Positions 1 to 64,000 of a DNA stretch of 64,000 nt are shown here, in pieces. This DNA comes from Variovorax sp. RA8 (GTDB lineage: Bacteria > Pseudomonadota > Gammaproteobacteria > Burkholderiales > Burkholderiaceae_C): the NCBI RefSeq assembly GCF_901827175.1, contig NZ_LR594662.1:5146001-5210000 (forward strand), given 5' to 3'. The stretch's first letter is position 1. Each line of letters opens with the position of its first letter. The position numbers were made by a program, and so were the translations under genes. The notes beneath the pieces were generated by a model. It was not told the origin of the DNA. It worked only from the letters and a program-made list of their open reading frames with translations, and made no database searches.

Positions 1-390
1 GCCCAGCGCATCGCTTTCCTGGAAGGCATCGGTGCCGATCACCGCCGTCGCGACCTGGCCGCTGATGCACAGGATCGGCACCGAATCGCTGATCGCGTCG
101 AGCAGTCCGGTCATCGTGTTGCCGACGCCTGGGCCCGAAGTGACAAGCACAACGCCGACCCGGCCGGTGCTGCGCGCATAACCCTCCGCCGCATGCACGG
201 CGGCCTGCTCGTGCCGCACCAGCACATGGCGCAGCCGCGGCTCGCCGAAGAGTGCGTCATAGAGGGGCAGCGCCGCGCCGCCAGGGTAGCCGAAGATCGT
301 GTCGACACCGCACTCGACCAGCGTCTGGAGCAGCGCCTGGGCGCCGTTGCGCAACGAGAGAAGCGCCGGCATGGGAACAAGGTTTTGCAT
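1..390 (-). CDS. Acetolactate synthase-type ThDP enzyme, N-terminal part (cut by window edge)
   Basis: The reading frame starts at the ATG ending at 390 and runs off the left edge, so only about 130 residues are visible. They match the ThDP-binding pyrimidine domain of acetolactate synthase-type enzymes: an early [16 protein letters not shown] stretch, then [16 protein letters not shown], whose glutamate is the one that activates the cofactor, then [18 protein letters not shown] and [16 protein letters not shown]. The family condenses two pyruvates, or pyruvate and 2-oxobutyrate, in branched-chain amino acid synthesis; related ThDP enzymes share this domain. A second ATG at 372 is a possible start. 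The gene diverges from an Lrp/AsnC regulator, a common arrangement for amino-acid genes. Confidence 0.85.
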
Positions 391-418
391 GCGTCGATTC
401 TTCAGCCTTTGCTGCAGA

Positions 419-949
419 ATGTGCTTCGTTTATTGGAATCATTCGGCGGTTCGCTTGAATATCAATCGCAAAAAGACAGGAAATAACGAAGAACTTTTTG
501 ACAAGATCGACCTGGCGATCCTGCGCGTGCTGCTGCACGACTCCCGCAAGACGCTGCAGGAGATCGGGGCCGAGGTCGGCCTGGCGGCCACCAGTTGCTG
601 GAGCCGCATCAAGAAGCTGGAGGCCAGCGGCGTGATCAAGCGCTACACGGTGGATGTCGATGCGGCCAAGCTGGGCTACCAGGACTCCGTGATCGTGCAG
701 CTCACGCTGGAGAGCCACAGCGACGAGACGCTGTACGAGTTCGGCCGCGTGTTGGCCAGCATCCCGGAGATCCAGGAGGCCTACCTGGTGTCAGGCGACT
801 ACGACTACTACATCCGCATCGCGGTGCGCGACACTCGCGACTACGAGCGGCTGCTGCGCGAGAGGCTCTACAAGATTCCCGGCATCCGCCACAGCCAGTC
901 GCACTTCGTGCTGCGCGTGCTGAAGGAAGCCAGCGCGCCCCTGATCTGA
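419..949 (+). CDS. Lrp/AsnC family transcriptional regulator
   Basis: The protein starts its recognisable part with [24 protein letters not shown], the N-terminal winged helix-turn-helix of Lrp/AsnC proteins, with the recognition helix around [19 protein letters not shown]-terminal RAM ligand-binding domain follows ([29 protein letters not shown]). Family members bind DNA as octamers and respond to amino acids. The start is uncertain: ATG at 419 gives 176 residues, while a TTG at 455 would give about 164, nearer the usual length. It is divergent from the acetolactate synthase-like gene, whose first codons lie about 30 bp away, so local control of that gene is likely but inferred. Confidence 0.85.
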
Positions 950-1019
950 AGGTCGGCACACGCTGGCGCCGCACCGCATTCGGAGAATGCGGCCCGGTGC
1001 GCCATGAGAGATGCGGGGA

Positions 1020-1241
1020 TCAACTGGGCTGGAGCGGCGCTTCCGGCGACTGCGGACCTTGAGCGGGTTCCTGCTGGTGTTGTTGTTGATGCGGGTGCTG
1101 CGGCATACCGACCGCGGCCAGGCCGCGCCCTGCTATGCCCTTGACCAGGTGCCGCGGGAGGTGATGCGCCTTGGCGAGCAAGGCCAAGGCTTCGCTGCGC
1201 GCCGGCTCGCAGGCCGGCAGCAACTTCTGCAATGAACTCAT
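1020..1241 (-). CDS. Possible small hypothetical protein (73 aa)
   Basis: The frame has an Ala/Leu/His-rich helical first half (QKLLPACEPARSEALALLAK) and a low-complexity Gln/Pro/His tail (PQHPHQQQHQQEP). An AAGGACG stretch upstream of the ATG could act as a ribosome site. I recognise no family. An overlapping frame on the other strand (1011-1235) looks less protein-like. The rest of 950-1594 shows no gene, only the terminator at 1441-1470. Confidence 0.3.
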   Translation of the reverse strand: MSSLQKLLPACEPARSEALALLAKAHHLPRHLVKGIAGRGLAAVGMPQHPHQQQHQQEPAQGPQSPEAPLQPS

Positions 1242-1440
1242 CGTGGTCGTCCTTGCGCCGGAGAAACGGAAACCCTGGCTCTGCGTCGTGGCGCCGCAGG
1301 CTTTTCATCGCGTAAAGGAGAGGCGGTCCCGGCACGGCCGCGGCGCATTATGTGCATGCCCCTGGCCGGCGCGCCAGTCAATAGGCCTGCTGCCGACAAT
1401 CTCTTTAAGGTGCGCCGCCACGGCACGAGCGCCCTGTAAC

Positions 1441-1470
1441 GAAAAAGCCCTGGCTGTTGCCAGCCAGGGC
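1441..1470 (-). terminator. Rho-independent terminator of the HAD-Bug-aldolase-RidA operon
   Basis: A perfect 10-bp stem (1447-1456 with 1461-1470, 4-nt loop) is followed on the minus strand by a run of five T. It lies about 125 bp past the stop codon of the RidA gene and would end that minus-strand operon. The rest of 1242-1594 holds nothing else I can recognise. Confidence 0.85.
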
Positions 1471-1594
1471 AAGAAGGTCGGTGGTCGACCTTGGAGAAGG
1501 GATGGTGGGTTGGGTTCCGGACCTGCCCCAAGGTTCCCGATCGCGAAGATGGATCGGCGGTGCTTGGCGGCCCTGGATGGCCAGCCGGCGAAGG

Positions 1595-2011
1595 TCACGC
1601 CAGAGCCGTGGCCTCCACCTCGACCTTGAATCCGAAGTGCAGCGGCCCGGTCGGCACGACCGCCCTCGCAGGACGGGAGGGTCCGGCCCATCGCCCATAC
1701 AACTTGTCGAACGCCGGCCAGTTGGCGATGTCGTCGAGATAGACCCGGACCTGCAGCAGCCGGTCGATGCCCGAACCTGCCGCCAGCAGGGCAGCCTGCA
1801 CGTTCGCCAGCGTCTGGACCACCTGCTTTTCGAAACCCGCATTGATCAGGCGCTCGCCACCCGGCGTGATTGGCAACTGCCCGGCGATGAACACCAGGCC
1901 GCCGCCCACGGCAGCATGGCTGTAGTGCCCCCCTGGCCTGACAAGCGCAGGCACCGTGACATGGACGGGGCCGGACATGCGCTTCGGTTGGGCCGGGTCT
2001 TCACCAGCCAT
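1595..2011 (-). CDS. RidA family reactive enamine/imine deaminase
   Basis: The protein has the RidA/YjgF/YER057c fold signature: AAVGGGLVFIAGQLPITPGG near the N-terminus, then VQTLANVQAALLAAGSGIDRLLQVRVYL and a C-terminal VEVEATALA. RidA proteins hydrolyse 2-aminoacrylate and related enamines released by PLP enzymes. The ATG at 2011 overlaps the stop of the upstream aldolase gene (2001-2003), suggesting translational coupling; ATG at 1978 is an alternative. Placement directly after a PLP-dependent gene fits a role in clearing enamine by-products of that pathway. It is the last gene before the terminator at 1441-1470. Confidence 0.85.
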   Translation of the reverse strand: MAGEDPAQPKRMSGPVHVTVPALVRPGGHYSHAAVGGGLVFIAGQLPITPGGERLINAGFEKQVVQTLANVQAALLAAGSGIDRLLQVRVYLDDIANWPAFDKLYGRWAGPSRPARAVVPTGPLHFGFKVEVEATALA

Positions 2012-3146
2012 GGAAACGCTCCCAGGGCTGCACGGTGCCATCCGCGGCCAGCGCCTCGTAGGCGGGAAACTGCGCGCCGGTGGCGCAGGCATGGTTGGGC
2101 AGTATCCGCAGCCGGGTCCCGGCCGGGAAGCGCGCCACGATGTCCGCGTCCGCCGAGCCCTCTCGCGACAGGATGCCGTGCTCCTGGTTGGCTGCCGAAA
2201 GCAGGTAGCCGTCTAGCGGCACCCCGTCTACGGTGCATACCTGGCCATAGCCGTAGTCGCGCTCCTGCTTGGCCGTGCCCAGGTCGCGGCTCATGGCCAT
2301 CCAGCCGGCATCGACGATGGCCCAGCCCTTGTCCGCCTGGTGTCCAATGACCGTGGTGAGCACGCTCAGCGCGATGTCTTCGGTGCTGCAGACGCCCACG
2401 TTGCGCATCACGAGGTCGAAGAATACATAGACCCCGGCACGCAGTTCGGTGACGCCCTCGAGCGACGCCGCTTGCAACGCGGTGGGCGTGGATCCGACCG
2501 ACACGATGGGGCACTGCAGGCCCGCCGCGCGCAGGCGTTCCGCGGCCAGGACGCAGCCGGCGCGTTCCTGCTCGGCAAGGGCGGCAAGGGCCTCTGGCGT
2601 GCGCAGTTCATAGCTGGAGCCGGCATGCGTCAGCACGCCGGCCAGGCGCATGCCGCCCTCGTGCAGCACGCGGCCCACCTCGAGGAGGACGTCCTCGGCT
2701 GGCTTGATGCCGGAGCGGTGGCCATCGGTGTCGATTTCGATGAGCACCTCGAAGACGTGGCCATGCTCGCGGCCATATTCGGCGATGGCCCGTGCGCCCT
2801 CGACGCTGTCGGTCAGGATCTGCAGCGCACAGCCGCGCTGGCGCAGGTCCAGCGCATGCGGGAGGCGGTGCGGCGCCATGCCGACGGCATAGAGGATGTC
2901 GCTCACGCCTCGGCCGAAGAACTCATCGGCCTCTTTCAGCGTCGACACCGTGATGCCCGCCGCGCCGGCGTCGAGCTGGGCGGCGACCACATTGGCGCAT
3001 TTGCTGGTCTTCACGTGCGGGCGAAAGCGCACGCCCAGTGCGTTGGCCCGCTGCTGCATGCGGGTGATGTTCCGTTGCATGCGCTGCAGCGACACGATGG
3101 CTGCCGGCGTGTCGATGTTGGCGAGATTTCTTGGGTTGTTCTGCAT
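2001..3146 (-). CDS. D-threonine aldolase / D-serine dehydratase-like PLP enzyme (alanine racemase fold)
   Basis: The product is 381 residues. The N-terminal alanine-racemase-type barrel carries RPHVKTSKCANVVAAQL, whose first lysine is the expected PLP Schiff-base residue. The C-terminal domain ends with LPNHACATG, whose His and Cys form the divalent-metal site typical of D-threonine aldolase, D-3-hydroxyaspartate aldolase and eukaryotic-type D-serine dehydratase. The exact substrate cannot be read from the sequence. The ATG at 3146 was chosen because homology begins right after it (NIDTPAAIV). It lies 13 bp after the Bug receptor gene and overlaps the RidA gene, so all are probably one transcript. 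Confidence 0.82.
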   Translation of the reverse strand: MQNNPRNLANIDTPAAIVSLQRMQRNITRMQQRANALGVRFRPHVKTSKCANVVAAQLDAGAAGITVSTLKEADEFFGRGVSDILYAVGMAPHRLPHALDLRQRGCALQILTDSVEGARAIAEYGREHGHVFEVLIEIDTDGHRSGIKPAEDVLLEVGRVLHEGGMRLAGVLTHAGSSYELRTPEALAALAEQERAGCVLAAERLRAAGLQCPIVSVGSTPTALQAASLEGVTELRAGVYVFFDLVMRNVGVCSTEDIALSVLTTVIGHQADKGWAIVDAGWMAMSRDLGTAKQERDYGYGQVCTVDGVPLDGYLLSAANQEHGILSREGSADADIVARFPAGTRLRILPNHACATGAQFPAYEALAADGTVQPWERFHGW

Positions 3147-3159
3147 AAGCTTGCTCAAG

Positions 3160-4146
3160 TCAGTCCAGGTATTCGCCCTTGGCCTTGAGGGCCGGCACGT
3201 CGTCGCGGATGCCACGCGCAATGAGCGCGGCGACGGCTGCGGGCGTTGCATCGGCAGGTGCGGGCAGCTCGACGCCCAAGCCCTCCATCTGCTTGCGCAG
3301 AGCCGGATCGGCGACCGCCTGCTGCAACGCGCTCGTCAACGTCGCGAGCACGGGCTGCGGCGTGCCACGTGGAGCGAAGAAGGCGTTCCAGGAACGCACA
3401 TCCAGGGGATGACCCGCTTCCGTCGCGGTGCCGACATGAGGCAGCTGCTTCAGGCGCGCACCGGACAGTACCGCGATGGCCTTGATGCGCCCACCTGCGA
3501 TCTGCGGCAGTGCGGTGGTGGTCTGATCGCACATGAAATCGGTCTGGCCACCCATCAGGTCGTTGACCGCGGGCGCGACGCCCTTGTAGGGCACGTGGGT
3601 GACGTTCCGGGCCATGGAAGACAGCAACAGCACACAGCCGTAGTGCGATATGGACCCTACACCGGCGCTGCCGTAGGAGGCCTTGTCCTTGTTCTTAGCC
3701 AGCCAGGCGCCGAACTCACGCAGGTTGCTGGCCGGCAGGTCCGCGCGGGCCAGCAGCAGCATCGGTGCTGCGCCTGCGGGACCGATGGGCGCGAAATCGG
3801 CGGCGGGGTCATAGGCCAGCTTCTTGTAGAGGGCGATATTGGCGACGTGCGTACCGATACCCCCGAACGAGATGGTGTAGCCATCAGCGGCGGCCTTGGT
3901 GGCCTTGGTCAAGCCGATGACCCCATTGGCGCCGCCGAGGTTCTCGATGACGATGGGCTGGCCCAGGGGGCCGGCCATCTTCTGCGCGACGGCGCGGGCC
4001 AATGCGTCGCTCGGACCACCGGCCGGGAAAGGAACGATCAGGGTGACCGGGCGGGCCGGAAATGCCTGGGCGATGGCGCCGGGCGCGGCAAACAAGCTGG
4101 CACAGAGGGCGGCAAGGCCAGCGGCCAGGCGAAGGAAGCGGATCAT
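3160..4146 (-). CDS. Bug-family tripartite tricarboxylate transporter solute-binding protein
   Basis: A 328-residue periplasmic protein. The ATG at 4146 is preceded by an AGGAG ribosome site and starts a clear signal peptide (MIRFLRLAAGLAALCASLFA, cleavage near AIAQA). The mature N-terminus FPARPVTLIVPFPAGGPSD and the GSAGVGSISHYG stretch are hallmarks of the Bug/TctC receptors that are greatly expanded in Burkholderiales. Bug proteins bind carboxylates or similar small ligands; many lack a dedicated membrane partner, and no TctA/TctB gene is visible here. It sits between the HAD and aldolase genes, so its ligand may be the substrate of this operon. Confidence 0.9.
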   Translation of the reverse strand: MIRFLRLAAGLAALCASLFAAPGAIAQAFPARPVTLIVPFPAGGPSDALARAVAQKMAGPLGQPIVIENLGGANGVIGLTKATKAAADGYTISFGGIGTHVANIALYKKLAYDPAADFAPIGPAGAAPMLLLARADLPASNLREFGAWLAKNKDKASYGSAGVGSISHYGCVLLLSSMARNVTHVPYKGVAPAVNDLMGGQTDFMCDQTTTALPQIAGGRIKAIAVLSGARLKQLPHVGTATEAGHPLDVRSWNAFFAPRGTPQPVLATLTSALQQAVADPALRKQMEGLGVELPAPADATPAAVAALIARGIRDDVPALKAKGEYLD

Positions 4147-4175
4147 GAACAGCTCCTGGAGGTGGTGGGGTTGAA

Positions 4176-4850
4176 TCAGGATGCGGCCGGTTGGAAGCCA
4201 CGCAGCCATGGCAGCACGCCATCGAGCGTGGGCGCTTCGACCTCGGCCAAGGGCGCGCCTTCGGGCCGAGCCAGCCCGACGCGGTTGTGCCAGTAGGTGC
4301 GCAGGCCGACGCTGGCTGTGCCGAACATGTCGTAGCCGGAACCGGCAACGAATGCCGCCTCGGCCGGCTGCACGTCCAATCGCTCCAAGGCAAGCCGGTA
4401 GGGTCTCGGATCGGGCTTGTAGAAGCCCGCCTCCTCGGAGGTCACGACCGCATCCCAGCCGATTCCCAAGCGTTCGGCGGCGCGGTGGCCAAGGCGTCGT
4501 GAGCAGTTGGTCACCACGGCCAGCTTGCAGTGGGGCTTGAGCGCCTGCAGCAGTTCGCTAGCGCCGCTCCAGGCGGGCAGTTCATCCCAATGCTCGTCCA
4601 ACGACTGCGGCGCGCTGGCGGGCAACCCGACAGTCGCGGCGGCTTGCCGTACCAGATCTTCGTAGGGCACGTAAGCGCCGCAGCCGTAAGTGAGCCGCAG
4701 GTATTCGGCGCGCCAGGCACGGCCCAGATGCTCGGAGCCCGCGGCCGCGTTCCAGACGGTCCACGAATCGAGCAGCGCAGTGAGCAGGTCGAACAGCACG
4801 GCCCCGGGATAACGCCCGGCTTTCAGGATGGGAGTCGAAGTGTTTTGCAT
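4176..4850 (-). CDS. HAD-superfamily hydrolase (haloacid dehalogenase-like)
   Basis: About 224 residues with all four HAD motifs: nucleophile Asp in VLFDLLTALLDSW, VVTNCS (motif II), the lysine of FYKPDPRPY (motif III) and FVAGSGYDMFGT (motif IV). The residue two after the nucleophile is Leu rather than the Asp of phosphatases, which is more like 2-haloacid dehalogenases, so the substrate need not be a phosphate ester. The ATG at 4850 is preferred over an upstream GTG. It is the first gene of the operon that continues with the Bug receptor, aldolase and RidA, and it diverges from a LysR regulator across about 70 A+T-rich bases. Confidence 0.8.
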   Translation of the reverse strand: MQNTSTPILKAGRYPGAVLFDLLTALLDSWTVWNAAAGSEHLGRAWRAEYLRLTYGCGAYVPYEDLVRQAAATVGLPASAPQSLDEHWDELPAWSGASELLQALKPHCKLAVVTNCSRRLGHRAAERLGIGWDAVVTSEEAGFYKPDPRPYRLALERLDVQPAEAAFVAGSGYDMFGTASVGLRTYWHNRVGLARPEGAPLAEVEAPTLDGVLPWLRGFQPAAS

Positions 4851-4922
4851 GGCGATCACTTTAGGCGGGCCAAAGGGTCTTCGTGCTTCACTCTTGAGTC
4901 ATCAATAGTTAAGCTTTGCTGA

Positions 4923-5888
4923 ATGATGCAGATAGAAGACCTCCGCCTGGCTGCTGCGCTGTTGCGCGAGAGCTCGCTCAGCGCTGCCGCGCGCTCGCTC
5001 GGTGTCACACCGCCCGCGCTGTCGATGCGATTGCGCAAACTCGAGGCCTCACTGGGCCTGGTACTGGCCAACCGCACGTCGCGCAAGCTGCACCTGACGT
5101 CGGAAGGCGAACGATTCGGACGGGAGGCCTATGAGCTTCTGCTGAAGTTCGATGGCCTGCGCGAATCCCTGCAGCGCGACGACCGGCGCCTGACCGGAAC
5201 GCTGCGAGTGGCCGCATCCTTCGGCTATGGCCGCACGCAGGTCGCGCCGTTGCTGTCTCGTTTCTCTCGCCTGCATCCAGCCCTTCGGCTGCAACTCGAC
5301 TTGCGCGAAACCCCGTGGCCCGACAAGCATGATTCCGACGCCGTGGTGCATGTGGGCTCGGTGCGCGACTCGTCGTGGGTGGGCCATACGCTCGCTTCCA
5401 ACGAGCGGTGGCTGTGCGCAAGCCCGGCGTACCTGCGTGAGCACGGCATGCCCCGCAACCCGGCGGACCTGGCCTACCACGCCTGCATCTGCATCCGCGA
5501 GAACGACGAGGACGTGACGCTGTGGCACATGCGGCCTGCGGGCAGCAGCGCCCGCAGGAGCGAGACGCTGCGCATCAATCCGGCATTCGTCACCAACGAC
5601 GGCAGCGTGGCCCGCCAGTGGGCCGAGGATGGGCTGGGGATCGTGCTGCGCTCTCAATGGGACGCGGCAGAGGCGCTGGCCGCCGGGCGCCTCGAGCGGG
5701 TGATGGCAGATTGGGAGTTTGGCGCCGCTCCCGTGGTGGTGCTCGTACCCACGCGTAAGGGACGCAGCGCGCGAGTGCAGGCCCTGGTCAGCTTCCTGGT
5801 CGAAGCGGCGGGGCAGCCCCCTGGTGCGGCCGCCACACCGACTTTGGCTGGTCGAGGGCAGGCGGCCCCATTCTGGCGGAGAGTGTGA
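4923..5888 (+). CDS. LysR-type transcriptional regulator
   Basis: 321 residues with the N-terminal LysR helix-turn-helix (EDLRLAAALLRESSLSAAARSLGVTPPALSMRLRKLEASLGLVL, residues about 5-48) and an inducer-binding domain containing ASPAYLREHGMPRNPADLAYHACI. Such regulators usually control the divergent neighbour, here the HAD-Bug-aldolase-RidA operon, in response to a pathway metabolite; that target is inferred from position. The last codons and the stop at 5886-5888 lie inside the convergent tRNA-Ser gene. Confidence 0.9.
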   Translation: MMQIEDLRLAAALLRESSLSAAARSLGVTPPALSMRLRKLEASLGLVLANRTSRKLHLTSEGERFGREAYELLLKFDGLRESLQRDDRRLTGTLRVAASFGYGRTQVAPLLSRFSRLHPALRLQLDLRETPWPDKHDSDAVVHVGSVRDSSWVGHTLASNERWLCASPAYLREHGMPRNPADLAYHACICIRENDEDVTLWHMRPAGSSARRSETLRINPAFVTNDGSVARQWAEDGLGIVLRSQWDAAEALAAGRLERVMADWEFGAAPVVVLVPTRKGRSARVQALVSFLVEAAGQPPGAAATPTLAGRGQAAPFWRRV

Positions 5889-5961
5889 GATTCGAACTCA
5901 CGGACGGTTGCCCGTCGGCAGTTTTCAAGACTGCTGGTTTAAACCACTCACCCAACTCTCC
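5874..5961 (-). tRNA. tRNA-Ser(TGA)
   Basis: An 88-nt class II tRNA with encoded CCA. The acceptor stem GGAGAGT pairs with ACTCTCC, the anticodon loop reads CTTGAAA (anticodon TGA), there is a long variable arm, and the T-arm contains GTTCGAAT. It overlaps the 3' end of the convergent LysR gene by 15 bp. Confidence 0.95.
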
Positions 5962-5976
5962 GGGCAGCCGGCAATT

Positions 5977-6675
5977 TTAGCCGCTGGCTTCGCCCGGCCC
6001 GTCGCGCTCGACAGCGGCGGGCGCGGGCAGCCAGCCGCGCAGCACCAGGTCCACCACGCCTTCGGCCCAAGCGCGGCGCTCCTCGGGGCCGGCCAGCGGC
6101 TTGGAGATGAAGAAGCGCACCCCGCCGAAGGCCAGCGTCGACAGCTGCACCGCGGCCAGTTCGGGATCGGGCACGTGCAGCTTGCCGCCACGATTCGCCT
6201 CGGCCAGGTATTCGACCACCGGGGCGAGCACATAGCTGTTCTCGGCGTAGAGCGATTTCGCGAGCTCCGGAAAGCGCACGGCCTCGGCGATCACCAGGCG
6301 CAGCAGGGCGAGGGTCTGGGGCTCGGTGGCGCCCAGGTACATGCGCTCGACGAGGTCGAGCAGCACCTGTCTTTCGTCAGCGTCGGAGCGCACGAGCGTG
6401 GACTGCATCGTCTCACGGGCGCTGCTCACCGCGCGGTGCACGACCTCGCGGAACAAGGCCTCCTTGTTCTCGAACTGGCGGTAGATGGTGATCTTGGCGA
6501 CGCCGGCATCGCGCGCGATGGCCTCGATGCTGGTGGCGGCGTAGCCGTGCTCGAGAAAGGATTTCAACGCAGCGCCAAGGAAGGCTTCGCGCAGCGCGGC
6601 CGCCTGTTCGGGGCTGGGCCGTCCGCGGGAACGACGCTTGATGACTTCTTCTTCCGGCAAGTTTCGGGTCGGCAT
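5977..6675 (-). CDS. TetR/AcrR family transcriptional regulator
   Basis: 232 residues from the ATG at 6675. The N-terminal TetR helix-turn-helix is clear: FLEHGYAATSIEAIARDAG followed by VAKITIYRQFENKEALFREVV. The C-terminal ligand domain (LLDLVERMYLGATEPQTLALLRLVIAEA) resembles AefR-like regulators, which control efflux or stress genes. The linker before the HTH is basic (KRRSRGRPSP). Its target is not evident; hemW begins 16 bp downstream on the same strand. Confidence 0.85.
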   Translation of the reverse strand: MPTRNLPEEEVIKRRSRGRPSPEQAAALREAFLGAALKSFLEHGYAATSIEAIARDAGVAKITIYRQFENKEALFREVVHRAVSSARETMQSTLVRSDADERQVLLDLVERMYLGATEPQTLALLRLVIAEAVRFPELAKSLYAENSYVLAPVVEYLAEANRGGKLHVPDPELAAVQLSTLAFGGVRFFISKPLAGPEERRAWAEGVVDLVLRGWLPAPAAVERDGPGEASG

Positions 6676-6691
6676 GGCAGCGCTGGTGGTC

Positions 6692-7957
6692 TCAGCTCTC
6701 GGGAAGGAAGATGGCCTGCAGGTCACTCAGGAAGTCCAGGCCGCGGGCGGTGGGCCAGACGCGGGCGAGGTCCCGTTCGATCAGACCCTTGCGCTCGGCC
6801 TCTTCGAGCCCGCGCTGGATGGCGGTGACGGCCAGCCCCGTGCGTTCGCCGAACTGCGCCAGCGTGAAGCCGTCCTTCAGGCGCAGGGCATTGAGCATGA
6901 ATTCGAAGGGCAGCTCGGCGATGCCGACCTCCTCGCTCTGCGCGACCGCGCGGGCGGCGAGCGCGTTCTCCATGTAGAGGCGTGGCTCGCGGAAGCGGAC
7001 CTGCCGCACGATGCGATGCGCAAAGCTCAGCTTGCTGTGCGCGCCGGCGCCGATGCCGAGGTAGTCGCCGAATTGCCAGTAGTTGAGGTTGTGCGCGCAC
7101 CGGTGGCCGGCACGCGCGTACGCGGAGATCTCGTAGCGTTCCAGCCCGCGCTGCGCGGTGCGCTCGCTGATGCGGTCGAGCATCGCGTAGGCGACGTCGT
7201 CCTCCGGCACGCTCGGCGGGAACTTGGCGAAGTAGGTGTTGGGCTCGATCGTGAGGTGGTAGACGGAAAGATGCGGCGGCGCGAGCGCGAGCGCCTGGGT
7301 CAGGTCGGCGTCGAGCTCGTCGGGCGTCTGGCCCGGCAGCGCGTACATGAGGTCCAGGTTGAAGGTGTCGAAGGCCTGCGCCGCCTCCTCGACCGCCGCG
7401 ATGGCCTGGGCGCGGTCATGCACCCGGCCGAGCGCCTCCAGATGCGCATCGTTGAAGCTCTGCACGCCCACCGACAGGCGGGTAACGCCGGCGGCGCGGT
7501 AGTCGCGGAAGCGGTCGCGCTCGAAGGTACCGGGATTGGCCTCCAGCGTGATCTCGCACTCGGGCGCCAGCTTGAGCCGGGCCCGCAGGTCGCCCAGCAG
7601 GCGGTCGATCGCGGCCGGCGAGAACAGGCTGGGGGTGCCGCCGCCGATGAAGATGCTGTGCACGCTGCGGCCCCACACCAGCGGCAGGGCCGCGTCGAGA
7701 TCGGCGATCAGCGCGTCCAGGTAGCGCTGCTCTGGCAGCGCCGTCTCGCCGGCATCGCCACGCCACTCGTGCGAGTTGAAGTCGCAGTAGGGGCACTTGC
7801 GCAGGCACCAGGGCAGGTGGACGTAGAGCGAGAGCGGCGGCAGCGCCGACAGCTGCAGGGGGCCGGGACGCATCCAGTGCAGTACGTCGTTCGCCCGCTC
7901 CGCATCGCCACTGCGCGCCTGCGCGCGCTCGTCGGCGATCGGAATGGGAAGGCTCAC
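6692..7957 (-). CDS. hemW: HemW-like radical SAM protein (heme chaperone / coproporphyrinogen III oxidase family)
   Basis: 421 residues. The radical-SAM cluster motif CxxxCxxC is seen in LPWCLRKCPYCDFNSHEW, followed by FIGGGTPSLFSP and VQSFNDAHLEALGRVHD. The C-terminal HemN domain ends with FTLAQFGERTG and GLDFLSDLQAIFL. HemW proteins keep the 4Fe-4S cluster but act as heme chaperones rather than as the oxygen-independent oxidase HemN; that role is taken from the family. The GTG start at 7957 shares a GTGA overlap with the rdgB stop, so the two genes are coupled. Confidence 0.9.
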   Translation of the reverse strand: MSLPIPIADERAQARSGDAERANDVLHWMRPGPLQLSALPPLSLYVHLPWCLRKCPYCDFNSHEWRGDAGETALPEQRYLDALIADLDAALPLVWGRSVHSIFIGGGTPSLFSPAAIDRLLGDLRARLKLAPECEITLEANPGTFERDRFRDYRAAGVTRLSVGVQSFNDAHLEALGRVHDRAQAIAAVEEAAQAFDTFNLDLMYALPGQTPDELDADLTQALALAPPHLSVYHLTIEPNTYFAKFPPSVPEDDVAYAMLDRISERTAQRGLERYEISAYARAGHRCAHNLNYWQFGDYLGIGAGAHSKLSFAHRIVRQVRFREPRLYMENALAARAVAQSEEVGIAELPFEFMLNALRLKDGFTLAQFGERTGLAVTAIQRGLEEAERKGLIERDLARVWPTARGLDFLSDLQAIFLPES

Positions 7958-8553
7958 AGCCAGCGCTCCCGCATCAGGGCCAGCATGGCGCGCGCCGCCT
8001 GGCCGCGATGGCTGTAGGCGTTCTTCAGCTCGGGCGGCAGCTGGGCGAAGGTCTTGCCGAGTTGCGGCAGCCACATCACGGGGTCGAAGCCGAAGCCGTT
8101 CTCGCCGATCGGCTCGCGCGTGATCTGGCCCGACGCGCGGCCAATGGCAATCAGCGGCTCGGGGTCCTCGGGGCTGCGCAGTGCCACGAGCGTGCTGACG
8201 AGCGCGGCGCGGCGGTCCTCCATGCCGGCCATTTGCTCGAGCAGCGCGCGAACGTTGTTGGCGTCGCCCTTCTCGTAGCCGAAGCGCGTGGCGTAGTAGG
8301 CGGTGGCCACGCCGGGCAGCCCGCCGAAAGCCTCGACGCAAAGGCCCGCATCGTCGGCAATTGCCGGCAGGCCGGTGGCCGCCGCTGCGTGCCGCGCCTT
8401 GGCCAGCGCGTTTTCGACAAAGGTGACGAAGGGCTCCTCGGCCTCGCCGACGCCCAGCTCAGCCTGGCGCACGAGCTCGACACCGAGCGGCGCGAACAGC
8501 TGCTGCAGCTCGGCGAGCTTGCCGGCGTTGTTGGAGGCGAGGACCAGTTTCAT
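7954..8553 (-). CDS. rdgB: RdgB/HAM1 non-canonical purine NTP pyrophosphatase
   Basis: 199 residues from the ATG at 8553. MKLVLASNNAGKLAELQQLF is the family N-terminus with the nucleotide-contacting SNNAGK, and IADDAGLCVEAFGGLPGV and ENGFGFDPVMWLP are the other conserved blocks. The enzyme hydrolyses ITP, dITP and XTP to monophosphates and so keeps damaged purines out of DNA and RNA. It sits between rph and hemW, a gene order common in betaproteobacteria. Confidence 0.95.
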   Translation of the reverse strand: MKLVLASNNAGKLAELQQLFAPLGVELVRQAELGVGEAEEPFVTFVENALAKARHAAAATGLPAIADDAGLCVEAFGGLPGVATAYYATRFGYEKGDANNVRALLEQMAGMEDRRAALVSTLVALRSPEDPEPLIAIGRASGQITREPIGENGFGFDPVMWLPQLGKTFAQLPPELKNAYSHRGQAARAMLALMRERWL

Positions 8554-8583
8554 CGGCAACCCGCGGATCGCGCCGTCGCCCGA

Positions 8584-9312
8584 TCAGAAGGCCAGCGCCC
8601 GCGCCTGCAGCGCGGTCAGCTCGGCGATGCCCTTCTCGGCGAGCAGCAGCAACGCATTCATCTCGTCGCGCGAGAAGGCGGCCCCTTCGGCCGTGCCCTG
8701 CACTTCCACGAAATGCCCGGCGCCGGTCATCACCACGTTCATGTCGGTGTCGCAGGCGGCATCTTCGATGTACTCGAGATCGAGCAGCGGCGTGCCTTGC
8801 ACGATGCCGACGGACACCGCAGCGACGTGGCCCCGGATCGGCGAGGCCGCGAGAGTGCCGGCCGCCAGCAGTTTGGTGACTGCATCCTGCGCCGCCACGA
8901 AGGCGCCGGTGATGGCCGCGGTGCGAGTGCCGCCGTCGGCCTGGAGCACGTCGCAGTCGAGATGGATGGTGCGCTCGCCGAGGGCGGCGAGGTCGAAGAC
9001 GGCGCGCATCGAGCGGCCGATGAGGCGCTGGATCTCCTGCGTACGGCCACTCTGCTTGCCGCGCGCGGCCTCGCGATCGCTGCGGGTGTGGGTGGCGCGC
9101 GGGAGCATGCCGTACTCGGCCGTGACCCAGCCCTCGCCGCTGCCGCGCTTGTGCGGCGGCACCTTTTCCTCGACCGAGGCGGTGCAGAGCACGCGCGTCT
9201 GGCCGAACTCGATCAGCACCGAACCCTCGGCATGGATGGTGAAACCGCGCGTGATACGCACGGGACGCAGCTGGTCAGCGGCACGGTCGCCGCTTCGTAC
9301 GAAAACTGTCAT
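8584..9312 (-). CDS. rph: Ribonuclease PH
   Basis: 242 residues from the ATG at 9312. The RNase PH signatures are present: [56 protein letters not shown] and [18 protein letters not shown]. The enzyme trims tRNA 3' ends phosphorolytically. The rdgB start lies 31 bp downstream, consistent with one transcript. Confidence 0.96.
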
Positions 9313-9337
9313 GTCAACCCAGGAAAAAGAGAACGGA

Positions 9338-10252
9338 TCAGGGCTTGCGTGCGGCGGAGGAGCGCTTGATGGCTTCGTTGATCTCGGCGATCGAACGCTC
9401 GATGGCGTCATCGTCGAGATCGTCGAGCTCGCTGTCGGAGGGCATACCCGCCTGGATGGTGGAGGCGAAGACGCCATCGCTGATGCTGTCGGTGGATACG
9501 CCCCGGGTCTGGCCCGTCGCATCCGGCGTTTCCCATTCGAGCGCGATCAGCGTAACGTTGTCGCTGTGGGAACCGCCGTTGCGCAAGGCCATTTCGGCGA
9601 GATCGGGTGCAGCGTCGGAAACCGGCTTGCCGGAAGACAGCGTGCGCACGATCAGGCTCTCGTCCAGCACGCTCCACAGGCCGTCGGAGCACAGCATGAT
9701 GCGGTCGCCCCGCTGCAGTTGCAGCGGGGCAGAGATGTCGAACAAGGGCGTGGTCGGCGACCCCAGGCATGTCAGCAGCAGGTTGCGGTTGACGACCTCG
9801 GCACCCGTGGTCCCGCCGGTGCGCGGCCGCTCGGCGTGGGAGTGATCGCGCGTGCGCGTCAGCAGCTCGCCGTCGCGAATCACGTAGAGCCGGGAGTCTC
9901 CGCAATGGATCCAGGTCGCGGTCGTGCCTTGCAGGACCGCCGCCACCACGGTTGTGCGGGGCGTGTCGAGCATGCCCTTGTTGCCCGCGTAGCGCATGAT
10001 CTGCTGGTGCGCAGCCATCAACGAAGCCGTGAGGAAGGCCTTCACATCCTTCACCATCGGCCGCGCCTCGCGCTGGTACAGCGCCGCAATGGTCTGCAGC
10101 GCCATCTGGGCGGCTACCTCGCCCTCAGGGTGCCCACCCATGCCATCGGCCAGCACGAACAGGCCCGATTCCCGCGTGTAGCAATAGCCCATGCGGTCTT
10201 CGTTCTTGAGACGGCCGCCCTTGCGGCTGACCTGGAAGACGGAAAATTTCAC
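9338..10252 (-). CDS. PP2C-family Ser/Thr protein phosphatase
   Basis: 304 residues with a GTG start. PP2C metal-binding motifs are visible: KNEDRMGYC near residue 17, the [16 protein letters not shown] block, [15 protein letters not shown], and [13 protein letters not shown] near the end of the catalytic core. The C-terminal 60 residues are acidic and outside the core ([18 protein letters not shown]). It is immediately downstream of a Ser/Thr kinase gene, forming a kinase-phosphatase pair that probably acts on common substrates; the substrates are unknown. Confidence 0.92.
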
Positions 10253-10289
10253 AGCGGCCGCCTGGCGGAGTAAACAACGTGGGGGGTCA

Positions 10290-11297
10290 TCATGCCGGAC
10301 GCGTGGTCGGAGCCGCCGCTTTGGGCAGGCCCTTCTTTTCGAAGGAGCGCATGTTATCGATCGACAGCCGCACCTTCTCGCTCACCGTGAGCTTGGTGTA
10401 GCGGCGCTCGCCCTCGCGGCTGAGTTCCTTCTGCAGCGCAAAGACCGATTGCGGGCGCGACAGCGGGTCGAGCGACATGCACCACTCGACCACCTCGATC
10501 AGGTTGTCCGAATAGATGCCACGCAGTCGCGAGAGCGACAGGCCGAGCCGATCCTTCTCGATGCGCTGCGGCGCGTCGTTGGGCGGGTAGCCCTGCATGC
10601 AGGCATAGATGCACGCGCCGATGGCGTAGATGTCGGTCCAGGGGCCCATCGAGGAATCGCGGCGGTACATCTCGGGCGCCGCGAAGCCGGGGGTGTACAT
10701 CGGCCGGATGAAGTTGCCCTCCTTGGACAACACCTCGCGCGCGGCGCCGAAGTCGATCATCACGGCGCGGTCGTCATCGGTCACGAAGATGTTGGCAGGC
10801 TTGATGTCCAGATGGAGCATCTTGTGCTGATGCACGATTCGCAAGCCGCGCAGGATCTCGTCGAACAGCGAGCGGATGGTGGATTCGCGAAAGACCTTCT
10901 GCTTCTTGAGGTCGCGCGCCGTCACGATGAAGTCCTGCAGGGTGGCCCCCTCCAAGTAATTCATGACCATGTAGACGGTCTCGTTCTCGCGGAAGAAGTT
11001 GAGCACGCTGACCACCGAGGCATGCGAGATCTGCGCGAGCGAACGCCCTTCCTCGAAAAAGCTCTTGAGCCCCAGGCGGTAAAGCGATAGTTTCTCGGGT
11101 GGCACCTGGGGCGCGAGTTCGCCGGTGCCGCGGGTGGCCAGCGAGGACGGGAGGTATTCCTTGATTGCCACTTGCTGGCCACTGTGGTCGACAGCAAGGT
11201 AGACCACCCCGAACCCGCCTGCCGAGATGCGGCGCACGACGCGATAGCCGCCAATGACCGTGTCAGGCAACAAGGGCGAAGGTTTGACCTTTGACAT
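10290..11297 (-). CDS. Serine/threonine protein kinase (cytoplasmic, Hanks type)
   Basis: 335 residues from the ATG at 11297. The kinase subdomains run in order: glycine loop ISAGGFGVVYLA, lysine in VAIKEYLPSS, catalytic loop HLDIKPANIFV (Leu in place of the usual Arg before the catalytic Asp), DFGAAR, and APEMY. There is no transmembrane segment or extracellular sensor domain, unlike PASTA kinases. The partner PP2C phosphatase gene follows 38 bp downstream. The yicC gene diverges from it. Confidence 0.92.
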   Translation of the reverse strand: MSKVKPSPLLPDTVIGGYRVVRRISAGGFGVVYLAVDHSGQQVAIKEYLPSSLATRGTGELAPQVPPEKLSLYRLGLKSFFEEGRSLAQISHASVVSVLNFFRENETVYMVMNYLEGATLQDFIVTARDLKKQKVFRESTIRSLFDEILRGLRIVHQHKMLHLDIKPANIFVTDDDRAVMIDFGAAREVLSKEGNFIRPMYTPGFAAPEMYRRDSSMGPWTDIYAIGACIYACMQGYPPNDAPQRIEKDRLGLSLSRLRGIYSDNLIEVVEWCMSLDPLSRPQSVFALQKELSREGERRYTKLTVSEKVRLSIDNMRSFEKKGLPKAAAPTTRPA

Positions 11298-11389
11298 AAT
11301 CCGGGAGTTTCGCCCGAAGGCGGGAGTGCGGCAAGCGAAGGTGGTGCCGTTGTCTCGGGGCGTGCACACCAATTCAAGAGCGAGGCGCG

Positions 11390-12304
11390 ATGCCAGTTTA
11401 CAGCATGACCGGCTATGCCAGCGGCCAGACCGCCGCGGGCAGCGGTCACCCGGAAGCCGAGCCGCGAACCGCCGGCGCGGGCCGGCTCGGAGTCGAGATC
11501 CGCTCGGTCAACAGCCGTTTTCTCGACCTCACATTCAAGCTGCCCGAAGAGCTGCGCCAGCACGAGCCCATGCTGCGCGAGCTGCTGACCGGCCAGCTCA
11601 AGCGCGGCAAGGTCGAATTGCGCGCGGCCATCGAGAGCGGCGCCGCAGCGGGCATCGGCGAGCCCTCGACCAAGCTGCTGCAACGGCTCAACGGCCTGCA
11701 GGACAGCATCCGCGCCTGGCTGCCCGCCGCGCGCGAACTCAGCGTGGCCGACGTGTTGCGCCTGGCGGCCGGCGACACCACCGCCCGGAGCGATTGGGGC
11801 CCGGAGCTTTCCGAGCTGGCGACGAAGACGCTCAAGGGCCTGATGACCGCACGCGAGCGCGAGGGCGCACGGCTGGCCAGGATGCTGCAGGACCACCTGG
11901 CCCAGCTGCGCGCCCTTGTGGCGCAGGCGCTGCCGCTGGTTCCCCAACTGGTCGAGCAGCAGCGCAACCGCTTCCTGGAACGTTGGCAGGAAGCCCTGGG
12001 GGCGAGCGGCGGCACGCCGCCGGAGGCCGCCCAGGACCGCGCCCTGGCCGAAGCCACGGCCTTCGCGATCCGCATCGACGTCGCGGAAGAACTCACGCGC
12101 CTGGGTTCGCACCTGGATGAAATCGAGCGGCTGGTCAAGAAGGGCGGCGAGATCGGCAAGCGCCTCGACTTCCTGATCCAGGAGCTGCATCGCGAAGCCA
12201 ACACGCTCGGGTCCAAGTCTGCGACGCTGGAGCTCACCCGCATTGGCGTGGACATGAAGGTGCTGGTCGAACAGATGCGCGAGCAAGTGCAGAACATCGA
12301 GTGA
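11390..12304 (+). CDS. yicC: YicC family protein (endoribonuclease-type)
   Basis: 304 residues starting [12 protein letters not shown], the invariant YicC N-terminus. [22 protein letters not shown] and the C-terminal EEIRSH-like region ([21 protein letters not shown], then [21 protein letters not shown]) are also conserved. Members have been described as endoribonucleases that affect RNA turnover. The stop overlaps the region just ahead of gmk, and yicC-gmk linkage is widespread. It has an insertion of about 15 residues near residue 20 ([14 protein letters not shown]). Confidence 0.92.
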
Positions 12305-12330
12305 CAGGGAACAGGGAAGGGAACGCGCGA

Positions 12331-12951
12331 ATGGATTACCCCGGCAATATCTTCGTGGTCGCGGCGCCCAGCGGCGCCGGCAAGTCGAGCCTGGTCAAGG
12401 CCTTGATGGAGCTCGACTCCGCGGTACAGCCCTCGGTGTCGCACACCACACGGGCACCGCGCGGCCAGGAGAAGCATGGCCGCGAATACTTCTTTGTGCC
12501 GCATTCGGAATTCGATGCAATGGTCGCGGCCGATGCCTTCGTCGAGTGGGCCCATGTGCACGGACAGCGCTACGGCACCTCGAAGAAGGCGATCGAGGAC
12601 CGCATCGCCCAAGGCGCCGACGTGATCCTGGAGATCGACTTTCAAGGGGCGATCCAGATCCGCAAGACCTTTGCCAACGCAGTGATGATCTTCATCCTGC
12701 CACCGAGCTGGGAAGAGCTGCGTTCCCGGCTCGAGCGGCGCGGCGAAGACAGCGCCGAGGTGATCGAATTGCGTTTGCGCAATGCCGCCGAGGAGATGGC
12801 GCGCGCCAACGAGTTCGACTTCGTTATAATCAACGAGTTATTTGAGCGCGCACTTTTCGACCTGAAGGCGATCGTCCACGCTCAGCGGCTCCGGTATTCC
12901 GCACAGCGCCGCGCGCGTGCCGACACTTTCGCCGCCCTGAACATTCCCTGA
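12331..12951 (+). CDS. gmk: Guanylate kinase
   Basis: 206 residues from the ATG at 12331; an upstream in-frame GTG at 12301 overlaps the yicC stop but lacks homology. The P-loop [14 protein letters not shown], the GMP-binding [20 protein letters not shown] and the lid region [17 protein letters not shown] are all present. The enzyme phosphorylates GMP to GDP with ATP, feeding GTP and ppGpp synthesis, which suits its place upstream of rpoZ and spoT. Confidence 0.96.
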
Positions 12952-12988
12952 TCCCGATCAGGCCCCCGCCTGTAAGCCGAAAGACCCC

Positions 12989-13192
12989 ATGGCCCGCATC
13001 ACCGTCGAAGACTGCCTCCAACAAATCCCGAACCGCTTCCAGCTCGTGCTGGCCGCCACCTACCGTGCGCGCATGCTGAGCCAGGGTCACGCGCCGAAGA
13101 TCGAGAGCAAGAACAAGCCCGGCGTCACGGCCTTGCGGGAGATCGCCGAAGGCAAGATCGGGCTTGAAATGCTCAAGAAAGTCCCCGGCTGA
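12989..13192 (+). CDS. rpoZ: RNA polymerase omega subunit
   Basis: 67 residues, [20 protein letters not shown] at the N-terminus and [18 protein letters not shown] at the C-terminus, the canonical omega sequence. Omega helps assemble the beta-prime subunit and forms one ppGpp site on RNA polymerase. It lies between gmk and spoT as in most proteobacteria and is followed by a strong terminator. Confidence 0.96.
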
Positions 13193-13216
13193 GCTGACGC
13201 ACACCTGCAACAAATA

Positions 13217-13241
13217 AGCACCGCAACGCGGTGCTTTTTTA
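13217..13241 (+). terminator. Rho-independent terminator after rpoZ
   Basis: An 8-bp perfect stem (13217-13224 with 13228-13235, loop AAC) is followed by a T run. It lies 24 bp after the rpoZ stop and separates it from spoT, so spoT probably has its own promoter in the short gap before 13286. Confidence 0.9.
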
Positions 13242-13285
13242 TTGCCCAAAGACATCGAGCCAGTCGCCAAGCTAAAGTGACAAGC

Positions 13286-15541
13286 ATGAGCGCGGTTGTC
13301 AAGTCCCAGTCAGGTGCCCCCAAGGGCACGCCCCGGCCGAGTCCGGCGGCGCTGAATGCAGCTGCCGCCAGCTTCGCCGCGCTCACCGATCGCCTCGACT
13401 ACCTGAGCGCCGAGGACGTCGAGCAGGTGCGCCGTGCCTACCGGTTCGCCGACGAGGCCCACCTGGGCCAGCTGCGCAACAGCGGCGAACCCTACATCAC
13501 CCACCCGATCGCAGTGGCGGCACAGTGTGCGGAATGGAAGCTCGACGCGCAGGCGCTGATGGCCGCCCTGCTGCACGACGCGATCGAGGATTGCGGCGTG
13601 ACCAAGTCGGAGCTGATCGAGCGCTTCGGCGCTCCCGTCGCCGAACTGGTCGATGGCCTCACCAAGCTGGACAAGCTGCGCTTCAACACGCGCGAGGAGA
13701 ACCAGGCCGAGTCCTTTCGCAAGATGCTGCTGGCGATGGCGCGCGACGTGCGCGTCATCCTGGTCAAGCTGGCGGACCGCACGCACAACATGCGGACGCT
13801 CGAAGATGCCCCGCGCGAGAAATGGGCCCGGATCTCACGCGAGACCCTCGACATCTACGCGCCGATTGCGCATCGGCTCGGGCTCAACCAGACCTACCGC
13901 GAACTGCAGGACCTGTCTTTCCGCCACCTGCGTCCCTGGCGCTACGCGATCCTCGCGAAGGCCGTTGCCAAGGCCCGCGGCCGACGCCGCGACCTGATCC
14001 AGAAGGTGCAGCAGGAACTGGAAACCGCCTTCGCCGCAGCCAGCATGAGCGTGCGCATCGCGGGCCGCGAAAAGACGCTCTATTCCATCTACCGCAAGAT
14101 GGAAGAAAAACACCTGAGCTTCGCGCAGGTCACCGACATCTACGGCTTTCGCCTCATCGTCCCGTCGGTGATCGCCTGCTACACCGGGCTGGGCATCCTG
14201 CACCAGATGTACAAGCCGCTGCCGGGAAAGTTCAAGGACCACATCGCCATCGCGAAGCTCAACGGCTACCAGTCGCTGCACACCACGCTGGTGGGGCCGG
14301 CCGGCGTGAGCGTCGAATTCCAGCTGCGTACCGAGGCCATGCACGTGGTGGCCGAGTCCGGGGTGGCGGCCCATTGGCTCTACAAGGCGGCCGAGCCGAG
14401 CACGGCAACGGGCGACCGCCTTGGAACCAAGTGGCTGCAGTCCCTGCTCGACATCCAGGACGAGACGCGCGACGCGGCCGAGTTCTGGGACCACGTCAAG
14501 GTCGATCTCTTCCCCGACGCGGTCTACGTCTTCACGCCCAAGAGCCAGATCCTGGCGTTGCCGCGCGGCGCGACGGTGGTCGACTTCGCCTATGCCATTC
14601 ACAGCAACATCGGCGACCACACTTCGGCAGCGCGCATCAACGGCGATCAGGTTCCGCTGCGCACCGAGCTCAAGAACGGCGACGTCGTAGAGGTCATCAC
14701 CGCACCCGTATCGACACCCAACCCGGCATGGCTGGGTTTCGTGCGCACCGGCCGGGCGCGCTCGAAGATTCGCCACTACCTCAAGACCCTCGCGCACGCC
14801 GAGTCGGAAGGACTGGGTGAAAAGCTGCTGGCGCAGGCCCTGCGCGCCGAGGGCCTCGGGAACCTGCCGGAGGATGACGAGGAGCACCAGCAGATCTGGG
14901 AAAAGCTCCTGCGCTTCACCGGCAACCGTACCCGCTCGGAACTGCTGACCGACATCGGGTTGGGCAAGCGCATCGCCACCATCGTCGCCAAGCGGCTGAT
15001 GGCGCTCTTGGCCGAACGCGGCGAAAAGCCCGACGCATTGATGCTGAGCCGCGAGCGCTTCACTGCGCACGAGGCCGTTTCCCAAGGCGCCGTCACGCTG
15101 GACGGCAGCGAGAATTCCTCGGTGCGCTTCGCGCTGTGCTGCCGGCCCATTCCCGACGACCCGATCGTGGGCTATCTCGGCCACGGCGAAGGCCTGGTGG
15201 TGCATACCGAAGCTTGCGGCGTCGGGCAGCGACTGCGCCACAAGGACAGCGAACGCTTTTTTGCCGTCGAATGGGCGGACGAGCCGGTGCGAACTTTCGA
15301 GACCGGCGTCGTCATTACCGTGCGCAACGACAAGGGCGTGCTGGCGCGCGTCGCGGCCACGCTGGCGGATGCCGAGGCGGACATCACGCACGTGGAGATG
15401 GCCGACGAGACGCCGCAGGACTCCACCGACCTGCGCTTCGTGATCGCGGTGCGCGATCGCACCCACCTCGAGGCCGTGCTGCGGGCAGCCCGACGCACTC
15501 CCTCCGTGCTCGCTGCGGCGCGAACCGTTCCGGCGCCCTGA
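13286..15541 (+). CDS. spoT: RelA/SpoT family (p)ppGpp synthetase/hydrolase
   Basis: 751 residues from the ATG at 13286. The N-terminal HD hydrolase domain is intact (ITHPIAVAAQ, ALLHDAIEDCGV, KLADRTHNMRTL). The synthetase domain follows (YRKMEEKHLSFAQVTDIYGF, GYQSLHTTLVGP). A TGS domain (VYVFTPKSQILALPRGATVV) and a C-terminal ACT domain (VRNDKGVLARVAATLADAEA) complete the long RSH architecture. The intact HD residues indicate a bifunctional SpoT-type enzyme rather than a synthetase-only RelA. The rpoZ-spoT-greB order is standard. Confidence 0.95.
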   Translation: MSAVVKSQSGAPKGTPRPSPAALNAAAASFAALTDRLDYLSAEDVEQVRRAYRFADEAHLGQLRNSGEPYITHPIAVAAQCAEWKLDAQALMAALLHDAIEDCGVTKSELIERFGAPVAELVDGLTKLDKLRFNTREENQAESFRKMLLAMARDVRVILVKLADRTHNMRTLEDAPREKWARISRETLDIYAPIAHRLGLNQTYRELQDLSFRHLRPWRYAILAKAVAKARGRRRDLIQKVQQELETAFAAASMSVRIAGREKTLYSIYRKMEEKHLSFAQVTDIYGFRLIVPSVIACYTGLGILHQMYKPLPGKFKDHIAIAKLNGYQSLHTTLVGPAGVSVEFQLRTEAMHVVAESGVAAHWLYKAAEPSTATGDRLGTKWLQSLLDIQDETRDAAEFWDHVKVDLFPDAVYVFTPKSQILALPRGATVVDFAYAIHSNIGDHTSAARINGDQVPLRTELKNGDVVEVITAPVSTPNPAWLGFVRTGRARSKIRHYLKTLAHAESEGLGEKLLAQALRAEGLGNLPEDDEEHQQIWEKLLRFTGNRTRSELLTDIGLGKRIATIVAKRLMALLAERGEKPDALMLSRERFTAHEAVSQGAVTLDGSENSSVRFALCCRPIPDDPIVGYLGHGEGLVVHTEACGVGQRLRHKDSERFFAVEWADEPVRTFETGVVITVRNDKGVLARVAATLADAEADITHVEMADETPQDSTDLRFVIAVRDRTHLEAVLRAARRTPSVLAAARTVPAP

Positions 15542-15544
15542 GGC

Positions 15545-16117
15545 TCAGCCCGCCGCGGACGATGGCGGCGGATAGCTGACTGACAGCACCTCGATCTCGT
15601 GGTCGCCCCCGGGGGTCGCGAGCTTGACCACATCGCCTTCACGCGCTTTCAGCAGCACCCTGGCGATCGGGGAAATCCAGCTCACCTGCCCGCGCGCGCT
15701 TTCGGCTTCATCGATTCCCATGATGGTCACCTCCCGCTCATCGCCGGTCTCGTCCGCATAGCGAACGGTGGCACCGAAGAAGACCTGGTCGCGGCCACGA
15801 TGCACCGAGGGGTCCGTGACCTCGGCCACCTCGAGCCGCTTGGTCAGGAAGCGGATTCGCCGGTCGATCTCGCGCAAGCGCTTCTTCCCATAAAGGTAGT
15901 CGCCGTTCTCGGATCGATCTCCATTCTTGGCCGCCCAATGAACAGCCTCGACCACCTTGGGCCGCTCGACGTCCATCAGTTCGAGCAACTCGTCGCGCAG
16001 CCGCGCATAGCCTTGCGGGGTGATGTAGTTCTTGCCTCCGACGGGGAGCGGCGGCATGCCGGCGGTGCCGTCATCGTCATCGCCTGCGTCGTTCTCTTTG
16101 GTGAATGCCTTGCTCAT
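15545..16117 (-). CDS. greB: Transcription elongation factor GreB
   Basis: 190 residues from the ATG at 16117. The N-terminal coiled coil is seen in ITPQGYARLRDELLELMDVERP, GDRSENGDYLYGKKRLREID and RRIRFLTKRLEVAEV. The C-terminal domain contains FGATVRYADETGDEREVTIMGIDEAE and GQVSWISPIARVLLKAREGD. The YGKKRLREID pattern is that of GreB rather than GreA. GreB rescues backtracked RNA polymerase. It converges on spoT, with 3 bp between the stops. Confidence 0.93.
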   Translation of the reverse strand: MSKAFTKENDAGDDDDGTAGMPPLPVGGKNYITPQGYARLRDELLELMDVERPKVVEAVHWAAKNGDRSENGDYLYGKKRLREIDRRIRFLTKRLEVAEVTDPSVHRGRDQVFFGATVRYADETGDEREVTIMGIDEAESARGQVSWISPIARVLLKAREGDVVKLATPGGDHEIEVLSVSYPPPSSAAG

Positions 16118-16350
16118 GGCCAGAAGCTCCAAGGCGAAAGACCCTGCAACTCTCGTTGCAGGCCTTCTTGATGGTAGTACCGCTGAACTCAAATCCCACG
16201 CGCCCTTGGCGCAGGCAGTCCCGCACTCGTGGTGCGCTGATTCTATTGACCAGGGTCGGTAGCCTGCCCGTCAGCGCTTGCGTCCTTCGCCGGTAGGCGT
16301 ATTTGCCGGGCCGGAGGTTTTCAGCACCTGCACGCACCCAGGCACCACGC

Positions 16351-16387
16351 AAAGAAAAACGGCTTAGAGGGGTGAGCCTCTAAGCCG
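16351..16387 (-). terminator. Terminator originally serving the tRNA-Arg gene
   Basis: An 11-bp stem (16360-16370 with 16377-16387) is followed on the minus strand by five T and a second T-rich stretch. It lies just past the 3' end of the tRNA-Arg remnant and would have ended the intact tRNA transcript before prophage insertion. The remainder of 16118-16350 shows no gene. Confidence 0.8.
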
Positions 16388-16401
16388 TCGATTCACAGGA
16401 A

Positions 16402-16453
16402 AAAAGTGGTGCGGCTGGCAGGATTCGAACCCACGACCCCTTGGTTCGTAGCC
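16402..16453. repeat. attL: displaced 3' part of tRNA-Arg
   Basis: These 52 bases are identical to 56482-56533 in the intact tRNA-Arg(ACG) gene. They include the encoded CCA, T-arm and anticodon, and the identity stops 4 nt past the anticodon. The two copies bound the prophage as direct repeats. Here only the 3' half of the tRNA remains, so this is the native chromosomal end left behind by integration. Confidence 0.95.
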
Positions 16454-16544
16454 CTGCAGCTGCGAAGGATGTCATTGTAAATCAACGACTTAGGGCGTCC
16501 ACCCGGTTGGTTGTTGCAGCGATTTGCCTAGGGGCGCAGAGACG

Positions 16545-16564
16545 AGTCGCGCAAAAGTCGCGCA
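16545..16564 (+). promoter_or_regulatory. Putative integrase arm-type sites, left end
   Basis: Two copies of AGTCGCGCA start at 16545 and 16556, 11 bp apart. The same 9-mer occurs twice at the right prophage end (56419 and 56431). Paired repeats just inside both att sites, spaced by about one helical turn, fit arm-type binding sites of a tyrosine integrase. Confidence 0.65.
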
Positions 16565-16594
16565 GCGCGAATACCGGCCTGTCACGCCTGAAGC

Positions 16595-17017
16595 CTACTC
16601 GTTCAGCGGGTGAGTGCTGATCGAGAGGCTCCGGATGAGGCCGCTGCCGTAGTGCAGCTTGTCGAAGCTCATGTGCATGTGGCACTGGCAGCCGGAAATC
16701 GCCAGTCGGGAGGCGAAGGCATATTCTTCGGGACCGAGATCTACCACAGCGGTTATCTCTTTTTTGGCCCCAACGACGGAGCCGATCGCGGATGCTTCCT
16801 TGAGGCCTTCGCCACCATCAACAAGCATGAGATCGAAACCGGTCACGGTTCCCACTGCTTCAGCAAACGCGCCCTTCGCATGAAGGTAGTAGCGTCCGTC
16901 GCGAGTCATTCGGTGCCTGCCGTCGCTGGCGTGAACGAACAAGGCCATTTCCCACTGGCTGACCACCCCCTCGCGGCGTAGGAGCTCTCGCTTCTTGGTC
17001 TTGCGCTTGGTTGCCAT
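16595..17017 (-). CDS. Hypothetical prophage accessory protein (140 aa)
   Basis: The ATG at 17017 follows a GAGGAAG ribosome site. The product starts with a basic stretch (ATKRKTKKRELLRREG), then a mixed alpha/beta body (LMLVDGGEGLKEASAIGSVV) and a region with closely spaced Cys, His and Met (SGCQCHMHMSFDKLHYGSG) that could bind a metal. I recognise no family. It is the first gene inside attL, the usual place for lysogenic accessory genes. Confidence 0.55.
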   Translation of the reverse strand: MATKRKTKKRELLRREGVVSQWEMALFVHASDGRHRMTRDGRYYLHAKGAFAEAVGTVTGFDLMLVDGGEGLKEASAIGSVVGAKKEITAVVDLGPEEYAFASRLAISGCQCHMHMSFDKLHYGSGLIRSLSISTHPLNE

Positions 17018-17160
17018 GACTTCCTCTTTCGTTTGGTAAGCGAAGCAGTCTGCCGACACCCAAAAAATCCAGGAAGCATGGATGGATAATCAACAGCTAA
17101 GGTCCGTCTGGCGGGAGGTCTTGCTTCGGCACCGGTTAGGTTTTGTTGGAGAGAGGAAAA

Positions 17161-17313
17161 ATGAAAATGCCTTGGAACGCCCTGCTGCCGCTCGCCGGCT
17201 GCGCGAGCGAGCGCACCAACGAATCTATGGCTGACCCATACAGGTTCTTTGCTGGCGTGCATGGGCATGCTTCTCCCGCGGGTCTTGTTGGTCAACTTGG
17301 CGCGCGCGCGTGA
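17161..17313 (+). CDS. Possible tiny protein (50 aa) with a lipobox-like stretch
   Basis: The ATG at 17161 is preceded by a strong GAGAGAGGA ribosome site. The frame begins MKMPWNALLPLAGC, which resembles a very short lipoprotein signal ending LAGC, but the hydrophobic segment is shorter than usual. The rest is Gly/Ala-rich with no known motif. The ribosome site is the main support. Confidence 0.3.
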   Translation: MKMPWNALLPLAGCASERTNESMADPYRFFAGVHGHASPAGLVGQLGARA

Positions 17314-17331
17314 AGCGCTGGAGGCCAAATA

Positions 17332-17520
17332 GTGCCGGATGCCGGACTGTTCTTCATGTTCCTGTACTGGGCTTGCCCAGTCGTTTCAGCCTGGGTCTTG
17401 TGGAATTTTCACTGGAAGATCAAAAGCGAATGGGCACGGGTGGCCGCGTTTTTTGCCCTTTCCTGCGTCTTGATCGCGGCGCTCTGGCTACTTGGCGTCC
17501 CCTACCCCACGACTGATTGA
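17332..17520 (+). CDS. Small membrane protein (62 aa)
   Basis: A GTG-initiated frame encoding two hydrophobic segments, GLFFMFLYWACPVVSAWVLW and VAAFFALSCVLIAALWLLG, joined by a short charged loop (KIKSEWAR). This is the layout of a two-pass inner-membrane protein. Function is not recognisable; superinfection exclusion or host-envelope modification is possible for a lysogenic gene in this position but is only inference. Confidence 0.5.
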   Translation: MPDAGLFFMFLYWACPVVSAWVLWNFHWKIKSEWARVAAFFALSCVLIAALWLLGVPYPTTD

Positions 17521-17660
17521 ACACCTAGACGTTCACAGGTCCATTCGCATCATCGCTTGAACCTCTCGGCCGGCGCCGCGCTCTAGCACTTCTGCAGAGC
17601 CCGTTGCCCTGCCTGATCTAACAGTACCGCGACAGGTCCACTCGCGCGAAAGTGGCCCGC

Positions 17661-18080
17661 ATGAGACCGTCGCCCCTCCCCACAGCTGATCTGCCCTTTG
17701 TACCGCCATCGGCCAAGCCCACCCCGCGGGGAAGATCGGCGCCGACGCGCAACGCTACTGTCTCTATGGTCGGTGCAAATGTCCGGGCGTACCGCCTCGC
17801 GGCGGGGCTCTCCGGTGCTCAGTTGGCCTTGCGAGCTCGGCTGTCTGACTCGATGCTCTCACGGATCGAGGGAGGCCTCGTTTCCCCGTCTCTTTGCACG
17901 CTGACCAAGGTCGCAGCGGCGCTGGGGCTGCCCATGTCAGCCCTGCTCGACCAAGAGGTGGAGTTCTGGGCCTGGTGGGCAGCCCGGCCTACCGGGTGGC
18001 GACAGGCTGCGGCAAACACCCCTACCCTTCGGCAAAACGGTGGCAAGCCGCGCGCGGCCTACCTGATCAAACCCCTGTAA
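17661..18080 (+). CDS. XRE-type helix-turn-helix protein
   Basis: 139 residues from the ATG at 17661. The central helix-turn-helix is clear: ANVRAYRLAAGLSGAQLALR followed by DSMLSRIEGGLVSPSLCTLTKVAAALGL. The N-terminal 35 residues are Pro-rich and probably disordered, and the C-terminal tail has no known domain. It lies outside the CI/Cro region, so it is an additional regulator of the accessory block, not the immunity repressor. Confidence 0.75.
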   Translation: MRPSPLPTADLPFVPPSAKPTPRGRSAPTRNATVSMVGANVRAYRLAAGLSGAQLALRARLSDSMLSRIEGGLVSPSLCTLTKVAAALGLPMSALLDQEVEFWAWWAARPTGWRQAAANTPTLRQNGGKPRAAYLIKPL

Positions 18081-18306
18081 GCCCCGCCCGCGGGGGCCTT
18101 CCAGATCGGCCGCTGAGGTCGGCTTGAACCTGGCAAAGCGAAGAGGTGATGTTCCTACAAGCGCCCCTGTTCCCGATCGGTCAGTAAAGATCACGAGGAC
18201 TTGCCGTCCGGGAAGTGGGTACACCTATTCAGATGCCTGACATTCATCCCGTTGCGCCCGCTCAGGAGTGACGCATACTTGATGACAATTGCACTCCTGA
18301 CCACCG

Positions 18307-18558
18307 ATGAATATCTCTCCGGCGCGCGCAGATGCCGACCCGCCCGTTGCCCCACCCGATTGGACGATCGAGGTGGGATTTGACCAAGTGGGCGAAGGTC
18401 GCTATTTTTTTGCGGATGTGAAGCGGTCGGGAATGTTGATGTTTCGGATCGGGGTGGGTGGCATAGCCGACGAGGCAAAGGCGAGGAAGCTGTTGGCGGC
18501 CAAGGCGCGCGCCTCGATAGATGAATTCCTAATCCGAGAACAACAATACGGTGCTTAA
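18307..18558 (+). CDS. Hypothetical protein (83 aa)
   Basis: The product has a beta-rich core (WTIEVGFDQVGEGRYFFADV, MLMFRIGVGGIADEAKA) and a helical C-terminus (LLAAKARASIDEFLIREQ). Codon use matches the phage genes. I recognise no family. It is one of a string of small plus-strand genes in the accessory block. Confidence 0.5.
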   Translation: MNISPARADADPPVAPPDWTIEVGFDQVGEGRYFFADVKRSGMLMFRIGVGGIADEAKARKLLAAKARASIDEFLIREQQYGA

Positions 18559-18658
18559 CCCGCTCGGGGTCCCCGCGTCCCGCGTAGCGGGGGCGCCTGT
18601 TCAGACGACGTTCAGCCTATGGCGCATATGATGCGCAGCTTCTGGGGAGCACCGACCG

Positions 18659-18859
18659 ATGCAGTGGAACCTTCGCGTACTGTATGAGATAAGGCTGCAT
18701 CGCAGCGAAGAGCTCGAAGGTGACCCGCGGCCAGTGGTGGCCCAATCCCTTTGGCTTCCAGATACGCAGGCCAATCGAAAGATGCTCCAGCAGGCCGCAG
18801 AGGAAGGCAACCGCCACTTTGGTGATGCAACACACTGGATAGAAGAGCGCCAGGCATGA
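18659..18859 (+). CDS. Hypothetical protein (66 aa)
   Basis: A short protein with a beta-like start (QWNLRVLYEIRLHRSEELEG) and an amphipathic helical end (ANRKMLQQAAEEGNRHFGDA). No recognised domain. The composition is protein-like and the strand matches its neighbours. Confidence 0.45.
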   Translation: MQWNLRVLYEIRLHRSEELEGDPRPVVAQSLWLPDTQANRKMLQQAAEEGNRHFGDATHWIEERQA

Positions 18860-18964
18860 AGCCCAGAGCGGCGATGGTGGCGTGACTGGTTGAGGAAGAT
18901 CGGCCTGTAGACAAGTGGCCCAGCCCGAGCTTTCGCTTCTTGGCTGGGCCTTCGCGCATTTGGG

Positions 18965-19534
18965 GTGTCTCTTACCGGATCCAGCAAACTCGAAAGCCTA
19001 CCCTTGCCTACCGAGCCGGTAACCGCATCGGAGGCGTCGTTGCACCTCACAGGACGCCGCATCGAAGATCTAACTTCGTCCGGCGTATACTGTACGTCCA
19101 TCCAGTACTATCCGCATGTGTTCACGATCGTTTACCGCTGCCGCCGAGAGGGGCAACTGCTTCACCGCGATGATGTCGAGACTGATCCGGCGCACGGTGA
19201 ACTGCAGGTGTTTCGTAAAGGGATGAAGCGCGTGGCGGTGCTTCTCGGCCAGGACCGGGAAACGTATGTGCTGCCGCTGCTCGACAAGGTGAAGCTCCTC
19301 GCGATCAATGAGCGCGGCGTGCTGCTCACCGGCATCGAGATCTATCCCACCCGCGGAGCCAAGGGCACAGGCCCGATGTTCCCGCAGACCTGGTGGTGCG
19401 AGCTGAACCCCAAAGGCCGCACGTCGATCGCTGACCCGGCGGAAGCGCGTCGTCGCGAGCGGGAGCGAGAAGCGCGCGAGATCGCTGATTCCCTACTTCG
19501 GCGGCCAGTGCGTCGCGGGAAGTACGAGCCCTGA
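18965..19534 (+). CDS. Hypothetical protein (189 aa)
   Basis: The N-terminal half alternates short beta segments (FTIVYRCRREGQLLHRDDVE, RVAVLLGQDRETYVLPLLDK). A Trp-rich segment (MFPQTWWCELNP) and a strongly charged Arg/Glu C-terminal helix (RREREREAREIADSLLRRP) follow. I recognise no family. The basic tail could contact nucleic acid, which is speculative. Confidence 0.5.
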   Translation: MSLTGSSKLESLPLPTEPVTASEASLHLTGRRIEDLTSSGVYCTSIQYYPHVFTIVYRCRREGQLLHRDDVETDPAHGELQVFRKGMKRVAVLLGQDRETYVLPLLDKVKLLAINERGVLLTGIEIYPTRGAKGTGPMFPQTWWCELNPKGRTSIADPAEARRREREREAREIADSLLRRPVRRGKYEP

Positions 19535-19757
19535 GCCCCTAAGCCCTGCCCCACCACCGCCTATTCGGCGATCTTGCGCACTCCGTCGTCCCTGGGGCCT
19601 CCACCGGCGAGGCGAGCAGACGACGCCACACATCCATCTTTGCAATCCGCACTTCGGGCAAGGCGGGTGGCCGGGCCTAGGTAGACGCAGCAAGAAGTAG
19701 CCGCCCGCTGTGAAATAGGTCACTGACGAAGGCGTCGTTGGCGCTCATGATGGCGCC

Positions 19758-19955
19758 ATGGTTAGATCACTTGCCCTTCTTTTGACTCCGCTGGTCACGC
19801 TAGGTCTTGTGTATGCCTTCGGCATCGGTGCGCTGCTCACATGCTTCGTGCTCGCTTTTCTTACGTTGATGCTCTCAACAGGAAAATTCGAACACGACGC
19901 TGCGAAAGAACGTCGCCGCGACTTCGGCCACACGACTGTTCCTGCCGGGCTATAA
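19758..19955 (+). CDS. Small membrane protein (65 aa)
   Basis: Residues 5-42 are a continuous hydrophobic stretch (LLLTPLVTLGLVYAFGIGAL, then CFVLAFLTLMLS), enough for two membrane passes, followed by a short basic cytoplasmic tail (DAAKERRRDFGH). It is the second small membrane protein of the accessory block. No family recognised. Confidence 0.5.
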   Translation: MVRSLALLLTPLVTLGLVYAFGIGALLTCFVLAFLTLMLSTGKFEHDAAKERRRDFGHTTVPAGL

Positions 19956-19975
19956 GGTCCCAGGTGCGCCCATCA

Positions 19976-20293
19976 CTAGCGGTGAGACCTGGCCCCACTA
20001 AATCGATGGTCTCTTAGCCAACGAATGGCGGCCTCCATGCCTGCCGCAACTGCTTCGTCATCGCTCGCGTAGAGATCACCGACTTGGCGCTTCACTTCAA
20101 CGTCTCCGTGCCATTCGTACTCGGTGATAACGAAGGTCGCCTGGAAGTGGCCGTCTCTTCCCCGGGAAAAACTGCGAAGCGTGAATTGACCGCATTGCGC
20201 GATTTGAACCCGTTCTTGAGGCACTGCCATCCCTTCAGTGTGCTGAAGGTGATTGCGTAGCAACGTAAGAAAAGTGCCCGTTATTCCGGCCAC
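19976..20293 (-). CDS. Hypothetical protein (105 aa)
   Basis: The C-terminal 80 residues look like a compact alpha/beta domain (FTLRSFSRGRDGHFQATFVI, EWHGDVEVKRQVGD, DDEAVAAGMEAAIRWLRDH). The start is uncertain: GTG at 20293, or ATG at 20230 giving 84 residues. No family recognised. It is oriented against its accessory-block neighbours. Confidence 0.5.
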   Translation of the reverse strand: MAGITGTFLTLLRNHLQHTEGMAVPQERVQIAQCGQFTLRSFSRGRDGHFQATFVITEYEWHGDVEVKRQVGDLYASDDEAVAAGMEAAIRWLRDHRFSGARSHR

Positions 20294-20554
20294 GCTGACG
20301 GAGGCCCAATGCCGTCCCAGGCCTAGAACTCGAATGCGAACTTGTGGTTGACGGCGCAGCGTAGGACTACCGACCAGCCTGCTCCGCGATCTTGCGCATC
20401 GCGTCGCCGCTGGCCTTGGAGCCGGCGACTTCTAGGTAGGCAGTTCCGGCGTGATGGTGATGCAGGCCCCGCGACGTGGACGGATGGCCGTTAGGCAAGG
20501 CCATCTTCGTGACAGAAGAGTAAGCCACCCCCCACAACCAGCCGACGCCGACGG

Positions 20555-20630
20555 CGGAACGGAGGGAATCGAAACCCTCCGGGCAGGGGACTCAAAATCC
20601 CACGCCACAAGGCTTGCCGGCTCGATTCCG
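20555..20630 (-). other. tRNA-like sequence, possibly degenerate tRNA-Gln(TTG)
   Basis: A 76-nt stretch on the minus strand can fold as a cloverleaf. The acceptor CGGAATC/CGTTCCG makes six of seven pairs, the D-stem has four pairs, and the anticodon loop TTTTGAG reads TTG. The T-stem GAGGG/CCCTC closes an 8-nt loop containing TTCGAT. The oversized T-loop, a D-loop without GG and the lack of CCA argue against a working tRNA. Read on the plus strand, the same bases give a CAA loop with a class II-like variable arm but no matching acceptor. Nothing else is visible in 20294-20651. Confidence 0.35.
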
Positions 20631-20651
20631 GTCCAGGGCATTCAGCACGTC

Positions 20652-21029
20652 TCAGTACCGATAGTCCCGGTCGCCACGGTCATCCCAGTCGCGATGGTGA
20701 TGGTGATGGCGCCAACGTTCGCCCCGCCAGTAACCCGGGGCTGGCTGCACGTCGTACACGGGCGCCGGACGGTAGTAGACCGGCGGCGGCGGGCGGTAGT
20801 ACGCGCGCGGTGCCGGCTCGTAATACACGGGCGCCGGCGCCGAGTAGACCGGCGCGGGTTGGTAGTAGTGCACGGGGCCCGGTTCGGCAACGCCGATTGC
20901 AACGCCCGGCAGGTCAATGCCAACAGACCAGCTCGCGCCTGCATTGGCCGAGGCTGCCGTGAAGAGCGCACTGGCCGCCACAGCACTAACTGCGGCCAAT
21001 TTGAGAAAGGGGGAAAGATTGAGGCTCAC
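20652..21029 (-). CDS. Secreted PXPV-type Pro/Tyr repeat protein
   Basis: 125 residues with a GTG start. A signal peptide is clear (FLKLAAVSAVAASALFTAAS, cleavage near ANA). The mature protein contains repeated Tyr-Pro units (YYQPAPVYSAPAPVYYEPAP, then RPPPPVYYRPAPVYDVQPAP) and a His/Arg/Asp-rich end (RHHHHHRDWDDRGDRDYRY). Short exported PXPV-repeat proteins are frequent in Burkholderiales chromosomes and of unknown function. Its presence inside a prophage suggests a cargo gene expressed in the lysogen. Confidence 0.7.
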   Translation of the reverse strand: MSLNLSPFLKLAAVSAVAASALFTAASANAGASWSVGIDLPGVAIGVAEPGPVHYYQPAPVYSAPAPVYYEPAPRAYYRPPPPVYYRPAPVYDVQPAPGYWRGERWRHHHHHRDWDDRGDRDYRY

Positions 21030-21457
21030 TGTGGGGACTTCTGTAGGGGCGAACAGCGCCCTTGCCTACCTACAACGCCCTGCGCCCATCGAATGTCACG
21101 TCGCCAACGTGAAGAACGTTGCGAAATGTAGCGATGGGCGCTTAGATGCCTCATGATCGCGAGTTCGATCTCCGCGGACACCTTTGCTAGGGCGGGGTCG
21201 GGAGTGGGCCGAACGACGCGCCTATCCGACGAGATTCGGATCGTCGGGCGGGGCTTGAGAAGATCGAAGAATTGGGTGCTCCAGGGAATGGAACTTTCGA
21301 GATCTTCGCCGTCGAATAGGGGGTGCCCGCAGGCCGAAGCCGGGGCGTAGCCTAGCAGGAGACGTGACAGAACGTAACGTCTCGCCTATCCTCCTCGCTC
21401 CTTTCGATCCCCTCGGCCAGCCTGGGCCGCTAATCTCCAGTGCTCTACGCCCGCTTC
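21030..21457. other. 428-bp non-coding stretch
   Basis: I see no convincing gene. The only structure is a perfect 10-bp inverted repeat, GCGCCCATCG at 21082-21091 and its complement at 21132-21141, separated by 40 nt. It may be a regulatory or RNA structure between the divergent genes at 21029 and 21458. Confidence 0.4.
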
Positions 21458-22039
21458 ATGGCAACGCCCAAGCTTCTCATCACAGGACCAGGGGGATCGA
21501 CGTATCGACTTGCGGAGCCGATGCAAATCTACGATGGCGAAACCCATGTCGGGACCATCGAGGCAGTGATCGTGTCACGGAGTGGACACGAGGTTTACCT
21601 CGACCGCTTTGTGCCCTCGGCCATCCCAATGCGGCACAAGTGGGTGTCGAGGAATCTTGTGCTCGTTGAAACAGTCGCATTCTTGGCAAAGCATTTCGCG
21701 GCAGTCACGACGATCAGGGTCTCTTTGGACTCGCCCATTGAAAGGCACGACGACGTCCTTAAGGTCGCGAGGGCCCGTGCCCAGAGCCTGCGTCGCATCA
21801 GCGCCCACCAGATCAACATCACCCCCAGCTTCGCACCCTCGAATCGGGGCAATTTCGCGGTTAGTGGGGTCTGGAAGCGCAGCCCGCAAAGCCTCAAGGC
21901 CCTCAATGCCGCTCTACGCCACGAACGCGTAGCCCACCAATCTCGGAGGGCGGCGGCGGCAACTGTCGCAGGCCGCCTAGCAAGACTCGGTGCACGGATC
22001 CAACTCATGCTTTCCGGCTCGACCGGAAAAGGCATCTAA
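21458..22039 (+). CDS. Hypothetical protein (193 aa)
   Basis: Starting at the ATG at 21458 (an upstream GTG at 21440 is possible). The N-terminal domain has regularly spaced beta strands (YRLAEPMQIYDGETHVGTIE, VIVSRSGHEVYLDRFVPSA). A middle segment (VAFLAKHFAAVTTIRVSLD) and a strongly basic Ala/Arg C-terminus (HERVAHQSRRAAAATVAGRL) follow. I recognise no family. It ends 20 bp before the convergent lysis cassette. Confidence 0.55.
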   Translation: MATPKLLITGPGGSTYRLAEPMQIYDGETHVGTIEAVIVSRSGHEVYLDRFVPSAIPMRHKWVSRNLVLVETVAFLAKHFAAVTTIRVSLDSPIERHDDVLKVARARAQSLRRISAHQINITPSFAPSNRGNFAVSGVWKRSPQSLKALNAALRHERVAHQSRRAAAATVAGRLARLGARIQLMLSGSTGKGI

Positions 22040-22059
22040 AGCGGGGAGATAGCCAGGAA

Positions 22060-22479
22060 TCAGGCCGCGCCCTTCACCTTCTCCACGGTGCGGAAGGCGC
22101 CCAGGCCCAGCATGCCGAGCAGCAGCGGCCACAACTCCTCGGTGTCGATGCGCGGCAACTCCACCGGATGGCCGATGGCCTGACCGATCATGAAGAGCAT
22201 CGGGCCGCCGATGAACTTGAAACCTACCGCCAGTGCGCAGATCCAGCCCACTGCTGGGCGCCAGCCGGAGACGAACAGGTTGCCGCTTGCCGCCTCGATC
22301 TTGTTGGTCTCGGCCTGAGCCGTCGCAAGCTGCGTGTCGGCGTTGAGCCTGGCAAGTTCGCCCTGCTGAGCCAGTTCGACAAGACGCACTTTCGCCGCTT
22401 CGGCAGCGTTTTTGTCCGGGAAAATCTTGTCTAGGATGTCGCCCACGGCGGGCAACAGGGCCAACAATGGGACGGTCAC
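22060..22479 (-). CDS. Phage holin, 3TM/GTA-holin type
   Basis: 139 residues from a GTG that shares a GTGA overlap with the endolysin stop. An N-terminal amphipathic part and a helical Ala/Gln segment (LARLNADTQLATAQAETNK) precede hydrophobic segments VGWICALAVGFKFIGGPMLF and ELWPLLLGMLGLGAF. The GWRPAVGW motif before the first membrane pass is typical of the GTA-type holin family. Holins open the inner membrane at lysis. It is the last gene of the lysis cassette. Confidence 0.8.
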   Translation of the reverse strand: MTVPLLALLPAVGDILDKIFPDKNAAEAAKVRLVELAQQGELARLNADTQLATAQAETNKIEAASGNLFVSGWRPAVGWICALAVGFKFIGGPMLFMIGQAIGHPVELPRIDTEELWPLLLGMLGLGAFRTVEKVKGAA

Positions 22480-22964
22480 GGCGAGTCCTCCAAGCGCTGC
22501 AGGTTGCTGGCCACCCGCCGCGCCCAGCCGCGGCCGAAGGCGCCCCAGGTCGGTTGGTCGGTCATGAACTGCAGGCGCACGCCGTTGAATCTGGCGCCGA
22601 TGAGCGGATCCGCCGCGGCCACGGCCTGCAGGGTCTTGGGCCCTATCGCGCCATCGGGCATGGCGCCCACCACGCGCTGCAGCCATTTCGCTGCCTGCTC
22701 GGGACCGCTGTTCACTGCAGCGTCGAAGACATCGAACCGGATATGCTCCGGCAGGGCGTCTGCCTTGATCGGCATCCAGTACAGGTCGCGGTAGATCTGC
22801 TTCGCCTTCTCGCGCGGCAGGTCGCGCATGTCACCACGGAAGCCATTGGCACGGGCTACGCGCGCAGTCACGCCCCACATGGTTTCACCGCCTGGGTCGC
22901 GCGAGTCGTTGGCGTAGCCGCCCTCGTGCCCGAGCAGCCGATCGAATGCCTCGTCGAAGGTCAT
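22476..22964 (-). CDS. Endolysin, GH108-type muramidase
   Basis: 162 residues. The N-terminal catalytic domain begins FDEAFDRLLGHEGGYANDSR; the Glu of HEGGY is the expected catalytic acid of glycosyl hydrolase family 108. GGETMWGVTARVAR is the next conserved block. A C-terminal peptidoglycan-binding-type region follows (VNSGPEQAAKWLQRVVG, DGAIGPKTLQAV). There is no signal peptide, so it depends on a holin for release. ATGA and GTGA overlaps tie it to both neighbours. Confidence 0.9.
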   Translation of the reverse strand: MTFDEAFDRLLGHEGGYANDSRDPGGETMWGVTARVARANGFRGDMRDLPREKAKQIYRDLYWMPIKADALPEHIRFDVFDAAVNSGPEQAAKWLQRVVGAMPDGAIGPKTLQAVAAADPLIGARFNGVRLQFMTDQPTWGAFGRGWARRVASNLQRLEDSP

Positions 22965-23191
22965 GACAGGTCCCCCGGCTTGGTGAATCGTCCCTCGGCC
23001 CAACGCTTGATGCGCAGCCCCCACTCAGTTTCTTCGCGCCACCACTTGCGTACCAAGTAGCCAATCTGCAGGACCACAAGCACCCCGGTAAGGAAGGCGG
23101 TCCAGCTGATCTGCGAGTACCAGGCAATGCCACTAGCCGGCGCGGTGCGCACTGCGAGCTCTACCGCGATGTCTTTGATTTCCTGCTTCAT
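22961..23191 (-). CDS. T7-type class II holin-like protein (76 aa)
   Basis: One membrane segment (WTAFLTGVLVVLQIGYLV) follows a helical N-terminus containing AVRTAPASGIAWYSQIS, and the C-terminus is charged (RKWWREETEWGLRIKRW). The TAPAS-W-LQIGYLVRKWW layout resembles class II holins of T7-like and other podophages. It overlaps the endolysin start by ATGA. With the 3TM protein at 22060 the phage carries two holin-like genes, perhaps a holin and a regulator. No Rz/Rz1 spanin pair was recognised. Confidence 0.7.
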   Translation of the reverse strand: MKQEIKDIAVELAVRTAPASGIAWYSQISWTAFLTGVLVVLQIGYLVRKWWREETEWGLRIKRWAEGRFTKPGDLS

Positions 23192-23424
23192 TCGCCGCCC
23201 TCCTCCCCATTGGCTTCGATCGGGCGAAGCTCCCACCGGCCGCCCTCTAGGTCTTTGGGGTCCGGCACATGGAAGGGCACTTCTTTCGACGCATCGAACT
23301 TCGGAGGCGCAGTTCGTGTAGCGAAGGCAGGGCACTGGAGCTTGCCGGGCTCGAGTTGGTCGAAATCCGCGCGGATGCCCCCGGTGAAATGGCGAGTAGT
23401 CGGGTCGTAGCTGAAAACGTACAT
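23188..23424 (-). CDS. Hypothetical protein linking fibre and lysis genes (78 aa)
   Basis: Starts MYVFSYDPTTRHFTGGIRAD and carries a Pro-rich middle (ATRTAPPKFDASKEVPFHVP). Small proteins of this kind, beginning with a strand ending in YDP.T..., commonly follow collar/fibre genes in phages and may act as fibre-assembly factors. That role is inferred from position only. ATGA overlap with the holin gene. Confidence 0.65.
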   Translation of the reverse strand: MYVFSYDPTTRHFTGGIRADFDQLEPGKLQCPAFATRTAPPKFDASKEVPFHVPDPKDLEGGRWELRPIEANGEEGGE

Positions 23425-23437
23425 GCCGGCTCCTCGC

Positions 23438-24223
23438 TCAGTATTTGATGTAGTACGGATAGGCGACGTTGCGCGGCCGGCCGTCTGCGCCGCCTGCATT
23501 CAGGATCGTGATTCCGATTCCAGCGGCGTTTATGCCGATGCCCGTGAAGCTGCCGGCGACGCTGATGTTGTGGCCGTGAGCCCCATCGGTGCTGGTGCCG
23601 CTCGGCCCAGTAACTTGCGCCGCCGGTGCTGCGCCGCCGGCTGTGGCAACCAGATTCACCGAGGCTTGATAGGAGTGCGAGTGGGAGCCCTGAACGTCCG
23701 CCGAAGCCCCATGCGTGTGCCCGGGGTCGCTCACGCCGTGCACATGCGCTGGGTCGCTGTAGCCGTGGTTGTGGATGACGTTGTCATGGTCCTGAAAAGC
23801 ACCAATCCCGCGGCCCGGGTCGTAGCCGCGCGATTCATCGAGCGTGCGAAGGAAGATCCCGCGCAAGTCCGGCAGGCGAAAGTTACTGACGCCGTCGCCG
23901 GTTGAGAACTGCCCAAACCAAGTTCCCGCGCCCCAAATTGCATCGGACGTGATACAGCCGGAGGCCGCAGCGAAGGCCCACAGCGCCGGGTAGGTTGTGC
24001 GGCTCACGAGCTGGCCGTTCATCTTCAGGTAGCCCGGCGGCGCGTTGAGGCTCGGCGCCCGGACCATCGTCCCAACTGCCACACCGGCACCGTCGCGCAA
24101 CTGTGCGATGAAGCTCAGCGCATAGCGGATCGCGTCATCTAGCGTCGATGGGAGGTCGCTGCCGTCCGGGCCGTTGAGGGCCGGGTTCGTGCTGCAGGCT
24201 GCAAGGGTGGTGGTTACTGCCAT
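23438..24223 (-). CDS. Tail fibre with phage tail collar domain
   Basis: 261 residues from the ATG at 24223. The collar-domain core is visible: APPGYLKMNGQLVSRTTYPA, SNFRLPDLRGIFLRTLDE and the C-terminal PRNVAYPYYIKY. The stretch HNHGYSDPAHVHGVSDPGHT contains repeated HxH pairs like the metal-binding H-x-H motifs of trimeric fibre tips. It probably contacts the host surface. A terminator lies just upstream (24243-24265), so this gene may have its own promoter or depend on antitermination. Confidence 0.88.
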   Translation of the reverse strand: MAVTTTLAACSTNPALNGPDGSDLPSTLDDAIRYALSFIAQLRDGAGVAVGTMVRAPSLNAPPGYLKMNGQLVSRTTYPALWAFAAASGCITSDAIWGAGTWFGQFSTGDGVSNFRLPDLRGIFLRTLDESRGYDPGRGIGAFQDHDNVIHNHGYSDPAHVHGVSDPGHTHGASADVQGSHSHSYQASVNLVATAGGAAPAAQVTGPSGTSTDGAHGHNISVAGSFTGIGINAAGIGITILNAGGADGRPRNVAYPYYIKY

Positions 24224-24242
24224 GAAGGAAGCTCCAGAAATG

Positions 24243-24265
24243 CGAAAACCCGCCGAAGCGGGTTT
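24243..24265 (-). terminator. Minus-strand terminator between ejection and fibre genes
   Basis: A 7-bp stem AACCCGC/GCGGGTT with a 4-nt loop is followed on the minus strand by TTTTCG. It lies between the two plus-strand small genes and the fibre gene. It would attenuate virion-operon transcription before the fibre and lysis genes unless transcription is antiterminated. Confidence 0.7.
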
Positions 24266-24354
24266 CAGGGGGATGACGCCAGTGGCGCCTACGAATGGCG
24301 GTACGCTGTCGGGGCAAGATGCGAGATGCAACTGGCCACCGGCAAGGACCACAA

Positions 24355-24609
24355 ATGGACTACGAGCACGAGATCAAGGAACTGCACGGCGTCATCGATA
24401 CGCTCGTCGGCATGAACACTGCCCTGATGTCGGCAGTGACGTTGATGCTGAGGCTCCACCCTAAGAGAAATGTGCTGATCGACGCCTACCCGCAGGTTCG
24501 CGAGTTCATAAGCAACCAGTCGCTTTTTCTACCGCTCACCGACGAGAGCATGGCTTTCGCCCAGAAGCTCCTCGATGAACTGTTCCAGCGCGCGAAGGAC
24601 GACGACTAG
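24355..24609 (+). CDS. Hypothetical protein, inserted on the opposite strand in the virion operon (84 aa)
   Basis: A mostly helical protein (DYEHEIKELHGVIDTLVGMN, DESMAFAQKLLDELFQRAKD) with a hydrophobic middle helix (TALMSAVTLMLRL). It runs against the surrounding late genes, as morons do. I recognise no family; similar short coiled-coil proteins occur in Burkholderiales prophages. Confidence 0.55.
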   Translation: MDYEHEIKELHGVIDTLVGMNTALMSAVTLMLRLHPKRNVLIDAYPQVREFISNQSLFLPLTDESMAFAQKLLDELFQRAKDDD

Positions 24610-24683
24610 CAGGTTGCACGGCCTGCAAGCACACGGAAGGCGCCTTGCAATGCCTCCCACACCTCGCGCCCTAAAATGCGCCG

Positions 24684-24821
24684 ATGGATGGACTGTTCAC
24701 CGAATACCTGATCTGGAAGGCCATTGGCCTTTGCGTGCTCGGGTTCATGGTGAACTTCGTTTACACGCTCGTCACTGGCCGGACGCTAGAAGAGGTGCTG
24801 AGCGAAAAACGAGAGGAGTGA
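24684..24821 (+). CDS. Tiny membrane protein (45 aa)
   Basis: A short frame with one strong membrane segment (AIGLCVLGFMVNFVYTLV) and a charged C-terminus (GRTLEEVLSEKREE). It follows the 84-residue gene on the same strand and overlaps the end of the ejection protein gene on the other strand by 50 bp. The hydrophobic, amphipathic layout is unlikely to arise by chance in this high-GC region, so I call it probable. Confidence 0.5.
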   Translation: MDGLFTEYLIWKAIGLCVLGFMVNFVYTLVTGRTLEEVLSEKREE

Positions 24822-27354
24822 GCGCCGAGGTGCCAGCCAGCCCCAGCGGCCGGCCAACGCTCAAGCGCTCATAGGCCGCGATCGCGCGGGCCAGCTCTTC
24901 AGGATCCGCCAGCATCGTGCCCAGGCGGTCCACCCTGCCCCGCTTTGCCGACTGCCGCAGTGCATCCAGCATCGGGCCCGTGAAACGGCCGATGATGGGC
25001 GTGCGACTTGCGATTCCGTTCACCATTGGGTTGTCGAGCAGCCCCAGACTGAGCGCGTTCTGCACGTTCTGCGCCGTGTTGGAACCAGTGGCCAGGCCCA
25101 GGCGCTCGGCATTGTCAGCGCGCGACAAGTCGCGGCCTACGCCGCCCAGCGTGGCCCGCTCGCCATCGTCGAAGAGGCCGTTCACTGCGCCGCTGCGCGC
25201 TGCCAACCACCGATTGAACTTCGCGTTCGTGAGCGCGCCGGCCGCGTTGGTCTGGCTCGCCGCATCCGTCACCGCGTAGTTCTTGAGGAGCTCCGTGGTC
25301 TCTGGCGATGCGACGCGGCCAAACGCGGCCATGTCATCAGCTTGCGAGCCGCGCGGGCTAAAGAACTTCGGCGCGAGCTCGCCGCCCTGCGCCGCCGGCT
25401 GCCCGTCGCCGCCCTGGCGGAAGATCGAGCCCTGCGGGCCCGTGCGGAAGCGCTGCATGCGGTCCTGATGCATCGCCAGGGCCTCGCGCCACTGGTTGAC
25501 GATGTCGCCCGGGAAGTTCTCGCCGGGCCGGCCGTTGCCAGCCGCCACCGCATCCACCTGGGCGTCGATGTCGCGGCGCATCTGGTCGAGTGCCGCGGCC
25601 TCGCGCGTGCGCCCTTTCGCGACTGCATCCGCGTGCGCTTCCCCGATCGAGCTGCGGAGGTTCTGCACCTCGCGGAATGGGACCGGACGAGCGATCGTCG
25701 TGGCGCCGGGTGCATCGCCCTGCAGCGCTTCGCGCGCAGCCTGATACAGGCGATCCATGTCGGCGCTCGCGCCGCGGCCTCCGGCCAGATCAGGGTCGCG
25801 CAGGTGGTTCAGCAGCGTCGCCGGATCACTGTCGGGGATGAAGCCTTCGGCGTGCATGCGCTGCGCCAGCGTGTCGAGCGGTTGGCCGCGTCCATTGTTC
25901 GCGATGCCGCGCAGGCCCGGCGTCTGGCGAAGGTCGTGGAGCTCGCCAGCGAAGGCCTGGCCAGCAGGCGTCGACGTGTTGATGCCGCCGGCACGGCGCA
26001 CCGCCTGCGCCAGGGTCTGCTCGTCCTGCGTCAGCCCAGCTCGAGCAGGCGCCACCGCCTCGATCGTTTCCTCGCCGATGTTGCGCGCGGTATCGATCGC
26101 GCGTTGCGCGTTGCCGCCCCCATTGAAGGTGCCGCGCCCCAGGAAGCGCTGTTGCGCGGCCTCCATGTGGCCGATCGGCAGGATGAAGCGCGTTTCGTCG
26201 AAAGGGTCGACGGCATCGAACGCCGCAGCGGTGCGAGCCCGAGCCGCCTCGTCGGCCGCGCGAACCTCCGGGCCCAGCGCATTCCCGAAGTTTTCGGCCG
26301 ACTGCTGCACAGTGCCGGTTACCGGCGAGATCCGGTTCAGAGCATCCAGCCGCGCCGCGTCCTGCGCCTGCTGAGCGCCGAGCAGCTTGGTATCGCCCGC
26401 GTTGCGCAGCGTGCGCGCCAGCTGGCTCACGCCCGGGTTCTGCAGGATCTGCGGCGCGGTGGCCGGCGCCTGCACGATGCTGGGCCCCTGCTGCGCAAGG
26501 GCTGCGCGGACGGCAGGCAGTTCGCTTGCCTTGAAGCCGGCTGCTTCCACGACGGAACGCGCGTCCTTGGCGATCTGAGGAGCGAAGGCCGAACGAGCGC
26601 CCGAAGCTATGGCACCACCCGCCTTTGTGACCAACTGGAAGGCCGGCGGCAGCAGCGCGCCCACCAGGCCACCAGCGCCAGCGTCCTCCGGGTTCACCAG
26701 TCCGGCCGAAGCAGCGCCAGTGATGCCGCCCCCGGCCGCGCGCGTGCCGAGGTTCAGCAGCCTGCCCGCCGTCGTGGTGGGCGCCATGCCGGTACGGAAT
26801 CCGCTCGATGCGAGCGACTCAGCGAGCGGCGCCAGCCGCGGCGCCACCGCGCGCACAGTCCCGCCCAGCGCCCCACCGACGCCCGCAGTCCCTGCGATAT
26901 TGGCCGTAAGCCGTCCAGCGTCAAAAGACGGGCTGGCGTTCTCGGTGATGAACTGCTTCAGCGATGCTTCGCGATCGGCGTTGGCGCGCCCCGCTTCGCT
27001 CTGCGCCGGCTGCCCGGTCACCAGGCCGGAGAGAGCCCCCTTCTTCTTCCAGCGATCCTCCACGATGGAGTCGGGCAGGAACTCGGCCGCCTTCTCGTTG
27101 GCCTTGGTCATCCCCGTTAGGATCGTGTTCCCGATGTCGGCGGCGCCGCTCGGCAGGCCCTTCGCGAAGCCGGCGGGGTTGAACTCGATGCCGAGCGCGG
27201 ACAAGGTCGGTCCGATGAGCGGAATTGCAGCGGTGCCAAGCCGGCGCACCGATCGGCGGGTCGAGGGCTCAGCTGCTTCCGGCGCGTCGGCGTACTTGGC
27301 CCACGGGCCATCTGCCGGCGCAGCTTCCTGATACTTCTCCCAAGGTCCGGCCAT
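24772..27354 (-). CDS. Large internal virion / DNA ejection protein (860 aa)
   Basis: The N-terminus repeats the unit GPWxKY (MAGPWEKYQEAAPADGPWAK), which is typical of internal virion proteins of podophages. A hydrophobic Gly/Ala-rich region with glycine-rich helices (IAGTAGVGGALGGTVRAVAP, AAGGGITGAASAGLVNP) follows, then a long helical, Gln/Arg-rich body. No lytic transglycosylase motif is seen. Such proteins are packaged in the capsid and injected with the DNA to span the envelope. Start and stop overlap neighbours closely, indicating one late transcript. Confidence 0.8.
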   Translation of the reverse strand: MAGPWEKYQEAAPADGPWAKYADAPEAAEPSTRRSVRRLGTAAIPLIGPTLSALGIEFNPAGFAKGLPSGAADIGNTILTGMTKANEKAAEFLPDSIVEDRWKKKGALSGLVTGQPAQSEAGRANADREASLKQFITENASPSFDAGRLTANIAGTAGVGGALGGTVRAVAPRLAPLAESLASSGFRTGMAPTTTAGRLLNLGTRAAGGGITGAASAGLVNPEDAGAGGLVGALLPPAFQLVTKAGGAIASGARSAFAPQIAKDARSVVEAAGFKASELPAVRAALAQQGPSIVQAPATAPQILQNPGVSQLARTLRNAGDTKLLGAQQAQDAARLDALNRISPVTGTVQQSAENFGNALGPEVRAADEAARARTAAAFDAVDPFDETRFILPIGHMEAAQQRFLGRGTFNGGGNAQRAIDTARNIGEETIEAVAPARAGLTQDEQTLAQAVRRAGGINTSTPAGQAFAGELHDLRQTPGLRGIANNGRGQPLDTLAQRMHAEGFIPDSDPATLLNHLRDPDLAGGRGASADMDRLYQAAREALQGDAPGATTIARPVPFREVQNLRSSIGEAHADAVAKGRTREAAALDQMRRDIDAQVDAVAAGNGRPGENFPGDIVNQWREALAMHQDRMQRFRTGPQGSIFRQGGDGQPAAQGGELAPKFFSPRGSQADDMAAFGRVASPETTELLKNYAVTDAASQTNAAGALTNAKFNRWLAARSGAVNGLFDDGERATLGGVGRDLSRADNAERLGLATGSNTAQNVQNALSLGLLDNPMVNGIASRTPIIGRFTGPMLDALRQSAKRGRVDRLGTMLADPEELARAIAAYERLSVGRPLGLAGTSALTPLVFRSAPLLASGQ

Positions 27355-28949
27355 TACAGCTTCTCCCAGCTCTTCGGATCGGCAGGATTGCCGCCCTTGT
27401 ACCGGTAGCCGTCCTGCACGGCACCGCGCGGCGGTCGGCGACCTCCACCGGCCTCATTGCTCGCAAGCGGCGCGTCGGGGACGCTCTCGCCACGGGTGAT
27501 CTTCAGCCCGCGCTCGACCACGTCGCGCAGATCCTTCAGCGCCGCGGTGAACTCCTCGGTGCTCTGCGCCTTGTCCAGGCGCGCAATCGCGTTCTCCGCC
27601 TTGGTGCCCTCCACCTCCGTGATTGCGCCACCGCCCTTCAGGCTGTTGTATGCCTGCAGGAAGGTCTGGCCCTTGAGTTGGTTTCGCACTTGCGCGAAGT
27701 TCCAAGCATCGGTTCCGGGGATGTAGTTGCGCGGATCGAGCGTGCCTTGCAGGCCGGTCGCCTCTTTCAGGCCGGGATGATTGAGCGCCTTGTCGATGGT
27801 GCGCAGCGCATCGTTCCCAGCGTTCAGCGCCTTCTGCTTCTCCGCCTTGGGCACGGTGTCAGCCTTCACCTGTTCGGTCGCCCGCAGCTTTGCCACGTCC
27901 TCAGCATCCGACTCGGCACGGGACATACCCGAGGGGATGGCGCCGGCCGGCATGCCAGCAGGTGCACGCGAGACCGCCGCTGCACCGGGACCGATGACAG
28001 GCGAGCCAGACGCCACCGGCACACCGCCCGTGCGACCACCGCCAGGCAGCCGGCCAATCTCACGCTGGATGCCGGCAATGTCGGCCTGCGCGCGCTGGAC
28101 AGCCGCCGCATCGCCGCGCTGCTGAGCCGTCGCCAGTTCCCGCTCAAGTGCGCCGAGTTCCTGCGTGTAGATCTGCAACTGCCCGTCAGCCGCCGACGCG
28201 GTGTTGCCGCCGTCCAGGCCGCCCGAGCTGTACTGGCGAGGTGCGCCGAGCGGACCACCAGGGAGGGCGCGAGCCGACGGTGTAGCAGCAGGCGCCGGTG
28301 CAGCCGGATTGCCGCCCACGAGCGACGACTTAGGCACCTTCCACTTGCGACCGTCCGCCCCCTCCACATCAACGAAATCGCCGCGCATGCCGATGTCCGA
28401 TTGCTCGATACGATCCGCCGTCCGCGCCTGAATCGCCGGCTGGTTCATGCCGGGCTTGATCGTCTTCTTATCGGCCCACATCCCAGGGGCGACTTCCACC
28501 ATCTCGGGGCGTGTCGCCTGCCAAAGCGGAGTGACGTCGGGTAGCCCAGCGATGCGCGCGGCCAGCACGTCGTCTGCCGTCATGTTCTGAACCATGCTGC
28601 CGCCGGATGCCGGGGCACTACCCACCAAGCCGTCACCTCCCGCCCCAGTCGAACGACCTTGCAGTCGCTCGACGAACGAGGCAAGCGCACCGCTCTTGCG
28701 CTGCATCTCGGCGATCTGCGCCTGGCGAAGTTCGGCTTGTCCCGCGTTCTCCGCCATCTGCGACTGCATAAGTTGCTGCCTGAAGCGTCGATCCTCGCGC
28801 GCGTCGCGCATCCCATGCGCCTGCTGCACACCGCCAGCAAGGCGCTGCCCGAATGACATGGGTTGCGTGGTCGGGCCACCGGCAGCGATCAGAGCCAGAC
28901 CAAGCTGCGCATCATCGCTGTTGAGAAAATCCAGAAGTCCACCGGCCAT
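27354..28949 (-). CDS. Internal virion / ejection protein (531 aa)
   Basis: N-terminal MAGGLLDFLNSDDAQLGLAL and a GQRLAGGVQQAHGMRD segment lead into a Gln-rich helical region (RQQLMQSQMAENAGQAELRQ). Low-complexity Pro/Ala linkers and a C-terminal domain (YIPGTDAWNFAQVRNQLKGQ, SLKGGGAITEVEGTKAENAI) follow. The C-terminal block is frequent in podophage proteins encoded beside large ejection proteins. The stop overlaps the next start as TAATG. Function in DNA ejection is inferred from context. Confidence 0.72.
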   Translation of the reverse strand: MAGGLLDFLNSDDAQLGLALIAAGGPTTQPMSFGQRLAGGVQQAHGMRDAREDRRFRQQLMQSQMAENAGQAELRQAQIAEMQRKSGALASFVERLQGRSTGAGGDGLVGSAPASGGSMVQNMTADDVLAARIAGLPDVTPLWQATRPEMVEVAPGMWADKKTIKPGMNQPAIQARTADRIEQSDIGMRGDFVDVEGADGRKWKVPKSSLVGGNPAAPAPAATPSARALPGGPLGAPRQYSSGGLDGGNTASAADGQLQIYTQELGALERELATAQQRGDAAAVQRAQADIAGIQREIGRLPGGGRTGGVPVASGSPVIGPGAAAVSRAPAGMPAGAIPSGMSRAESDAEDVAKLRATEQVKADTVPKAEKQKALNAGNDALRTIDKALNHPGLKEATGLQGTLDPRNYIPGTDAWNFAQVRNQLKGQTFLQAYNSLKGGGAITEVEGTKAENAIARLDKAQSTEEFTAALKDLRDVVERGLKITRGESVPDAPLASNEAGGGRRPPRGAVQDGYRYKGGNPADPKSWEKL

Positions 28950-28958
28950 GTTCGCCCC

Positions 28959-29720
28959 TTACCAGTTACCGCCCGGCGTGCCACCACCCGAGCCATCCGC
29001 CGCGGGCGAGCCGCCGACGCTGTTCCCGCTGTTGCCCAGAAAGCCCCCAGGCCCAGCCATCGGCCGGACGCCGAACTGCGACAAGCCCCGCGGGTCATTG
29101 CCGCCCATCAGGAAGAATTCCTGCATGTCGCGGTACGCCTGCGTGCCGGGCGTCGGGGTGTCGCCGTAGCGATACGCGCCGTAGCCGCCAGTTGCGCCCA
29201 CGCTGGCCAGCGCGCTCGGATCGCCGCCCATGAGCCAGGGCGAGCGCCCGCTGTCGATGAGCGCCTGCTGAACCGGCGAGTACCCCATGTCCTGCTGCAC
29301 AAACTTGCGCTCCGGCTCTGGGATCGGCTCCGGCCGGCTCTGCATCCCCTGCACGCTGCGTTGCCCGAGGCCGCCAGCCATCGTGTTCCAGTCCCAAGCC
29401 TGAGCACGAGCGTTCGGGTTCTTCTTGTCGAAGCCCACCGGCTGCCTCTGCAGTTGGCCCAGCAGACCAGGAATCAGCCCGCGCATGTAGTCACTCTGCG
29501 CATACTGGTTGTCGAGGGATGCACGCTGCCGCGCGCTGATCGGCTGCGCCTGATACCGCGACTGCAAGGCAGATCCCTCGTTCAGGTTCTGCAGCAGCCA
29601 GGGGACCGCCATTGCCCAGGGCTCGCGATTGCTGGAGCTCGAGCCCGCGCCACCACCCGATTTGCTGTCGGCGCTGAGCAAGCCGCCCACCGCCCCGATT
29701 GCCGCGCCGATCCATGCCAT
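28959..29720 (-). CDS. Putative virion protein (253 aa)
   Basis: The ATG at 29720 follows an AGGAGGAC ribosome site. The N-terminus is a hydrophobic Gly/Ala segment (AWIGAAIGAVGGLLSADSKS), followed by a Gln/Ser-rich body and a Gly/Pro-rich end (GGSPAADGSGGGTPGGNW). Small Gly-rich proteins with such N-termini precede ejection proteins in many podophages. No enzymatic motif is seen. Confidence 0.65.
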   Translation of the reverse strand: MAWIGAAIGAVGGLLSADSKSGGGAGSSSSNREPWAMAVPWLLQNLNEGSALQSRYQAQPISARQRASLDNQYAQSDYMRGLIPGLLGQLQRQPVGFDKKNPNARAQAWDWNTMAGGLGQRSVQGMQSRPEPIPEPERKFVQQDMGYSPVQQALIDSGRSPWLMGGDPSALASVGATGGYGAYRYGDTPTPGTQAYRDMQEFFLMGGNDPRGLSQFGVRPMAGPGGFLGNSGNSVGGSPAADGSGGGTPGGNW

Positions 29721-29722
29721 GG

Positions 29723-30130
29723 TCAGTCCTCCTTCGATTGGTTCATGGTGCGCACGAGGCCATTGACCTCGGCGACATTGATGGGCGCCACGGTGATGTC
29801 GTCCACCGCATCGGGCGTGTCCGCCTCGGTGCCGTGGATGCACAGCCAGATCACGCCTGAGAGCGCTCGCACGCCGTGGTGCACGCCGGCCGGGATCTCG
29901 ATGCACGCCGGGCCCGTGAGCACGCGCCGCTCGGAGTCGCTCACCAGCTCGACAGCCCCGCTCACCAGGTAGGCCAGGTGCGGGTAGTGGTGCCGGTGCT
30001 GCACGATCTGCGCACCCTTCGGGATCAGCGTTTCCTTGATGCAAACGCCCGAGCCGAAGAAGTGCGAGATGTTGGAGCCGTCGAGCTCGCTGATTGGCCG
30101 GAGCCCGGACGGAAGCAGCCCCCCGCTCAT
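29723..30130 (-). CDS. Cupin-fold protein in the virion operon (135 aa)
   Basis: A single RmlC-type cupin: the first motif is IPKGAQIVQHRHHYPHLAYL (His pair plus downstream residues) and the second is CIEIPAGVHHGVRALS. The HRHHYPH and PAGVHH histidines could hold a metal. The protein begins with an extension ISELDGSNISHFFGSGVCIK. ATGA overlap with the upstream virion gene places it firmly in the late operon. Role unknown: assembly factor, minor structural protein or enzyme. Confidence 0.8.
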   Translation of the reverse strand: MSGGLLPSGLRPISELDGSNISHFFGSGVCIKETLIPKGAQIVQHRHHYPHLAYLVSGAVELVSDSERRVLTGPACIEIPAGVHHGVRALSGVIWLCIHGTEADTPDAVDDITVAPINVAEVNGLVRTMNQSKED

Positions 30131-30864
30131 GCGCGCCACCCGGGGTAGCTGCCGTTCGTGCTCGTGCCATCGGAGGCGGTGTTGCCCCAATCCCAGCCGC
30201 CGCTGCTTCCGCCGCCAGACGAGCCCCCACCCTGGCGCCACCAGCTATTCCCCAACTGGGCGCCGCCGACCGCAGAAAGCAGCGGATTGCTGCTCGTGCC
30301 CTGCGTGCCGGTGCTCGTTCCGCCCATGCCGCCCAGGCCGCTCGCGATCTGCGAGAACTGCTGCAGGTAGTTTAACGGAGCGGTCTGCTCGAAGCCTGCG
30401 TTCTGCTGGTCCAGCGCGTTGTAGCCGCCTAGCGTGCCCAGGAGCCCGATGCCGGCCTGCAGGTTGCCCATGTTCTGCGCGTAGGCGTCGTTAAACACGC
30501 CGCGGTCGAAGTCCTGTTCGTACCGGCGCGTACCCTCATCGAATTGCCGCTGACCCTCGCCGAACCCCTTTTGCCAGCGGTACATGTCCTGCTGTTGGGT
30601 GTAGTCGCCGAAGCGCAGCTTGGTCGCGATGTCGGACAGCGAGCCTTGCAGGTTCTTCTCGTCGTTGCGCGCCATCTCCTCCAGCCCGCTGTTGCCGAAG
30701 CTCCCGGAGCGCACCATGGTCGCATTCGAGGCCGGCCGGGCAGACAGGTTGAAGTTGCGCACGACATCGCCGCTCGCCGCGTCGATCATCTGCTGAAGGT
30801 AGGGGTTGCTGGTGCCGAGGTACGGATTGTCCGTTCCTGCACCCCAGCCGGAGAGGTCTGCCAT
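30127..30864 (-). CDS. Putative virion protein (245 aa)
   Basis: Starts MADLSGWGAGTDNPYLGTSN. The middle is helical and rich in Asn, Gln and Arg (MARNDEKNLQGSLSDIATKL, RFGDYTQQQDMYRWQKGFGE) and the end is Gly/Ser-rich (QGGGSSGGGSSGGWDWGNTA). Such composition is common in internal or tail-tip proteins of podophages. No family name can be given with confidence. Confidence 0.65.
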   Translation of the reverse strand: MADLSGWGAGTDNPYLGTSNPYLQQMIDAASGDVVRNFNLSARPASNATMVRSGSFGNSGLEEMARNDEKNLQGSLSDIATKLRFGDYTQQQDMYRWQKGFGEGQRQFDEGTRRYEQDFDRGVFNDAYAQNMGNLQAGIGLLGTLGGYNALDQQNAGFEQTAPLNYLQQFSQIASGLGGMGGTSTGTQGTSSNPLLSAVGGAQLGNSWWRQGGGSSGGGSSGGWDWGNTASDGTSTNGSYPGWRA

Positions 30865-30875
30865 ATGAAACTCCT

Positions 30876-31466
30876 TTATGCGCGGCGCACCAAGTGGCCC
30901 GAGAAACTGCTGAATGAGGGGCTTACGCCGAGGAATCGCGCCGAGGTGCCACTGACCCAACCGACGACTTGCATGACATCGCTGGACCCATTCATGAAGA
31001 CCGGGCCAGATGCCGCGTTCACCGCGCCAACGCCACCCGAACTCCCTTGAAAGAGAACGGGCTGCCGGATGCCTAAGCTGTTCTTCCAGAACTGAAGGCG
31101 AACGTCGGTGATCGGGGCTGCCGCAGCGTCAAAGGTCAGGTTTGCGCAGAAGTTGTAGTAGCCGGCAACGTCCGGCTGAAACAGCCAATTGGTCGTGTCA
31201 TAGCGGCCATTGGTGTCGAATTCCTCAAGGTCGCAGTGCAGGAAGAAAAAGCCCCCAGCACTGCCCACGCTCTGGTTCGCTGACATGTAGGCGTAGAAGG
31301 CCGGCGCATCGAGCGTCTCGCTGATCGGCTTTGCTCCGGCCCGAACGTTTCCGATCGCATCGGCCATCGGATTGACGACGAGCGCCACATCGCGCGCCCA
31401 CGTAAGCAGCGACCCGAAAAGGCCCGGTCCAGGCGCAAGGCGTGGCTCTTGTCCGAGCTTCTTCAT
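30876..31466 (-). CDS. Phage protein with C1q/TNF-like jelly-roll domain
   Basis: 196 residues. After a 50-residue N-terminal part, the C-terminal 145 residues follow the C1q pattern: APAFYAYMSANQSVGSAGGF, then EEFDTNGRYDTTNWLFQPDV, then AGYYNFCANLTFDAAA. In C1q proteins the FDTNGxYD...F.P..AGYY run builds the trimeric jelly roll. Phage versions are usually trimeric fibre tips or capsid decorations, so receptor binding is plausible. It overlaps the hub gene by ATGA. Confidence 0.8.
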   Translation of the reverse strand: MKKLGQEPRLAPGPGLFGSLLTWARDVALVVNPMADAIGNVRAGAKPISETLDAPAFYAYMSANQSVGSAGGFFFLHCDLEEFDTNGRYDTTNWLFQPDVAGYYNFCANLTFDAAAAPITDVRLQFWKNSLGIRQPVLFQGSSGGVGAVNAASGPVFMNGSSDVMQVVGWVSGTSARFLGVSPSFSSFSGHLVRRA

Positions 31467-32926
31467 CGCGCACCGTCCGGGCGCAGCGGCAGCTTGTGGG
31501 CGGTTTCATGGTGATCGCCCATGAAGTCGAAGCGCACACGATGGAAGCGCCCGGACTGCCAGACATCGAAGCCCCCGTCGTAGATTTGCTCCGTGGGGCC
31601 GGCAGCGAGTGCATCCCCCTCGTTGAACTTGAAGAACCCGCTTGCGCAAGCGCTCGTCGGCGACTGCGTGAAGCGAACACGCACGCGATCGAGCAGAGAG
31701 ACCAGGTCGTCATCGCCGTAGTCACCGGTCGTGTAGCTGGAGGCGCCGCACGCGCCGCTGTTCACGACGAGTTGATGACTCGCATTGAAATAGGCGAATG
31801 CGCGACCGCCAGAGAGCCAGTACTGTGAGTCGAACGGGACAGCCGGGAGGTCGTTAATCGAGCTCGAATAGACGTTCAAGCCGTCAATCGTGGTGCCTGG
31901 CGCCGTGAAGCTCATCGCGGCCTCGGACACGAAGTCGGAGCGGCCCCAGCGTTTCGTCTTCACGTTGTAGACCAGCACCCGGTCGAGCGCGCCTAAGCTG
32001 CCGGTCGAGGCGAAGCTGACCCAGACAAGCTGCCGCTGACGGTCGAAGGACACGCGCGTCCTGTATCGGTACGTTTGGGAGCTGTTGCGGCGGAACCAGA
32101 CGCGCACCTCATCGCCGATCGAGACAGGTCGCGTGCTGTCAAAGATCCAGAAATCGTCCTCGCCGACGATGAAATGCGCCCCGCCGATGTCGCACACCGC
32201 ATCCAGCCCCACGGCGCCGCAATCGTTCGAGCCCGGCACGAGAGTCCATTGCCAGGTTCCCGAGGCCGAGCCTACGAACTGGCCCAGGAAGATGCCGCGC
32301 GTCTTGTAGGCAATCACGTAGTCGCCCAGCCCTGCAGCAGCCTGGATGCCACCTGGCACCGCTACAAGGCGGCCCGTGGTCGCGCCTGTCGCAACGCTCG
32401 GCGTCCAGTTGGTCTGATCGCTCTGCGCGCAGCACCACCAGCGGTCGGGCGACACTCCGAAGGTGCCGTCGTTCGTGTTGAACGCGATCACGAAATTGTT
32501 CGACGCGCTGACGACGATCTTTGCTCGCGGAGCGCCCGCAATGGCCGCGAAAGCGCCCGTCGTCGAGCTCTGCATGGTGTCCACCAGGTTCGATGCGATC
32601 GTGGTATCGCCGAACTGGCAAAAGCTCCAGCGGGAATCAACGCTGCCGGTATAGCTGCCGCCCCCGGCGCTGCGGTCGGTCCAGGTGGTGCTCAACAGCT
32701 CGTAGAGCTTGGTCTGAGTGCCGGCGAAGATCCGGCGCGTCTCGTTGAGCTTGGTGACAATGACTGCACCACGGCACTCGGCTGGCAAGGCAGCGACGTT
32801 CGCGCTTGCCCCGGTCGGCGCGCCGGCAAAGCCGGTCTCAGTCGGGATGATGTTGGCGCAATCCGTGAAGATCCCCGGCGTGTTCGGGTCCACATCGGGG
32901 GCGAAACCAAGCAGCTTGTCCATCAC
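31463..32926 (-). CDS. P22 gp10-like tail hub / DNA stabilisation protein
   Basis: 487 residues, beta-rich throughout with repeated strand-turn units, for example TTWTDRSAGGGSYTGSVDSR, DYVIAYKTRGIFLGQFVGS and GAHFIVGEDDFWIFDSTRPV. The N-terminus has the early ANIIPTETGFAGAPTG stretch seen in gp10-like plugs (long propeller proteins encoded after the adaptor). In P22, gp10 seals the portal and carries the tail spikes. Assignment rests on fold-like pattern, length and position between adaptor and fibre-type genes. Confidence 0.75.
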   Translation of the reverse strand: MMDKLLGFAPDVDPNTPGIFTDCANIIPTETGFAGAPTGASANVAALPAECRGAVIVTKLNETRRIFAGTQTKLYELLSTTWTDRSAGGGSYTGSVDSRWSFCQFGDTTIASNLVDTMQSSTTGAFAAIAGAPRAKIVVSASNNFVIAFNTNDGTFGVSPDRWWCCAQSDQTNWTPSVATGATTGRLVAVPGGIQAAAGLGDYVIAYKTRGIFLGQFVGSASGTWQWTLVPGSNDCGAVGLDAVCDIGGAHFIVGEDDFWIFDSTRPVSIGDEVRVWFRRNSSQTYRYRTRVSFDRQRQLVWVSFASTGSLGALDRVLVYNVKTKRWGRSDFVSEAAMSFTAPGTTIDGLNVYSSSINDLPAVPFDSQYWLSGGRAFAYFNASHQLVVNSGACGASSYTTGDYGDDDLVSLLDRVRVRFTQSPTSACASGFFKFNEGDALAAGPTEQIYDGGFDVWQSGRFHRVRFDFMGDHHETAHKLPLRPDGAR

Positions 32927-33525
32927 CGGCGCCGCTGGTGGAGACGTGAGCCGCTGATCTGCGCTGCGAGATCGGCGGACTGAAAGTTGTCGATCGCCTT
33001 GTCGAGCAGCGACCCGTATTCGGCCACCTTGGCATCGTTCTTGACGAAGATCGCGGCCTCTATCAAGGCAGCGTACAGGTAGATGCTCGGCGCACGGTCG
33101 AGCAGCCAGGTTGTCCCGGCGGTTTCCAGCAGGCCTGGATGCTTGAAGTACTTGATTGAGAGGTCGAGATTGACGCTTGGCGTCTGGCCATACAGCAGCC
33201 GGCCGCCCTCGATGCTGTACTTCGAGGGATCGCCGTCGTAGGGCAGATCCTCAAGAACGTCAGCCGACATGTACTCCATCCGGGCTTCGGTCGCGCTGCG
33301 GATGCGCTTGAACGCCAGCCAGTCGTCAGGCAGGGCGACCCAGTTCTGTCCAGCAGGAATCGTCAGGGTCGAGGACTCGACACCCCATTGCGAGCGCACG
33401 CGCTGCCACAGACGCTCCTCACCCAGCCGGATGAAGTCGGGCACCCGGTTGGCGACCGTCGAATCGAAGCGCCCAGACCAATCCTTGACGGCGGTCTGCA
33501 GGTCGGTGTAGCTCGACAACGCCAT
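32923..33525 (-). CDS. Head-tail adaptor (gp4/gp11-like)
   Basis: 200 residues. The opening ALSSYTDLQTAVKDWSGRFD and VPDFIRLGEERLWQRVRSQW are characteristic of the podophage adaptor family encoded after the capsid gene. TLTIPAGQNWVALPDDWLAF and a C-terminal helix (LYAALIEAAIFVKNDAKVAE) follow. The adaptor ring extends the portal and docks the tail hub, whose gene follows with a 4-bp overlap. Confidence 0.8.
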   Translation of the reverse strand: MALSSYTDLQTAVKDWSGRFDSTVANRVPDFIRLGEERLWQRVRSQWGVESSTLTIPAGQNWVALPDDWLAFKRIRSATEARMEYMSADVLEDLPYDGDPSKYSIEGGRLLYGQTPSVNLDLSIKYFKHPGLLETAGTTWLLDRAPSIYLYAALIEAAIFVKNDAKVAEYGSLLDKAIDNFQSADLAAQISGSRLHQRRR

Positions 33526-33526
33526 G

Positions 33527-33856
33527 TCAGAGGCTCTTCTTGTACGGCGAGTAGCCGATGAAGCTCGGGTTGTCGCGGAAGAACTGGCGCACGGCGGCGG
33601 CGCGTTCGGCGCGGTCGCGGATCACCAGAATCTTTGCGTAGAAGGCAGGCGGAATGTGGCCCACCAGTTTTCCTTCACCCCAGCGCTGCCCGTCCTGAGC
33701 CTCGCGCAGCTCTTGCGCGTACTTCAGATGCGGCTCGGCGTCGAAGGTCTTTTGTGTGATGAGGGAATCGCCCTCGAAGTGCAGTTGCGTGCGAATGCCG
33801 GTATGGGGATCAACCCCTTCGTCAATCGTCACGTTCTCGGAATAGCCAGTAGTCAT
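33527..33856 (-). CDS. Hypothetical head-associated protein (109 aa)
   Basis: Small acidic protein (VTIDEGVDPHTGIRTQLHFE) with a C-terminal FYAKILVIRDRAERAAAVRQ helix. Proteins of this length and pattern are regularly found between capsid and adaptor genes of podophages; function is not known to me. It is the first gene after the capsid terminator and ends 1 bp before the adaptor start codon. Confidence 0.65.
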   Translation of the reverse strand: MTTGYSENVTIDEGVDPHTGIRTQLHFEGDSLITQKTFDAEPHLKYAQELREAQDGQRWGEGKLVGHIPPAFYAKILVIRDRAERAAAVRQFFRDNPSFIGYSPYKKSL

Positions 33857-33871
33857 TTCGTGCGCTCCAAT

Positions 33872-33898
33872 GAAAAAGGGCCTCCCGAAGGAGGCCCC
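33872..33898 (-). terminator. Terminator after the major capsid gene
   Basis: Stem GGGCCTCC/GGAGGCCC with loop CGAA (TTCG on the transcribed side) followed on the minus strand by five T. It lies 20 bp past the capsid stop codon. Partial termination here would give more capsid transcript than downstream tail transcript, a common phage arrangement. Confidence 0.9.
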
Positions 33899-33917
33899 TT
33901 GATGCCGCAGCTTCTGA

Positions 33918-34889
33918 TCAACCGCCCGTGAGGTCGGCGATCTTGAAGTGCACGTTCTCGCTGGTCAGGCGCAGGGTTGCGTCCACCAGAATTTGCTCGC
34001 GCGTGCTGTCGCCAGACTTGCCGAGCGGCTCGGACTGGAACGGGCGCAGGTACGCGACATCGCCGTACTCCGGATCAAGACCGAACACCTGCGTGCTGCC
34101 GGCCATGATGTAGTGCGGGACGATCTCCAGGTCGCCGAAATCCGACGTGTACACGTCGGCGCCGCCGATGATGCGACCTTGCTCCTTCTTCGCCACCTGC
34201 ACGCGGTTGACCGCGATACCGGTGAAGCCGGAGAAGACGCCCTTGTGGTTCGGGCCCATGTACACCGCAGGCGGAATCTTGCCGCTGGAGGTGTAGACGG
34301 CCTGAACCGAAGCTTTCAGCAGCGCCTCGGTAAAGGCGCGGCCGGTGCCTGCGGTCGGGGCGGTCGTCGGAGCGCCGGAGGTGTGCGCAGCGGTCGAGCC
34401 GCCAGCACCGTGGTTCGCGTTGGTGTAGATCAACACGCCCAGGCTCCCAGCCTTGGCAGGCGCGGCACCGGAGCCCGCAACAGCCGGGTTCGTGGAGACC
34501 GCCATGGCCTCCATATCGCGCTGGAGTTCCTTGTAGCCCTTGGCCTTGTAGTAGGCCATCGCGGACTTCATGCCTGCCTTCTTGACCTTCTCGACCCGGC
34601 CGGAAACCGCGATCGTGTCTTGGAAGATCTGGCAATAGTTGCCGACGCGCACCGGCGGGGTCTTGGCGCTCGCTGTGGCGTCATCGCCGTCGATGGCAGC
34701 GTTGTCCTTGTTCGGCGTGCGCAGGTTGTCACGCTGCCACTCGGTGAAGGTGTTTTCCGCGGTTGCCTTGCCGAACATCGAGATCACAGGCGTGCTCTCG
34801 GGGTTCACCATGGTGATCTTGTCGATCAGGTCTTCGCGAACGTTGGTGCCGGCATCGTACCGGTCGTAGAGGTTGGTTGGTTGGGCCAT
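33918..34889 (-). CDS. Major capsid protein (SU10-like HK97 fold)
   Basis: 323 residues starting MAQPTNLYDRYDAGTNVRED. IDKITMVNPESTPVISMFGK, FTEWQRDNLRTP and the C-terminal LDPEYGDVAYLRPFQSEPLG match the SU10-type capsid family (DUF5309). The central GVFSGFTGIAVNRVQVAKKE region fits the P-domain. It is preceded by the scaffold gene and followed by a strong terminator, both typical for the capsid. Confidence 0.88.
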   Translation of the reverse strand: MAQPTNLYDRYDAGTNVREDLIDKITMVNPESTPVISMFGKATAENTFTEWQRDNLRTPNKDNAAIDGDDATASAKTPPVRVGNYCQIFQDTIAVSGRVEKVKKAGMKSAMAYYKAKGYKELQRDMEAMAVSTNPAVAGSGAAPAKAGSLGVLIYTNANHGAGGSTAAHTSGAPTTAPTAGTGRAFTEALLKASVQAVYTSSGKIPPAVYMGPNHKGVFSGFTGIAVNRVQVAKKEQGRIIGGADVYTSDFGDLEIVPHYIMAGSTQVFGLDPEYGDVAYLRPFQSEPLGKSGDSTREQILVDATLRLTSENVHFKIADLTGG

Positions 34890-34899
34890 GTTGGCCTCC

Positions 34900-35889
34900 T
34901 TACAGCTTGTTGGTCAGAAGGAACGAGGCGAGATCGCGCGTGCTGGCCTTCCCGGACTGGAAGCGCTTGTTCAGCTGCTTGTTGACCTGCTCGTTGCGGG
35001 GCGTGCTCTGGCGAGCCGCTGGCAGTTGAGGCGCCTCGCGCACCTTCCCCTTCATGGTCTTTGCCTTGTCCTGCAACTGACGGTAGGCAACGGCGTCCTT
35101 CATGATCAGGACCAAGCGAGGGTCCCGGACCACTGCAAAACGCTCTTGTTCGACGCCGTACAGCTTGTGTACATCGCCGAAGATGCTGACGAGCTTCTCC
35201 TTGTTGATGCCGTGCTGGCCCAACTTGCCCCATGCAGCGGACACCTCGCGTGCGGATGCTTCCTGCTGGGCTGCCTGGTGCTGCTGCACCACGGAGTTCA
35301 TTTCGGCGTCGATCTCGGCCAAGGCCGCGTTCACCGCACGATGCCGCGCATCCTCAAGGATGTACGCATCGCGGTCGGTGGCCGCCAACTGGGCCAGTTC
35401 CGCCTCGCTCTTCAGCGCCGCCAACTTCACGATGGCGGTTCGTGCCTTCATCGCCTGCTGCGCGTACTGCTCTAGGCCTTGGGTAAGGCGCTGTTCGACC
35501 AGGGAATGCGCTTGGCGCTCGCGTTCGCCCAGTTCCATGGTCTTCCGCGTGTAATCGGAATGACGCATGTAGCTGGCGACCAGCTCTTTCTCGTCCACCT
35601 CAAGTTCGGTGTCGGCTCCGTCTTCGCCTTTGACAGAGACTTTGAACTTCTGACCGCTTGGCTGACCTTTGGCGGGGTCCGATGCGCCGTCGCCGGCATC
35701 ATCTTCGTCAGGGCTGTCATCCTCGGCATCACCGCCGGGGTTTTCGTCGGCATCGGAGTTGTCCGGATCGGGTCCGGGCTCGTCGCCGTTGTTGGGGGCA
35801 TCCTGCAGCGTGTCGGCCTCAGGGTTATCGACCAGGAATGCCGCCAGGTCATCTTCAGATACCGGGGCCGAATTGGCTTGTCCAGTCAT
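34900..35889 (-). CDS. Capsid scaffolding protein
   Basis: 329 residues. The first third is very acidic and probably disordered (DNSDADENPGGDAEDDSPDE). The rest is helical with a Gln/Ala/Glu-rich coiled-coil region (LVEQRLTQGLEQYAQQAMKA) and a basic C-terminus (NEQVNKQLNKRFQSGKASTR) likely to contact the capsid protein. This is the classical scaffold composition and it sits directly upstream of the capsid gene, with 10 bp between the two. Confidence 0.82.
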   Translation of the reverse strand: MTGQANSAPVSEDDLAAFLVDNPEADTLQDAPNNGDEPGPDPDNSDADENPGGDAEDDSPDEDDAGDGASDPAKGQPSGQKFKVSVKGEDGADTELEVDEKELVASYMRHSDYTRKTMELGERERQAHSLVEQRLTQGLEQYAQQAMKARTAIVKLAALKSEAELAQLAATDRDAYILEDARHRAVNAALAEIDAEMNSVVQQHQAAQQEASAREVSAAWGKLGQHGINKEKLVSIFGDVHKLYGVEQERFAVVRDPRLVLIMKDAVAYRQLQDKAKTMKGKVREAPQLPAARQSTPRNEQVNKQLNKRFQSGKASTRDLASFLLTNKL

Positions 35890-35979
35890 TTGATGCTTTC
35901 AATCAAGACCACCCCCACGAGGCACCAGGGGGCAGACACGGGACGCATCGCTGCGGAGCCCAAAAAGGTCGGTGCGGAC

Positions 35980-36285
35980 CTAGATAACTTTGCGCAGGGC
36001 CCGGCGCACGCCGGATTCATTGCGTGCACTGTCGATGTCGATCTTCGCGGTGGCCAGCTTGCCGGCTTCAAGGAGGCCGCGCAGCGTAGACTCGACGTTG
36101 TCCGCGATCCGGGCGGCCTGCAGCAGCAGCACCTGGCCCTCACGATCGCGGACCGGGCAATCCTTCCAGCGCTCGACAACGTTTTCGCGCATGAGACGCA
36201 TCGCTTCATTGAAGGCGGGGTTCTCAAGCACGCGCGCGGCTTCGACGCCAAGGTCTGCCATGCGTTGGTTTGCGGATCGGTTCAT
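35980..36285 (-). CDS. Hypothetical phage protein (101 aa)
   Basis: Helical protein with FNEAMRLMRENVVERWKDCP and REGQVLLLQAARIADNVEST. The pattern F..A......V..W......RE....LL resembles small phage proteins encoded near capsid genes. No biochemical role is assigned to them as far as I know. The start overlaps the upstream repeat protein by 4 bp. Confidence 0.65.
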   Translation of the reverse strand: MNRSANQRMADLGVEAARVLENPAFNEAMRLMRENVVERWKDCPVRDREGQVLLLQAARIADNVESTLRGLLEAGKLATAKIDIDSARNESGVRRALRKVI

Positions 36286-37667
36286 GCCAATAGCAGCGCA
36301 ATCAGCGCTTCCTCTTCGTCTTGAGCCGCAAGGCGGGCCCGGGCTTGCTCTTCGGCCTGCATCTGCTGGATGCGGAAGGCCACTTGCGCCATGAACAGCT
36401 GCATCGGATCGACCTCTGCAACCACCGACGGGATCACTGGGCGCTGCGCCAGCCAGCCGGCCATCAGCTCGCGAAAACGCTCCTCTGCTCCGTCGTGCTG
36501 CAGAACAAGCTCTGCCGCCTGCACCTCAATGACCTTCGCCCGCTTCGCTGCGCGCTCCTTCGCCGGCTTCACGCGACGCTCGGCGCGAGCCTCCAAGATG
36601 CGCTGCAGCAGCGGCTTGAACGAGACAAAGCGTGGGCCGCTCTCAAAGCCTGCATTGCGGGTCGGCTCCGGCGCCGGGCTCCCCTGCGTCACTGTCGGCG
36701 CGTGGCCGGTCAACACGATGGCGCCAGCACCCGGCGCCACGTTCTGCGCGCCGGATTGAGTCACCGTGGGCGCATAGCCCGTGATCGCGATGGCTCCAGC
36801 GCCAGGCACGGCCGAATGAGGCTGCGAGATCGTGGGGGCGTACCCCGTCAGGCCAACAGCACCAGCACCAGGCGCCGCGCTGTGCGGCTGTCCGATGGTC
36901 GGAGCGAAGCCCGTCAGCGCAATGGCACCAGTGCCCGGGGTTGCCGAGTGCGGCTGCGCGATGCTTGGAGCGAAACCTGTGATCGCGACCGTCCCGGCTC
37001 CGGGGTTGACCGCCGTACCACCCCCGCCAGCAGCTTCCCTGAAGCCTACGACGAAGACGGCAGCCTGGCCACCGACCGTCGAGCCGAATGCCGGCGACAT
37101 GGCGGCGGTGCCCGGAGACACCGCAGAGGCGACGCAACCCGGCCAGTAGTTGCCGGAGCCCTCCTGCGAATCGATTGCGAAAGGCGCAGCGACGCTCCAC
37201 GTCTGCGCGCCTTGGTTGTTACCGCAGAAGCCCAGGACATCGGCATTCGCTTCAAGCGGACCGCTGGTAACCGTCCACGGCGTCGGGAAGCCGTCGCCCG
37301 TCTGCGCCACGCTGCCGGCGATGAGGGGCGATGTCGGATCGCGCCCGCGAAGCACCGAGACGGCATAGCCCGTGTCCGCGCTGCTGCTGTAGGCGACCGC
37401 GACCTGAAAGCCGGTCTTGGCAGGCACCTTGGCCCAGTAGACGCGCAGCTGGTTGCTGTTTGTCGTGTCCGGTTGCGTCGTGCCGATCTGCACGAAGTCC
37501 GAGCCTGGTCCTCCCCCCGCGTTGTGCGTAGGCGTTGATCCACCAGCCTGGTTGAAGGCCTCGCGTATGGACACAACCGCGATGTCGTCCGCGAGCGTGT
37601 TCCCCGTGGTCGATAGAAATGAGCCGGCCCCGTTCCCCTGCCCCGTGAGCGTGAACGCGACCGCCAT
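36282..37667 (-). CDS. Virion protein with five tandem 22-residue repeats (461 aa)
   Basis: Residues 1-215 form a beta-rich N-terminal domain (GFQVAVAYSSSADTGYAVSV). Residues 222-329 are five tandem copies of a PGAGAIAITGYAPTVxQ unit, about 22 residues each. The C-terminal 130 residues are charged and helical (RILEARAERRVKPAKERAAK, AQVAFRIQQMQAEEQARARL). A surface decoration, with the helical end attaching to the capsid, is plausible. It lies between a putative decoration gene and the scaffold region. Confidence 0.7.
   Translation of the reverse strand: MAVAFTLTGQGNGAGSFLSTTGNTLADDIAVVSIREAFNQAGGSTPTHNAGGGPGSDFVQIGTTQPDTTNSNQLRVYWAKVPAKTGFQVAVAYSSSADTGYAVSVLRGRDPTSPLIAGSVAQTGDGFPTPWTVTSGPLEANADVLGFCGNNQGAQTWSVAAPFAIDSQEGSGNYWPGCVASAVSPGTAAMSPAFGSTVGGQAAVFVVGFREAAGGGGTAVNPGAGTVAITGFAPSIAQPHSATPGTGAIALTGFAPTIGQPHSAAPGAGAVGLTGYAPTISQPHSAVPGAGAIAITGYAPTVTQSGAQNVAPGAGAIVLTGHAPTVTQGSPAPEPTRNAGFESGPRFVSFKPLLQRILEARAERRVKPAKERAAKRAKVIEVQAAELVLQHDGAEERFRELMAGWLAQRPVIPSVVAEVDPMQLFMAQVAFRIQQMQAEEQARARLAAQDEEEALIALLLA
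36681..37004 (-). repeat. Five tandem 66-bp coding repeats
   Basis: Five head-to-tail units encode PGxGxxxxTGxAPxxxQ. The first three are 22 residues long, the fourth is 24 and the last is incomplete. DNA similarity between units is high, with many synonymous differences, so the array is old enough to have drifted but still able to recombine. Confidence 0.85.
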
Positions 37668-37675
37668 GGAACCCC

Positions 37676-38140
37676 TTAAGTCGCCGTCAGGATGCCGTTC
37701 GCGTGCGGCGTCACGGTCAGCGGGTTGCCGGCAGTCGTCAGCGGCACATCAGCCGGCGTCGAGTCGCCCAGGAAGTGGCCCAGCATCGGATTCACCTTGC
37801 CATTGAGCGTGCCGAGGTAGTAGACGACACCACGGCGCCAGGCCGGAATGCCGGTGCCAGTCGCGTTCCACACGGCAGGGTCACAGGTGAACTTCACCAC
37901 GCCCCCGGTCTGGTTGAGGGTCACATTCGCGAGTGCGATGCCGCCCGTGGTGTAGCCCTGGCCGTTCGCGATCTGCGCAGCGGATGCCGCCGCCCACAGT
38001 TCATCGGTCGCGTTGTTCGGCACATAGCTGTTCGTCACCAGCGCCAGCCGCCAGTTCGCAGCGTTGGCGTTCAGGAGGTTGGTCGCGTTGAAGAGGTTGA
38101 GCTTCGCCAGGTCGGGGAAGATGAATGCGCCTGCTGCCAT
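37676..38140 (-). CDS. Putative virion decoration protein (154 aa)
   Basis: A beta-rich protein (ANWRLALVTNSYVPNNATDE, GIALANVTLNQTGGVVKFTC) with an Asn-rich N-terminus and a C-terminal TTAGNPLTVTPHANGILTAT. It has no membrane segment or catalytic motif. Placement between portal and scaffold genes suggests a head or decoration protein. Confidence 0.65.
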   Translation of the reverse strand: MAAGAFIFPDLAKLNLFNATNLLNANAANWRLALVTNSYVPNNATDELWAAASAAQIANGQGYTTGGIALANVTLNQTGGVVKFTCDPAVWNATGTGIPAWRRGVVYYLGTLNGKVNPMLGHFLGDSTPADVPLTTAGNPLTVTPHANGILTAT

Positions 38141-38149
38141 GGTGAATCC

Positions 38150-40483
38150 TTAGTGGTGTCCGACCACGCGGCCGGCTTCATCTCGAACGATCGGGCGCAC
38201 TTGGCCGCCCTTGGCAACGCCGACCACTGCGCCAGTCGCTGGGTCGCGAACGAGTGCGGCCGGTGCGTCAATCTTGGCGTTGATGGTCTCCATGCCGGCC
38301 ATGAGCACCTGGAACGGGTCCGGCCCCTCGACTACAGCTCCGGTCTCAGGGTCGACGCCCCAGCCAGGCGGCAGGATGCTCTCGGGGTGCGAGATCTTCG
38401 CCACCGTGACGCGCGCAGCGTTGTCCTTGTCGGTCTTGTAGCGGCCCTCGGCGATGCGAGCGAGCTCAAGCTGATAGTCGTACTCGGCCTTGGCGCGTTC
38501 CCGCGCGGCGTCACGCTCGTCGTTCTGCTGCTGCAGCGCAAAGTTGTTCTGCGCCTCGCGTTCCTTGATCTGAGCCTCGCGGTCGATCCGCGCCATGGCG
38601 GTCTGCTGCTTCATCTGCTCGATCAACACCTCTGGGGGCGGGCCTTCCGGCTTCTTCGGCATCGGAGCGTCGCCCGGGTCCTTCAGGTACTCGCCGACGT
38701 TCTTGAACCCGCCCAGGGCGATGCGCTTCGCCTGCGTGTTGTAGATCTGCTTGGGCGTGACCATCATCTCGCCGAGCGGGCTCTGCGCGAGCATCAGTTG
38801 GGTTTGCGCAATGTTGCCCAGCACCAGCATCTGCTTGTCCGTGTCGCCCGTGCCCAGGCCGACGTTGACGGTGGCGTCATACCCATCGCGCCAGTCGTTC
38901 GGGTCGTACTTGACGAACCGGCCGCGCAGACGGAACGCGATAGGCTCCATGTCGCCTTCGGTTAGAAGGTGCAGGATGCCCTTGAACATGGGCTTCACCA
39001 GCGTTTCGCCCAGCATGCGCGCGATCAGCTTCACCCGCTGCTTGGCCGCGTTGGTGAGTTGGCCAGCTTCGTAGGCGGTGCGGTCGGTGCGCAGCGCGTT
39101 GGGGTCGATCCCCTGCTGCATCTTCGAGACACCCGTGCGCTTCTCGCCCATCGAGTCGATGTATTCAAGGAGCGGGAACATCTGGTTCCCGACGAAGGGC
39201 GTGAGGTCGCCCCCCAGCGCGTCAGGCTGGCGCACGCGAATGACATCGCCAGGCTGCCCGTCAAGCACGTCGTCAATGTCGGCCATCGGGGCGCCGTTCT
39301 TGTCGATCAGGACGGTCTTGCGCGGGTTGTTCGCAAGGTAGGCGTTGTTCAGGACGCTGCGCGTAAGCTCGGTCTTGATGACCTGCAGGTCCGACACGAT
39401 CTCGGCGATCGACATGCCATCCCAGCGGTGCTGCACCAGGATGGGCGAGCCGATGGAGATCGGCACCTCGTCGCATTCCTCGTTGCTCAGCACCTTGTCA
39501 GCGAGGCGGTACACCTCCCGGCGCTCGGCAATTCCATCCCCGTCGAAATCGGCCAGGACCCACTCGATGCGCAGCCATCCCTTGGTTTGGCTCTCGTCCG
39601 CAGTCTCGACGGCTTCCCGGTCAAGGTCGGCTTCTTCGGGCAGCCCGCGGCGCATCTGGCGCTGATCCTCAGCATCTCCAACACCCGGTTGAATGCTGGC
39701 GGCCAGTTCCTTCGCCTCAACGTCCTTGAACCCCATCTCGTGGAGGTCGGACAGCGTCACCTCCATGTTCCGGTTCACGTAGGGGCAGTCGGCCAGCATC
39801 ATGCTGGACCAGTCGCGCTGCACCAGCAGGTTGTCAGGCTGGAACGCCTCGACCTTGATGCACTTCTTCTCCACCACGCGAGAGATCCGCACGGTGAAGC
39901 GCTCTTCCACGGCAGGTGTGCCGTCGAGGTTGAACACGGGCTGGCCAGTCATCTGGTCGATAGCCGGCACCAACGTGACATCCTGGCCCTCGATCTTGTC
40001 GTCTTCCTGCGACTGCGCGGCAAGCTCAAGTGCACTGACGTTCTCAAGCGTGATGACCTTGCGAATGCGCTTTTTCTCTTTGCGCCAGTGGATCGCGCCG
40101 GTCTTGATCTGCAGCGCATCCTTGAAGGCGGTGGTCAGGACCAGGAAGCCGTCGTTCATCTTGCGAAAGACGTGGTTGACCGTGTCCGTCGCCTGCTGGC
40201 AGTACTCGGCGTCGTCGGCCTCCGTGGGCTCGAACTCAACCGCGTCGTCGCTGCTCAGGAACATCTCGACGAGGTCGGGCAAGATCCATTCGACCGTGTC
40301 CTGCACCTCGGACGTGACGATGTCCGACCAGCCCTCTACCTCCGTGCCATAGGGCAGGCGGTAGTACTCGCGCACCGAGCGGCGGCGCTCCTGCGCGAGC
40401 GTGCCCCAGACGAACTGCGCCGAGCTGCTTTCGCGCTCCTGCAGCAGGCTCAGGAGCTGCTTGTCGTCCATCTTCTTCGCCAC
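38150..40483 (-). CDS. Portal protein
   Basis: 777 residues. The N-terminal clip/wing region contains SVREYYRLPYGTEVEGWSDI and EWILPDLVEMFLSSDDAVEF. A later HRWDGMSIAEIVSDLQVIKT block is a portal hallmark. The C-terminus has a long charged coiled coil (LIEQMKQQTAMARIDREAQI onward) consistent with the extended barrel of P22-like portals. The portal is the DNA entry and exit ring at one capsid vertex. It follows the terminase gene with one small gene between. Confidence 0.9.
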   Translation of the reverse strand: MAKKMDDKQLLSLLQERESSSAQFVWGTLAQERRRSVREYYRLPYGTEVEGWSDIVTSEVQDTVEWILPDLVEMFLSSDDAVEFEPTEADDAEYCQQATDTVNHVFRKMNDGFLVLTTAFKDALQIKTGAIHWRKEKKRIRKVITLENVSALELAAQSQEDDKIEGQDVTLVPAIDQMTGQPVFNLDGTPAVEERFTVRISRVVEKKCIKVEAFQPDNLLVQRDWSSMMLADCPYVNRNMEVTLSDLHEMGFKDVEAKELAASIQPGVGDAEDQRQMRRGLPEEADLDREAVETADESQTKGWLRIEWVLADFDGDGIAERREVYRLADKVLSNEECDEVPISIGSPILVQHRWDGMSIAEIVSDLQVIKTELTRSVLNNAYLANNPRKTVLIDKNGAPMADIDDVLDGQPGDVIRVRQPDALGGDLTPFVGNQMFPLLEYIDSMGEKRTGVSKMQQGIDPNALRTDRTAYEAGQLTNAAKQRVKLIARMLGETLVKPMFKGILHLLTEGDMEPIAFRLRGRFVKYDPNDWRDGYDATVNVGLGTGDTDKQMLVLGNIAQTQLMLAQSPLGEMMVTPKQIYNTQAKRIALGGFKNVGEYLKDPGDAPMPKKPEGPPPEVLIEQMKQQTAMARIDREAQIKEREAQNNFALQQQNDERDAARERAKAEYDYQLELARIAEGRYKTDKDNAARVTVAKISHPESILPPGWGVDPETGAVVEGPDPFQVLMAGMETINAKIDAPAALVRDPATGAVVGVAKGGQVRPIVRDEAGRVVGHH

Positions 40484-40696
40484 TTACTCCCCCTGCACAG
40501 CCTTGGCGGCAGCCTCGGCCGCGCGCTGCTTGGGCGACTTCTCGGGCCAGGGCGGGCAACCCACGACGAACGTGCCATCCTCGTAGGTGTGGGTCTGGCT
40601 ACCCTGCGCGGCTTCGAGCACGGCTGCAGCGATGTCCTCGCCGGCCGGCTTGTTGTCGGTGGTCGGCTGCGTATCGGTCTTGGGGGTCTTTGCCAT
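40484..40696 (-). CDS. Hypothetical protein between terminase and portal (70 aa)
   Basis: Small Lys/Ala/Thr-rich protein (AKTPKTDTQPTTDNKPAGED) with a single conserved-looking turn (EDGTFVVGCPPWPEKSPKQR). It abuts the portal start codon exactly. No family recognised. Confidence 0.6.
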   Translation of the reverse strand: MAKTPKTDTQPTTDNKPAGEDIAAAVLEAAQGSQTHTYEDGTFVVGCPPWPEKSPKQRAAEAAAKAVQGE

Positions 40697-40706
40697 GATG
40701 GTCCTT

Positions 40707-42113
40707 TCAGCGTGTGCTGATCATTCGGTTCCGGTACTTCAGGGGCTTCAGCGGCTTCGGCGGGGCGCCGAGCTCAGCGAAGGTCAGCAGCCAGGCGTCC
40801 GCCCGGTTCGGGCTCTTCACGCCGCGGGCCTTGAGCTCGGGCTTGCCTTCGACCTTGATAAGGCCGTTGCTCAGGATCGTGTACGTGGGCACGGTCAGCT
40901 CGGCGATCGTGTCCTCGTCCTCGCAAAGCTTGCAGTCCTTGGCTTCGAGCCACTCGCGGCCCTTCCACCAGAGTTCATCGCGCAACCGGTTGAACTGGCG
41001 TTCCTCGTTGTCGTTCACCGCCTCGGCCTCGGCCACGTTGACGCCGACAACCGGCAAGCCCAGTTCCTGGAGTCGATCGACCACGCCGGCACCGATACCG
41101 ATGACATCGACGTTGATGGCCTGCGGTCGCTCAGCCTCGGGAGTCTTGTCCCACTCGGCTTTGATCAGACCCGCGGTCTGCATGGTGTCCTTGCCCCACC
41201 ACTCTTCCACCGGTGCGAGCTGGTGATTGCCCTTGCGCTTCGCCAGAGCCGAGCTGTCGTCGCCGAAGCGGGCCACGTCCACGCCCCAGACAACCGCGGC
41301 ACTGGCGATCACCGCCACTTCGCGGATCTTGGCCGCCTCGCAGAGCTCCAGCGAGATCACTCCATCAGGTGCGCCCACAAACTCCCCCTTGACGCGGACC
41401 TTGAAGACCGAGCTTTGCCGCCCGTACTTCTTGGCCATGTTCTCGATGTAGGCCCGGGACACCATCGGGCTCTTCTCGCCATCCCAGTGCAGCGCAGCCC
41501 AGGCGCCGCGCATCTTGTGGTGCGAGTCGAAGAAGTAGCCGCTCTGCCGGGTCGGATTGGCCGCCATCACGACGAAGGCGCCATCGGTGGACAGCGCACC
41601 CTCTGCGACCTCGAACACGTTGTCGCTGACGCCCGAGGCCTCGTCGATCAAGAACAGGATGTTCTCGGCGTGGAAGCCCTGCAGCGCCTCCGGCCGCTCC
41701 GGTCGCGAGGTGCGCGCCACTGAGAACGATTCGTTCGGCGCCGCCGCCATCCGGAACGCACCGGCGGACCAGACGAACTGACCGCCCAGGGCCGGATACT
41801 TCTCCTTCATGGTCCGATGCCACTTGGCGATCTCGGACCACAGTACGTCTTCAAGCTGGTGCGCCGTGGGTGCGGTCGCCGGCACCTTCGCCGGGAAGTA
41901 GCACGCCAGGAACCACAGCACGCACCAAGCCATGAACGTTGACTTGCCCGTGCCGTGACCCGATCGGATCGACACGCGGCGAGTCTTCACCAGGTGGCGG
42001 CTGGCATCCCACTGCTGATCCGTCGGATCGGCACCCAGCACTTCCTGCGCGAAGAGTGCCGGGCCTCCCTCACGCCACCGGAGGACGGCCTGCTGTGTTG
42101 GACTGAGCGCCAT
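40707..42113 (-). CDS. Terminase large subunit
   Basis: 468 residues. The ATPase domain has Walker A SIRSGHGTGKSTFMAWCVLW and Walker B ENILFLIDEASGV, with the coupling motif VVMAANPTR. The nuclease domain begins at VVWGVDVARFGDDSSALAKR, whose aspartates bind metal; NVDVIGIGAGVVDRLQ carries another conserved Asp. It packages DNA into the prohead. The start overlaps the small subunit by 44 bp. Confidence 0.95.
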   Translation of the reverse strand: MALSPTQQAVLRWREGGPALFAQEVLGADPTDQQWDASRHLVKTRRVSIRSGHGTGKSTFMAWCVLWFLACYFPAKVPATAPTAHQLEDVLWSEIAKWHRTMKEKYPALGGQFVWSAGAFRMAAAPNESFSVARTSRPERPEALQGFHAENILFLIDEASGVSDNVFEVAEGALSTDGAFVVMAANPTRQSGYFFDSHHKMRGAWAALHWDGEKSPMVSRAYIENMAKKYGRQSSVFKVRVKGEFVGAPDGVISLELCEAAKIREVAVIASAAVVWGVDVARFGDDSSALAKRKGNHQLAPVEEWWGKDTMQTAGLIKAEWDKTPEAERPQAINVDVIGIGAGVVDRLQELGLPVVGVNVAEAEAVNDNEERQFNRLRDELWWKGREWLEAKDCKLCEDEDTIAELTVPTYTILSNGLIKVEGKPELKARGVKSPNRADAWLLTFAELGAPPKPLKPLKYRNRMISTR

Positions 42114-42468
42114 TCAGTTCCGCCAGCTCTTCGGCGAGGCTGCGGGTCTTGATCTCCCCGGAATGCTCGATCGCCGCCAGGCGCGGATGGATGTACGGAG
42201 CCGCGTCCTTTGCGATGCCCGATGCCTCGATCATCAAGTCAAGCGGCACCAGGTCGCGCTCGGCGTCGCTTACCGCGGCGGCCCGCAAGTTGTCGAAGCG
42301 ACCGACCAGGGCGCGCATGGTCTGCAGCATCACTTCAAGCGGGGTCAGGCCTTCTTCGGCTGCCTTGTCCGCGATCTCGCGCGTCCTCTTCGTCGCCGCT
42401 CCAGCTTTGCGACCGGCGTTCTTCCGAGCACCACCGCGCTTTGATTTCGTTTGATTGTTTTCAAACAT
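42070..42468 (-). CDS. Terminase small subunit
   Basis: 132 residues. The N-terminus is basic (QTKSKRGGARKNAGRKAGAA), typical of DNA-binding small terminase subunits. A helical body follows (LTPLEVMLQTMRALVGRFDN, DLVPLDLMIEASGIAKDAAP). It recognises the packaging start site and recruits the large subunit, whose gene overlaps by 44 bp. Confidence 0.85.
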   Translation of the reverse strand: MFENNQTKSKRGGARKNAGRKAGAATKRTREIADKAAEEGLTPLEVMLQTMRALVGRFDNLRAAAVSDAERDLVPLDLMIEASGIAKDAAPYIHPRLAAIEHSGEIKTRSLAEELAELNGAQSNTAGRPPVA

Positions 42469-42483
42469 TTCAAACGTTCTCGC

Positions 42484-42696
42484 TCACAGGAACCCCATCC
42501 GCGGCTTGTGCGGAGTTTCGACAGCCTTCCCGGTGATCTCCTTCACCACCTGGTGCAGCTTGGACACCACGTCTTCGGGCTCGGGATCGCTCGACACAGA
42601 ATGCGCGCTGCCGCAAACGCCAAGAATGCTCGGCTCGTAGTAGGCCTCCTCGCCTACAACGTGAGCCAGCGACGGGGATGAAGGTTCTTGAATCAT
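42484..42696 (-). CDS. Hypothetical protein upstream of the terminase (70 aa)
   Basis: A short acidic protein (SDPEPEDVVSKLHQVVKEIT) with an unremarkable N-terminus. It ends 15 bp before the small terminase gene on the same strand, and could be the first gene of the late operon. No family recognised and the ribosome site is weak. Confidence 0.5.
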   Translation of the reverse strand: MIQEPSSPSLAHVVGEEAYYEPSILGVCGSAHSVSSDPEPEDVVSKLHQVVKEITGKAVETPHKPRMGFL

Positions 42697-42781
42697 GGTT
42701 CGGGGCTTCCTTGGCTTGTCCGAAATTGGGCCGCAGTCGTGCTCTTGTCAGGGCACATTGCGCGGAACCAAGGAGAAGACT

Positions 42782-43021
42782 ATGTGGCTCGATTTCCTTC
42801 GCAGGATCGAAAACGCTACGTTTCCCCTGACCGTCACAGATCAGCAGGAGATCGAGGGAGTGGAGCAGCTTATGGCTGCGTTGCTGATCACTGCCGCGGT
42901 CGCGCCGCTATCAGTGGGCAAGGAAACGCGCGGCCAGCGAAGCCCTGCCATCGTCATAGGCATCACCGGCGAGGGCCGAAAACTGCTTGCCAAGTACCGC
43001 TCCCGGTCAGTATCAGAGTGA
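42782..43021 (+). CDS. Hypothetical protein (79 aa)
   Basis: The ATG at 42782 follows AAGGAG at good spacing. The protein has a helical start (MWLDFLRRIENATFPLTVTD) and a compact Gly-containing end (AIVIGITGEGRKLLAKYRSR). It is transcribed against the late operon and is probably a small early or moron gene. No family recognised. Confidence 0.55.
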   Translation: MWLDFLRRIENATFPLTVTDQQEIEGVEQLMAALLITAAVAPLSVGKETRGQRSPAIVIGITGEGRKLLAKYRSRSVSE

Positions 43022-43245
43022 GCGCATCGGATTTACGCCTTCGGCGCTGCGCTGACCGTTCTCACTCACACCTCGCGACCATCGAGTGCGGATGGTGAAA
43101 CAGTGGGCGCGGATTGCCCGCCGCGCCGGCACGCGGGGCTGGTGCCTGTCGCCGGGTGGGAATCAAGGCAGGCTCTTCCCCTGCATGTCACGGCGCCGAA
43201 GCACCGCGGTGTTAAGCCGCTGATCGGGCGTGAGTCCCCGTTGGA

Positions 43246-43307
43246 TGGTTGCGATGGCCAGGCTCGAACTGGCGCCCCCCGCGCGCTACCTACTGCGCTA
43301 CACCGCG
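43246..43307 (-). other. tRNA-like element without an anticodon arm
   Basis: 62 nt on the minus strand. The acceptor CGCGGTG/CATCGCA has six pairs plus a C1:A72 mismatch. The D-arm is GCGC/GCGC with loop AGTAGGTA, the T-arm is a perfect GCCAG/CTGGC with loop TTCGAGC, and the 3' end is ACCA. The D- and T-arms are joined by only 9 nt (GCGGGGGGC) where a normal tRNA has about 23, so the anticodon arm is missing. C1:A72 plus ACCA recalls initiator tRNA. The surrounding 43022-43392 contains no gene. Confidence 0.6.
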
Positions 43308-43392
43308 GAAAAAGGATGCCCGATCGCATTTCCCAGTGGGAGAGACGACGCTCGGCAGAACTATCATCAAGATCCAACCAAATGAGGACGCC

Positions 43393-43584
43393 ATGCTCAC
43401 TTCACATCCCAAACTCGCGCTAGCCGAAGGCGCTACCGAATCTGCCCGGGCCCAGATCAACGCCATTGCGGTGGCGCCGAATGCTGACCCCGATACAGTC
43501 CAGGCGCTGAAGGATCTCTGCTCGGCGACCGAGTACATCCTGCATGTGCTCAAGGATTGGGAGCAGAAGGTCAACAGGCAGTAA
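43393..43584 (+). CDS. Hypothetical protein (63 aa)
   Basis: ATG preceded by GAGGAC. The product is a small helical protein (KLALAEGATESARAQINAIA, LKDLCSATEYILHVLKDWEQ). It and the next gene (9 bp downstream) form a short plus-strand pair. No family recognised. Confidence 0.55.
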   Translation: MLTSHPKLALAEGATESARAQINAIAVAPNADPDTVQALKDLCSATEYILHVLKDWEQKVNRQ

Positions 43585-43593
43585 GGGTCGGCG

Positions 43594-43893
43594 ATGGAAG
43601 AAGCAAAATTTGCGGACGTGCCGCCTATGGACTGGGGTATGGCTGCGGTCCAGAGCCTCATTGCAACGCTGGTAACGCTGCAGCGCAATGGCGTCCTGCA
43701 AATTTCAGATGTCGTATCTGAAATTGGCAACACGATCGATTATCGGACTCAGCATTTCCCGGAGCGACGAGCCAAGGACCAAGTTCTCCAGCACGTTTAC
43801 GAGATGATGATGCTGGCCGACAAGAACGAAGCGGAGCTTGCCGCGTTGAAAGCCAAGCGCGACGCAGCTGGAGGTCTGCCTCCCTCGAAATGA
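43594..43893 (+). CDS. Hypothetical protein (99 aa)
   Basis: Helical protein with DWGMAAVQSLIATLVTLQRN, an EIGNTIDYRTQHF segment and a C-terminal coiled coil (EMMMLADKNEAELAALKAKR). It is followed immediately by a hairpin. It forms a pair with the 63-residue gene. No family recognised. Confidence 0.55.
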   Translation: MEEAKFADVPPMDWGMAAVQSLIATLVTLQRNGVLQISDVVSEIGNTIDYRTQHFPERRAKDQVLQHVYEMMMLADKNEAELAALKAKRDAAGGLPPSK

Positions 43894-43895
43894 GA

Positions 43896-43917
43896 AAGCC
43901 GCCTCAGTGGGCGGCTT
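43896..43917. terminator. Hairpin after the plus-strand gene pair
   Basis: An 8-bp perfect stem, AAGCCGCC/GGCGGCTT, with a 6-nt loop starts 3 nt after the stop codon. It lacks a plus-strand T run; on the minus strand it is followed by TTTCTC. It could act on either strand, weakly. Confidence 0.5.
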
Positions 43918-44034
43918 GAGAACCCAAAAGGGCGAGCTCATCCATCAAAGGTTGAGCTGCTCTTATTTTTCCCGGCTCACCCGGGATTTGGACAGGTCCG
44001 GATATTGTACCGAGCGGTAGAGTATTCGCAAGCA

Positions 44035-44553
44035 TCAGTCCATGAGATCGCGCAGTTTCCTCATTGCAGCAGGGCCCGCTTCAGCCTGGCTCTTCTCCAT
44101 TTGCGCGATCAGCCATCTGGCGAGCTCGCGCTGCGGCGCGGGGAACTGACGCTCGAAGGGGACCTTCCCCTCTCCGAGGCACGGCTTGCACTTCTGCGTG
44201 CCGAGCGTTTTGGTGCCAGGAATCAGGGTGACGCCATGGCCGCCACAAGGCTTGCAGGTGCCGTCCCTATGCCAAGCGAGGCACGCCCTGGCCATGTCCA
44301 CCGCCTGAACACGATTGAGCTTCACTCGGAGCCCACGCGCCTGCTTCCAGACCTCGTCCGAGAGGAGCTCAACGATCTGAACGGCCGCCGAGTTGTCCCC
44401 GCAGAAGAGGCGCTGCAGCGCTGCTGCCAGTGGCTCGTGCTTCGCAGCCAAGCCCATCGCGCCCAGGACATCGGTATCCGACATCGTGGTGCGCGGGTCG
44501 CTCTTGAGGTTCGCGGATCGAACGGCGCTGGCATAGCGCTCAATGATCTTCAT
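44035..44553 (-). CDS. Q-like late antiterminator candidate with DnaJ-type zinc finger
   Basis: 172 residues. Two CxxCxGxG-type units (CKPCGGHG and CKPCLGEG, about 20 residues apart) form a zinc finger like those of DnaJ and of phage Q-type antitermination proteins. The N-terminal part is helical (DPRTTMSDTDVLGAMGLAAK). It is the last gene of the replication operon and lies just upstream of the late genes, exactly where a Q gene is expected. The function is inferred from motif plus position. Confidence 0.7.
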   Translation of the reverse strand: MKIIERYASAVRSANLKSDPRTTMSDTDVLGAMGLAAKHEPLAAALQRLFCGDNSAAVQIVELLSDEVWKQARGLRVKLNRVQAVDMARACLAWHRDGTCKPCGGHGVTLIPGTKTLGTQKCKPCLGEGKVPFERQFPAPQRELARWLIAQMEKSQAEAGPAAMRKLRDLMD

Positions 44554-44798
44554 ACCGTGTTGTCATCCTTTCCGCTGTCGTACAAGCGCCGAACTTCCGC
44601 ACGTTCCACCAGCAGCGGACGGAGCTCATCTGCCTTTGCGCTGACCTCGTCATCGGTTCCGAAGGCAATCAACAAATAGTCGTTGGTCATGTTTCCTTCG
44701 AAGAACCGCATGCCTGACTGCGCGGTGCGCGACAGCGGCTCCGTGTGAAACCCGTTGGACTTCTTGCTCCAGAGCAGCGCGTAGATCTCGTCGTTCAT
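44550..44798 (-). CDS. Hypothetical protein in the replication operon (82 aa)
   Basis: Small alpha/beta protein (DEIYALLWSKKSNGFHTEPL, NDYLLIAFGTDDEVSAKADE). The ATG at 44798 overlaps the primase-helicase stop by ATGA and its own stop overlaps the next gene. No family recognised; co-translation suggests a replication accessory role. Confidence 0.65.
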   Translation of the reverse strand: MNDEIYALLWSKKSNGFHTEPLSRTAQSGMRFFEGNMTNDYLLIAFGTDDEVSAKADELRPLLVERAEVRRLYDSGKDDNTV

Positions 44799-46609
44799 TG
44801 GTTCTCCTGGTTTGAAAAAGGGACGTAGGACAGCGGGTAGCGCCGCGACTGGGAACGGTACTGCATAGATGCCTTGTCGAACCACAGCAGGAGCGTGTAG
44901 TCCTGCGTGAGCCCGTTGCGCTGCTTCTTCAGGATCAACTTCGCGTCGAAGTCGGCCTGCTGCGCTTCCCAGGCCGCCACCGCCTCGCCATCGTTTGGGT
45001 TCGGGGGCGCCTCATCCTTCTGGGCGCGCCAGACCGAAAAGACGTTGTCTGCACGGTTGACGATTCCGCCCGCGCCGGCCACCTCCATCTTGCTCGGTGC
45101 CTCCGCCTCGTCCTTCAGCTTCCGGGGGTGCGCGACGATGTGAATGTGCGCGCCGTGAGCTTTGGCGAACGCGGTGATCTTCTGCACCGCCTCGTTCTGC
45201 TTGGTGATCGCGCCAGGCCCGTCGGCCGGAACGTCGATCATCATCAAGCTGTCGATGACGAAGTGGCGGACACCGTACCGGCGGGCCGCGTAGCCGAACA
45301 CCTCGAGCAGACGATCGAGCCTCGCGATGCCGACCAGGTCGAAGAGCCAGCACCTTTCGCGAAGCCACGCGCCGACAGCCCGGATGTACTCGCGTGTCGG
45401 CTTGCCCAGGCCGGTAGCCTGCTTGTGCATGCGCAGGAGGTGCCTGCCCGGCATCATCTCGCCCGAGAACACCACCACCCGCTCACCTTGGGCCATGAGC
45501 CCAAGCAAGACCTGATCGAGCATCAGGCTCTTGCCGTGCCCGTTGATGCCGGTCCAGCAGGTGTACTCGCACAGTCGGAACTCGAAGAAGTCGAACGTGC
45601 GGTCGAACTGAAGCACGGGGTCGCGCGGCGCGTCGGGATCGGGATAGAACAACGATTCGACCTCTGGCGTGAAGTCGTCGGCGTTCCGCAGTTCCTCGGG
45701 GTCCAGCGGCCGCGCGTCGTCCATCGCCTGCTGGAAGTCCACCGCCTCGGCTCCGTCTTGCAGCCACTGGTTCGCGTCCTTCGCGCCCAAGCGCACGCGA
45801 CGGCAGCGCTCCACTCCCAGACGCTGGATGACCTCCTTTGCGCCCTTGTCGCCGGCCTCGTCGTTGTCGAAGCAGACCAGGATCTCGTCGAAGCGTTCGA
45901 GCTTGTCCCAGTCGGTTTCGAGCCACTGGTGATTGCCAGCACCCTGGTTCACCGACAGCGTGGGGATCCGCATCTGGTGGAGCGTCATGGCGTCGATCTC
46001 GCCCTCGGTGATCGTCACAACCCGGGCCTTCGCGTCGATCAAGTGCCAACCGAACAGGCACGGCGCGGCGCCCGCCTCCTGCCGCATGTCCTTCTTTTCG
46101 TCGATGTTGCGGTACTTGATGTTGATCAGCTCGCCGTGCTGGTCGATGAACGGGAAGACGGCGTAAATCTTGCCGTGCTGCACCTGCTCGGCGACCTTGA
46201 AAGCCCGGATCGTCTCGTCGGTCAGCCCGCGGCCGCGCAGCCACTCCAGCGCCCTGCCCTTCGCTGCCGGCACGCCAGGGCTGACTGGCCGACGGTAGGT
46301 TTTCTCCGGCGGCTTCGGGAAGTCGTCACGGATGCCGAGGTACTGCTTGACCTCCTTCATCGCGTCCACGATGCCGAGACCGCGGCAGGCCATCCACAGA
46401 TCGAGCAGATCCCCGCCCTCCCCGCTCGCGAAGTCCGACCAGACACCGGCCTTGTGCCCGCGGATGCACACGGACAGGCTGTCGCCTGGCTCCCCGCTGG
46501 TGTTCCCGATCTTCCACTCACCGGCGCGCTGCTTGCCGCCCGGCAACAGGTACTTCGCGATGTCGGCCGCCCGCTCGGCCATGCGCGGCTTCAGCTCGCT
46601 CGCGTTCAT
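44795..46609 (-). CDS. Bifunctional primase-helicase (T7 gp4/DnaB-like)
   Basis: 604 residues from the ATG at 46609. The N-terminal region (VWSDFASGEGGDLLDLWMAC) corresponds to the zinc-binding primase module but lacks the cysteines. The TOPRIM domain follows: VVTITEGEIDAMTLHQ and ILVCFDNDEAGDKGAKEVIQ carry the Glu and DxD. The C-terminal DnaB-type helicase has Walker A in TGINGHGKSLMLDQVLLGLM, RHFVIDSLMMIDVP (Walker B) and HIHIVAHPRKLKD. The protein unwinds and primes at the phage fork. Confidence 0.9.
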   Translation of the reverse strand: MNASELKPRMAERAADIAKYLLPGGKQRAGEWKIGNTSGEPGDSLSVCIRGHKAGVWSDFASGEGGDLLDLWMACRGLGIVDAMKEVKQYLGIRDDFPKPPEKTYRRPVSPGVPAAKGRALEWLRGRGLTDETIRAFKVAEQVQHGKIYAVFPFIDQHGELINIKYRNIDEKKDMRQEAGAAPCLFGWHLIDAKARVVTITEGEIDAMTLHQMRIPTLSVNQGAGNHQWLETDWDKLERFDEILVCFDNDEAGDKGAKEVIQRLGVERCRRVRLGAKDANQWLQDGAEAVDFQQAMDDARPLDPEELRNADDFTPEVESLFYPDPDAPRDPVLQFDRTFDFFEFRLCEYTCWTGINGHGKSLMLDQVLLGLMAQGERVVVFSGEMMPGRHLLRMHKQATGLGKPTREYIRAVGAWLRERCWLFDLVGIARLDRLLEVFGYAARRYGVRHFVIDSLMMIDVPADGPGAITKQNEAVQKITAFAKAHGAHIHIVAHPRKLKDEAEAPSKMEVAGAGGIVNRADNVFSVWRAQKDEAPPNPNDGEAVAAWEAQQADFDAKLILKKQRNGLTQDYTLLLWFDKASMQYRSQSRRYPLSYVPFSNQENQ

Positions 46610-47595
46610 GCCGCCACCTCGCTGATGCGGCGGCCGTCGCGGAACTCGCGGTAGTTGAGGACGTGGCAGCGCTCGTTCGCAGCCTCCGCCGGATGCGTGA
46701 ACCCGGCGACCTCCCACCACTGCTGCCCGCTCTCGTTGACGGGCACCGACGACTTCGCGCCCGGGATCTCATCATCCCACCGGCCCTGGTTCAGCCAGGT
46801 GGACGCATGCGGGATGAAGCGCCCGTTCTCGCGGCGGTCGAGGTGCGGCCGCTGTGCCGCCAAAGCGCCCAAGATCTTCGCCTGCAGCGAAGCATCCGGG
46901 GCGAGAGTCTTCCATGCCCGCCATGCTGCCTGGCGCCCCATCTTGCGGGGATAGGCTGCGTAGAACGCTGCGAACTCCGGCGACTCCTCATCGTCACCAG
47001 ACGCGGGACGCCGCCGCTTCCCCCCTTGGGGGGTATGGGGGGTATTACTTGAATCAGGAATCAGTGAATCAGGAATCAGGGTGTTATGGATCAGTTTCTT
47101 AACTGTTAAACCACTGTTGTTGGCATCAGCTGGACCAGCCGGCTTAACTGTTAGACCACCGTCTTCGACCCTCTCTGAGTTGGCTGCCGTAACCGTTGCC
47201 GCACAAGAAAGGCGGTGGCTGACGCCGGTTGCATAACCGTTCTTGTTGCGTTCGTGAACGGTGATGAAGCCTTCTTCGTCGGGGATCTGCCCATCCTTTT
47301 CAGTGCCGTGGGGAACCTGGTGCTTCACGAACGCCACGATCCGGATGTACCGGACGCCAGCCCACTGGTAGCGCTTGATGAAGCCCCACAGCACGAGCTC
47401 TTGCAGAAGTGGCTCGACCTCGATCGAGTCGAAGGGGAAGAGCTCGCCTTTGATCTTCTTCGCGCGATCCTCCAGCCGGCCCTCGCGATCCGCAAGGGTC
47501 CAGAGACCAGCAAAGCACAAGCGCGCGAACGCTGAGCACTCGGCCAGGTCTTCGTTCTTGAAAAAGCCTGGCTTGATGTTGCGGGCGCGGGCCAT
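46606..47595 (-). CDS. Replication initiator, lambda O-like
   Basis: 329 residues from the ATG at 47595. The N-terminal winged-helix region begins ARARNIKPGFFKNEDLAECS and LCFAGLWTLADREGRLED, a signature of phage replication proteins. A flexible middle with short repeats (GLTVKPAG, GLTVKKL, LIPDSLIPDS) is encoded by repeated DNA that may be the origin. A conserved C-terminal block (FAAFYAAYPRKMGRQAAWRA) follows. It overlaps the primase-helicase start by ATGA, so initiator and helicase are made together. Confidence 0.82.
   Translation of the reverse strand: MARARNIKPGFFKNEDLAECSAFARLCFAGLWTLADREGRLEDRAKKIKGELFPFDSIEVEPLLQELVLWGFIKRYQWAGVRYIRIVAFVKHQVPHGTEKDGQIPDEEGFITVHERNKNGYATGVSHRLSCAATVTAANSERVEDGGLTVKPAGPADANNSGLTVKKLIHNTLIPDSLIPDSSNTPHTPQGGKRRRPASGDDEESPEFAAFYAAYPRKMGRQAAWRAWKTLAPDASLQAKILGALAAQRPHLDRRENGRFIPHASTWLNQGRWDDEIPGAKSSVPVNESGQQWWEVAGFTHPAEAANERCHVLNYREFRDGRRISEVAA
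47051..47159. other. Iteron-like repeats, candidate phage replication origin
   Basis: Four copies of GAATCAG start at 47051, 47058, 47066 and 47073. Two 17-bp direct repeats with one mismatch (starting CTTAACTGTTA) lie at 47098-47114 and 47143-47159. All are inside the initiator gene, between its N- and C-terminal domains, in locally A+T-richer DNA. Lambda keeps its origin iterons at the equivalent place in gene O. Confidence 0.6.
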
Positions 47596-47939
47596 CAGTG
47601 ATGCGACCCCACTTCTCCTGACGCCACGTCGCCCATAGCGGCCGTGATCGCCTCGATCTCCTGCTCGATCGCGGCCCATCGTTCCGCGGCTTCGCCCTGC
47701 GTCTTAGTGAGCGCGGCGATGAACTTCGGCATGTCATCGCGCTCGATCACGATGAAGTGCGGTCCATCGCTGACAGCATCGGCGCTGGCGATCACGACGT
47801 GGCCGCCGTCACCGGGATAGACCGCGAGCTGTTGGAACTTGCCATCGACGACCATGCAGCCGCCCTCGCGCAGTTCGTCCCATGTCGGCGACAGTGGATC
47901 CTGGGTTCCAGCCAGGTCTGGCGCTTGCGTGTCGATCAT
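47595..47939 (-). CDS. Hypothetical protein in the replication operon (114 aa)
   Basis: The ATG at 47939 overlaps the preceding stop as ATGA. The protein has a beta-rich middle (GGCMVVDGKFQQLAVYPGDG, GPHFIVIERDDMPKFIAALT) and a helical C-terminus (RWAAIEQEIEAITAAMGDVA). No family recognised. The stop and the initiator ATG share one base. Confidence 0.65.
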   Translation of the reverse strand: MIDTQAPDLAGTQDPLSPTWDELREGGCMVVDGKFQQLAVYPGDGGHVVIASADAVSDGPHFIVIERDDMPKFIAALTKTQGEAAERWAAIEQEIEAITAAMGDVASGEVGSHH

Positions 47940-48049
47940 TTCCAACGTCCCATTTCATGATTCGTCGCCCAGACGGCGCGGCCGACGTGCCCGCGGTGCA
48001 CGGAGCACCAGTACAGAAAGTGAGCGACCCAGAGGACGGCGCGGCGCAT
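47936..48049 (-). CDS. Tiny protein (37 aa) coupled to its neighbours
   Basis: Starts 2 nt after the CII-like stop (GGGAGTGACC upstream serves as ribosome site) and ends in an ATGA overlap with the next gene. The sequence contains a hydrophobic/aromatic start (MRRAVLWVAHFLYWCSVHRG). The precise fit between flanking genes is the main support. No known homologue. Confidence 0.5.
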   Translation of the reverse strand: MRRAVLWVAHFLYWCSVHRGHVGRAVWATNHEMGRWK

Positions 48050-48051
48050 GG

Positions 48052-48357
48052 TCACTCCCAGATGAGCTGATCCGGCCGCTCGATGCTGGCCAGGTGGACC
48101 TTCGACAGGGTTAGCAACGCCTGTATCTGGTCCGGCGGAAAACATTGCATTTCTTGGTTGACGACCTTGAGGCCTAGATGGGCCAGGAGCTCGCTGAATT
48201 GCTCCAGCTGGTCGTTCTTCATCCTGCTGACCGTCGATTCGCTGATGCCCATGGAGGTCGCGAGCGCAACCTGCCTTCCGGGCTCTTGCAGCGCGCGCAA
48301 GATCGTCACTTGCGTCTTGCGTGCTCTTTCTTGGACGGTGGAAGACGATGCCGACAT
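48052..48357 (-). CDS. CII-like transcriptional activator
   Basis: 101 residues. QVTILRALQEPGRQVALATS, then MGISESTVSRMKNDQLEQFS, match the CII helix-turn-helix layout, and a short helical C-terminus follows (IQALLTLSKVHLASIERPDQ). In lambda, CII activates repressor and integrase promoters and decides lysogeny. It is encoded downstream of Cro on the same strand, as in lambdoid phages. Confidence 0.82.
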   Translation of the reverse strand: MSASSSTVQERARKTQVTILRALQEPGRQVALATSMGISESTVSRMKNDQLEQFSELLAHLGLKVVNQEMQCFPPDQIQALLTLSKVHLASIERPDQLIWE

Positions 48358-48360
48358 GAC

Positions 48361-48591
48361 TTACCGCCCTACCCTCGCTGCCAACGACGCCGACTTGATC
48401 CACTGCTCGACACGAACCTTCTTGAGCACCAACACGACCGGCGACGGCAAGACCGCACAGGTGAAGCTGCGCGTGAGCCGGCTGGAGTTGCGATGGCTCG
48501 ACGGCGACGTGGTCGCGCGTTTCAACGCCCAAGAGACCGATGTGTCGCCGATGCGGCGGGTGCGCCCCAGCAGAACCGAGAGGTAGGCCAT
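48361..48591 (-). CDS. Possible protein between Cro and CII (76 aa)
   Basis: The ATG lies 2 nt after the Cro stop and the stop 3 nt before the CII start, so it fits the operon exactly. However the composition is odd (Ser/Arg/Thr/Leu-rich, almost no Asp or Glu: RATTSPSSHRNSSRLTRSFT). A plus-strand frame over the same bases (48356-48586, starting MTYRPTLAANDADLIHC) looks more like a normal protein but runs against the operon. Which one is used cannot be settled by eye. Confidence 0.4.
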   Translation of the reverse strand: MAYLSVLLGRTRRIGDTSVSWALKRATTSPSSHRNSSRLTRSFTCAVLPSPVVLVLKKVRVEQWIKSASLAARVGR

Positions 48592-48593
48592 CC

Positions 48594-48794
48594 TCAGCCC
48601 GTCCGCTCTTGCAGAGCGCCAGCATCGACCGGTTCGGCTTCCACGAACCATTCAGGCCGCAAGACGCGCAGTTGCCAGACGCGGCCGTCTGGCATGTCCT
48701 CCCCCCATTGGGAGATCGCGCCGGGTGTGATGCTCAGCATCTTGGCCAGCGCTGCGGCGCTTCCTGCGTTGGCGATTGCGATCTTGGTCTTCAT
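48594..48794 (-). CDS. Cro-like repressor
   Basis: 66 residues from the ATG at 48794 (an upstream GTG at 48803 is possible). KTKIAIANAGSAAALAKMLS followed by ITPGAISQWGEDMPDGRVWQ is the Cro/YdaS-type helix-turn-helix ending in a typical RVWQLRVLRPEWF. It is divergent from the CI-like gene across 71 bp containing an inverted repeat, the classical genetic switch. It starts the early minus-strand operon. Confidence 0.85.
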   Translation of the reverse strand: MKTKIAIANAGSAAALAKMLSITPGAISQWGEDMPDGRVWQLRVLRPEWFVEAEPVDAGALQERTG

Positions 48795-48805
48795 GGTTAG
48801 CACTA

Positions 48806-48830
48806 TAGCGCTCTAAAGCGATGAGCGCTA
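48806..48830. promoter_or_regulatory. Operator between Cro and CI genes
   Basis: A perfect inverted repeat, TAGCGCTC at 48806-48813 and GAGCGCTA at 48823-48830, with a 9-nt spacer. A related half-site (TAGCACTA) lies just to its left and a second short palindrome CTAAA-TTC-TTTAG at 48836-48848. These probably bind CI and Cro and overlap the two divergent promoters. Confidence 0.7.
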
Positions 48831-48865
48831 GTCTGCTAAATTCTTTAGATGGCTTAATCGATCCC

Positions 48866-49372
48866 ATGAGCTTGAATGAACGCATCAGAGAGGCGCGTGA
48901 TGGCGCCAAGATGACCAACACCGAATTGGCACGCGCGACCGGGCGCAGCCAAGGCGCTGTCACACAGTGGTTAGACGGGACTGCTCAATCCCTCAAGGGC
49001 GAAACTGCCGCTCTCATTGAGCGTGCGACTGGCTACCGTGCTTACTGGCTGATCACCGGCAAAGGGCCAAAGCGCGTCGAAGACGTTGAGCCGCAACTCA
49101 AATGGGACGTGCTCACTTCCCTCGAGATCCTGGGCAAGTCAATCGAAGAGGTCGTAGACCCCGGTGCTCGAGCCAGCGCGGTTTCGATGCTCACCACCTA
49201 CATCAACGACCCGAGCGGAAATCTCGACGTGCTGCCGCTTATCGCCAAAAGGCTGTCGGGCGAGCGCCCTAGTGCAACAGATAAGGGTTTCTGGGAGGGA
49301 AGACGGGCCAACATGGAGCCAATCAACCCAACGGCACCCAAGCCTGGTAAGCACAAGAAGGACGGATCCTGA
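48866..49372 (+). CDS. CI-like lysogeny repressor lacking the S24 peptidase domain
   Basis: 168 residues from the ATG at 48866. The N-terminal XRE domain is clear (SLNERIREARDGAKMTNTEL, GRSQGAVTQWLDGTAQSLKG, YRAYWLITGKGPKRVEDVEP). The C-terminal 100 residues lack the Ser-Lys catalytic pair and cleavage site of LexA-like repressors; the tail is basic and probably disordered (PTAPKPGKHKKDGS). So SOS-driven self-cleavage is not expected. It is divergent from Cro. Confidence 0.82.
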   Translation: MSLNERIREARDGAKMTNTELARATGRSQGAVTQWLDGTAQSLKGETAALIERATGYRAYWLITGKGPKRVEDVEPQLKWDVLTSLEILGKSIEEVVDPGARASAVSMLTTYINDPSGNLDVLPLIAKRLSGERPSATDKGFWEGRRANMEPINPTAPKPGKHKKDGS

Positions 49373-49387
49373 GGTCCCTGCACTCAG

Positions 49388-49452
49388 ATACTTTAGTGAA
49401 CTGAAGGGTTATTATTTAGTTTGCTGTACTTCTGAGCTTTAGTTGTCTAAAG
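49388..49452. promoter_or_regulatory. Putative second operator/promoter region
   Basis: This A+T-rich stretch contains CTTTAG at 49391 and a perfect inverted repeat CTTTAG-TTGT-CTAAAG at 49437-49452. The CTTTAG hexamer also occurs in the short palindrome of the Cro-CI operator. It precedes the plus-strand gene at 49489 and may be a repressor-controlled promoter. Confidence 0.5.
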
Positions 49453-49488
49453 TCAGCTCTATCGCCCACGTTGGGCAAGGAGTTGAAA

Positions 49489-49797
49489 TTGGACGCTGTC
49501 GCACACACAACTTTCGAAGCCGCCGCGCGCGATGCGCTGCGCAAGCGCAACTGGCGCAACGCGGCCCTTCTGTTCACCGAGGCCGCGGACGAAATCCCCG
49601 CCGACATCCACGGCGTGACACCTGTCCGCGCCAGCGGCCTTCGTCGCGATGCGCACTTGGCGCTGTGCCGCACGGAGGAGTTCAAGAACTACCGCGAGCA
49701 AATGCGCACCCGACGCTGCAGGGATTTCCGCGCCGAGTGGGAGACACCGTCGGGCGAACTCGTCACCCGCCTCCTGATGCCGAAGCGGAGGGCCTGA
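49489..49797 (+). CDS. Hypothetical protein (102 aa)
   Basis: Probable TTG start at 49489, 6 nt after an AAGGAG ribosome site; no ATG fits. Helical and basic (AHTTFEAAARDALRKRNWRN, LCRTEEFKNYREQMRTRRCR). No family recognised. It ends 2 nt before the GDSL lipoprotein gene, so the two are probably co-expressed from the region at 49388-49452. Confidence 0.55.
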   Translation: MDAVAHTTFEAAARDALRKRNWRNAALLFTEAADEIPADIHGVTPVRASGLRRDAHLALCRTEEFKNYREQMRTRRCRDFRAEWETPSGELVTRLLMPKRRA

Positions 49798-49799
49798 CC

Positions 49800-50561
49800 A
49801 TGTTGCTCGACTTCATTCTCTCGTCGCGCCTGTTCAACTGGTTCTTCGGCACCATGCACGGCCGCGACGAGCGCATCGATGCGGCGGCCGCCCGCGGCGC
49901 CCTCTCCGCCTTCGCGTTCGCCGTCCTCGCCGGCTGCGGAGGCGGTGGCGGTGGAAGTGGCGGCGCCCCCATGGCGCTGCTGCCGGCCGCGCCCAAGGAG
50001 CAGCCCGCCGAGCAGCCGATCAAGCCCCCACCGATCTGTTCGGTGACCCTCTACGGGGACTCCATCCTGCACGGCGGCACCGTTGCCGGGCAGCTGCTCG
50101 AGACCCCGGCCGCAGCCATCCAGCGCATGCGCCCTATGTACCGGCTGGTCGATCGCTCGCGAAATGGTGACTCTGTGCTTCTTCGCTTGCCGAGCTTTCT
50201 TGCCGATCAGATAGACACCCGGTTCGTCGTGATCGAGCACGGCATGAACGACGCCGGCAACGGCTTCGACTACCGCGAGCCGCTGCGCTCCATGGTCCAG
50301 CGCGTGAAGGCCCTCAAGGCGACGCCCGTCGTCACTGGCCTATCGCATGTGCGCGGCGCGCCGGCTTGGCGCGATACCTACGACGCCCTGGCGCGTCAGG
50401 TGGCCACCGAAGAGGGCGCGATTTTCGCGGACTGGGGCGCCGCGCCGTACTCCGACGCCGACATGGCCGACGACGTGCATCCAGCCCAGGCATACAGCAC
50501 ACGCCTTGTCGATAAGCTTGTGCGCGCCCTGGACGCTGCAGCTCCGGAGTGCCAGTCTTGA
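49800..50561 (+). CDS. SGNH/GDSL hydrolase, probable lipoprotein
   Basis: 253 residues. GDSL blocks are present: block I VTLYGDSILHGG with the nucleophilic Ser, block III FVVIEHGMNDAGNGFDY, and block V DMADDVHPAQAYS with the catalytic Asp and His. Upstream is a hydrophobic stretch ending in a lipobox-like AFAVLAGCGGGGGGSGGAP, then a Pro-rich linker, suggesting an exported, lipid-anchored esterase. It lies next to the repressor, not with the virion genes, so it is probably expressed in the lysogen. A terminator follows 25 bp after the stop. Confidence 0.78.
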   Translation: MLLDFILSSRLFNWFFGTMHGRDERIDAAAARGALSAFAFAVLAGCGGGGGGSGGAPMALLPAAPKEQPAEQPIKPPPICSVTLYGDSILHGGTVAGQLLETPAAAIQRMRPMYRLVDRSRNGDSVLLRLPSFLADQIDTRFVVIEHGMNDAGNGFDYREPLRSMVQRVKALKATPVVTGLSHVRGAPAWRDTYDALARQVATEEGAIFADWGAAPYSDADMADDVHPAQAYSTRLVDKLVRALDAAAPECQS

Positions 50562-50586
50562 ACTGAGTTCCGGAGATCGCCCAACC

Positions 50587-50611
50587 AAGCCCGCCCTGAG
50601 CGGGCTTTTTT
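50587..50611 (+). terminator. Terminator after the GDSL gene
   Basis: Stem AAGCCCGC/GCGGGCTT with a 5-nt loop followed by a T run. It closes the plus-strand repressor-side transcript. Confidence 0.88.
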
Positions 50612-50647
50612 CATGCCTACCTGCGCCTTCACGAGTGGCCGCGGTGC

Positions 50648-50677
50648 TGATGGCACGTTGATGGCACGTTGATGGCA
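50648..50677 (+). repeat. Three 11-bp direct repeats (third partial)
   Basis: TGATGGCACGT occurs at 50648 and 50659, and TGATGGCA begins a third copy at 50670. The 11-bp period equals about one helical turn. It lies about 40 bp before the next gene and could bind a regulator. Confidence 0.6.
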
Positions 50678-50713
50678 ATATTGCGGGAGTGATCAACGCC
50701 GGTTCTATATCTG

Positions 50714-51490
50714 ATGCCGGAAACCTTTCCCGACGGGCGCATCTTGGACAAGATTGAAGACCACGACCATCAGAAGTTAGACGTGTGCATAGGCTGCCTG
50801 ATGGACGATCAAATCGAACTGTTCTGGCACAGTGCGGCACCGCTGGCCCAGGCCCTCCTCTTCTTGGAGAAGCAGGACCTGCATGCCCTGATTCAGACTT
50901 TGCCACTTGAACCGGATGAAGCCGAGGCACAGATCGATGCTCTTCAAGACATAGAGCATGCAGACGAGTTTCCAGACAGCAAACCTCAGGCGCTGGGCCA
51001 GCAACTATGGAATCTTGTAAGCAACGAGCACAGCCACTGCTATTCGCACTCTGAGAGACTCGGCCAAATCGAGATCCTCACTGCGATCCTATCTATGGAT
51101 CTTGCCGCACAGTACCTGCAGAGCGGCAACGTGCCGTCGTGTTTTGCATCGTGTAGCCGTGCGCACATGCATCTCGGCATGGCCTTCATACAAGCTGGTT
51201 CGTCCTACGCCAAGGACTCTCTGCGGGCCATCGCGAAACGCGGTGGCGACGCGAAGGTCAAACAAGACCCTAAGCAGCGGACCAAGGACCAGGCAAAGGA
51301 ATACTGGATGCGCTGGCAAGAGAACCCATCGCTTTACTCAGGGCCGGAAGCCTACGCAAAAGACATGATGAACAAGTTCGGGCCCGAAAGCGACTTGCCA
51401 CCAGAACAAGCTATCCAGAATATCGAAAGTCCCAGGCGATGGACTCGCCAGTGGAAGGCGCAGAGCAATACTACCGAGCCGGCTGGGTAG
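50714..51490 (+). CDS. Hypothetical protein (258 aa)
   Basis: A mostly helical acidic protein (DHDHQKLDVCIGCLMDDQIE, PLAQALLFLEKQDLHALIQT). A His/Ser-rich middle (SNEHSHCYSHSERLGQIEIL) and a charged C-terminal third (KQDPKQRTKDQAKEYWMRWQ) follow. Base composition is slightly more A+T-rich than the adjoining early genes. I recognise no domain. Standing alone between a terminator and the RHH regulators, it is likely a moron; a defence or exclusion role is possible but unsupported. Confidence 0.55.
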   Translation: MPETFPDGRILDKIEDHDHQKLDVCIGCLMDDQIELFWHSAAPLAQALLFLEKQDLHALIQTLPLEPDEAEAQIDALQDIEHADEFPDSKPQALGQQLWNLVSNEHSHCYSHSERLGQIEILTAILSMDLAAQYLQSGNVPSCFASCSRAHMHLGMAFIQAGSSYAKDSLRAIAKRGGDAKVKQDPKQRTKDQAKEYWMRWQENPSLYSGPEAYAKDMMNKFGPESDLPPEQAIQNIESPRRWTRQWKAQSNTTEPAG

Positions 51491-51682
51491 CTACTAAGCT
51501 AGCCGGGTACGCATTCACCCAGCACGCTGCTATAGATTTAATAGCGGTCGCCAGATCCAATCTCTACCATACCGCAGCACATCAGATGCATTGCGGGTTC
51601 GAATGGAGTGAGGATGGAAGCAACTGCAGCAGCCCGCTGGCCGGTCGATCTTTGTCGCTGTACTGGGGGTGCTGTCGCGATG

Positions 51683-52291
51683 TCAGGGATCTTGCCGCTC
51701 CCGGTCCGCACGCTCCGCAGCCCGTCTGGCTTCAATCTCCTCCATGCGCTTTTGGTGTCGAGCAATCGCTTGTTGATCCCCGTCAGCAAGCATGTAGGCC
51801 TCGACTGCGCCCCCCAGCCGCTCCAAGGCTCGTTCCATTTCCTTTTTCATCTGAGGCACGGAGAACGGCAGATCTCGCGACAAGGACGAGGCCATGGCCG
51901 AGAGCCGAATGTAAGCATCCTCTTGCGGTTCGTTAAGGATTTGCACTTCCGCCTCTCTGGCTCTGGATCGCGCGAACCGCAGCAATTCCAAGGCCGCAAG
52001 CAATGCAGCCTGGTATCTCTGCGTGACGAACTGCCTCTCGATGGCTTGCGCCTGGAGCTGGGCAACCGACAGTGCCAGAGCCGCCGACCCACCTTCGCCG
52101 AAAGAGTCTTCGAGGCGCTGCAGGATCTCGGCATTCATCGACCGGTTGTTGGCCTTTGCAGCCTCTGCGATCCGGTCGCGCATCCCCTCGGGAAAGCGAA
52201 CGATGTACTTGTCCCCAGCTTGAGCTGTGGTGCCCGGCATGGGTGCCGGCGGTGGTGGCGGCGGGGTAAGCAGCTTTCTACGTTCAACCAT
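51683..52291 (-). CDS. Arc/Mnt-type ribbon-helix-helix DNA-binding protein (202 aa)
   Basis: After a Pro run (PPPPPPAPMP), residues 27-65 form an Arc-type RHH: DKYIVRFPEGMRDRIAEAAK then ANNRSMNAEILQRLEDSF. The remaining 135 residues are a long helical region (ALALSVAQLQAQAIERQFVT) ending in an Arg/Glu-rich coil, much longer than P22 Arc or Mnt. It is divergent from a second RHH gene; the 96 bp between them hold repeated palindromes that are probably its operators. Confidence 0.82.
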   Translation of the reverse strand: MVERRKLLTPPPPPPAPMPGTTAQAGDKYIVRFPEGMRDRIAEAAKANNRSMNAEILQRLEDSFGEGGSAALALSVAQLQAQAIERQFVTQRYQAALLAALELLRFARSRAREAEVQILNEPQEDAYIRLSAMASSLSRDLPFSVPQMKKEMERALERLGGAVEAYMLADGDQQAIARHQKRMEEIEARRAAERADRERQDP

Positions 52292-52303
52292 GACAGTAGC
52301 TTA

Positions 52304-52392
52304 ATGGCTAAATGCCATACATCAAACGATGGCAAATAGCCATTATGTATTTGCATCCAGCTGGCGCTTAGCCATAATTTAGCCATCATGGC
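52304..52392. promoter_or_regulatory. Array of ATGGC/GCCAT palindromes between two RHH genes
   Basis: ATGGC-N5-GCCAT occurs perfectly at 52304-52318 and 52329-52343, centres 25 bp apart. Further half-sites follow: GCCAT at 52371 and the inverted pair GCCAT-C-ATGGC at 52382-52392. The last covers the ATG of the plus-strand RHH gene. The A+T-rich stretch also must hold two divergent promoters. It looks like an autoregulated RHH operator. Confidence 0.7.
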
Positions 52393-52585
52393 TCTTAGCC
52401 ACTATCTTATGTCTACGCCGCAGCCGATGCACCCCAAGCCCGTCCAAGTCCGTATGAAAGCGGAAACGCACAAGTGGATCCACGAGCAAGCCCACGCTCA
52501 GGAGCGCTCGGCGAACTGGATCATCAACCACATTCTCGAGCAGGCTCGCGCCTCGCAAAAGGAGGCGCCGATGAGCAGCGGATAG
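52388..52585 (+). CDS. Small ribbon-helix-helix protein (65 aa)
   Basis: An RHH domain spans most of the protein: PKPVQVRMKAETHKWIHEQA then QERSANWIINHILEQARA. The start is uncertain: the ATG at 52388 lies inside an operator half-site, and ATGs at 52409 or 52427 also fit; no clear ribosome site is seen. It is divergent from the longer Arc-like gene, recalling the Arc/Mnt immunity region of P22, although no antirepressor gene is nearby. Confidence 0.7.
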   Translation: MALSHYLMSTPQPMHPKPVQVRMKAETHKWIHEQAHAQERSANWIINHILEQARASQKEAPMSSG

Positions 52586-52606
52586 CGCGAAGGCCATCCA
52601 AAAGGC

Positions 52607-52643
52607 GAACCCCTGGGGCGGGTGAGAGCGCTTCCAGGGGTTC
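52607..52643 (+). other. Leader hairpin with alternative pairing
   Basis: A perfect 10-bp stem (52607-52616 with 52634-52643) has a 17-nt loop and no T run. A third segment a few bases downstream (GAGAACCC, 52651-52658) can also pair with the 3' arm. It sits about 35 bp before the start of the next gene. A control element in the mRNA leader is possible. Confidence 0.5.
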
Positions 52644-52676
52644 TAGATCCGAGAACCCTGACAAGGAACCCAAATC

Positions 52677-53228
52677 ATGATCAATGTTAAGGCACCGTCG
52701 CGTCGCACCGCAACAACCGTTGCCAAAGCCGCTACTGCTGTCACTCCCTCTAGAACCGTCACGGCCAAGCCGATCGAGAACGAGGCCGCCACTTGCAAGC
52801 CAACGAAGGTCGCCAGCGCAGTCAGCAACACCCTCGGGGTATCCCGCGCATGTTCGGCAAGGGCTTCGGAGTTCCTCCAACTGGCCTCCGAACTCGACGA
52901 ACCTGACGAAGACCTGCGGAGCGGCGATACCCTCCGCTTTACGCGCATGGCCTTGGGCCAGCTGGAGATGTTCAGCTACGACGACAGGTGGACTGACATC
53001 GAGATGGCCGGAACGCTGTTCGACAGCATCGCTCTGATTAATGCCGCGGCCTGGTCGCCGGGCGACAAGATCGGCAAAGCCCGCCGCATCCTGCTAGATC
53101 AGGCGCGCCAGTTGCTCGAGGCTGCTGCTACGACCGCACTCGACGGCGGCATTCTCGAGGCCTCGAAGGCAATGGCCGCGGTGCACCAGGTCTACAGCAA
53201 GGAACTGCCGCAAGGGGCGCTGCAATGA
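52677..53228 (+). CDS. Hypothetical early protein (183 aa)
   Basis: The first 55 residues are Thr/Ala/Val/Lys-rich and probably disordered (KAATAVTPSRTVTAKPIENE). The rest is helical (GDTLRFTRMALGQLEMFSYD, KARRILLDQARQLLEAAATT). It overlaps the next gene by 4 bp. The following gene has a similar layout, so the two may be distant paralogues. No family recognised. Confidence 0.6.
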   Translation: MINVKAPSRRTATTVAKAATAVTPSRTVTAKPIENEAATCKPTKVASAVSNTLGVSRACSARASEFLQLASELDEPDEDLRSGDTLRFTRMALGQLEMFSYDDRWTDIEMAGTLFDSIALINAAAWSPGDKIGKARRILLDQARQLLEAAATTALDGGILEASKAMAAVHQVYSKELPQGALQ

Positions 53229-53947
53229 CCGCCGCAACCCTCATCAAGCCTGCCAAAAGCCCGGCGAAGGCCGTCCGCAAGAGTGCCGTCTACGTGCCGT
53301 CAACCGACGGCAGCAACGTTGTGGCGCGCTTGGCAGCCCTGCAGGCAGCGATTCGCGAGGCAGACGAAAAGCTAGAGGCTGCCTACGACCGCGCGGAACG
53401 CGGCGAGCCATATGAAGTACTGCTTCACCATGTCGCACACGAGCTGCTGATCGGCGACGCGCTCGCAATGCTGGAAGACTCGCCGACGCAAGCTGATGCC
53501 GCCGCCAACTATGAGGCGCTCTTCAAGCCGCTGGCCGCGCTGCAGGGCGCGATCGGACTCGCTCAGGGCTCTGGCATTGAGGGAACGCTGAAAGAGGCAT
53601 TCGAACTGCTCGACTGGGCACAGAACGAACTCGACTGCTGCGCGGGTCTGCCGAAGCTGCTCCCCAAGGGCACGAGGGCCGAGGCCGCGCAGCGCGAAAC
53701 CCCTGCACCCACCCGAAAGCGCGTGGACTGGTTGGAGGTCGACATTGCAGACGGCGACCTCCGCTCGGCAGAGATCCTGATGGAGATGGCGCACATGGAG
53801 TGCCAGTGGCAGTACTCCGATGCTGAGGCATCCGAGCGCGCGCAAGAGCGGATCATTGTCATGCTCGACGCGATCGGGAACCAGGTCGCCGAAGCCCGCG
53901 AGCGTCTTCAAGCAGTGATCACTGAAGTGATCGGGGACAAGTCGTGA
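53225..53947 (+). CDS. Hypothetical early protein (240 aa)
   Basis: Basic Ala/Lys N-terminus (IKPAKSPAKAVRKSAVYVPS), then long helices (ALQAAIREADEKLEAAYDRA, ALAMLEDSPTQADAAANYEA) and a C-terminal helix with RIIVMLDAIGNQVAEARERL. ATGA overlap with the preceding gene and a GTGA overlap with the next show tight coupling. No family recognised. Confidence 0.6.
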   Translation: MTAATLIKPAKSPAKAVRKSAVYVPSTDGSNVVARLAALQAAIREADEKLEAAYDRAERGEPYEVLLHHVAHELLIGDALAMLEDSPTQADAAANYEALFKPLAALQGAIGLAQGSGIEGTLKEAFELLDWAQNELDCCAGLPKLLPKGTRAEAAQRETPAPTRKRVDWLEVDIADGDLRSAEILMEMAHMECQWQYSDAEASERAQERIIVMLDAIGNQVAEARERLQAVITEVIGDKS

Positions 53948-54621
53948 GCGCCGCCGCAACCATTTCACCCGGTGTCGAGTACGAGGCCGGCACCAGCGGC
54001 GACATCTACATAGGCCGCCCAGCAGCCCTGATTGCAGCCGGCTTGATCGAAGCCGCAAAGGTGCCAGGCGCCCCCGGCATGCCGCGGTCGTCCATTACGT
54101 TCGTGGACGGCGTACCGCAGCCCCGCGGCGCCAAGCCGGCGCACGACGAGCGCTGGATGCAGGCAACGATGTACGGTCGCCAACTCCGGCTTACGAAGGG
54201 GATCGACCCCGAGGAGCGAAGCCGCCGAGAGCAGAAGCGCGCCCGGGAACTGGAAGAACTGGCTCGCACCACGCCGAAGAAAGACATCGGCCGCGACGAA
54301 GCGATCAAGCAACTGCGCAGCGCCAGCGCGATCTTCCAGGTTGGCGATTCCGTGATTGTCAATGGCCACCAGGCCATGGTCTGCGAGGGCTACAAGGTGC
54401 ACACGGTCAGGGCCGAGGATGGCGAGTACATCGACCGTGATGGCGTTCGCGTCGAACACCGCTGGGGCTACACCTGCCGATACCGCAGCGGCGAAGAGTT
54501 CTTCTTCGCGGCGTACCAGGTCACCGCACCCAACGACACTGGTCGCCCAAGCCATTTGCGCTTGGTAGCAGGTGCCAAGCCGGCGCCCAGGCCCGTCCTG
54601 GCTCTCAGGAGCCACGCATGA
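53944..54621 (+). CDS. Hypothetical early protein (225 aa)
   Basis: GTG start in a GTGA overlap. The middle is charged and helical (RSRREQKRARELEELARTTP). The C-terminal part looks like a small beta domain (QVGDSVIVNGHQAMVCEGYK, RWGYTCRYRSGEEFFFAAYQ), possibly an SH3-like barrel. The stop overlaps the RNase HI start. Function unknown; association with nucleic-acid metabolism is suggested by its neighbour. Confidence 0.6.
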   Translation: MSAAATISPGVEYEAGTSGDIYIGRPAALIAAGLIEAAKVPGAPGMPRSSITFVDGVPQPRGAKPAHDERWMQATMYGRQLRLTKGIDPEERSRREQKRARELEELARTTPKKDIGRDEAIKQLRSASAIFQVGDSVIVNGHQAMVCEGYKVHTVRAEDGEYIDRDGVRVEHRWGYTCRYRSGEEFFFAAYQVTAPNDTGRPSHLRLVAGAKPAPRPVLALRSHA

Positions 54622-55061
54622 TCGAGATCTACACGGACGGAGCTTGCTGGCCCAACCCGAGCGCCAATGGCGGATGGGGTTTCGTGGCCTACACCAACGG
54701 CGCCGAAATACACACCGCCAAAGGTCCAGCCGAGGGCCTGACGACCAACAACCGCATGGAGATGACCGCCATGCTGCGCGCACTGATGTGGCTGGGCGAG
54801 CGGCCGGGCCGCATCCTCAGCGACAGTCAGTACGTTGTCAACGGCCTCAACTCCTGGTGCAACGGTTGGGAGCGCCGCGGGTGGATGCGCAAGGACAAGG
54901 GCTCGATGGTGCCCGTCCCGAACGCCGACCTGTGGCAGGTGATGGTGATCGCCCGCATGCCACAGCATCAGATTCAGTGGGTAAAGGGTCACGCCGGCAT
55001 CTTGGGCAATGAGCGGGCCGACCAGCTCGCCGAGACGGCCTGCAGAGGCATCGCCGCATGA
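54618..55061 (+). CDS. Ribonuclease HI
   Basis: 147 residues with the complete RNase H active site: the Asp of MIEIYTDGACWPNPS, the Glu of NNRMEMTAMLRAL, the Asp of ILSDSQYVVNGL and the Asp of GHAGILGNERADQLAE. WERRGWMRKDKG corresponds to the basic handle. The phage enzyme probably removes RNA primers or RNA-DNA hybrids during replication. It is coupled by ATGA overlaps to both neighbours. Confidence 0.93.
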   Translation: MIEIYTDGACWPNPSANGGWGFVAYTNGAEIHTAKGPAEGLTTNNRMEMTAMLRALMWLGERPGRILSDSQYVVNGLNSWCNGWERRGWMRKDKGSMVPVPNADLWQVMVIARMPQHQIQWVKGHAGILGNERADQLAETACRGIAA

Positions 55062-55498
55062 GCGGTCATCTCCTGCCCCGGGTGGTCCGTCACCGCGACG
55101 CCCCCGGCTACTGCGGCATGGACCGCAACCGCTTCGACGCCGAGGTGCGCCCTGCCATCACTGAAATCCCCATCGGTCATCGCGGGATCGCCTTCGACCG
55201 GCTTGAGCTCGATGCCTGGCTTGACGCGTATATTTCTGAGCGTGGACGCCCGAGTCGCTCAAGGAAAGGAGAAATCCAATGCGAACTCGGACAAAAGGGA
55301 TCCAGCTTCTCGGAAGCGAACGGGTCGTCAACAAGCAGTACCTCGGTGAGAGGATCTTCCAGCGTCTCGGCGCGGTCTCGCAAGACGATGCAGAAGCTTG
55401 GCTTCGGCGCCGTCAGCTCGAAATCGACGACGAGCGGGCAAAGCAACTTCGAGCAGGCGCTGATCGCTTGTGGGCAGATGGGGCGGCAAAGTACTTGA
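55058..55498 (+). CDS. Excisionase-like / AlpA-type protein
   Basis: The N-terminal 65 residues match short proteins encoded just before integrases in Burkholderiales prophages: LLPRVVRHRDAPGYCGMDRN, then IGHRGIAFDRLELDAWLDAY, a winged-helix-like excisionase/AlpA pattern. The C-terminal half is Ser/Thr-rich and overlaps the first 220 bp of the integrase gene in another frame, ending SNFEQALIACGQMG. Such proteins direct excision or bind next to attP; the precise role is inferred. Confidence 0.6.
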   Translation: MSGHLLPRVVRHRDAPGYCGMDRNRFDAEVRPAITEIPIGHRGIAFDRLELDAWLDAYISERGRPSRSRKGEIQCELGQKGSSFSEANGSSTSSTSVRGSSSVSARSRKTMQKLGFGAVSSKSTTSGQSNFEQALIACGQMGRQST

Positions 55499-56406
55499 TG
55501 GAATGCAGGCAGCGCGGAGTGCGCTCGCTGGAGACCATCGGCTACCACGTCAAGATCCTGCTGCCCTACATCGGCAAGCTGCCCATGGGCGAGGTCTGCA
55601 ACGACTCGCTGGAGACCTTCAAGTCGGAGCGGATCGACGAGGACGGAGCGAAGAACTCCACCGTCAATCGCAGCCTGGAGGTGGTGCGAACAGTGATGAA
55701 CCGTGCGGCGCGGGTCTGGCGGGACAACGGAAGGCCCTGGCTGCCCTCACCGCCGCTGATCGAGATGCTGGATGAGGATGCACAGCGGAGACCGCCGTAC
55801 CCGCTGTCATGGGCAGAGCAAGCGAAGCTGATTCCGGTGCTCGCGACCCACCTCCAGCGACCTGTGCTTTTCGCGCTCAACACCGGCGCCCGCGATGACA
55901 ACGTGTGCGGGCTTCGGTGGAGCTGGGAAGTGCCGGTGCCGGAGCTGGAGCGCAGCGTTTTCGTGATTCCTGCGGCGGAGTTCAAGGGCAAGCGCGACCA
56001 TGTGCTGGTTCTGAACGATGCTGCTTGGAAGATCGTGGAAGCCTGTAGGGGGAAGCACGAGGAATACGTGTTCACCTACCGACCGCCAGCGAAGAAGGAG
56101 CCAGGCGGGAGGCGGAAGGAGCTGCCGCGCCGGCGAATCGGTACGCTGAACAACACGGGTTGGCAGCGAGCTCGCGCGTCGATTGGGCTGGAGAAGGTGC
56201 GGGTGCACGACCTTCGCCACACATTCGGCCAGCGGCTCCGGGACGGGGGTGTTTCCGAAGAGGACCGCGCCCTGCTTCTGGGACATGCGATCGAGGGGAT
56301 GCCGCAGCACTATGCGACGGCGACAGTAGCTAGGCTTGTGGAGGCCGCGAACAAGGCGACCAACACCTTTGACCGCACGACGCTGCTGCGGGTAGTGAAC
56401 GGCTAG
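55279..56406 (+). CDS. int: Tyrosine integrase of the prophage
   Basis: 375 residues from an ATG with a strong AAAGGAG ribosome site. Catalytic residues are visible: Arg in FALNTGARDDNVCGLRWS, HxxR in VRVHDLRHTFGQRL, His in LLLGHAIEGM and Tyr in PQHYATATVARLVEA. The N-terminal SAM-like core-binding domain contains YHVKILLPYIGKLPMGEVCN. It ends 75 bp from attR, next to arm-type repeats, as expected for a phage that inserts into tRNA-Arg. Confidence 0.93.
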   Translation: MRTRTKGIQLLGSERVVNKQYLGERIFQRLGAVSQDDAEAWLRRRQLEIDDERAKQLRAGADRLWADGAAKYLMECRQRGVRSLETIGYHVKILLPYIGKLPMGEVCNDSLETFKSERIDEDGAKNSTVNRSLEVVRTVMNRAARVWRDNGRPWLPSPPLIEMLDEDAQRRPPYPLSWAEQAKLIPVLATHLQRPVLFALNTGARDDNVCGLRWSWEVPVPELERSVFVIPAAEFKGKRDHVLVLNDAAWKIVEACRGKHEEYVFTYRPPAKKEPGGRRKELPRRRIGTLNNTGWQRARASIGLEKVRVHDLRHTFGQRLRDGGVSEEDRALLLGHAIEGMPQHYATATVARLVEAANKATNTFDRTTLLRVVNG

Positions 56407-56418
56407 GCGTTAGAAGAA

Positions 56419-56439
56419 AGTCGCGCAAAAAGTCGCGCA
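56419..56439 (+). promoter_or_regulatory. Putative integrase arm-type sites, right end
   Basis: AGTCGCGCA at 56419 and 56431 (12 bp apart), matching the pair at 16545-16564. They lie between the integrase stop and attR. Confidence 0.65.
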
Positions 56440-56440
56440 A

Positions 56441-56480
56441 ATGAGAAGAGGGTTAGTCCGCGCTAACGGGCTAACCCTCT
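56441..56480 (-). terminator. Phage-supplied hairpin after tRNA-Arg
   Basis: A 10-bp perfect stem AGAGGGTTAG/CTAACCCTCT (56447-56456 with 56471-56480) ends 1 nt before the tRNA-derived repeat. On the minus strand it is followed by CTTCTCATTT, a weak T-rich tail. It probably replaces the native terminator that was separated from the tRNA by integration. Confidence 0.55.
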
Positions 56481-56481
56481 G

Positions 56482-56533
56482 AAAAGTGGTGCGGCTGGCA
56501 GGATTCGAACCCACGACCCCTTGGTTCGTAGCC
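56482..56533. repeat. attR within tRNA-Arg
   Basis: 52 bp identical to 16402-16453. The repeat covers the 3' half of the tRNA gene up to 4 nt beyond the anticodon, so the phage restores a complete tRNA on this side. Confidence 0.95.
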
Positions 56534-56563
56534 AAGTACTCTATCCAACTGAGCTACAGCCGC
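56487..56563 (-). tRNA. tRNA-Arg(ACG), reconstituted by the prophage
   Basis: 77 nt with encoded CCA. Acceptor GCGGCTG/CAGCCGC, D-arm AGCTCAGTTGGATAGAG, anticodon loop CTACGAA (ACG), T-arm GTTCGAAT. Its 3' half lies in the att repeat and therefore derives from the phage. Confidence 0.96.
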
Positions 56564-56674
56564 ACAGCTTGCGAGTATAGCATGCCCGCAGCGCTGTCCT
56601 GCGCGCGCAATGCGGTGCCGCGCCTCGCGGCCAGATGGACAGACGGCGCCGACGCCGCCCGTGCAACCCAAGGC

Positions 56675-57544
56675 TCACTTCCCCAGGAGCGCCGGAAGCT
56701 GCGGCACCAACGCGTCCGGCGCTTTGGCCAAACCGGTCTCCAGCGTGGACAGCACGGCGGCGGCAACTGTCTTGTAGGCGCCGGCGTCCTCGGCCATGGT
56801 GTTGTAGTAATCCAGGTCCTTGCGTGCATTGGCAATCGAAAACCGCAGCCCCGAGGTATCCCCGGCAAGCAGGAACGGCTTGAGCCGCTCCAGCGCAATG
56901 CCGCCTCCGCCGCCTTTTGCCAGCACTTCCACGAACGCTTCGGCTCCCACGCCGTTCGTCTTCGCGCACGCGGCGGCCTCCGCCAGTAGCGTCACCATGC
57001 CGAGGGACACGTAGTTGTGCAGGAGCTTCATGCTGTGTCCCGCACCCACGGGCCCCATGTGCGTGATGTTCTCCGCGAAACACTGCAGGAGCGGCAGGAC
57101 TTCGTCGAGCACCGCGGCGTCACCGCCGACCAGCAGGTTCAGGCGCCCTTCCGCGGCCTCTTTCGGCGTGCGCGTCATCGGTGAGTCGAGGAAGCGGCCG
57201 CCGGCAGCCTGCACCGCCTGCGCCATGCGCACGGTGGACGACGGAATGGCGGTGGAGCAGTCGATCACCACCGCGCCGGGGCGCAGCCCCTGCAGGACGC
57301 CGCCCTCCCCCGCGAGCACGGCCTCGACCTGCGGCGAGCCCGTCAGCACCAGGATCACGATGTCCGACGCGGCAGCGACCTCGCGGGCGCTGGCGAGCAC
57401 GAGCGCACCCTTTGCCTCGAGGTCGTCCACCGGCTGGTTGCCGGGGTGGTCCAGCACCCGCAATTCATGCCCGTGCTTGAGGACGTTGCTCGCGATCCCG
57501 TGGCCCATCATGCCGATGCCCACCATACCGACGCTTCTTGCCAT
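56675..57544 (-). CDS. 3-hydroxyisobutyrate dehydrogenase-family NAD(P) oxidoreductase
   Basis: 289 residues from the ATG at 57544. The Rossmann motif SVGMVGIGMMGHGIASNVLK starts the protein and the substrate-binding FLDSPMTRTPKEAAEGRLNL corresponds to the family DAPVSGG region. The catalytic lysine lies in GPVGAGHSMKLLHNYVSLGM. The family oxidises beta-hydroxy acids or reduces tartronate semialdehyde; the exact substrate is not readable. It is followed by a decayed ABC receptor gene. Confidence 0.88.
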   Translation of the reverse strand: MARSVGMVGIGMMGHGIASNVLKHGHELRVLDHPGNQPVDDLEAKGALVLASAREVAAASDIVILVLTGSPQVEAVLAGEGGVLQGLRPGAVVIDCSTAIPSSTVRMAQAVQAAGGRFLDSPMTRTPKEAAEGRLNLLVGGDAAVLDEVLPLLQCFAENITHMGPVGAGHSMKLLHNYVSLGMVTLLAEAAACAKTNGVGAEAFVEVLAKGGGGGIALERLKPFLLAGDTSGLRFSIANARKDLDYYNTMAEDAGAYKTVAAAVLSTLETGLAKAPDALVPQLPALLGK

Positions 57545-57574
57545 CACTCGTTCCTTCGTTCGTTGTTGCGTTGC

Positions 57575-58110
57575 TCAGCGGCGGCTCGCCATGAACCGCT
57601 TGAGGTACTGCGGATCGACCGCTTTCTGGATGACCTTCAGCGGGATCGGCTCAGGGATTGTCTTTGTCGATTGAAGAACCTGCATCGCCAGGTTCAGCTT
57701 TCCCACCAGGCCGCCCTCGGCCGATATTATCGAAAGCGGATTCGCCGGATCGAGCTGCTGCGCCAGCGTCGGGCGCTGCTGGTAAACACGCTCGACCGCG
57801 GCCTGGGCGACTGCGGGCGTCAGCGACAGGCGCTTGACCAGCGCGTCGACTGCGAGCTGCGCGTTCTTTGCTACAGCGTCAGCAGCAAGCGCCTCGAGTT
57901 CCAACAGCTTGACGCCGGCGTCCGGGTGCTTCTTCAGGAAGTCCGGGCGCGCCCCCGTCATGCGCGGGCACACGCCGCCCTCGGCGTACTCCGGGTCCCA
58001 GCTCACGACCCTGAAGCCTTCCGCGTCGAGCGATGCCGAGTACGGTGACCACGCCATGCCCGCGTCGATGGAGTTGCTGAGGAAGGAGTTGCGCAGCAGC
58101 GGCGCAGGAA
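57575..58110 (-). pseudogene. 5'-truncated ABC transporter substrate-binding protein (SsuA/NMT1-like)
   Basis: The C-terminal 175 residues of a nitrate/sulfonate/taurine-type binding protein are preserved: NSFLSNSIDAGMAWSPYSAS, FRVVSWDPEYAEGGVCPRMT, and PEPIPLKVIQKAVDPQYLKR. Near 58110 the homology stops and the frame enters an unrelated gene fragment on the opposite strand, so the signal peptide and N-terminal lobe are gone. A deletion or rearrangement joined the two remnants. Confidence 0.75.
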
Positions 58111-58115
58111 TGTGA

Positions 58116-58284
58116 GGGGCTGGTGGAGTTCGACTGCCATCCGAACGTGGGTCGTGATGCGGTGGTCGGATCGCTGCTGCCCGTGACCGATGGACGCGTG
58201 CCGGTGCCACAGAGGCCGAGCCTCGGTGCAGCGCCCGACCTCGAGGCGCTGAGCCGCTATCGCACCTGGGCCCGGCAGGGCTGA
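58116..58284 (+). pseudogene. C-terminal remnant of an enolase-superfamily (mandelate racemase-like) gene
   Basis: Only the last 55 residues remain: GLVEFDCHPNVGRDAVVG and the typical closing APDLEALSRYRTWARQG. All catalytic residues would lie in the missing part. It begins at the junction with the truncated receptor gene and ends just before the CitE-like pseudogene. Confidence 0.65.
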
Positions 58285-58299
58285 TGGCCCCGCAGACCG

Positions 58300-59052
58300 G
58301 TGCGCTGCACCGGCGCCGTGCTGTTCACGCCCAGCGACCGGCCCGAGCGGTTCGGCAAGGGCTGGGCCGCGAGTGGCGGTCGCCTGATCCTCGACCTCGA
58401 AGACGCGTGGCGCCCAAGCACAAATTCGCCGCCCGTGAAGCGGTGGTGCGGTGGCTGCAGGAAACGGGACACGAACCGCTGGTGCGGGTGAACGCGGGGG
58501 ACTCGCCGTATCAGGCGGACGATCTCGCCGCGCTGGGCAGTCTGCGCGTGGCCGGCGTGATCGTCCCGAAGGTGAATACGCCGCGCGACCTGCATGCGCT
58601 GCGTGTCGGGTGGCCGGCGGCCACGCTGTTCCCTTTGATCGAAACAGCGCAGGGCCTCGAACACGCGACCGAGATCGCGAGCGTACCCGGCGTCGGGCAG
58701 TTGCTGCTCGGGGCGCTGGACCTGCACGCCGATTGCGGCATCGACTATCCGCATCCTGCGCTGCTGGAGCATGCGCGTCTTGGCCTCGTCTTGGCCAGCC
58801 GTTGCGCGGGCATCGTGGCGCCCATCGACACACCACATCCGGCCGTGCGTGAATTCGAGGAGGTGGCCAAGTACGCGCGAGCCTTCGCCCGGCCCGGCTT
58901 CGCGGGCAAGCTGTGCATCCATCCCGGCCAGATCGCCAGCGTGGCGGATGCCTTCAGGCCGTCCGAAGAGCAGCTCCAATGGGCGCGGGCGGATGGTCGA
59001 TGCGCCCGTGGTCGCCTGGGCGAATGCCCTGCTGGCGCGCACTGCGGCATAG
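58300..59052 (+). pseudogene. CitE-like (HpcH/HpaI aldolase family) gene broken by frameshifts
   Basis: Three pieces align to one CitE-like protein. The first, frame one from a GTG at 58300, reads CTGAVLFTPSDRPERFGKGW to LILDLEDA. The second, after loss of about one G near 58408, reads APKHKFAAREAVVRWL to KLCIHPGQIASVADAFRPSE. The third, after a further break near 58988, reads RMVDAPVVAWANALLARTAA. The second break also removes residues normally present. The family cleaves or forms C-C bonds in acyl-CoA substrates; this copy cannot be functional as written. Confidence 0.78.
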
Positions 59053-59143
59053 CAAGGGCGCGCAGACCGATGGCCAGGAGGCTTCGTCCCGGAGATACGG
59101 CGCTACGGGGCGTGCCACAAATGCGCAGGTAGGCGGGTCGCGG

Positions 59144-59191
59144 TGGTAGGCCGTCCTGGGCTTGAACCAGGGACCAACGGATTATGAGTCC
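59144..59191 (-). repeat. tRNA-Ile(CAT)-like 3' fragment, att site of a second island
   Basis: 48 nt on the minus strand comprise the anticodon stem-loop GGACTCATAATCC (anticodon CAT), a TTGGTC variable loop, T-arm CCTGG-TTCAAGC-CCAGG and 3' ACGGCCT-A-CCA. This combination is that of the minor tRNA-Ile rather than tRNA-Met. The 5' half is absent; the sequence to the right belongs to the island. An intact tRNA should lie at the far end, beyond the window. Confidence 0.8.
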
Positions 59192-59200
59192 CTCTCTCCC

Positions 59201-59329
59201 TAGGCTAGGCTACAGAGGAAAAATCCTAGGCTACAGATCTAAGCCGTTGATCTGATTCGAGATTCTAGCATTGATGGGGCGCATTGAGGTGTGTTGAGCA
59301 TCGTTGTGCCGTAGCCTATGCGTAGCCTA
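59201..59329. promoter_or_regulatory. Arm-type repeats of the island integrase
   Basis: TAGGCTAC occurs at 59206 and 59227, and its complement GTAGCCTA at 59311 and 59322; an imperfect copy, TAGGCTAG, is at 59201. The four sites lie between the tRNA-derived att site and the integrase gene, in two oppositely oriented pairs, as expected for integrase or excisionase binding. Confidence 0.65.
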
Positions 59330-59372
59330 AATACGCCTCGCGCGTTAAAGTGAGTCCACCAAAAGGATCACC

Positions 59373-60785
59373 ATGGCTGAAAAACTCACTCTGGAACTCA
59401 TCAAAAAGCTGCCTCTGTCCACGGATGGCAAGCAAAGCATCGTCATGGACACCGTCACGCCTGGCTTCGGAATCCGTGTGGGGAGCCAGTCCAAGACCTT
59501 CATCGTCGTCAAGCGGATGCCCCATGGGACACCCAAAAAAGTCACCCTTGGCAAGTTCGGCTCACTCACCCTAGAGGCTGCTCGGAAGCTGGCTCAGGAC
59601 TTCATCTCTCAACTGGCTCACGGGGTGGACGTGAACCAGCAAAAAAGGGCGGTGAAGACTGAAAAAAGAGCCATCGTTGAAGAACAGAAAAAAGAAGAAT
59701 CCAACGATAAGCAGACTCTTCAATGGTTGTTTGATGAGTACAAAAATGAACAACTCATCAAGAACAATGGTGGCTCTGAAGGCACCCTCTCATCAATGGG
59801 TGAATGTTTCAAGATGATGGGTGCAAGGCAGTGCCAAACACTTATCTACAACGAGAAGAAAAAGACATGGAGTGAAGGCAAATTAGTTAACTTGGAAAGT
59901 TGGCTTGATCGCCCTCTTCGCTCAATCACCACAAAAGAAATTCTTGATCGTTTTGAAGTGATGGAAATCACAAGACCAAAACGATTGATTGGTGGTGTTT
60001 TGAAACCAATGGGGCGAACGCATCAAATCGCCTACAAGTTTGCGATGAGTGCATTTGAATGGTTCATCCCAAGAAACTATCATCAAACCAACAAACAAGA
60101 AATGTTGGACAATCCATTCAAGATCTTAACAATCTACAAGAAATGGAAAGCGGTTGGAGTCAGAACAAGAGTTGTTGATTTTACTGATGTAGAGGTCTTT
60201 GGCACTTGGTGGAATGCTATTTTAGATTATCGTGCGGTCAATGAAGTAGCAGCCGACTACATGCAATATTCAATCTTGCAAGCTGGCCGTAGTATTGAAA
60301 TGGTCAACATGACTTGGGACATGGTAAACCTCAAGAAACGGCAAGTGACATACGAGAAGACAAAGAATGGTGATGACTACACCATGCCCCTATCAGATAT
60401 TGCTTATGAAATCTTGGAAAGAAGAAGGGCTAAAAATCCAAAGTCAAGCAACTGGGTTTGGGACTATCCTGAATCGAAGACTGGTCATATCCCAAAAGAC
60501 ACCAAGCACCATTTTCATCAACTTACTGAAAGAGGTGCTGTGTTTGTTAGCACCCATGACTTGAAGAGAACTTGGGCTAGTGCGGTTGCATCATTGAACA
60601 AGTATGGGGATCGTGAAATTGACTACATCCTCAAGCATGCTCGTAGTGATGTTGGTATCCACTACTTCATCAAGAATGAAATCTTGCTCAAAGAGATTTT
60701 GCAGTCTGTAGAGAATTTGTTTGTTGGACTGGTTGCCAAACACAATGCTAGCAAAAATGAAGTGCAGGAAGTTAGCGAGGCTTGA
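59373..60785 (+). CDS. Tyrosine integrase of the island
   Basis: 470 residues. The N-terminal arm-binding domain is of the DUF4102 type (VTPGFGIRVGSQSKTFIVVK, KVTLGKFGSLTLEAARKLAQ), common in island integrases. A Lys/Glu-rich linker follows. Catalytic residues are Arg in ILQAGRSIEMVNMTWDMV, the HxxxR segment in THDLKRTWASAVAS, and His and Tyr in ILKHARSDVGIHYFI. The gene shifts to A+T-rich codons after about 59640. It converges on the XRE gene with a 14-bp overlap. Confidence 0.9.
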   Translation: MAEKLTLELIKKLPLSTDGKQSIVMDTVTPGFGIRVGSQSKTFIVVKRMPHGTPKKVTLGKFGSLTLEAARKLAQDFISQLAHGVDVNQQKRAVKTEKRAIVEEQKKEESNDKQTLQWLFDEYKNEQLIKNNGGSEGTLSSMGECFKMMGARQCQTLIYNEKKKTWSEGKLVNLESWLDRPLRSITTKEILDRFEVMEITRPKRLIGGVLKPMGRTHQIAYKFAMSAFEWFIPRNYHQTNKQEMLDNPFKILTIYKKWKAVGVRTRVVDFTDVEVFGTWWNAILDYRAVNEVAADYMQYSILQAGRSIEMVNMTWDMVNLKKRQVTYEKTKNGDDYTMPLSDIAYEILERRRAKNPKSSNWVWDYPESKTGHIPKDTKHHFHQLTERGAVFVSTHDLKRTWASAVASLNKYGDREIDYILKHARSDVGIHYFIKNEILLKEILQSVENLFVGLVAKHNASKNEVQEVSEA

Positions 60786-61119
60786 GCATTGAAACCAGAC
60801 GATCCACTATCTCCAAGACTTGTTCACGGTCTTGTGCAGATAGTGGATTTATTTTTTGGGCAAGGATCATTGCTTGCTCAGTGCTTCTGTCAGAGCTGAT
60901 AAGAAGTAAGTCTTGAACAGGACAACCCAAGGCTTCAGCCACTTCTACAAGCCTTGGAATGCTAGGCATGATTGAACCTCTCTCCATGCGAGAGATTGCC
61001 TCAATCCCAAGGTTGAGAGTAGTTCCAAGCTCCTCTTGAGTCATTGGCACGGCTTTCCTGCGGTCGGCAATCGCCTTGCCTACCTTTACCGCCAATGCTG
61101 ATTCCCTGTCTTTGTCCAT
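60772..61119 (-). CDS. XRE-family regulator of the island
   Basis: 115 residues from the ATG at 61119, preceded by AGGTGG. The helix-turn-helix is clear: VGKAIADRRKAVPMTQEELG then LGIEAISRMERGSIMPSIPR. A short C-terminal helix follows (LSAQDREQVLEIVDRLVSML). It probably represses the integrase or the neighbouring genes. Its stop overlaps the integrase stop. Confidence 0.82.
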   Translation of the reverse strand: MDKDRESALAVKVGKAIADRRKAVPMTQEELGTTLNLGIEAISRMERGSIMPSIPRLVEVAEALGCPVQDLLLISSDRSTEQAMILAQKINPLSAQDREQVLEIVDRLVSMLKPR

Positions 61120-61265
61120 GTGCACCACCTAGTCAAAGATGGTCGCGTCTCAACCCATCGGGTAGAAGGACGAAACGGGATGATTGTCTACCCGTTCCGT
61201 CTAGTCTGCGTTAAAGTTCGTTCAGCACTTCCTGGGTGGAGGGGCATCAACAATGCGAGGACGAC

Positions 61266-61775
61266 ATGGAAAGCAGTTTCAAGAAAAGCTATCAAAAAAC
61301 TATGAACCCTGATGGTTCGTTTGAGCTGTCATTTAAATCAAAGCGGCTGAACCCAAGAACCGCTGCGGGTGTGGGCATGCTCATCGTTTTTGCGATGCTG
61401 CCAGCATCATGTGCAGTGACACTGCCTGTTGCCATGTTGTTCGGGTCGGGGCGTGATTTCATGTCCGTGCCTGTCTGGTTGGCCTTGACTCTCATAACAT
61501 TTGGCATTGGTTGCTACATGATTGCAAATTCGTCTAGCAAGCTTGTGGTAGTTCCAAACAAGGGGCTTGTCATCAAAGGCAAGAATCTGCCGTTCTCAGA
61601 TATTCAAAATATCGGAACCATCCACACTCCAGCACTTGGCAATAGCAAAGGTTCAGCATATGTCTATGCTGAGACTTTCGGCACCCAAGTAAACCTTTCA
61701 AAGTACATCACATTGTCTTTGGCTGATTCGTTGGTGGCTGAAATCAAAGAAAGCTCTGGGGTGGTGTGGAAATGA
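61266..61775 (+). CDS. Membrane protein of unknown function (169 aa)
   Basis: Starts at 61266 after GAGGACGAC. Two membrane segments (GVGMLIVFAMLPASCAVTLP and VWLALTLITFGIGCYMIANS) are followed by a soluble domain resembling a PH-like barrel (SSKLVVVPNKGLVIKGKNLP, FSDIQNIGTIHTPALG). It shares an ATGA overlap with the next membrane-protein gene, so the two are made together. No family recognised. Confidence 0.7.
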   Translation: MESSFKKSYQKTMNPDGSFELSFKSKRLNPRTAAGVGMLIVFAMLPASCAVTLPVAMLFGSGRDFMSVPVWLALTLITFGIGCYMIANSSSKLVVVPNKGLVIKGKNLPFSDIQNIGTIHTPALGNSKGSAYVYAETFGTQVNLSKYITLSLADSLVAEIKESSGVVWK

Positions 61776-62629
61776 AAACTGCAACCTATGTGAAGCATGG
61801 GACTATCGTGACCGATCACTTGGCTCCCATCAATGCCACGATGTTCATTGCTACAGGAACATTGCTTCCCATCATGGATTTCCTTCGTCCATATTTTCCA
61901 TACATCAACTTTGTGGCTGGTGCAGTTGTATTGTTCTTTGTGGTGCTTGCCATCATGAAGGTGCTGAAGGTTCCTCCAAACCGTGTGATTCCTTCAAGTA
62001 TGGTGTTCTGTGCTGGTGTCTGTGCTGTCGCCTTCTCGGTGGGTGCAGTGGCTTCAAGCAAGCATGCAAGCGATGGTGGATTCATTGCTGCGAAGTCTAC
62101 TGATGCTCGTGCACTTCAAGCGAACATTCTGAACCTTGAAAAGCACACTCAGGCTATCAATGACAAGCTCACAGACATCCAAGCTGGCAAGTCCTCAAAC
62201 CCTCGGGTAGAACTTGCAAACATGGGCATCCAGTGGGACTTCTATAAGTTTTACGAAGCTGCCAAACGGGGTGATGAACTCGTGGTGGATCTGTTCCTGA
62301 AGGGTGGTATGCCTGTCACCAGTGCCGTAGGTGAACACTTCACATCCATCCCAAAGTCGGTGGTCATCACGAACTTGCCCAATGCTGGAAGGCTGATGGA
62401 AATCTTTGCCAAGAACGGCGTGGATTTGAATGACCAAAAGCTTGTGGCAAGAACTGGAGTGCCAGAGCCTCTCACACCTCCAAACCTGTATGCCTACGCC
62501 ATGAGGGAGAAAAGCCCTGTGGCTGAGAAGCTGGCAAGTTTGGGAGTCAACACAACTGGCTATCCAGCATGGAATCAAGCCATGGACACAGAAGACAAGA
62601 AGCCCAAGGCTTACCTATCTGGCATCTAA
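61772..62629 (+). CDS. Membrane protein with ankyrin-like C-terminal region (285 aa)
   Basis: Three membrane segments (MFIATGTLLPIMDFLRPYF, FVAGAVVLFFVVLAIMKVL, MVFCAGVCAVAFSVGAVASS) are followed by a short coiled coil (ALQANILNLEKHTQAINDKL). The soluble C-terminus resembles degenerate ankyrin repeats (FYKFYEAAKRGDELVVDLFL, NAGRLMEIFAKNGVDLND, YAMREKSPVAEKLASLGVNT). No catalytic motif. Coupled by ATGA to the preceding gene and closed by a strong terminator. A membrane-anchored sensor or exclusion system is conceivable but not shown. Confidence 0.72.
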   Translation: MKTATYVKHGTIVTDHLAPINATMFIATGTLLPIMDFLRPYFPYINFVAGAVVLFFVVLAIMKVLKVPPNRVIPSSMVFCAGVCAVAFSVGAVASSKHASDGGFIAAKSTDARALQANILNLEKHTQAINDKLTDIQAGKSSNPRVELANMGIQWDFYKFYEAAKRGDELVVDLFLKGGMPVTSAVGEHFTSIPKSVVITNLPNAGRLMEIFAKNGVDLNDQKLVARTGVPEPLTPPNLYAYAMREKSPVAEKLASLGVNTTGYPAWNQAMDTEDKKPKAYLSGI

Positions 62630-62650
62630 GCCCCTTCGGGGGCTTTTTTA
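62628..62650 (+). terminator. Terminator after the membrane-protein pair
   Basis: Stem AAGCCCC/GGGGCTT with a TTCG tetraloop followed by a T run. The stem begins within the last codon of the preceding gene. Confidence 0.92.
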
Positions 62651-62881
62651 ATGGATGTGGATAGGCTTCGCTTCAGACTTCTCTATGGCAATCTTTGTGG
62701 TGAATGAACATACGGAAGTGAAGGCAACAAACTCTTTGAAGCTAATTTCCTTCATTTCTCTTTTATGTATGAGAAAAAGGATGTGCTGAACAAAGGCAAC
62801 CTCAACAGAATGAGGATTGATAAGTAAATCGTTTGCTATGCCCTGAGCCGCTGATTCCATGTCTTCTATTTGTTTATTCAT
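62648..62881 (-). CDS. Hypothetical protein (77 aa)
   Basis: ATG at 62881 preceded by AAGGGGAC. Small helical protein (NKQIEDMESAAQGIANDLLI, SVEVAFVQHILFLIHKREMK). A+T-rich codons match the island. No family recognised. The stop lies in the T tract of the convergent terminator. Confidence 0.55.
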   Translation of the reverse strand: MNKQIEDMESAAQGIANDLLINPHSVEVAFVQHILFLIHKREMKEISFKEFVAFTSVCSFTTKIAIEKSEAKPIHIH

Positions 62882-62987
62882 GATGTCCCCTTGTTGTTTT
62901 AATGTGAATATTATTATCAATATAGCGTGATTGAATTGAATATCAATCCATATATGTTAAAATAAACATAACAACAGGAGACAAAAG

Positions 62988-63383
62988 ATGTTTGATGATT
63001 ATTTAGATATGGTCTTTACGGGTTTTCGTGTTCAAGAATGCTTGGATGCAATCAATGATGAAGCTACGGCAGAAGCTGGATGGAACCAGTATGTAGAGAT
63101 GGTGGGTGGCAATGCTCCTGAGTCCGACTACTGGAACGAGGGCACCACCAGTGTTGAAGCCCAGTGGGACTACAGCCAGCTTCGCAAGCACTGCGAGACT
63201 CTCATGCGGATCTACATGGAGAACCTGAACCTTGATGACCTGTTGACCATGCTCAAGTGTGGTGAGCAAGTGATGGACTATGCAGATGAGGAGACAAAGA
63301 ATGTCTATGCGGCTTGGGAGCTTCAAAGAAAGCTCATTGAGACATTGAGCGAGAAGAAAGAAAGCAAATCAGTGAAGATATGA
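62988..63383 (+). CDS. Hypothetical acidic protein (131 aa)
   Basis: ATG at 62988 preceded by AGGAGA. Acidic and helical (YWNEGTTSVEAQWDYSQLRK, LDDLLTMLKCGEQVMDYADE) with Asp/Glu runs and a basic end. It is divergent from the 77-residue gene across an A+T-rich region that must hold both promoters. No family recognised; the acidity could suit DNA mimicry or inhibitor function, which is speculation. Confidence 0.6.
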   Translation: MFDDYLDMVFTGFRVQECLDAINDEATAEAGWNQYVEMVGGNAPESDYWNEGTTSVEAQWDYSQLRKHCETLMRIYMENLNLDDLLTMLKCGEQVMDYADEETKNVYAAWELQRKLIETLSEKKESKSVKI

Positions 63384-63405
63384 GCTTTAAAATTTTGGAA
63401 TATAG

Positions 63406-63433
63406 AAAAGCCAGCATCTCGCTGGCTTTTTTC
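63406..63433. terminator. Bidirectional terminator
   Basis: A 10-bp perfect stem AAAAGCCAGC/GCTGGCTTTT with a 5-nt loop has T runs on both strands. It serves the convergent genes ending at 63383 and 63432. Confidence 0.9.
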
Positions 63434-63797
63434 ATTGAAAGAACTTTGTGACTCTTGGATGGTAGGGGTCAAGTTTTCCTTCTTCCAATTGTTTACTTGT
63501 TTCATAGATTGCTCTCTTGCAAAGCTCTCCTAAGTTGATGCCTAGACTTTTTGCCATGGATTCTGCCTTGACCAACTGTTGAGGCTGGAAAGGCAGGAAC
63601 ACTGATTTCACTGTCTTTGGCTCTTCCGCTGTCCACTTCGGGCCTTTGTAGCTCTCCAAACCATAAACATATTGAAGGCAGAACAAGCAAGCTCTTGAGT
63701 TTCCAATTTGAAAATGTTTGGCAATCGCTTGTAGCTTTGCAGGGTTGTATTCATCGCTTGATAAAAAGCTTATTTGTCTTACGCTGTATTCAATCAT
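63432..63797 (-). CDS. Hypothetical protein (121 aa)
   Basis: Starts at 63797 with GGAGACACC upstream, 10 bp after the stop of the ABC ATPase gene, so the two are probably co-transcribed. Sequence features: DEYNPAKLQAIAKHFQIGNS, two Cys in RACLFCLQY, and a helical end LVKAESMAKSLGINLGELCK that resembles a ribbon-helix-helix or plasmid-type DNA-binding element. No firm family. Confidence 0.55.
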   Translation of the reverse strand: MIEYSVRQISFLSSDEYNPAKLQAIAKHFQIGNSRACLFCLQYVYGLESYKGPKWTAEEPKTVKSVFLPFQPQQLVKAESMAKSLGINLGELCKRAIYETSKQLEEGKLDPYHPRVTKFFQ

Positions 63798-63807
63798 GGG
63801 TGTCTCC

Positions 63808-64000
63808 TTATCTGATTATTTTTGAAAGAAATGCTTGTGCTCGTGGAGACTTAGGACTTGCGAAGAATTCATCAGACTTCGCTTCTTCCACAATCTTTCC
63901 GTCAGCCATGAAGACAATCCTGTTGGCAACTTGCTTGGCGAATCCCATTTCATGAGTCACGACAACCAAAGTCATCTTCTTGTTGACGGCTAGGTCGGTC
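63808..64000 (-). CDS. Amino-acid ABC transporter ATP-binding protein, C-terminal end
   Basis: The visible 64 codons run TLVVVTHEMGFAKQVANRIV, FMADGKIVEEAKSDEFFASP, SPRAQAFLSKII. The switch His in VVTHEMGFA and the FMADGKIVE signature are those of GlnQ/HisP/ArtP-type ATPases for polar amino acids. The Walker motifs lie beyond the window. Its A+T-rich codons match the island, which suggests acquired rather than native transport genes. Confidence 0.8.
   Translation of the reverse strand, partial: TDLAVNKKMTLVVVTHEMGFAKQVANRIVFMADGKIVEEAKSDEFFASPKSPRAQAFLSKIIR

Follow-up and report, generated by a model that had tools for sequence, protein, structure and literature searches.

A tRNA-like element without an anticodon arm in the late region of a Variovorax prophage, a possible RNase P processing site

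Introduction

Transfer RNA genes carried by phages are usually explained by codon supply. The acceptor, D- and T-arms of a tRNA and an encoded ACCA also serve as recognition features for bacterial RNase P and for the enzymes that act on the tRNA 3' end. RNase P cuts other phage RNAs, according to one review (PMC11143913), and GOLLD RNA is often found near tRNA islands, according to a paper on that RNA (PMC12286853). The tRNA-like domain of tmRNA is described in two papers as the upper half of a tRNA without the anticodon (PMC3985003, PMC3929946). A literature search, with most subscription papers outside its reach, returned no published account of phage tRNA-like elements that lack the anticodon arm.

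The element described here is encoded on the reverse strand of a 64,000-nt stretch of Variovorax sp. RA8 (contig NZ_LR594662.1, positions 5,146,001 to 5,210,000), referred to below as the window, whose own numbering is used throughout.

Anatomy and detection of the element

The element measures 62 nt (43246-43307, reverse strand) and was delimited with the Rfam tRNA model RF00005 and a scripted cut of its sub-parts. It starts with the acceptor 5' strand CGCGGTG (43301-43307), followed by the dinucleotide TA and by a D-arm made of the stem GCGC, the loop AGTAGGTA and the stem GCGC (43283-43298). A 9-nt link, GCGGGGGGC (43274-43282), leads to the T-arm, i.e. GCCAG, the loop TTCGAGC and CTGGC (43257-43273), and the element ends with the acceptor 3' strand CATCGCA and an encoded ACCA (43246-43256). 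Six of the seven acceptor pairs, the four D-stem pairs and the five T-stem pairs are formed, and position 1:72 is an open C:A. The acceptor with its C1:A72 and ACCA, the perfect D-stem and the T-arm with TTCGAGC are as described in the original prediction, and the scripted cut confirmed the 9 nt between D- and T-arms. The anticodon arm is absent, as seen from this spacing of the two stems and from the lack of an ARAGORN call.

With lax filters, RF00005 matches the element at 40.1 bits (gathering cutoff 29; E = 4.1e-7 for 501 bases searched). Neither the default Rfam scan nor ARAGORN reports a tRNA in it, so that armless elements are easily overlooked. At other armless loci, the default Rfam scan reported the element in 13 out of 17, labelled as a plain tRNA. 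The structural descriptor gives the element a score of 36, against a best score of 28 among the 19 matches of a shuffled control (1.72 Mb of loci, mononucleotide-shuffled once). A chance resemblance to tRNA was rejected on the RF00005 score and on this comparison. Identity with tmRNA was rejected as ARAGORN calls no tmRNA, and an att-site copy of a tRNA was rejected as the att repeat is located elsewhere. The element is a tRNA homologue without an anticodon arm. Its folding energy (minimum free energy -22.8 kcal/mol) does not surpass that of dinucleotide shuffles (z 0.85), and the corresponding fold comprises the expected arms and a 2-bp hairpin within the link.

Two sets of tRNA traits can be read in this anatomy. 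The unpaired 1:72 position (C:A), a trait of initiator tRNAs, is present; the three G:C pairs beside the anticodon loop, another initiator trait, are missing with the deleted 3' strand and are present in the related gene described below. The anatomy of an RNase P substrate is present as well, with an ACCA of the RCCA type, six of seven acceptor pairs and a 5-bp T-stem.

Origin from an intact phage tRNA

The sister prophage of Variovorax sp. WDL1 has, between the same two genes, an intact tRNA-Met(CAT) called by ARAGORN. This gene reads CGCGGTG...CATCGCA-ACCA and has the anticodon stem CGGGG/CCCTG. The two copies align with an identical 5' part, save for the D-loop, through the 5' strand of the anticodon stem, after which a 14-nt gap opens. 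Relative to WDL1, the window copy thus lacks 14 nt (CTCATAACCCTGAG or an equivalent shift) and one D-loop nucleotide, and differs by a few substitutions. One T-stem pair is C-G in WDL1 and A-U in the window, and the T-loop differs too. The 9-nt link is the deletion scar: it retains the 5' anticodon-stem strand CGGGG, and the arm was therefore not excised as a unit. The 'clean internal loss' first proposed is inexact, given this half stem left behind.

Given the intact gene at the matching place in the WDL1 prophage, the window element almost certainly derives, on this alignment, from a deleted initiator-type phage tRNA; the original prediction had named a deleted initiator tRNA as its plain alternative, and as to origin this was correct. 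An error of sequencing or assembly, with the true gene being an intact tRNA, would agree with the rarity of the form. It is hardly credible given the additional differences from WDL1 in the D-loop, in the T-stem, where the change is paired, and in the T-loop, and given a genome assembled in 4 contigs with 99.99% completeness.

A search with the element and its flanks matched 4 of 61 genomes, its own included, and WDL1 was the sole other match to span the element. Variovorax JS1663 has a similar late region with no tRNA at the corresponding place, which indicates that the element is dispensable, and a further genome of the genus (G003) has sequence matches just 3' of the element without a tRNA call. 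With the tRNA intact in WDL1 and none in JS1663, the armless form is kept in neither.

How private the window form is

The short-link tRNA pattern was found in one genome out of 101 searched within the genus, in three out of 299 within the family and in one out of 399 within the order, these sets overlapping. The sole match in the genus and order searches is the window element, and the other two family matches have broken acceptors. Covariance model R1 was dropped as a genome-wide discriminator, intact tRNAs matching it as well (299/299 genomes). In IMG/VR, the same type of D-arm occurs in 38 stretches, assigned to tRNA-Met (36), to Val (1) or left undetermined (1); none of these 38 phage initiator-type matches is armless, and no exact match was found in that database to a pattern that joins this D-arm type to a short link. 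The element, searched as DNA against deposited phages and plasmids, gave partial matches that cover no more than 11% and 35% of the query. The armless derivative of the window looks private on these searches, and this copy may or may not be under selection.

These observations would suit an inert pseudogene, i.e. a deleted phage tRNA on its way out with neither a processing nor any other role. Phage tRNAs are often dispensable, the sisters have an intact gene (WDL1) or none (JS1663), the window form was not found elsewhere by pattern and the deletion left half a stem. Against it, all outer stems are unbroken despite the other differences from WDL1. Such a pseudogene is a serious possibility, somewhat below an even chance, and nearly as likely as selection for an RNase P site.

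Prophage and late-region setting

A perfect 52-nt repeat (16402-16453 and 56482-56533) includes the 3' end of a tRNA-Arg(ACG). Its two copies are likely the attachment sites of a prophage of about 40 kb that contains the element. Upstream of the element lies a gene for a 172-aa protein (44035-44553, reverse strand), named Q-like by position, with similar ORFs in WDL1 and JS1663. The protein has no match in Pfam, PHROG or PDB (a single PDB row, E 1.5), and its CxxC..CxxC motif is what we take as a Q-like mark. A promoter-like site, TTGCGA-16-TACAAT (44004-44031, reverse strand), found by consensus scan, is a putative late promoter. The scan recovered it in WDL1 and not in JS1663, and chance alone would give 0.4 sites of this kind per region. 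An inverted repeat, CTACCG..CGGTA, is present between its hexamers. A terminator-like hairpin 3' of this site (43896-43917, reverse strand) was found by the same kind of scan in the window and in neither WDL1 nor JS1663, with 1.4 expected by chance per region. The three prophages align through both sites and have in common TTGC, CTCTACC, the -10 region and the stem AAGCCGCCCA..GGCGGCTTT. In lambda-type phages the layout is Q gene, late promoter and early terminator; by analogy, the arrangement of promoter-like and terminator-like sites supports the name Q-like for the 172-aa gene.

Two small ORFs of 63 and 99 aa, taken from the ORF list, lie between the promoter-like site and the element on the forward strand (43393-43893) and have no family match in Pfam or PHROG. 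Downstream, the element is followed by a leader of about 550 nt, a small ORF, the two terminase subunits (the small one putative) and a portal gene. The small subunit (42070-42468, reverse strand) is assigned by position; it matches phrog_15261, of unknown function, and has relatives at 76-87% identity in WDL1 and JS1663. The large subunit (40707-42113, reverse strand) matches phrog_2 at 1.1e-40. The predicted location on the late strand between a Q-like gene and the terminase is supported by the large subunit; the Q-like name stands on place and motif, and that of the small subunit on position. A transcript from the promoter-like site would run antisense to the two small ORFs, across the element and into the terminase and portal genes. 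No GOLLD or other known RNA was found upstream of the element.

Armless elements in other phages

A short-link pattern that allows links of 0-16 nt matches at least 119 stretches of viral contigs. Eighty-three rows were read, i.e. 80 listed viral loci, the window and two bacterial matches. Among these listed matches, all seven acceptor pairs are formed in 39 of 83 rows, for 0.09 expected at 0.375 per pair, and 46 rows have at least 6/7 acceptor and at least 4/5 T-stem pairs. The link measures 8-9 nt in 29 of these 46 good rows and is shorter than 7 nt in none; the 9-nt link of the window element is at the mode of the class, a point against the pseudogene. In its favour, broken short-link forms are common, since 28 of the 83 rows among the matches listed have four acceptor pairs or fewer. 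Links of 7-10 nt are seen in 17 of the 25 distinct forms of these broken rows, so that the link peak is not peculiar to working elements. A less selective phage scan (links 1-31 allowed) gave at least 151 matches; among those listed, 143 have a link of 23 nt and one has a short link, with 5/7 acceptor pairs. This suggests that link length is bimodal and that the armless form is rare among phage tRNAs.

Fifty-one descriptor hits (link 7-12, score of at least 34, at most 90% alike) were gathered in an alignment named A2. Changes on both sides occur at 12 of 16 pairs and 98.4% of the cells are paired, which is partly by construction, as the descriptor requires at least six acceptor pairs. The covariation in A2 is likewise partly circular, its members being chosen by pairing; the unfiltered 39/83 is independent of that choice. 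The window element shares the traits of the class, with paired outer stems and a link within 7-12 nt.

A trans-acting tRNA mimic was also considered, i.e. a mature CCA-ended RNA acting as a decoy for EF-Tu, the CCA enzyme, a synthetase or a defence enzyme that targets acceptor stems. The encoded ACCA, the D- and T-loops and the acceptor are all retained in the window element, and within the searches made the shape is linked to phages, as a decoy would have it. Against this, an encoded NCCA is confined, among the matches listed, to 4 of the 46 good rows, the acceptors are diverse (46 different ones among the 51 members of A2) with no common identity element seen, and C1:A72 is an initiator mark that disfavours EF-Tu. 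A mimic of this kind is improbable. The original prediction of selection for a tRNA mimic finds no support in the window copy, with sisters that are intact or empty, no exact IMG/VR match to its D-arm type with a short link and an arm in all 38 phage initiator-type matches; as for the shape, a kept outer-half tRNA is plausible, since armless elements recur with a preferred link of 8-9 nt and some of them persist despite divergence.

The surroundings of the elements were compared in 64 non-redundant cases. The 45 nt upstream fold with z < -2 in 28% of cases, versus 10% of 62 segments further upstream, and the 45 nt downstream do so in 17%, versus 2% of 60 further downstream. A hairpin adjoining the element as a class feature is suggestive only. 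Beside the window element there is none upstream (z -0.2), and the downstream segment has z -1.9. The terminase family phrog_2 was found in 8 of 74 ORFs downstream and 3 of 75 upstream of armless elements, the ORFs being the longest 75 of 122, with one 1,997-aa ORF excluded, and the longest 75 of 165. An adjoining terminase was rejected as a rule, these counts showing a tendency only.

Two side observations concern particular loci. On the T7-like contig L132, an abiF RNA match (1866-1964; 39.9 bits, cutoff 37) ends 4 nt before the armless element, between capsid-assembly-like and major head genes, and may be due to chance. Six related loci (L108, L129, L136, L141, L067 and L068) have a good D- and T-arm with a link of 10 and no full tRNA-type acceptor, and have GAGGTGTGTA in common 3' of their D-/T-arm segment.

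Conservation of the armless form between related phages

Fourteen hand-picked pairs of loci were compared, the element being set against its 60-nt flanks. The element is more alike than both flanks in 11 of the 14 pairs, a weak tally since several of the pairs are not orthologous and resemblance is to be expected between any two elements of tRNA type. The exceptions are L106/L123, L120/L184 and L132/L163, the last pair being identical throughout. In L072/L185 the element is 93% identical and the flanks 60-92%; two of the four changes convert pair 1:72 from C-G to G-C and are thus compensatory (rough binomial p = 0.003, or 0.057 at 15% background). In L100/L183 the element is 100% identical and the flanks 49-88% (rough binomial 1.9e-12, or 6e-4 with a milder background). 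In L106/L123 the element is 98% identical, with a one-nucleotide difference in the link, for outer flanks at 61-88% and immediate flanks at 97-98% (rough binomial 7e-4). L120/L184 is the contrary case, with the element at 93.0% and the immediate flanks at 98.3%, every stem being still paired.

The putative small terminase protein of L123, used as a query, retrieved five loci, two of which repeat contigs already compared (L218 that of L123, L219 that of L106). A further phage obtained through this terminase neighbour, L220, has kept the element, which there opens a run of tRNAs. In the more distant L221 and L222, another structured segment occupies the place of the element. This substitute segment (2406-2570 and 3565-3730, respectively) has a similar leader and a CACGA tail in both, and by reading can fold into an outer stem with two short hairpins. 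In the T7-like contigs L223-L228, of which L223 and L224 are the contigs of L087 and L088, the element comes after the major head gene; these contigs are mutually 95-100% identical and add little weight. From these comparisons, the armless form appears to be maintained under divergence in some phage lineages. Retention of the armless element despite divergence in some other phages is a further point against an inert pseudogene.

tRNA-type ends behind GOLLD RNA

In L143 (6773-7223), a GOLLD RNA (263 bits) is followed at 3 nt by the armless element, which lies ahead of terminase genes. A tRNA-type T-arm followed by the acceptor 3' strand was found after GOLLD (RF02032) in 14 of the 14 loci read, the T-arm starting 37-94 nt past the GOLLD 3' end, which was extrapolated in the seven loci where the match stops short. 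These loci are 13 named streptococcal phages, from 26 GOLLD-matching records, and L143; the phages are related and their tags fall into about five kinds, and L229 and L234 were left out as they have no GOLLD match.

ARAGORN calls a tRNA at the tag in 6 of the 14 loci: one Phe, four Ser and one with the anticodon TTA, labelled 'Stop'. The eight other tags comprise the armless one, two that are scrambled with extra sequence and five that are Leu-like with a poor acceptor, the labels scrambled and Leu-like being given by reading and not by a tool. Past the two scrambled tags, a called tRNA-Trp lies further on. Javan565 has an intact tRNA-Phe at this site, and its acceptor, GGGAACA/TGTTCCC, resembles that of L143, GGGAATG/TGTTCCC; two of the seven pairs differ. 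At the GOLLD site, the tRNA-type end thus seems to persist while the anticodon may change or vanish, which suggests that the kept part may be a processing signal.

Proposed role

The preferred reading, about as probable as its opposite, is that the window element is a decoding-dead phage tRNA that remains as an RNase P processing site in the late leader. An initiator-type prophage tRNA gene lost its decoding half through the 14-nt internal deletion. The late-operon transcript would most likely still be cut at the element, since the remaining arms and the ACCA carry RNase P recognition features, and on its anatomy the remnant is likely still an RNase P substrate within that leader. The cut would part a 5' late transcript of about 700 nt, antisense to the two small ORFs, from the terminase mRNA. 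The loss of the anticodon would cost nothing in such a role, and the recurrence of the stripped shape in other phages could be explained in this way.

The broader proposal that many phages keep 'outer-half tRNAs' as RNase P punctuation, with the window element among them, is tentative and rather unlikely. These would arise repeatedly from ordinary phage tRNAs, with a link of 8-9 nt that preserves the elbow, and would cleave late transcripts and define the 3' ends of RNAs such as GOLLD. If there is a recurrent, partly conserved and non-decoding form of phage tRNA, some phage tRNA genes would be kept for RNA processing, and this would offer a testable account of tRNAs in late leaders and beside GOLLD RNA.

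Comparison with known systems

The window element resembles phage initiator-type tRNA-Met genes (RF00005) in its C1:A72, in its outer arms and in its place, which is that of the tRNA in the WDL1 prophage, and differs from them in that it has no anticodon arm and cannot decode. The mascRNA-type tRNA-like RNAs, of about 60 nt with a reduced anticodon arm, are found 3' of a long RNA, a human nuclear lncRNA; they are similar in size and shape to the window element, without homology. tmRNA, with its greater length, its tag ORF and its pseudoknots, differs from the window element, where ARAGORN calls no tmRNA with a tag ORF. M3 RNA and C4 antisense RNA, as named in a review (PMC11143913), are phage RNAs processed by RNase P and share with this locus a phage transcript with an RNase P site; the window element differs in being a direct tRNA derivative, and its RNase P site is putative. 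The GOLLD-linked elements of streptococcal phages likewise place a tRNA-type acceptor and T-arm at the start of the late region, and differ from the window in having GOLLD directly upstream, where the window has neither GOLLD nor another known RNA. Among them, the tag of L143 is, like the window element, armless, with a 9-nt link and a position upstream of terminase genes.
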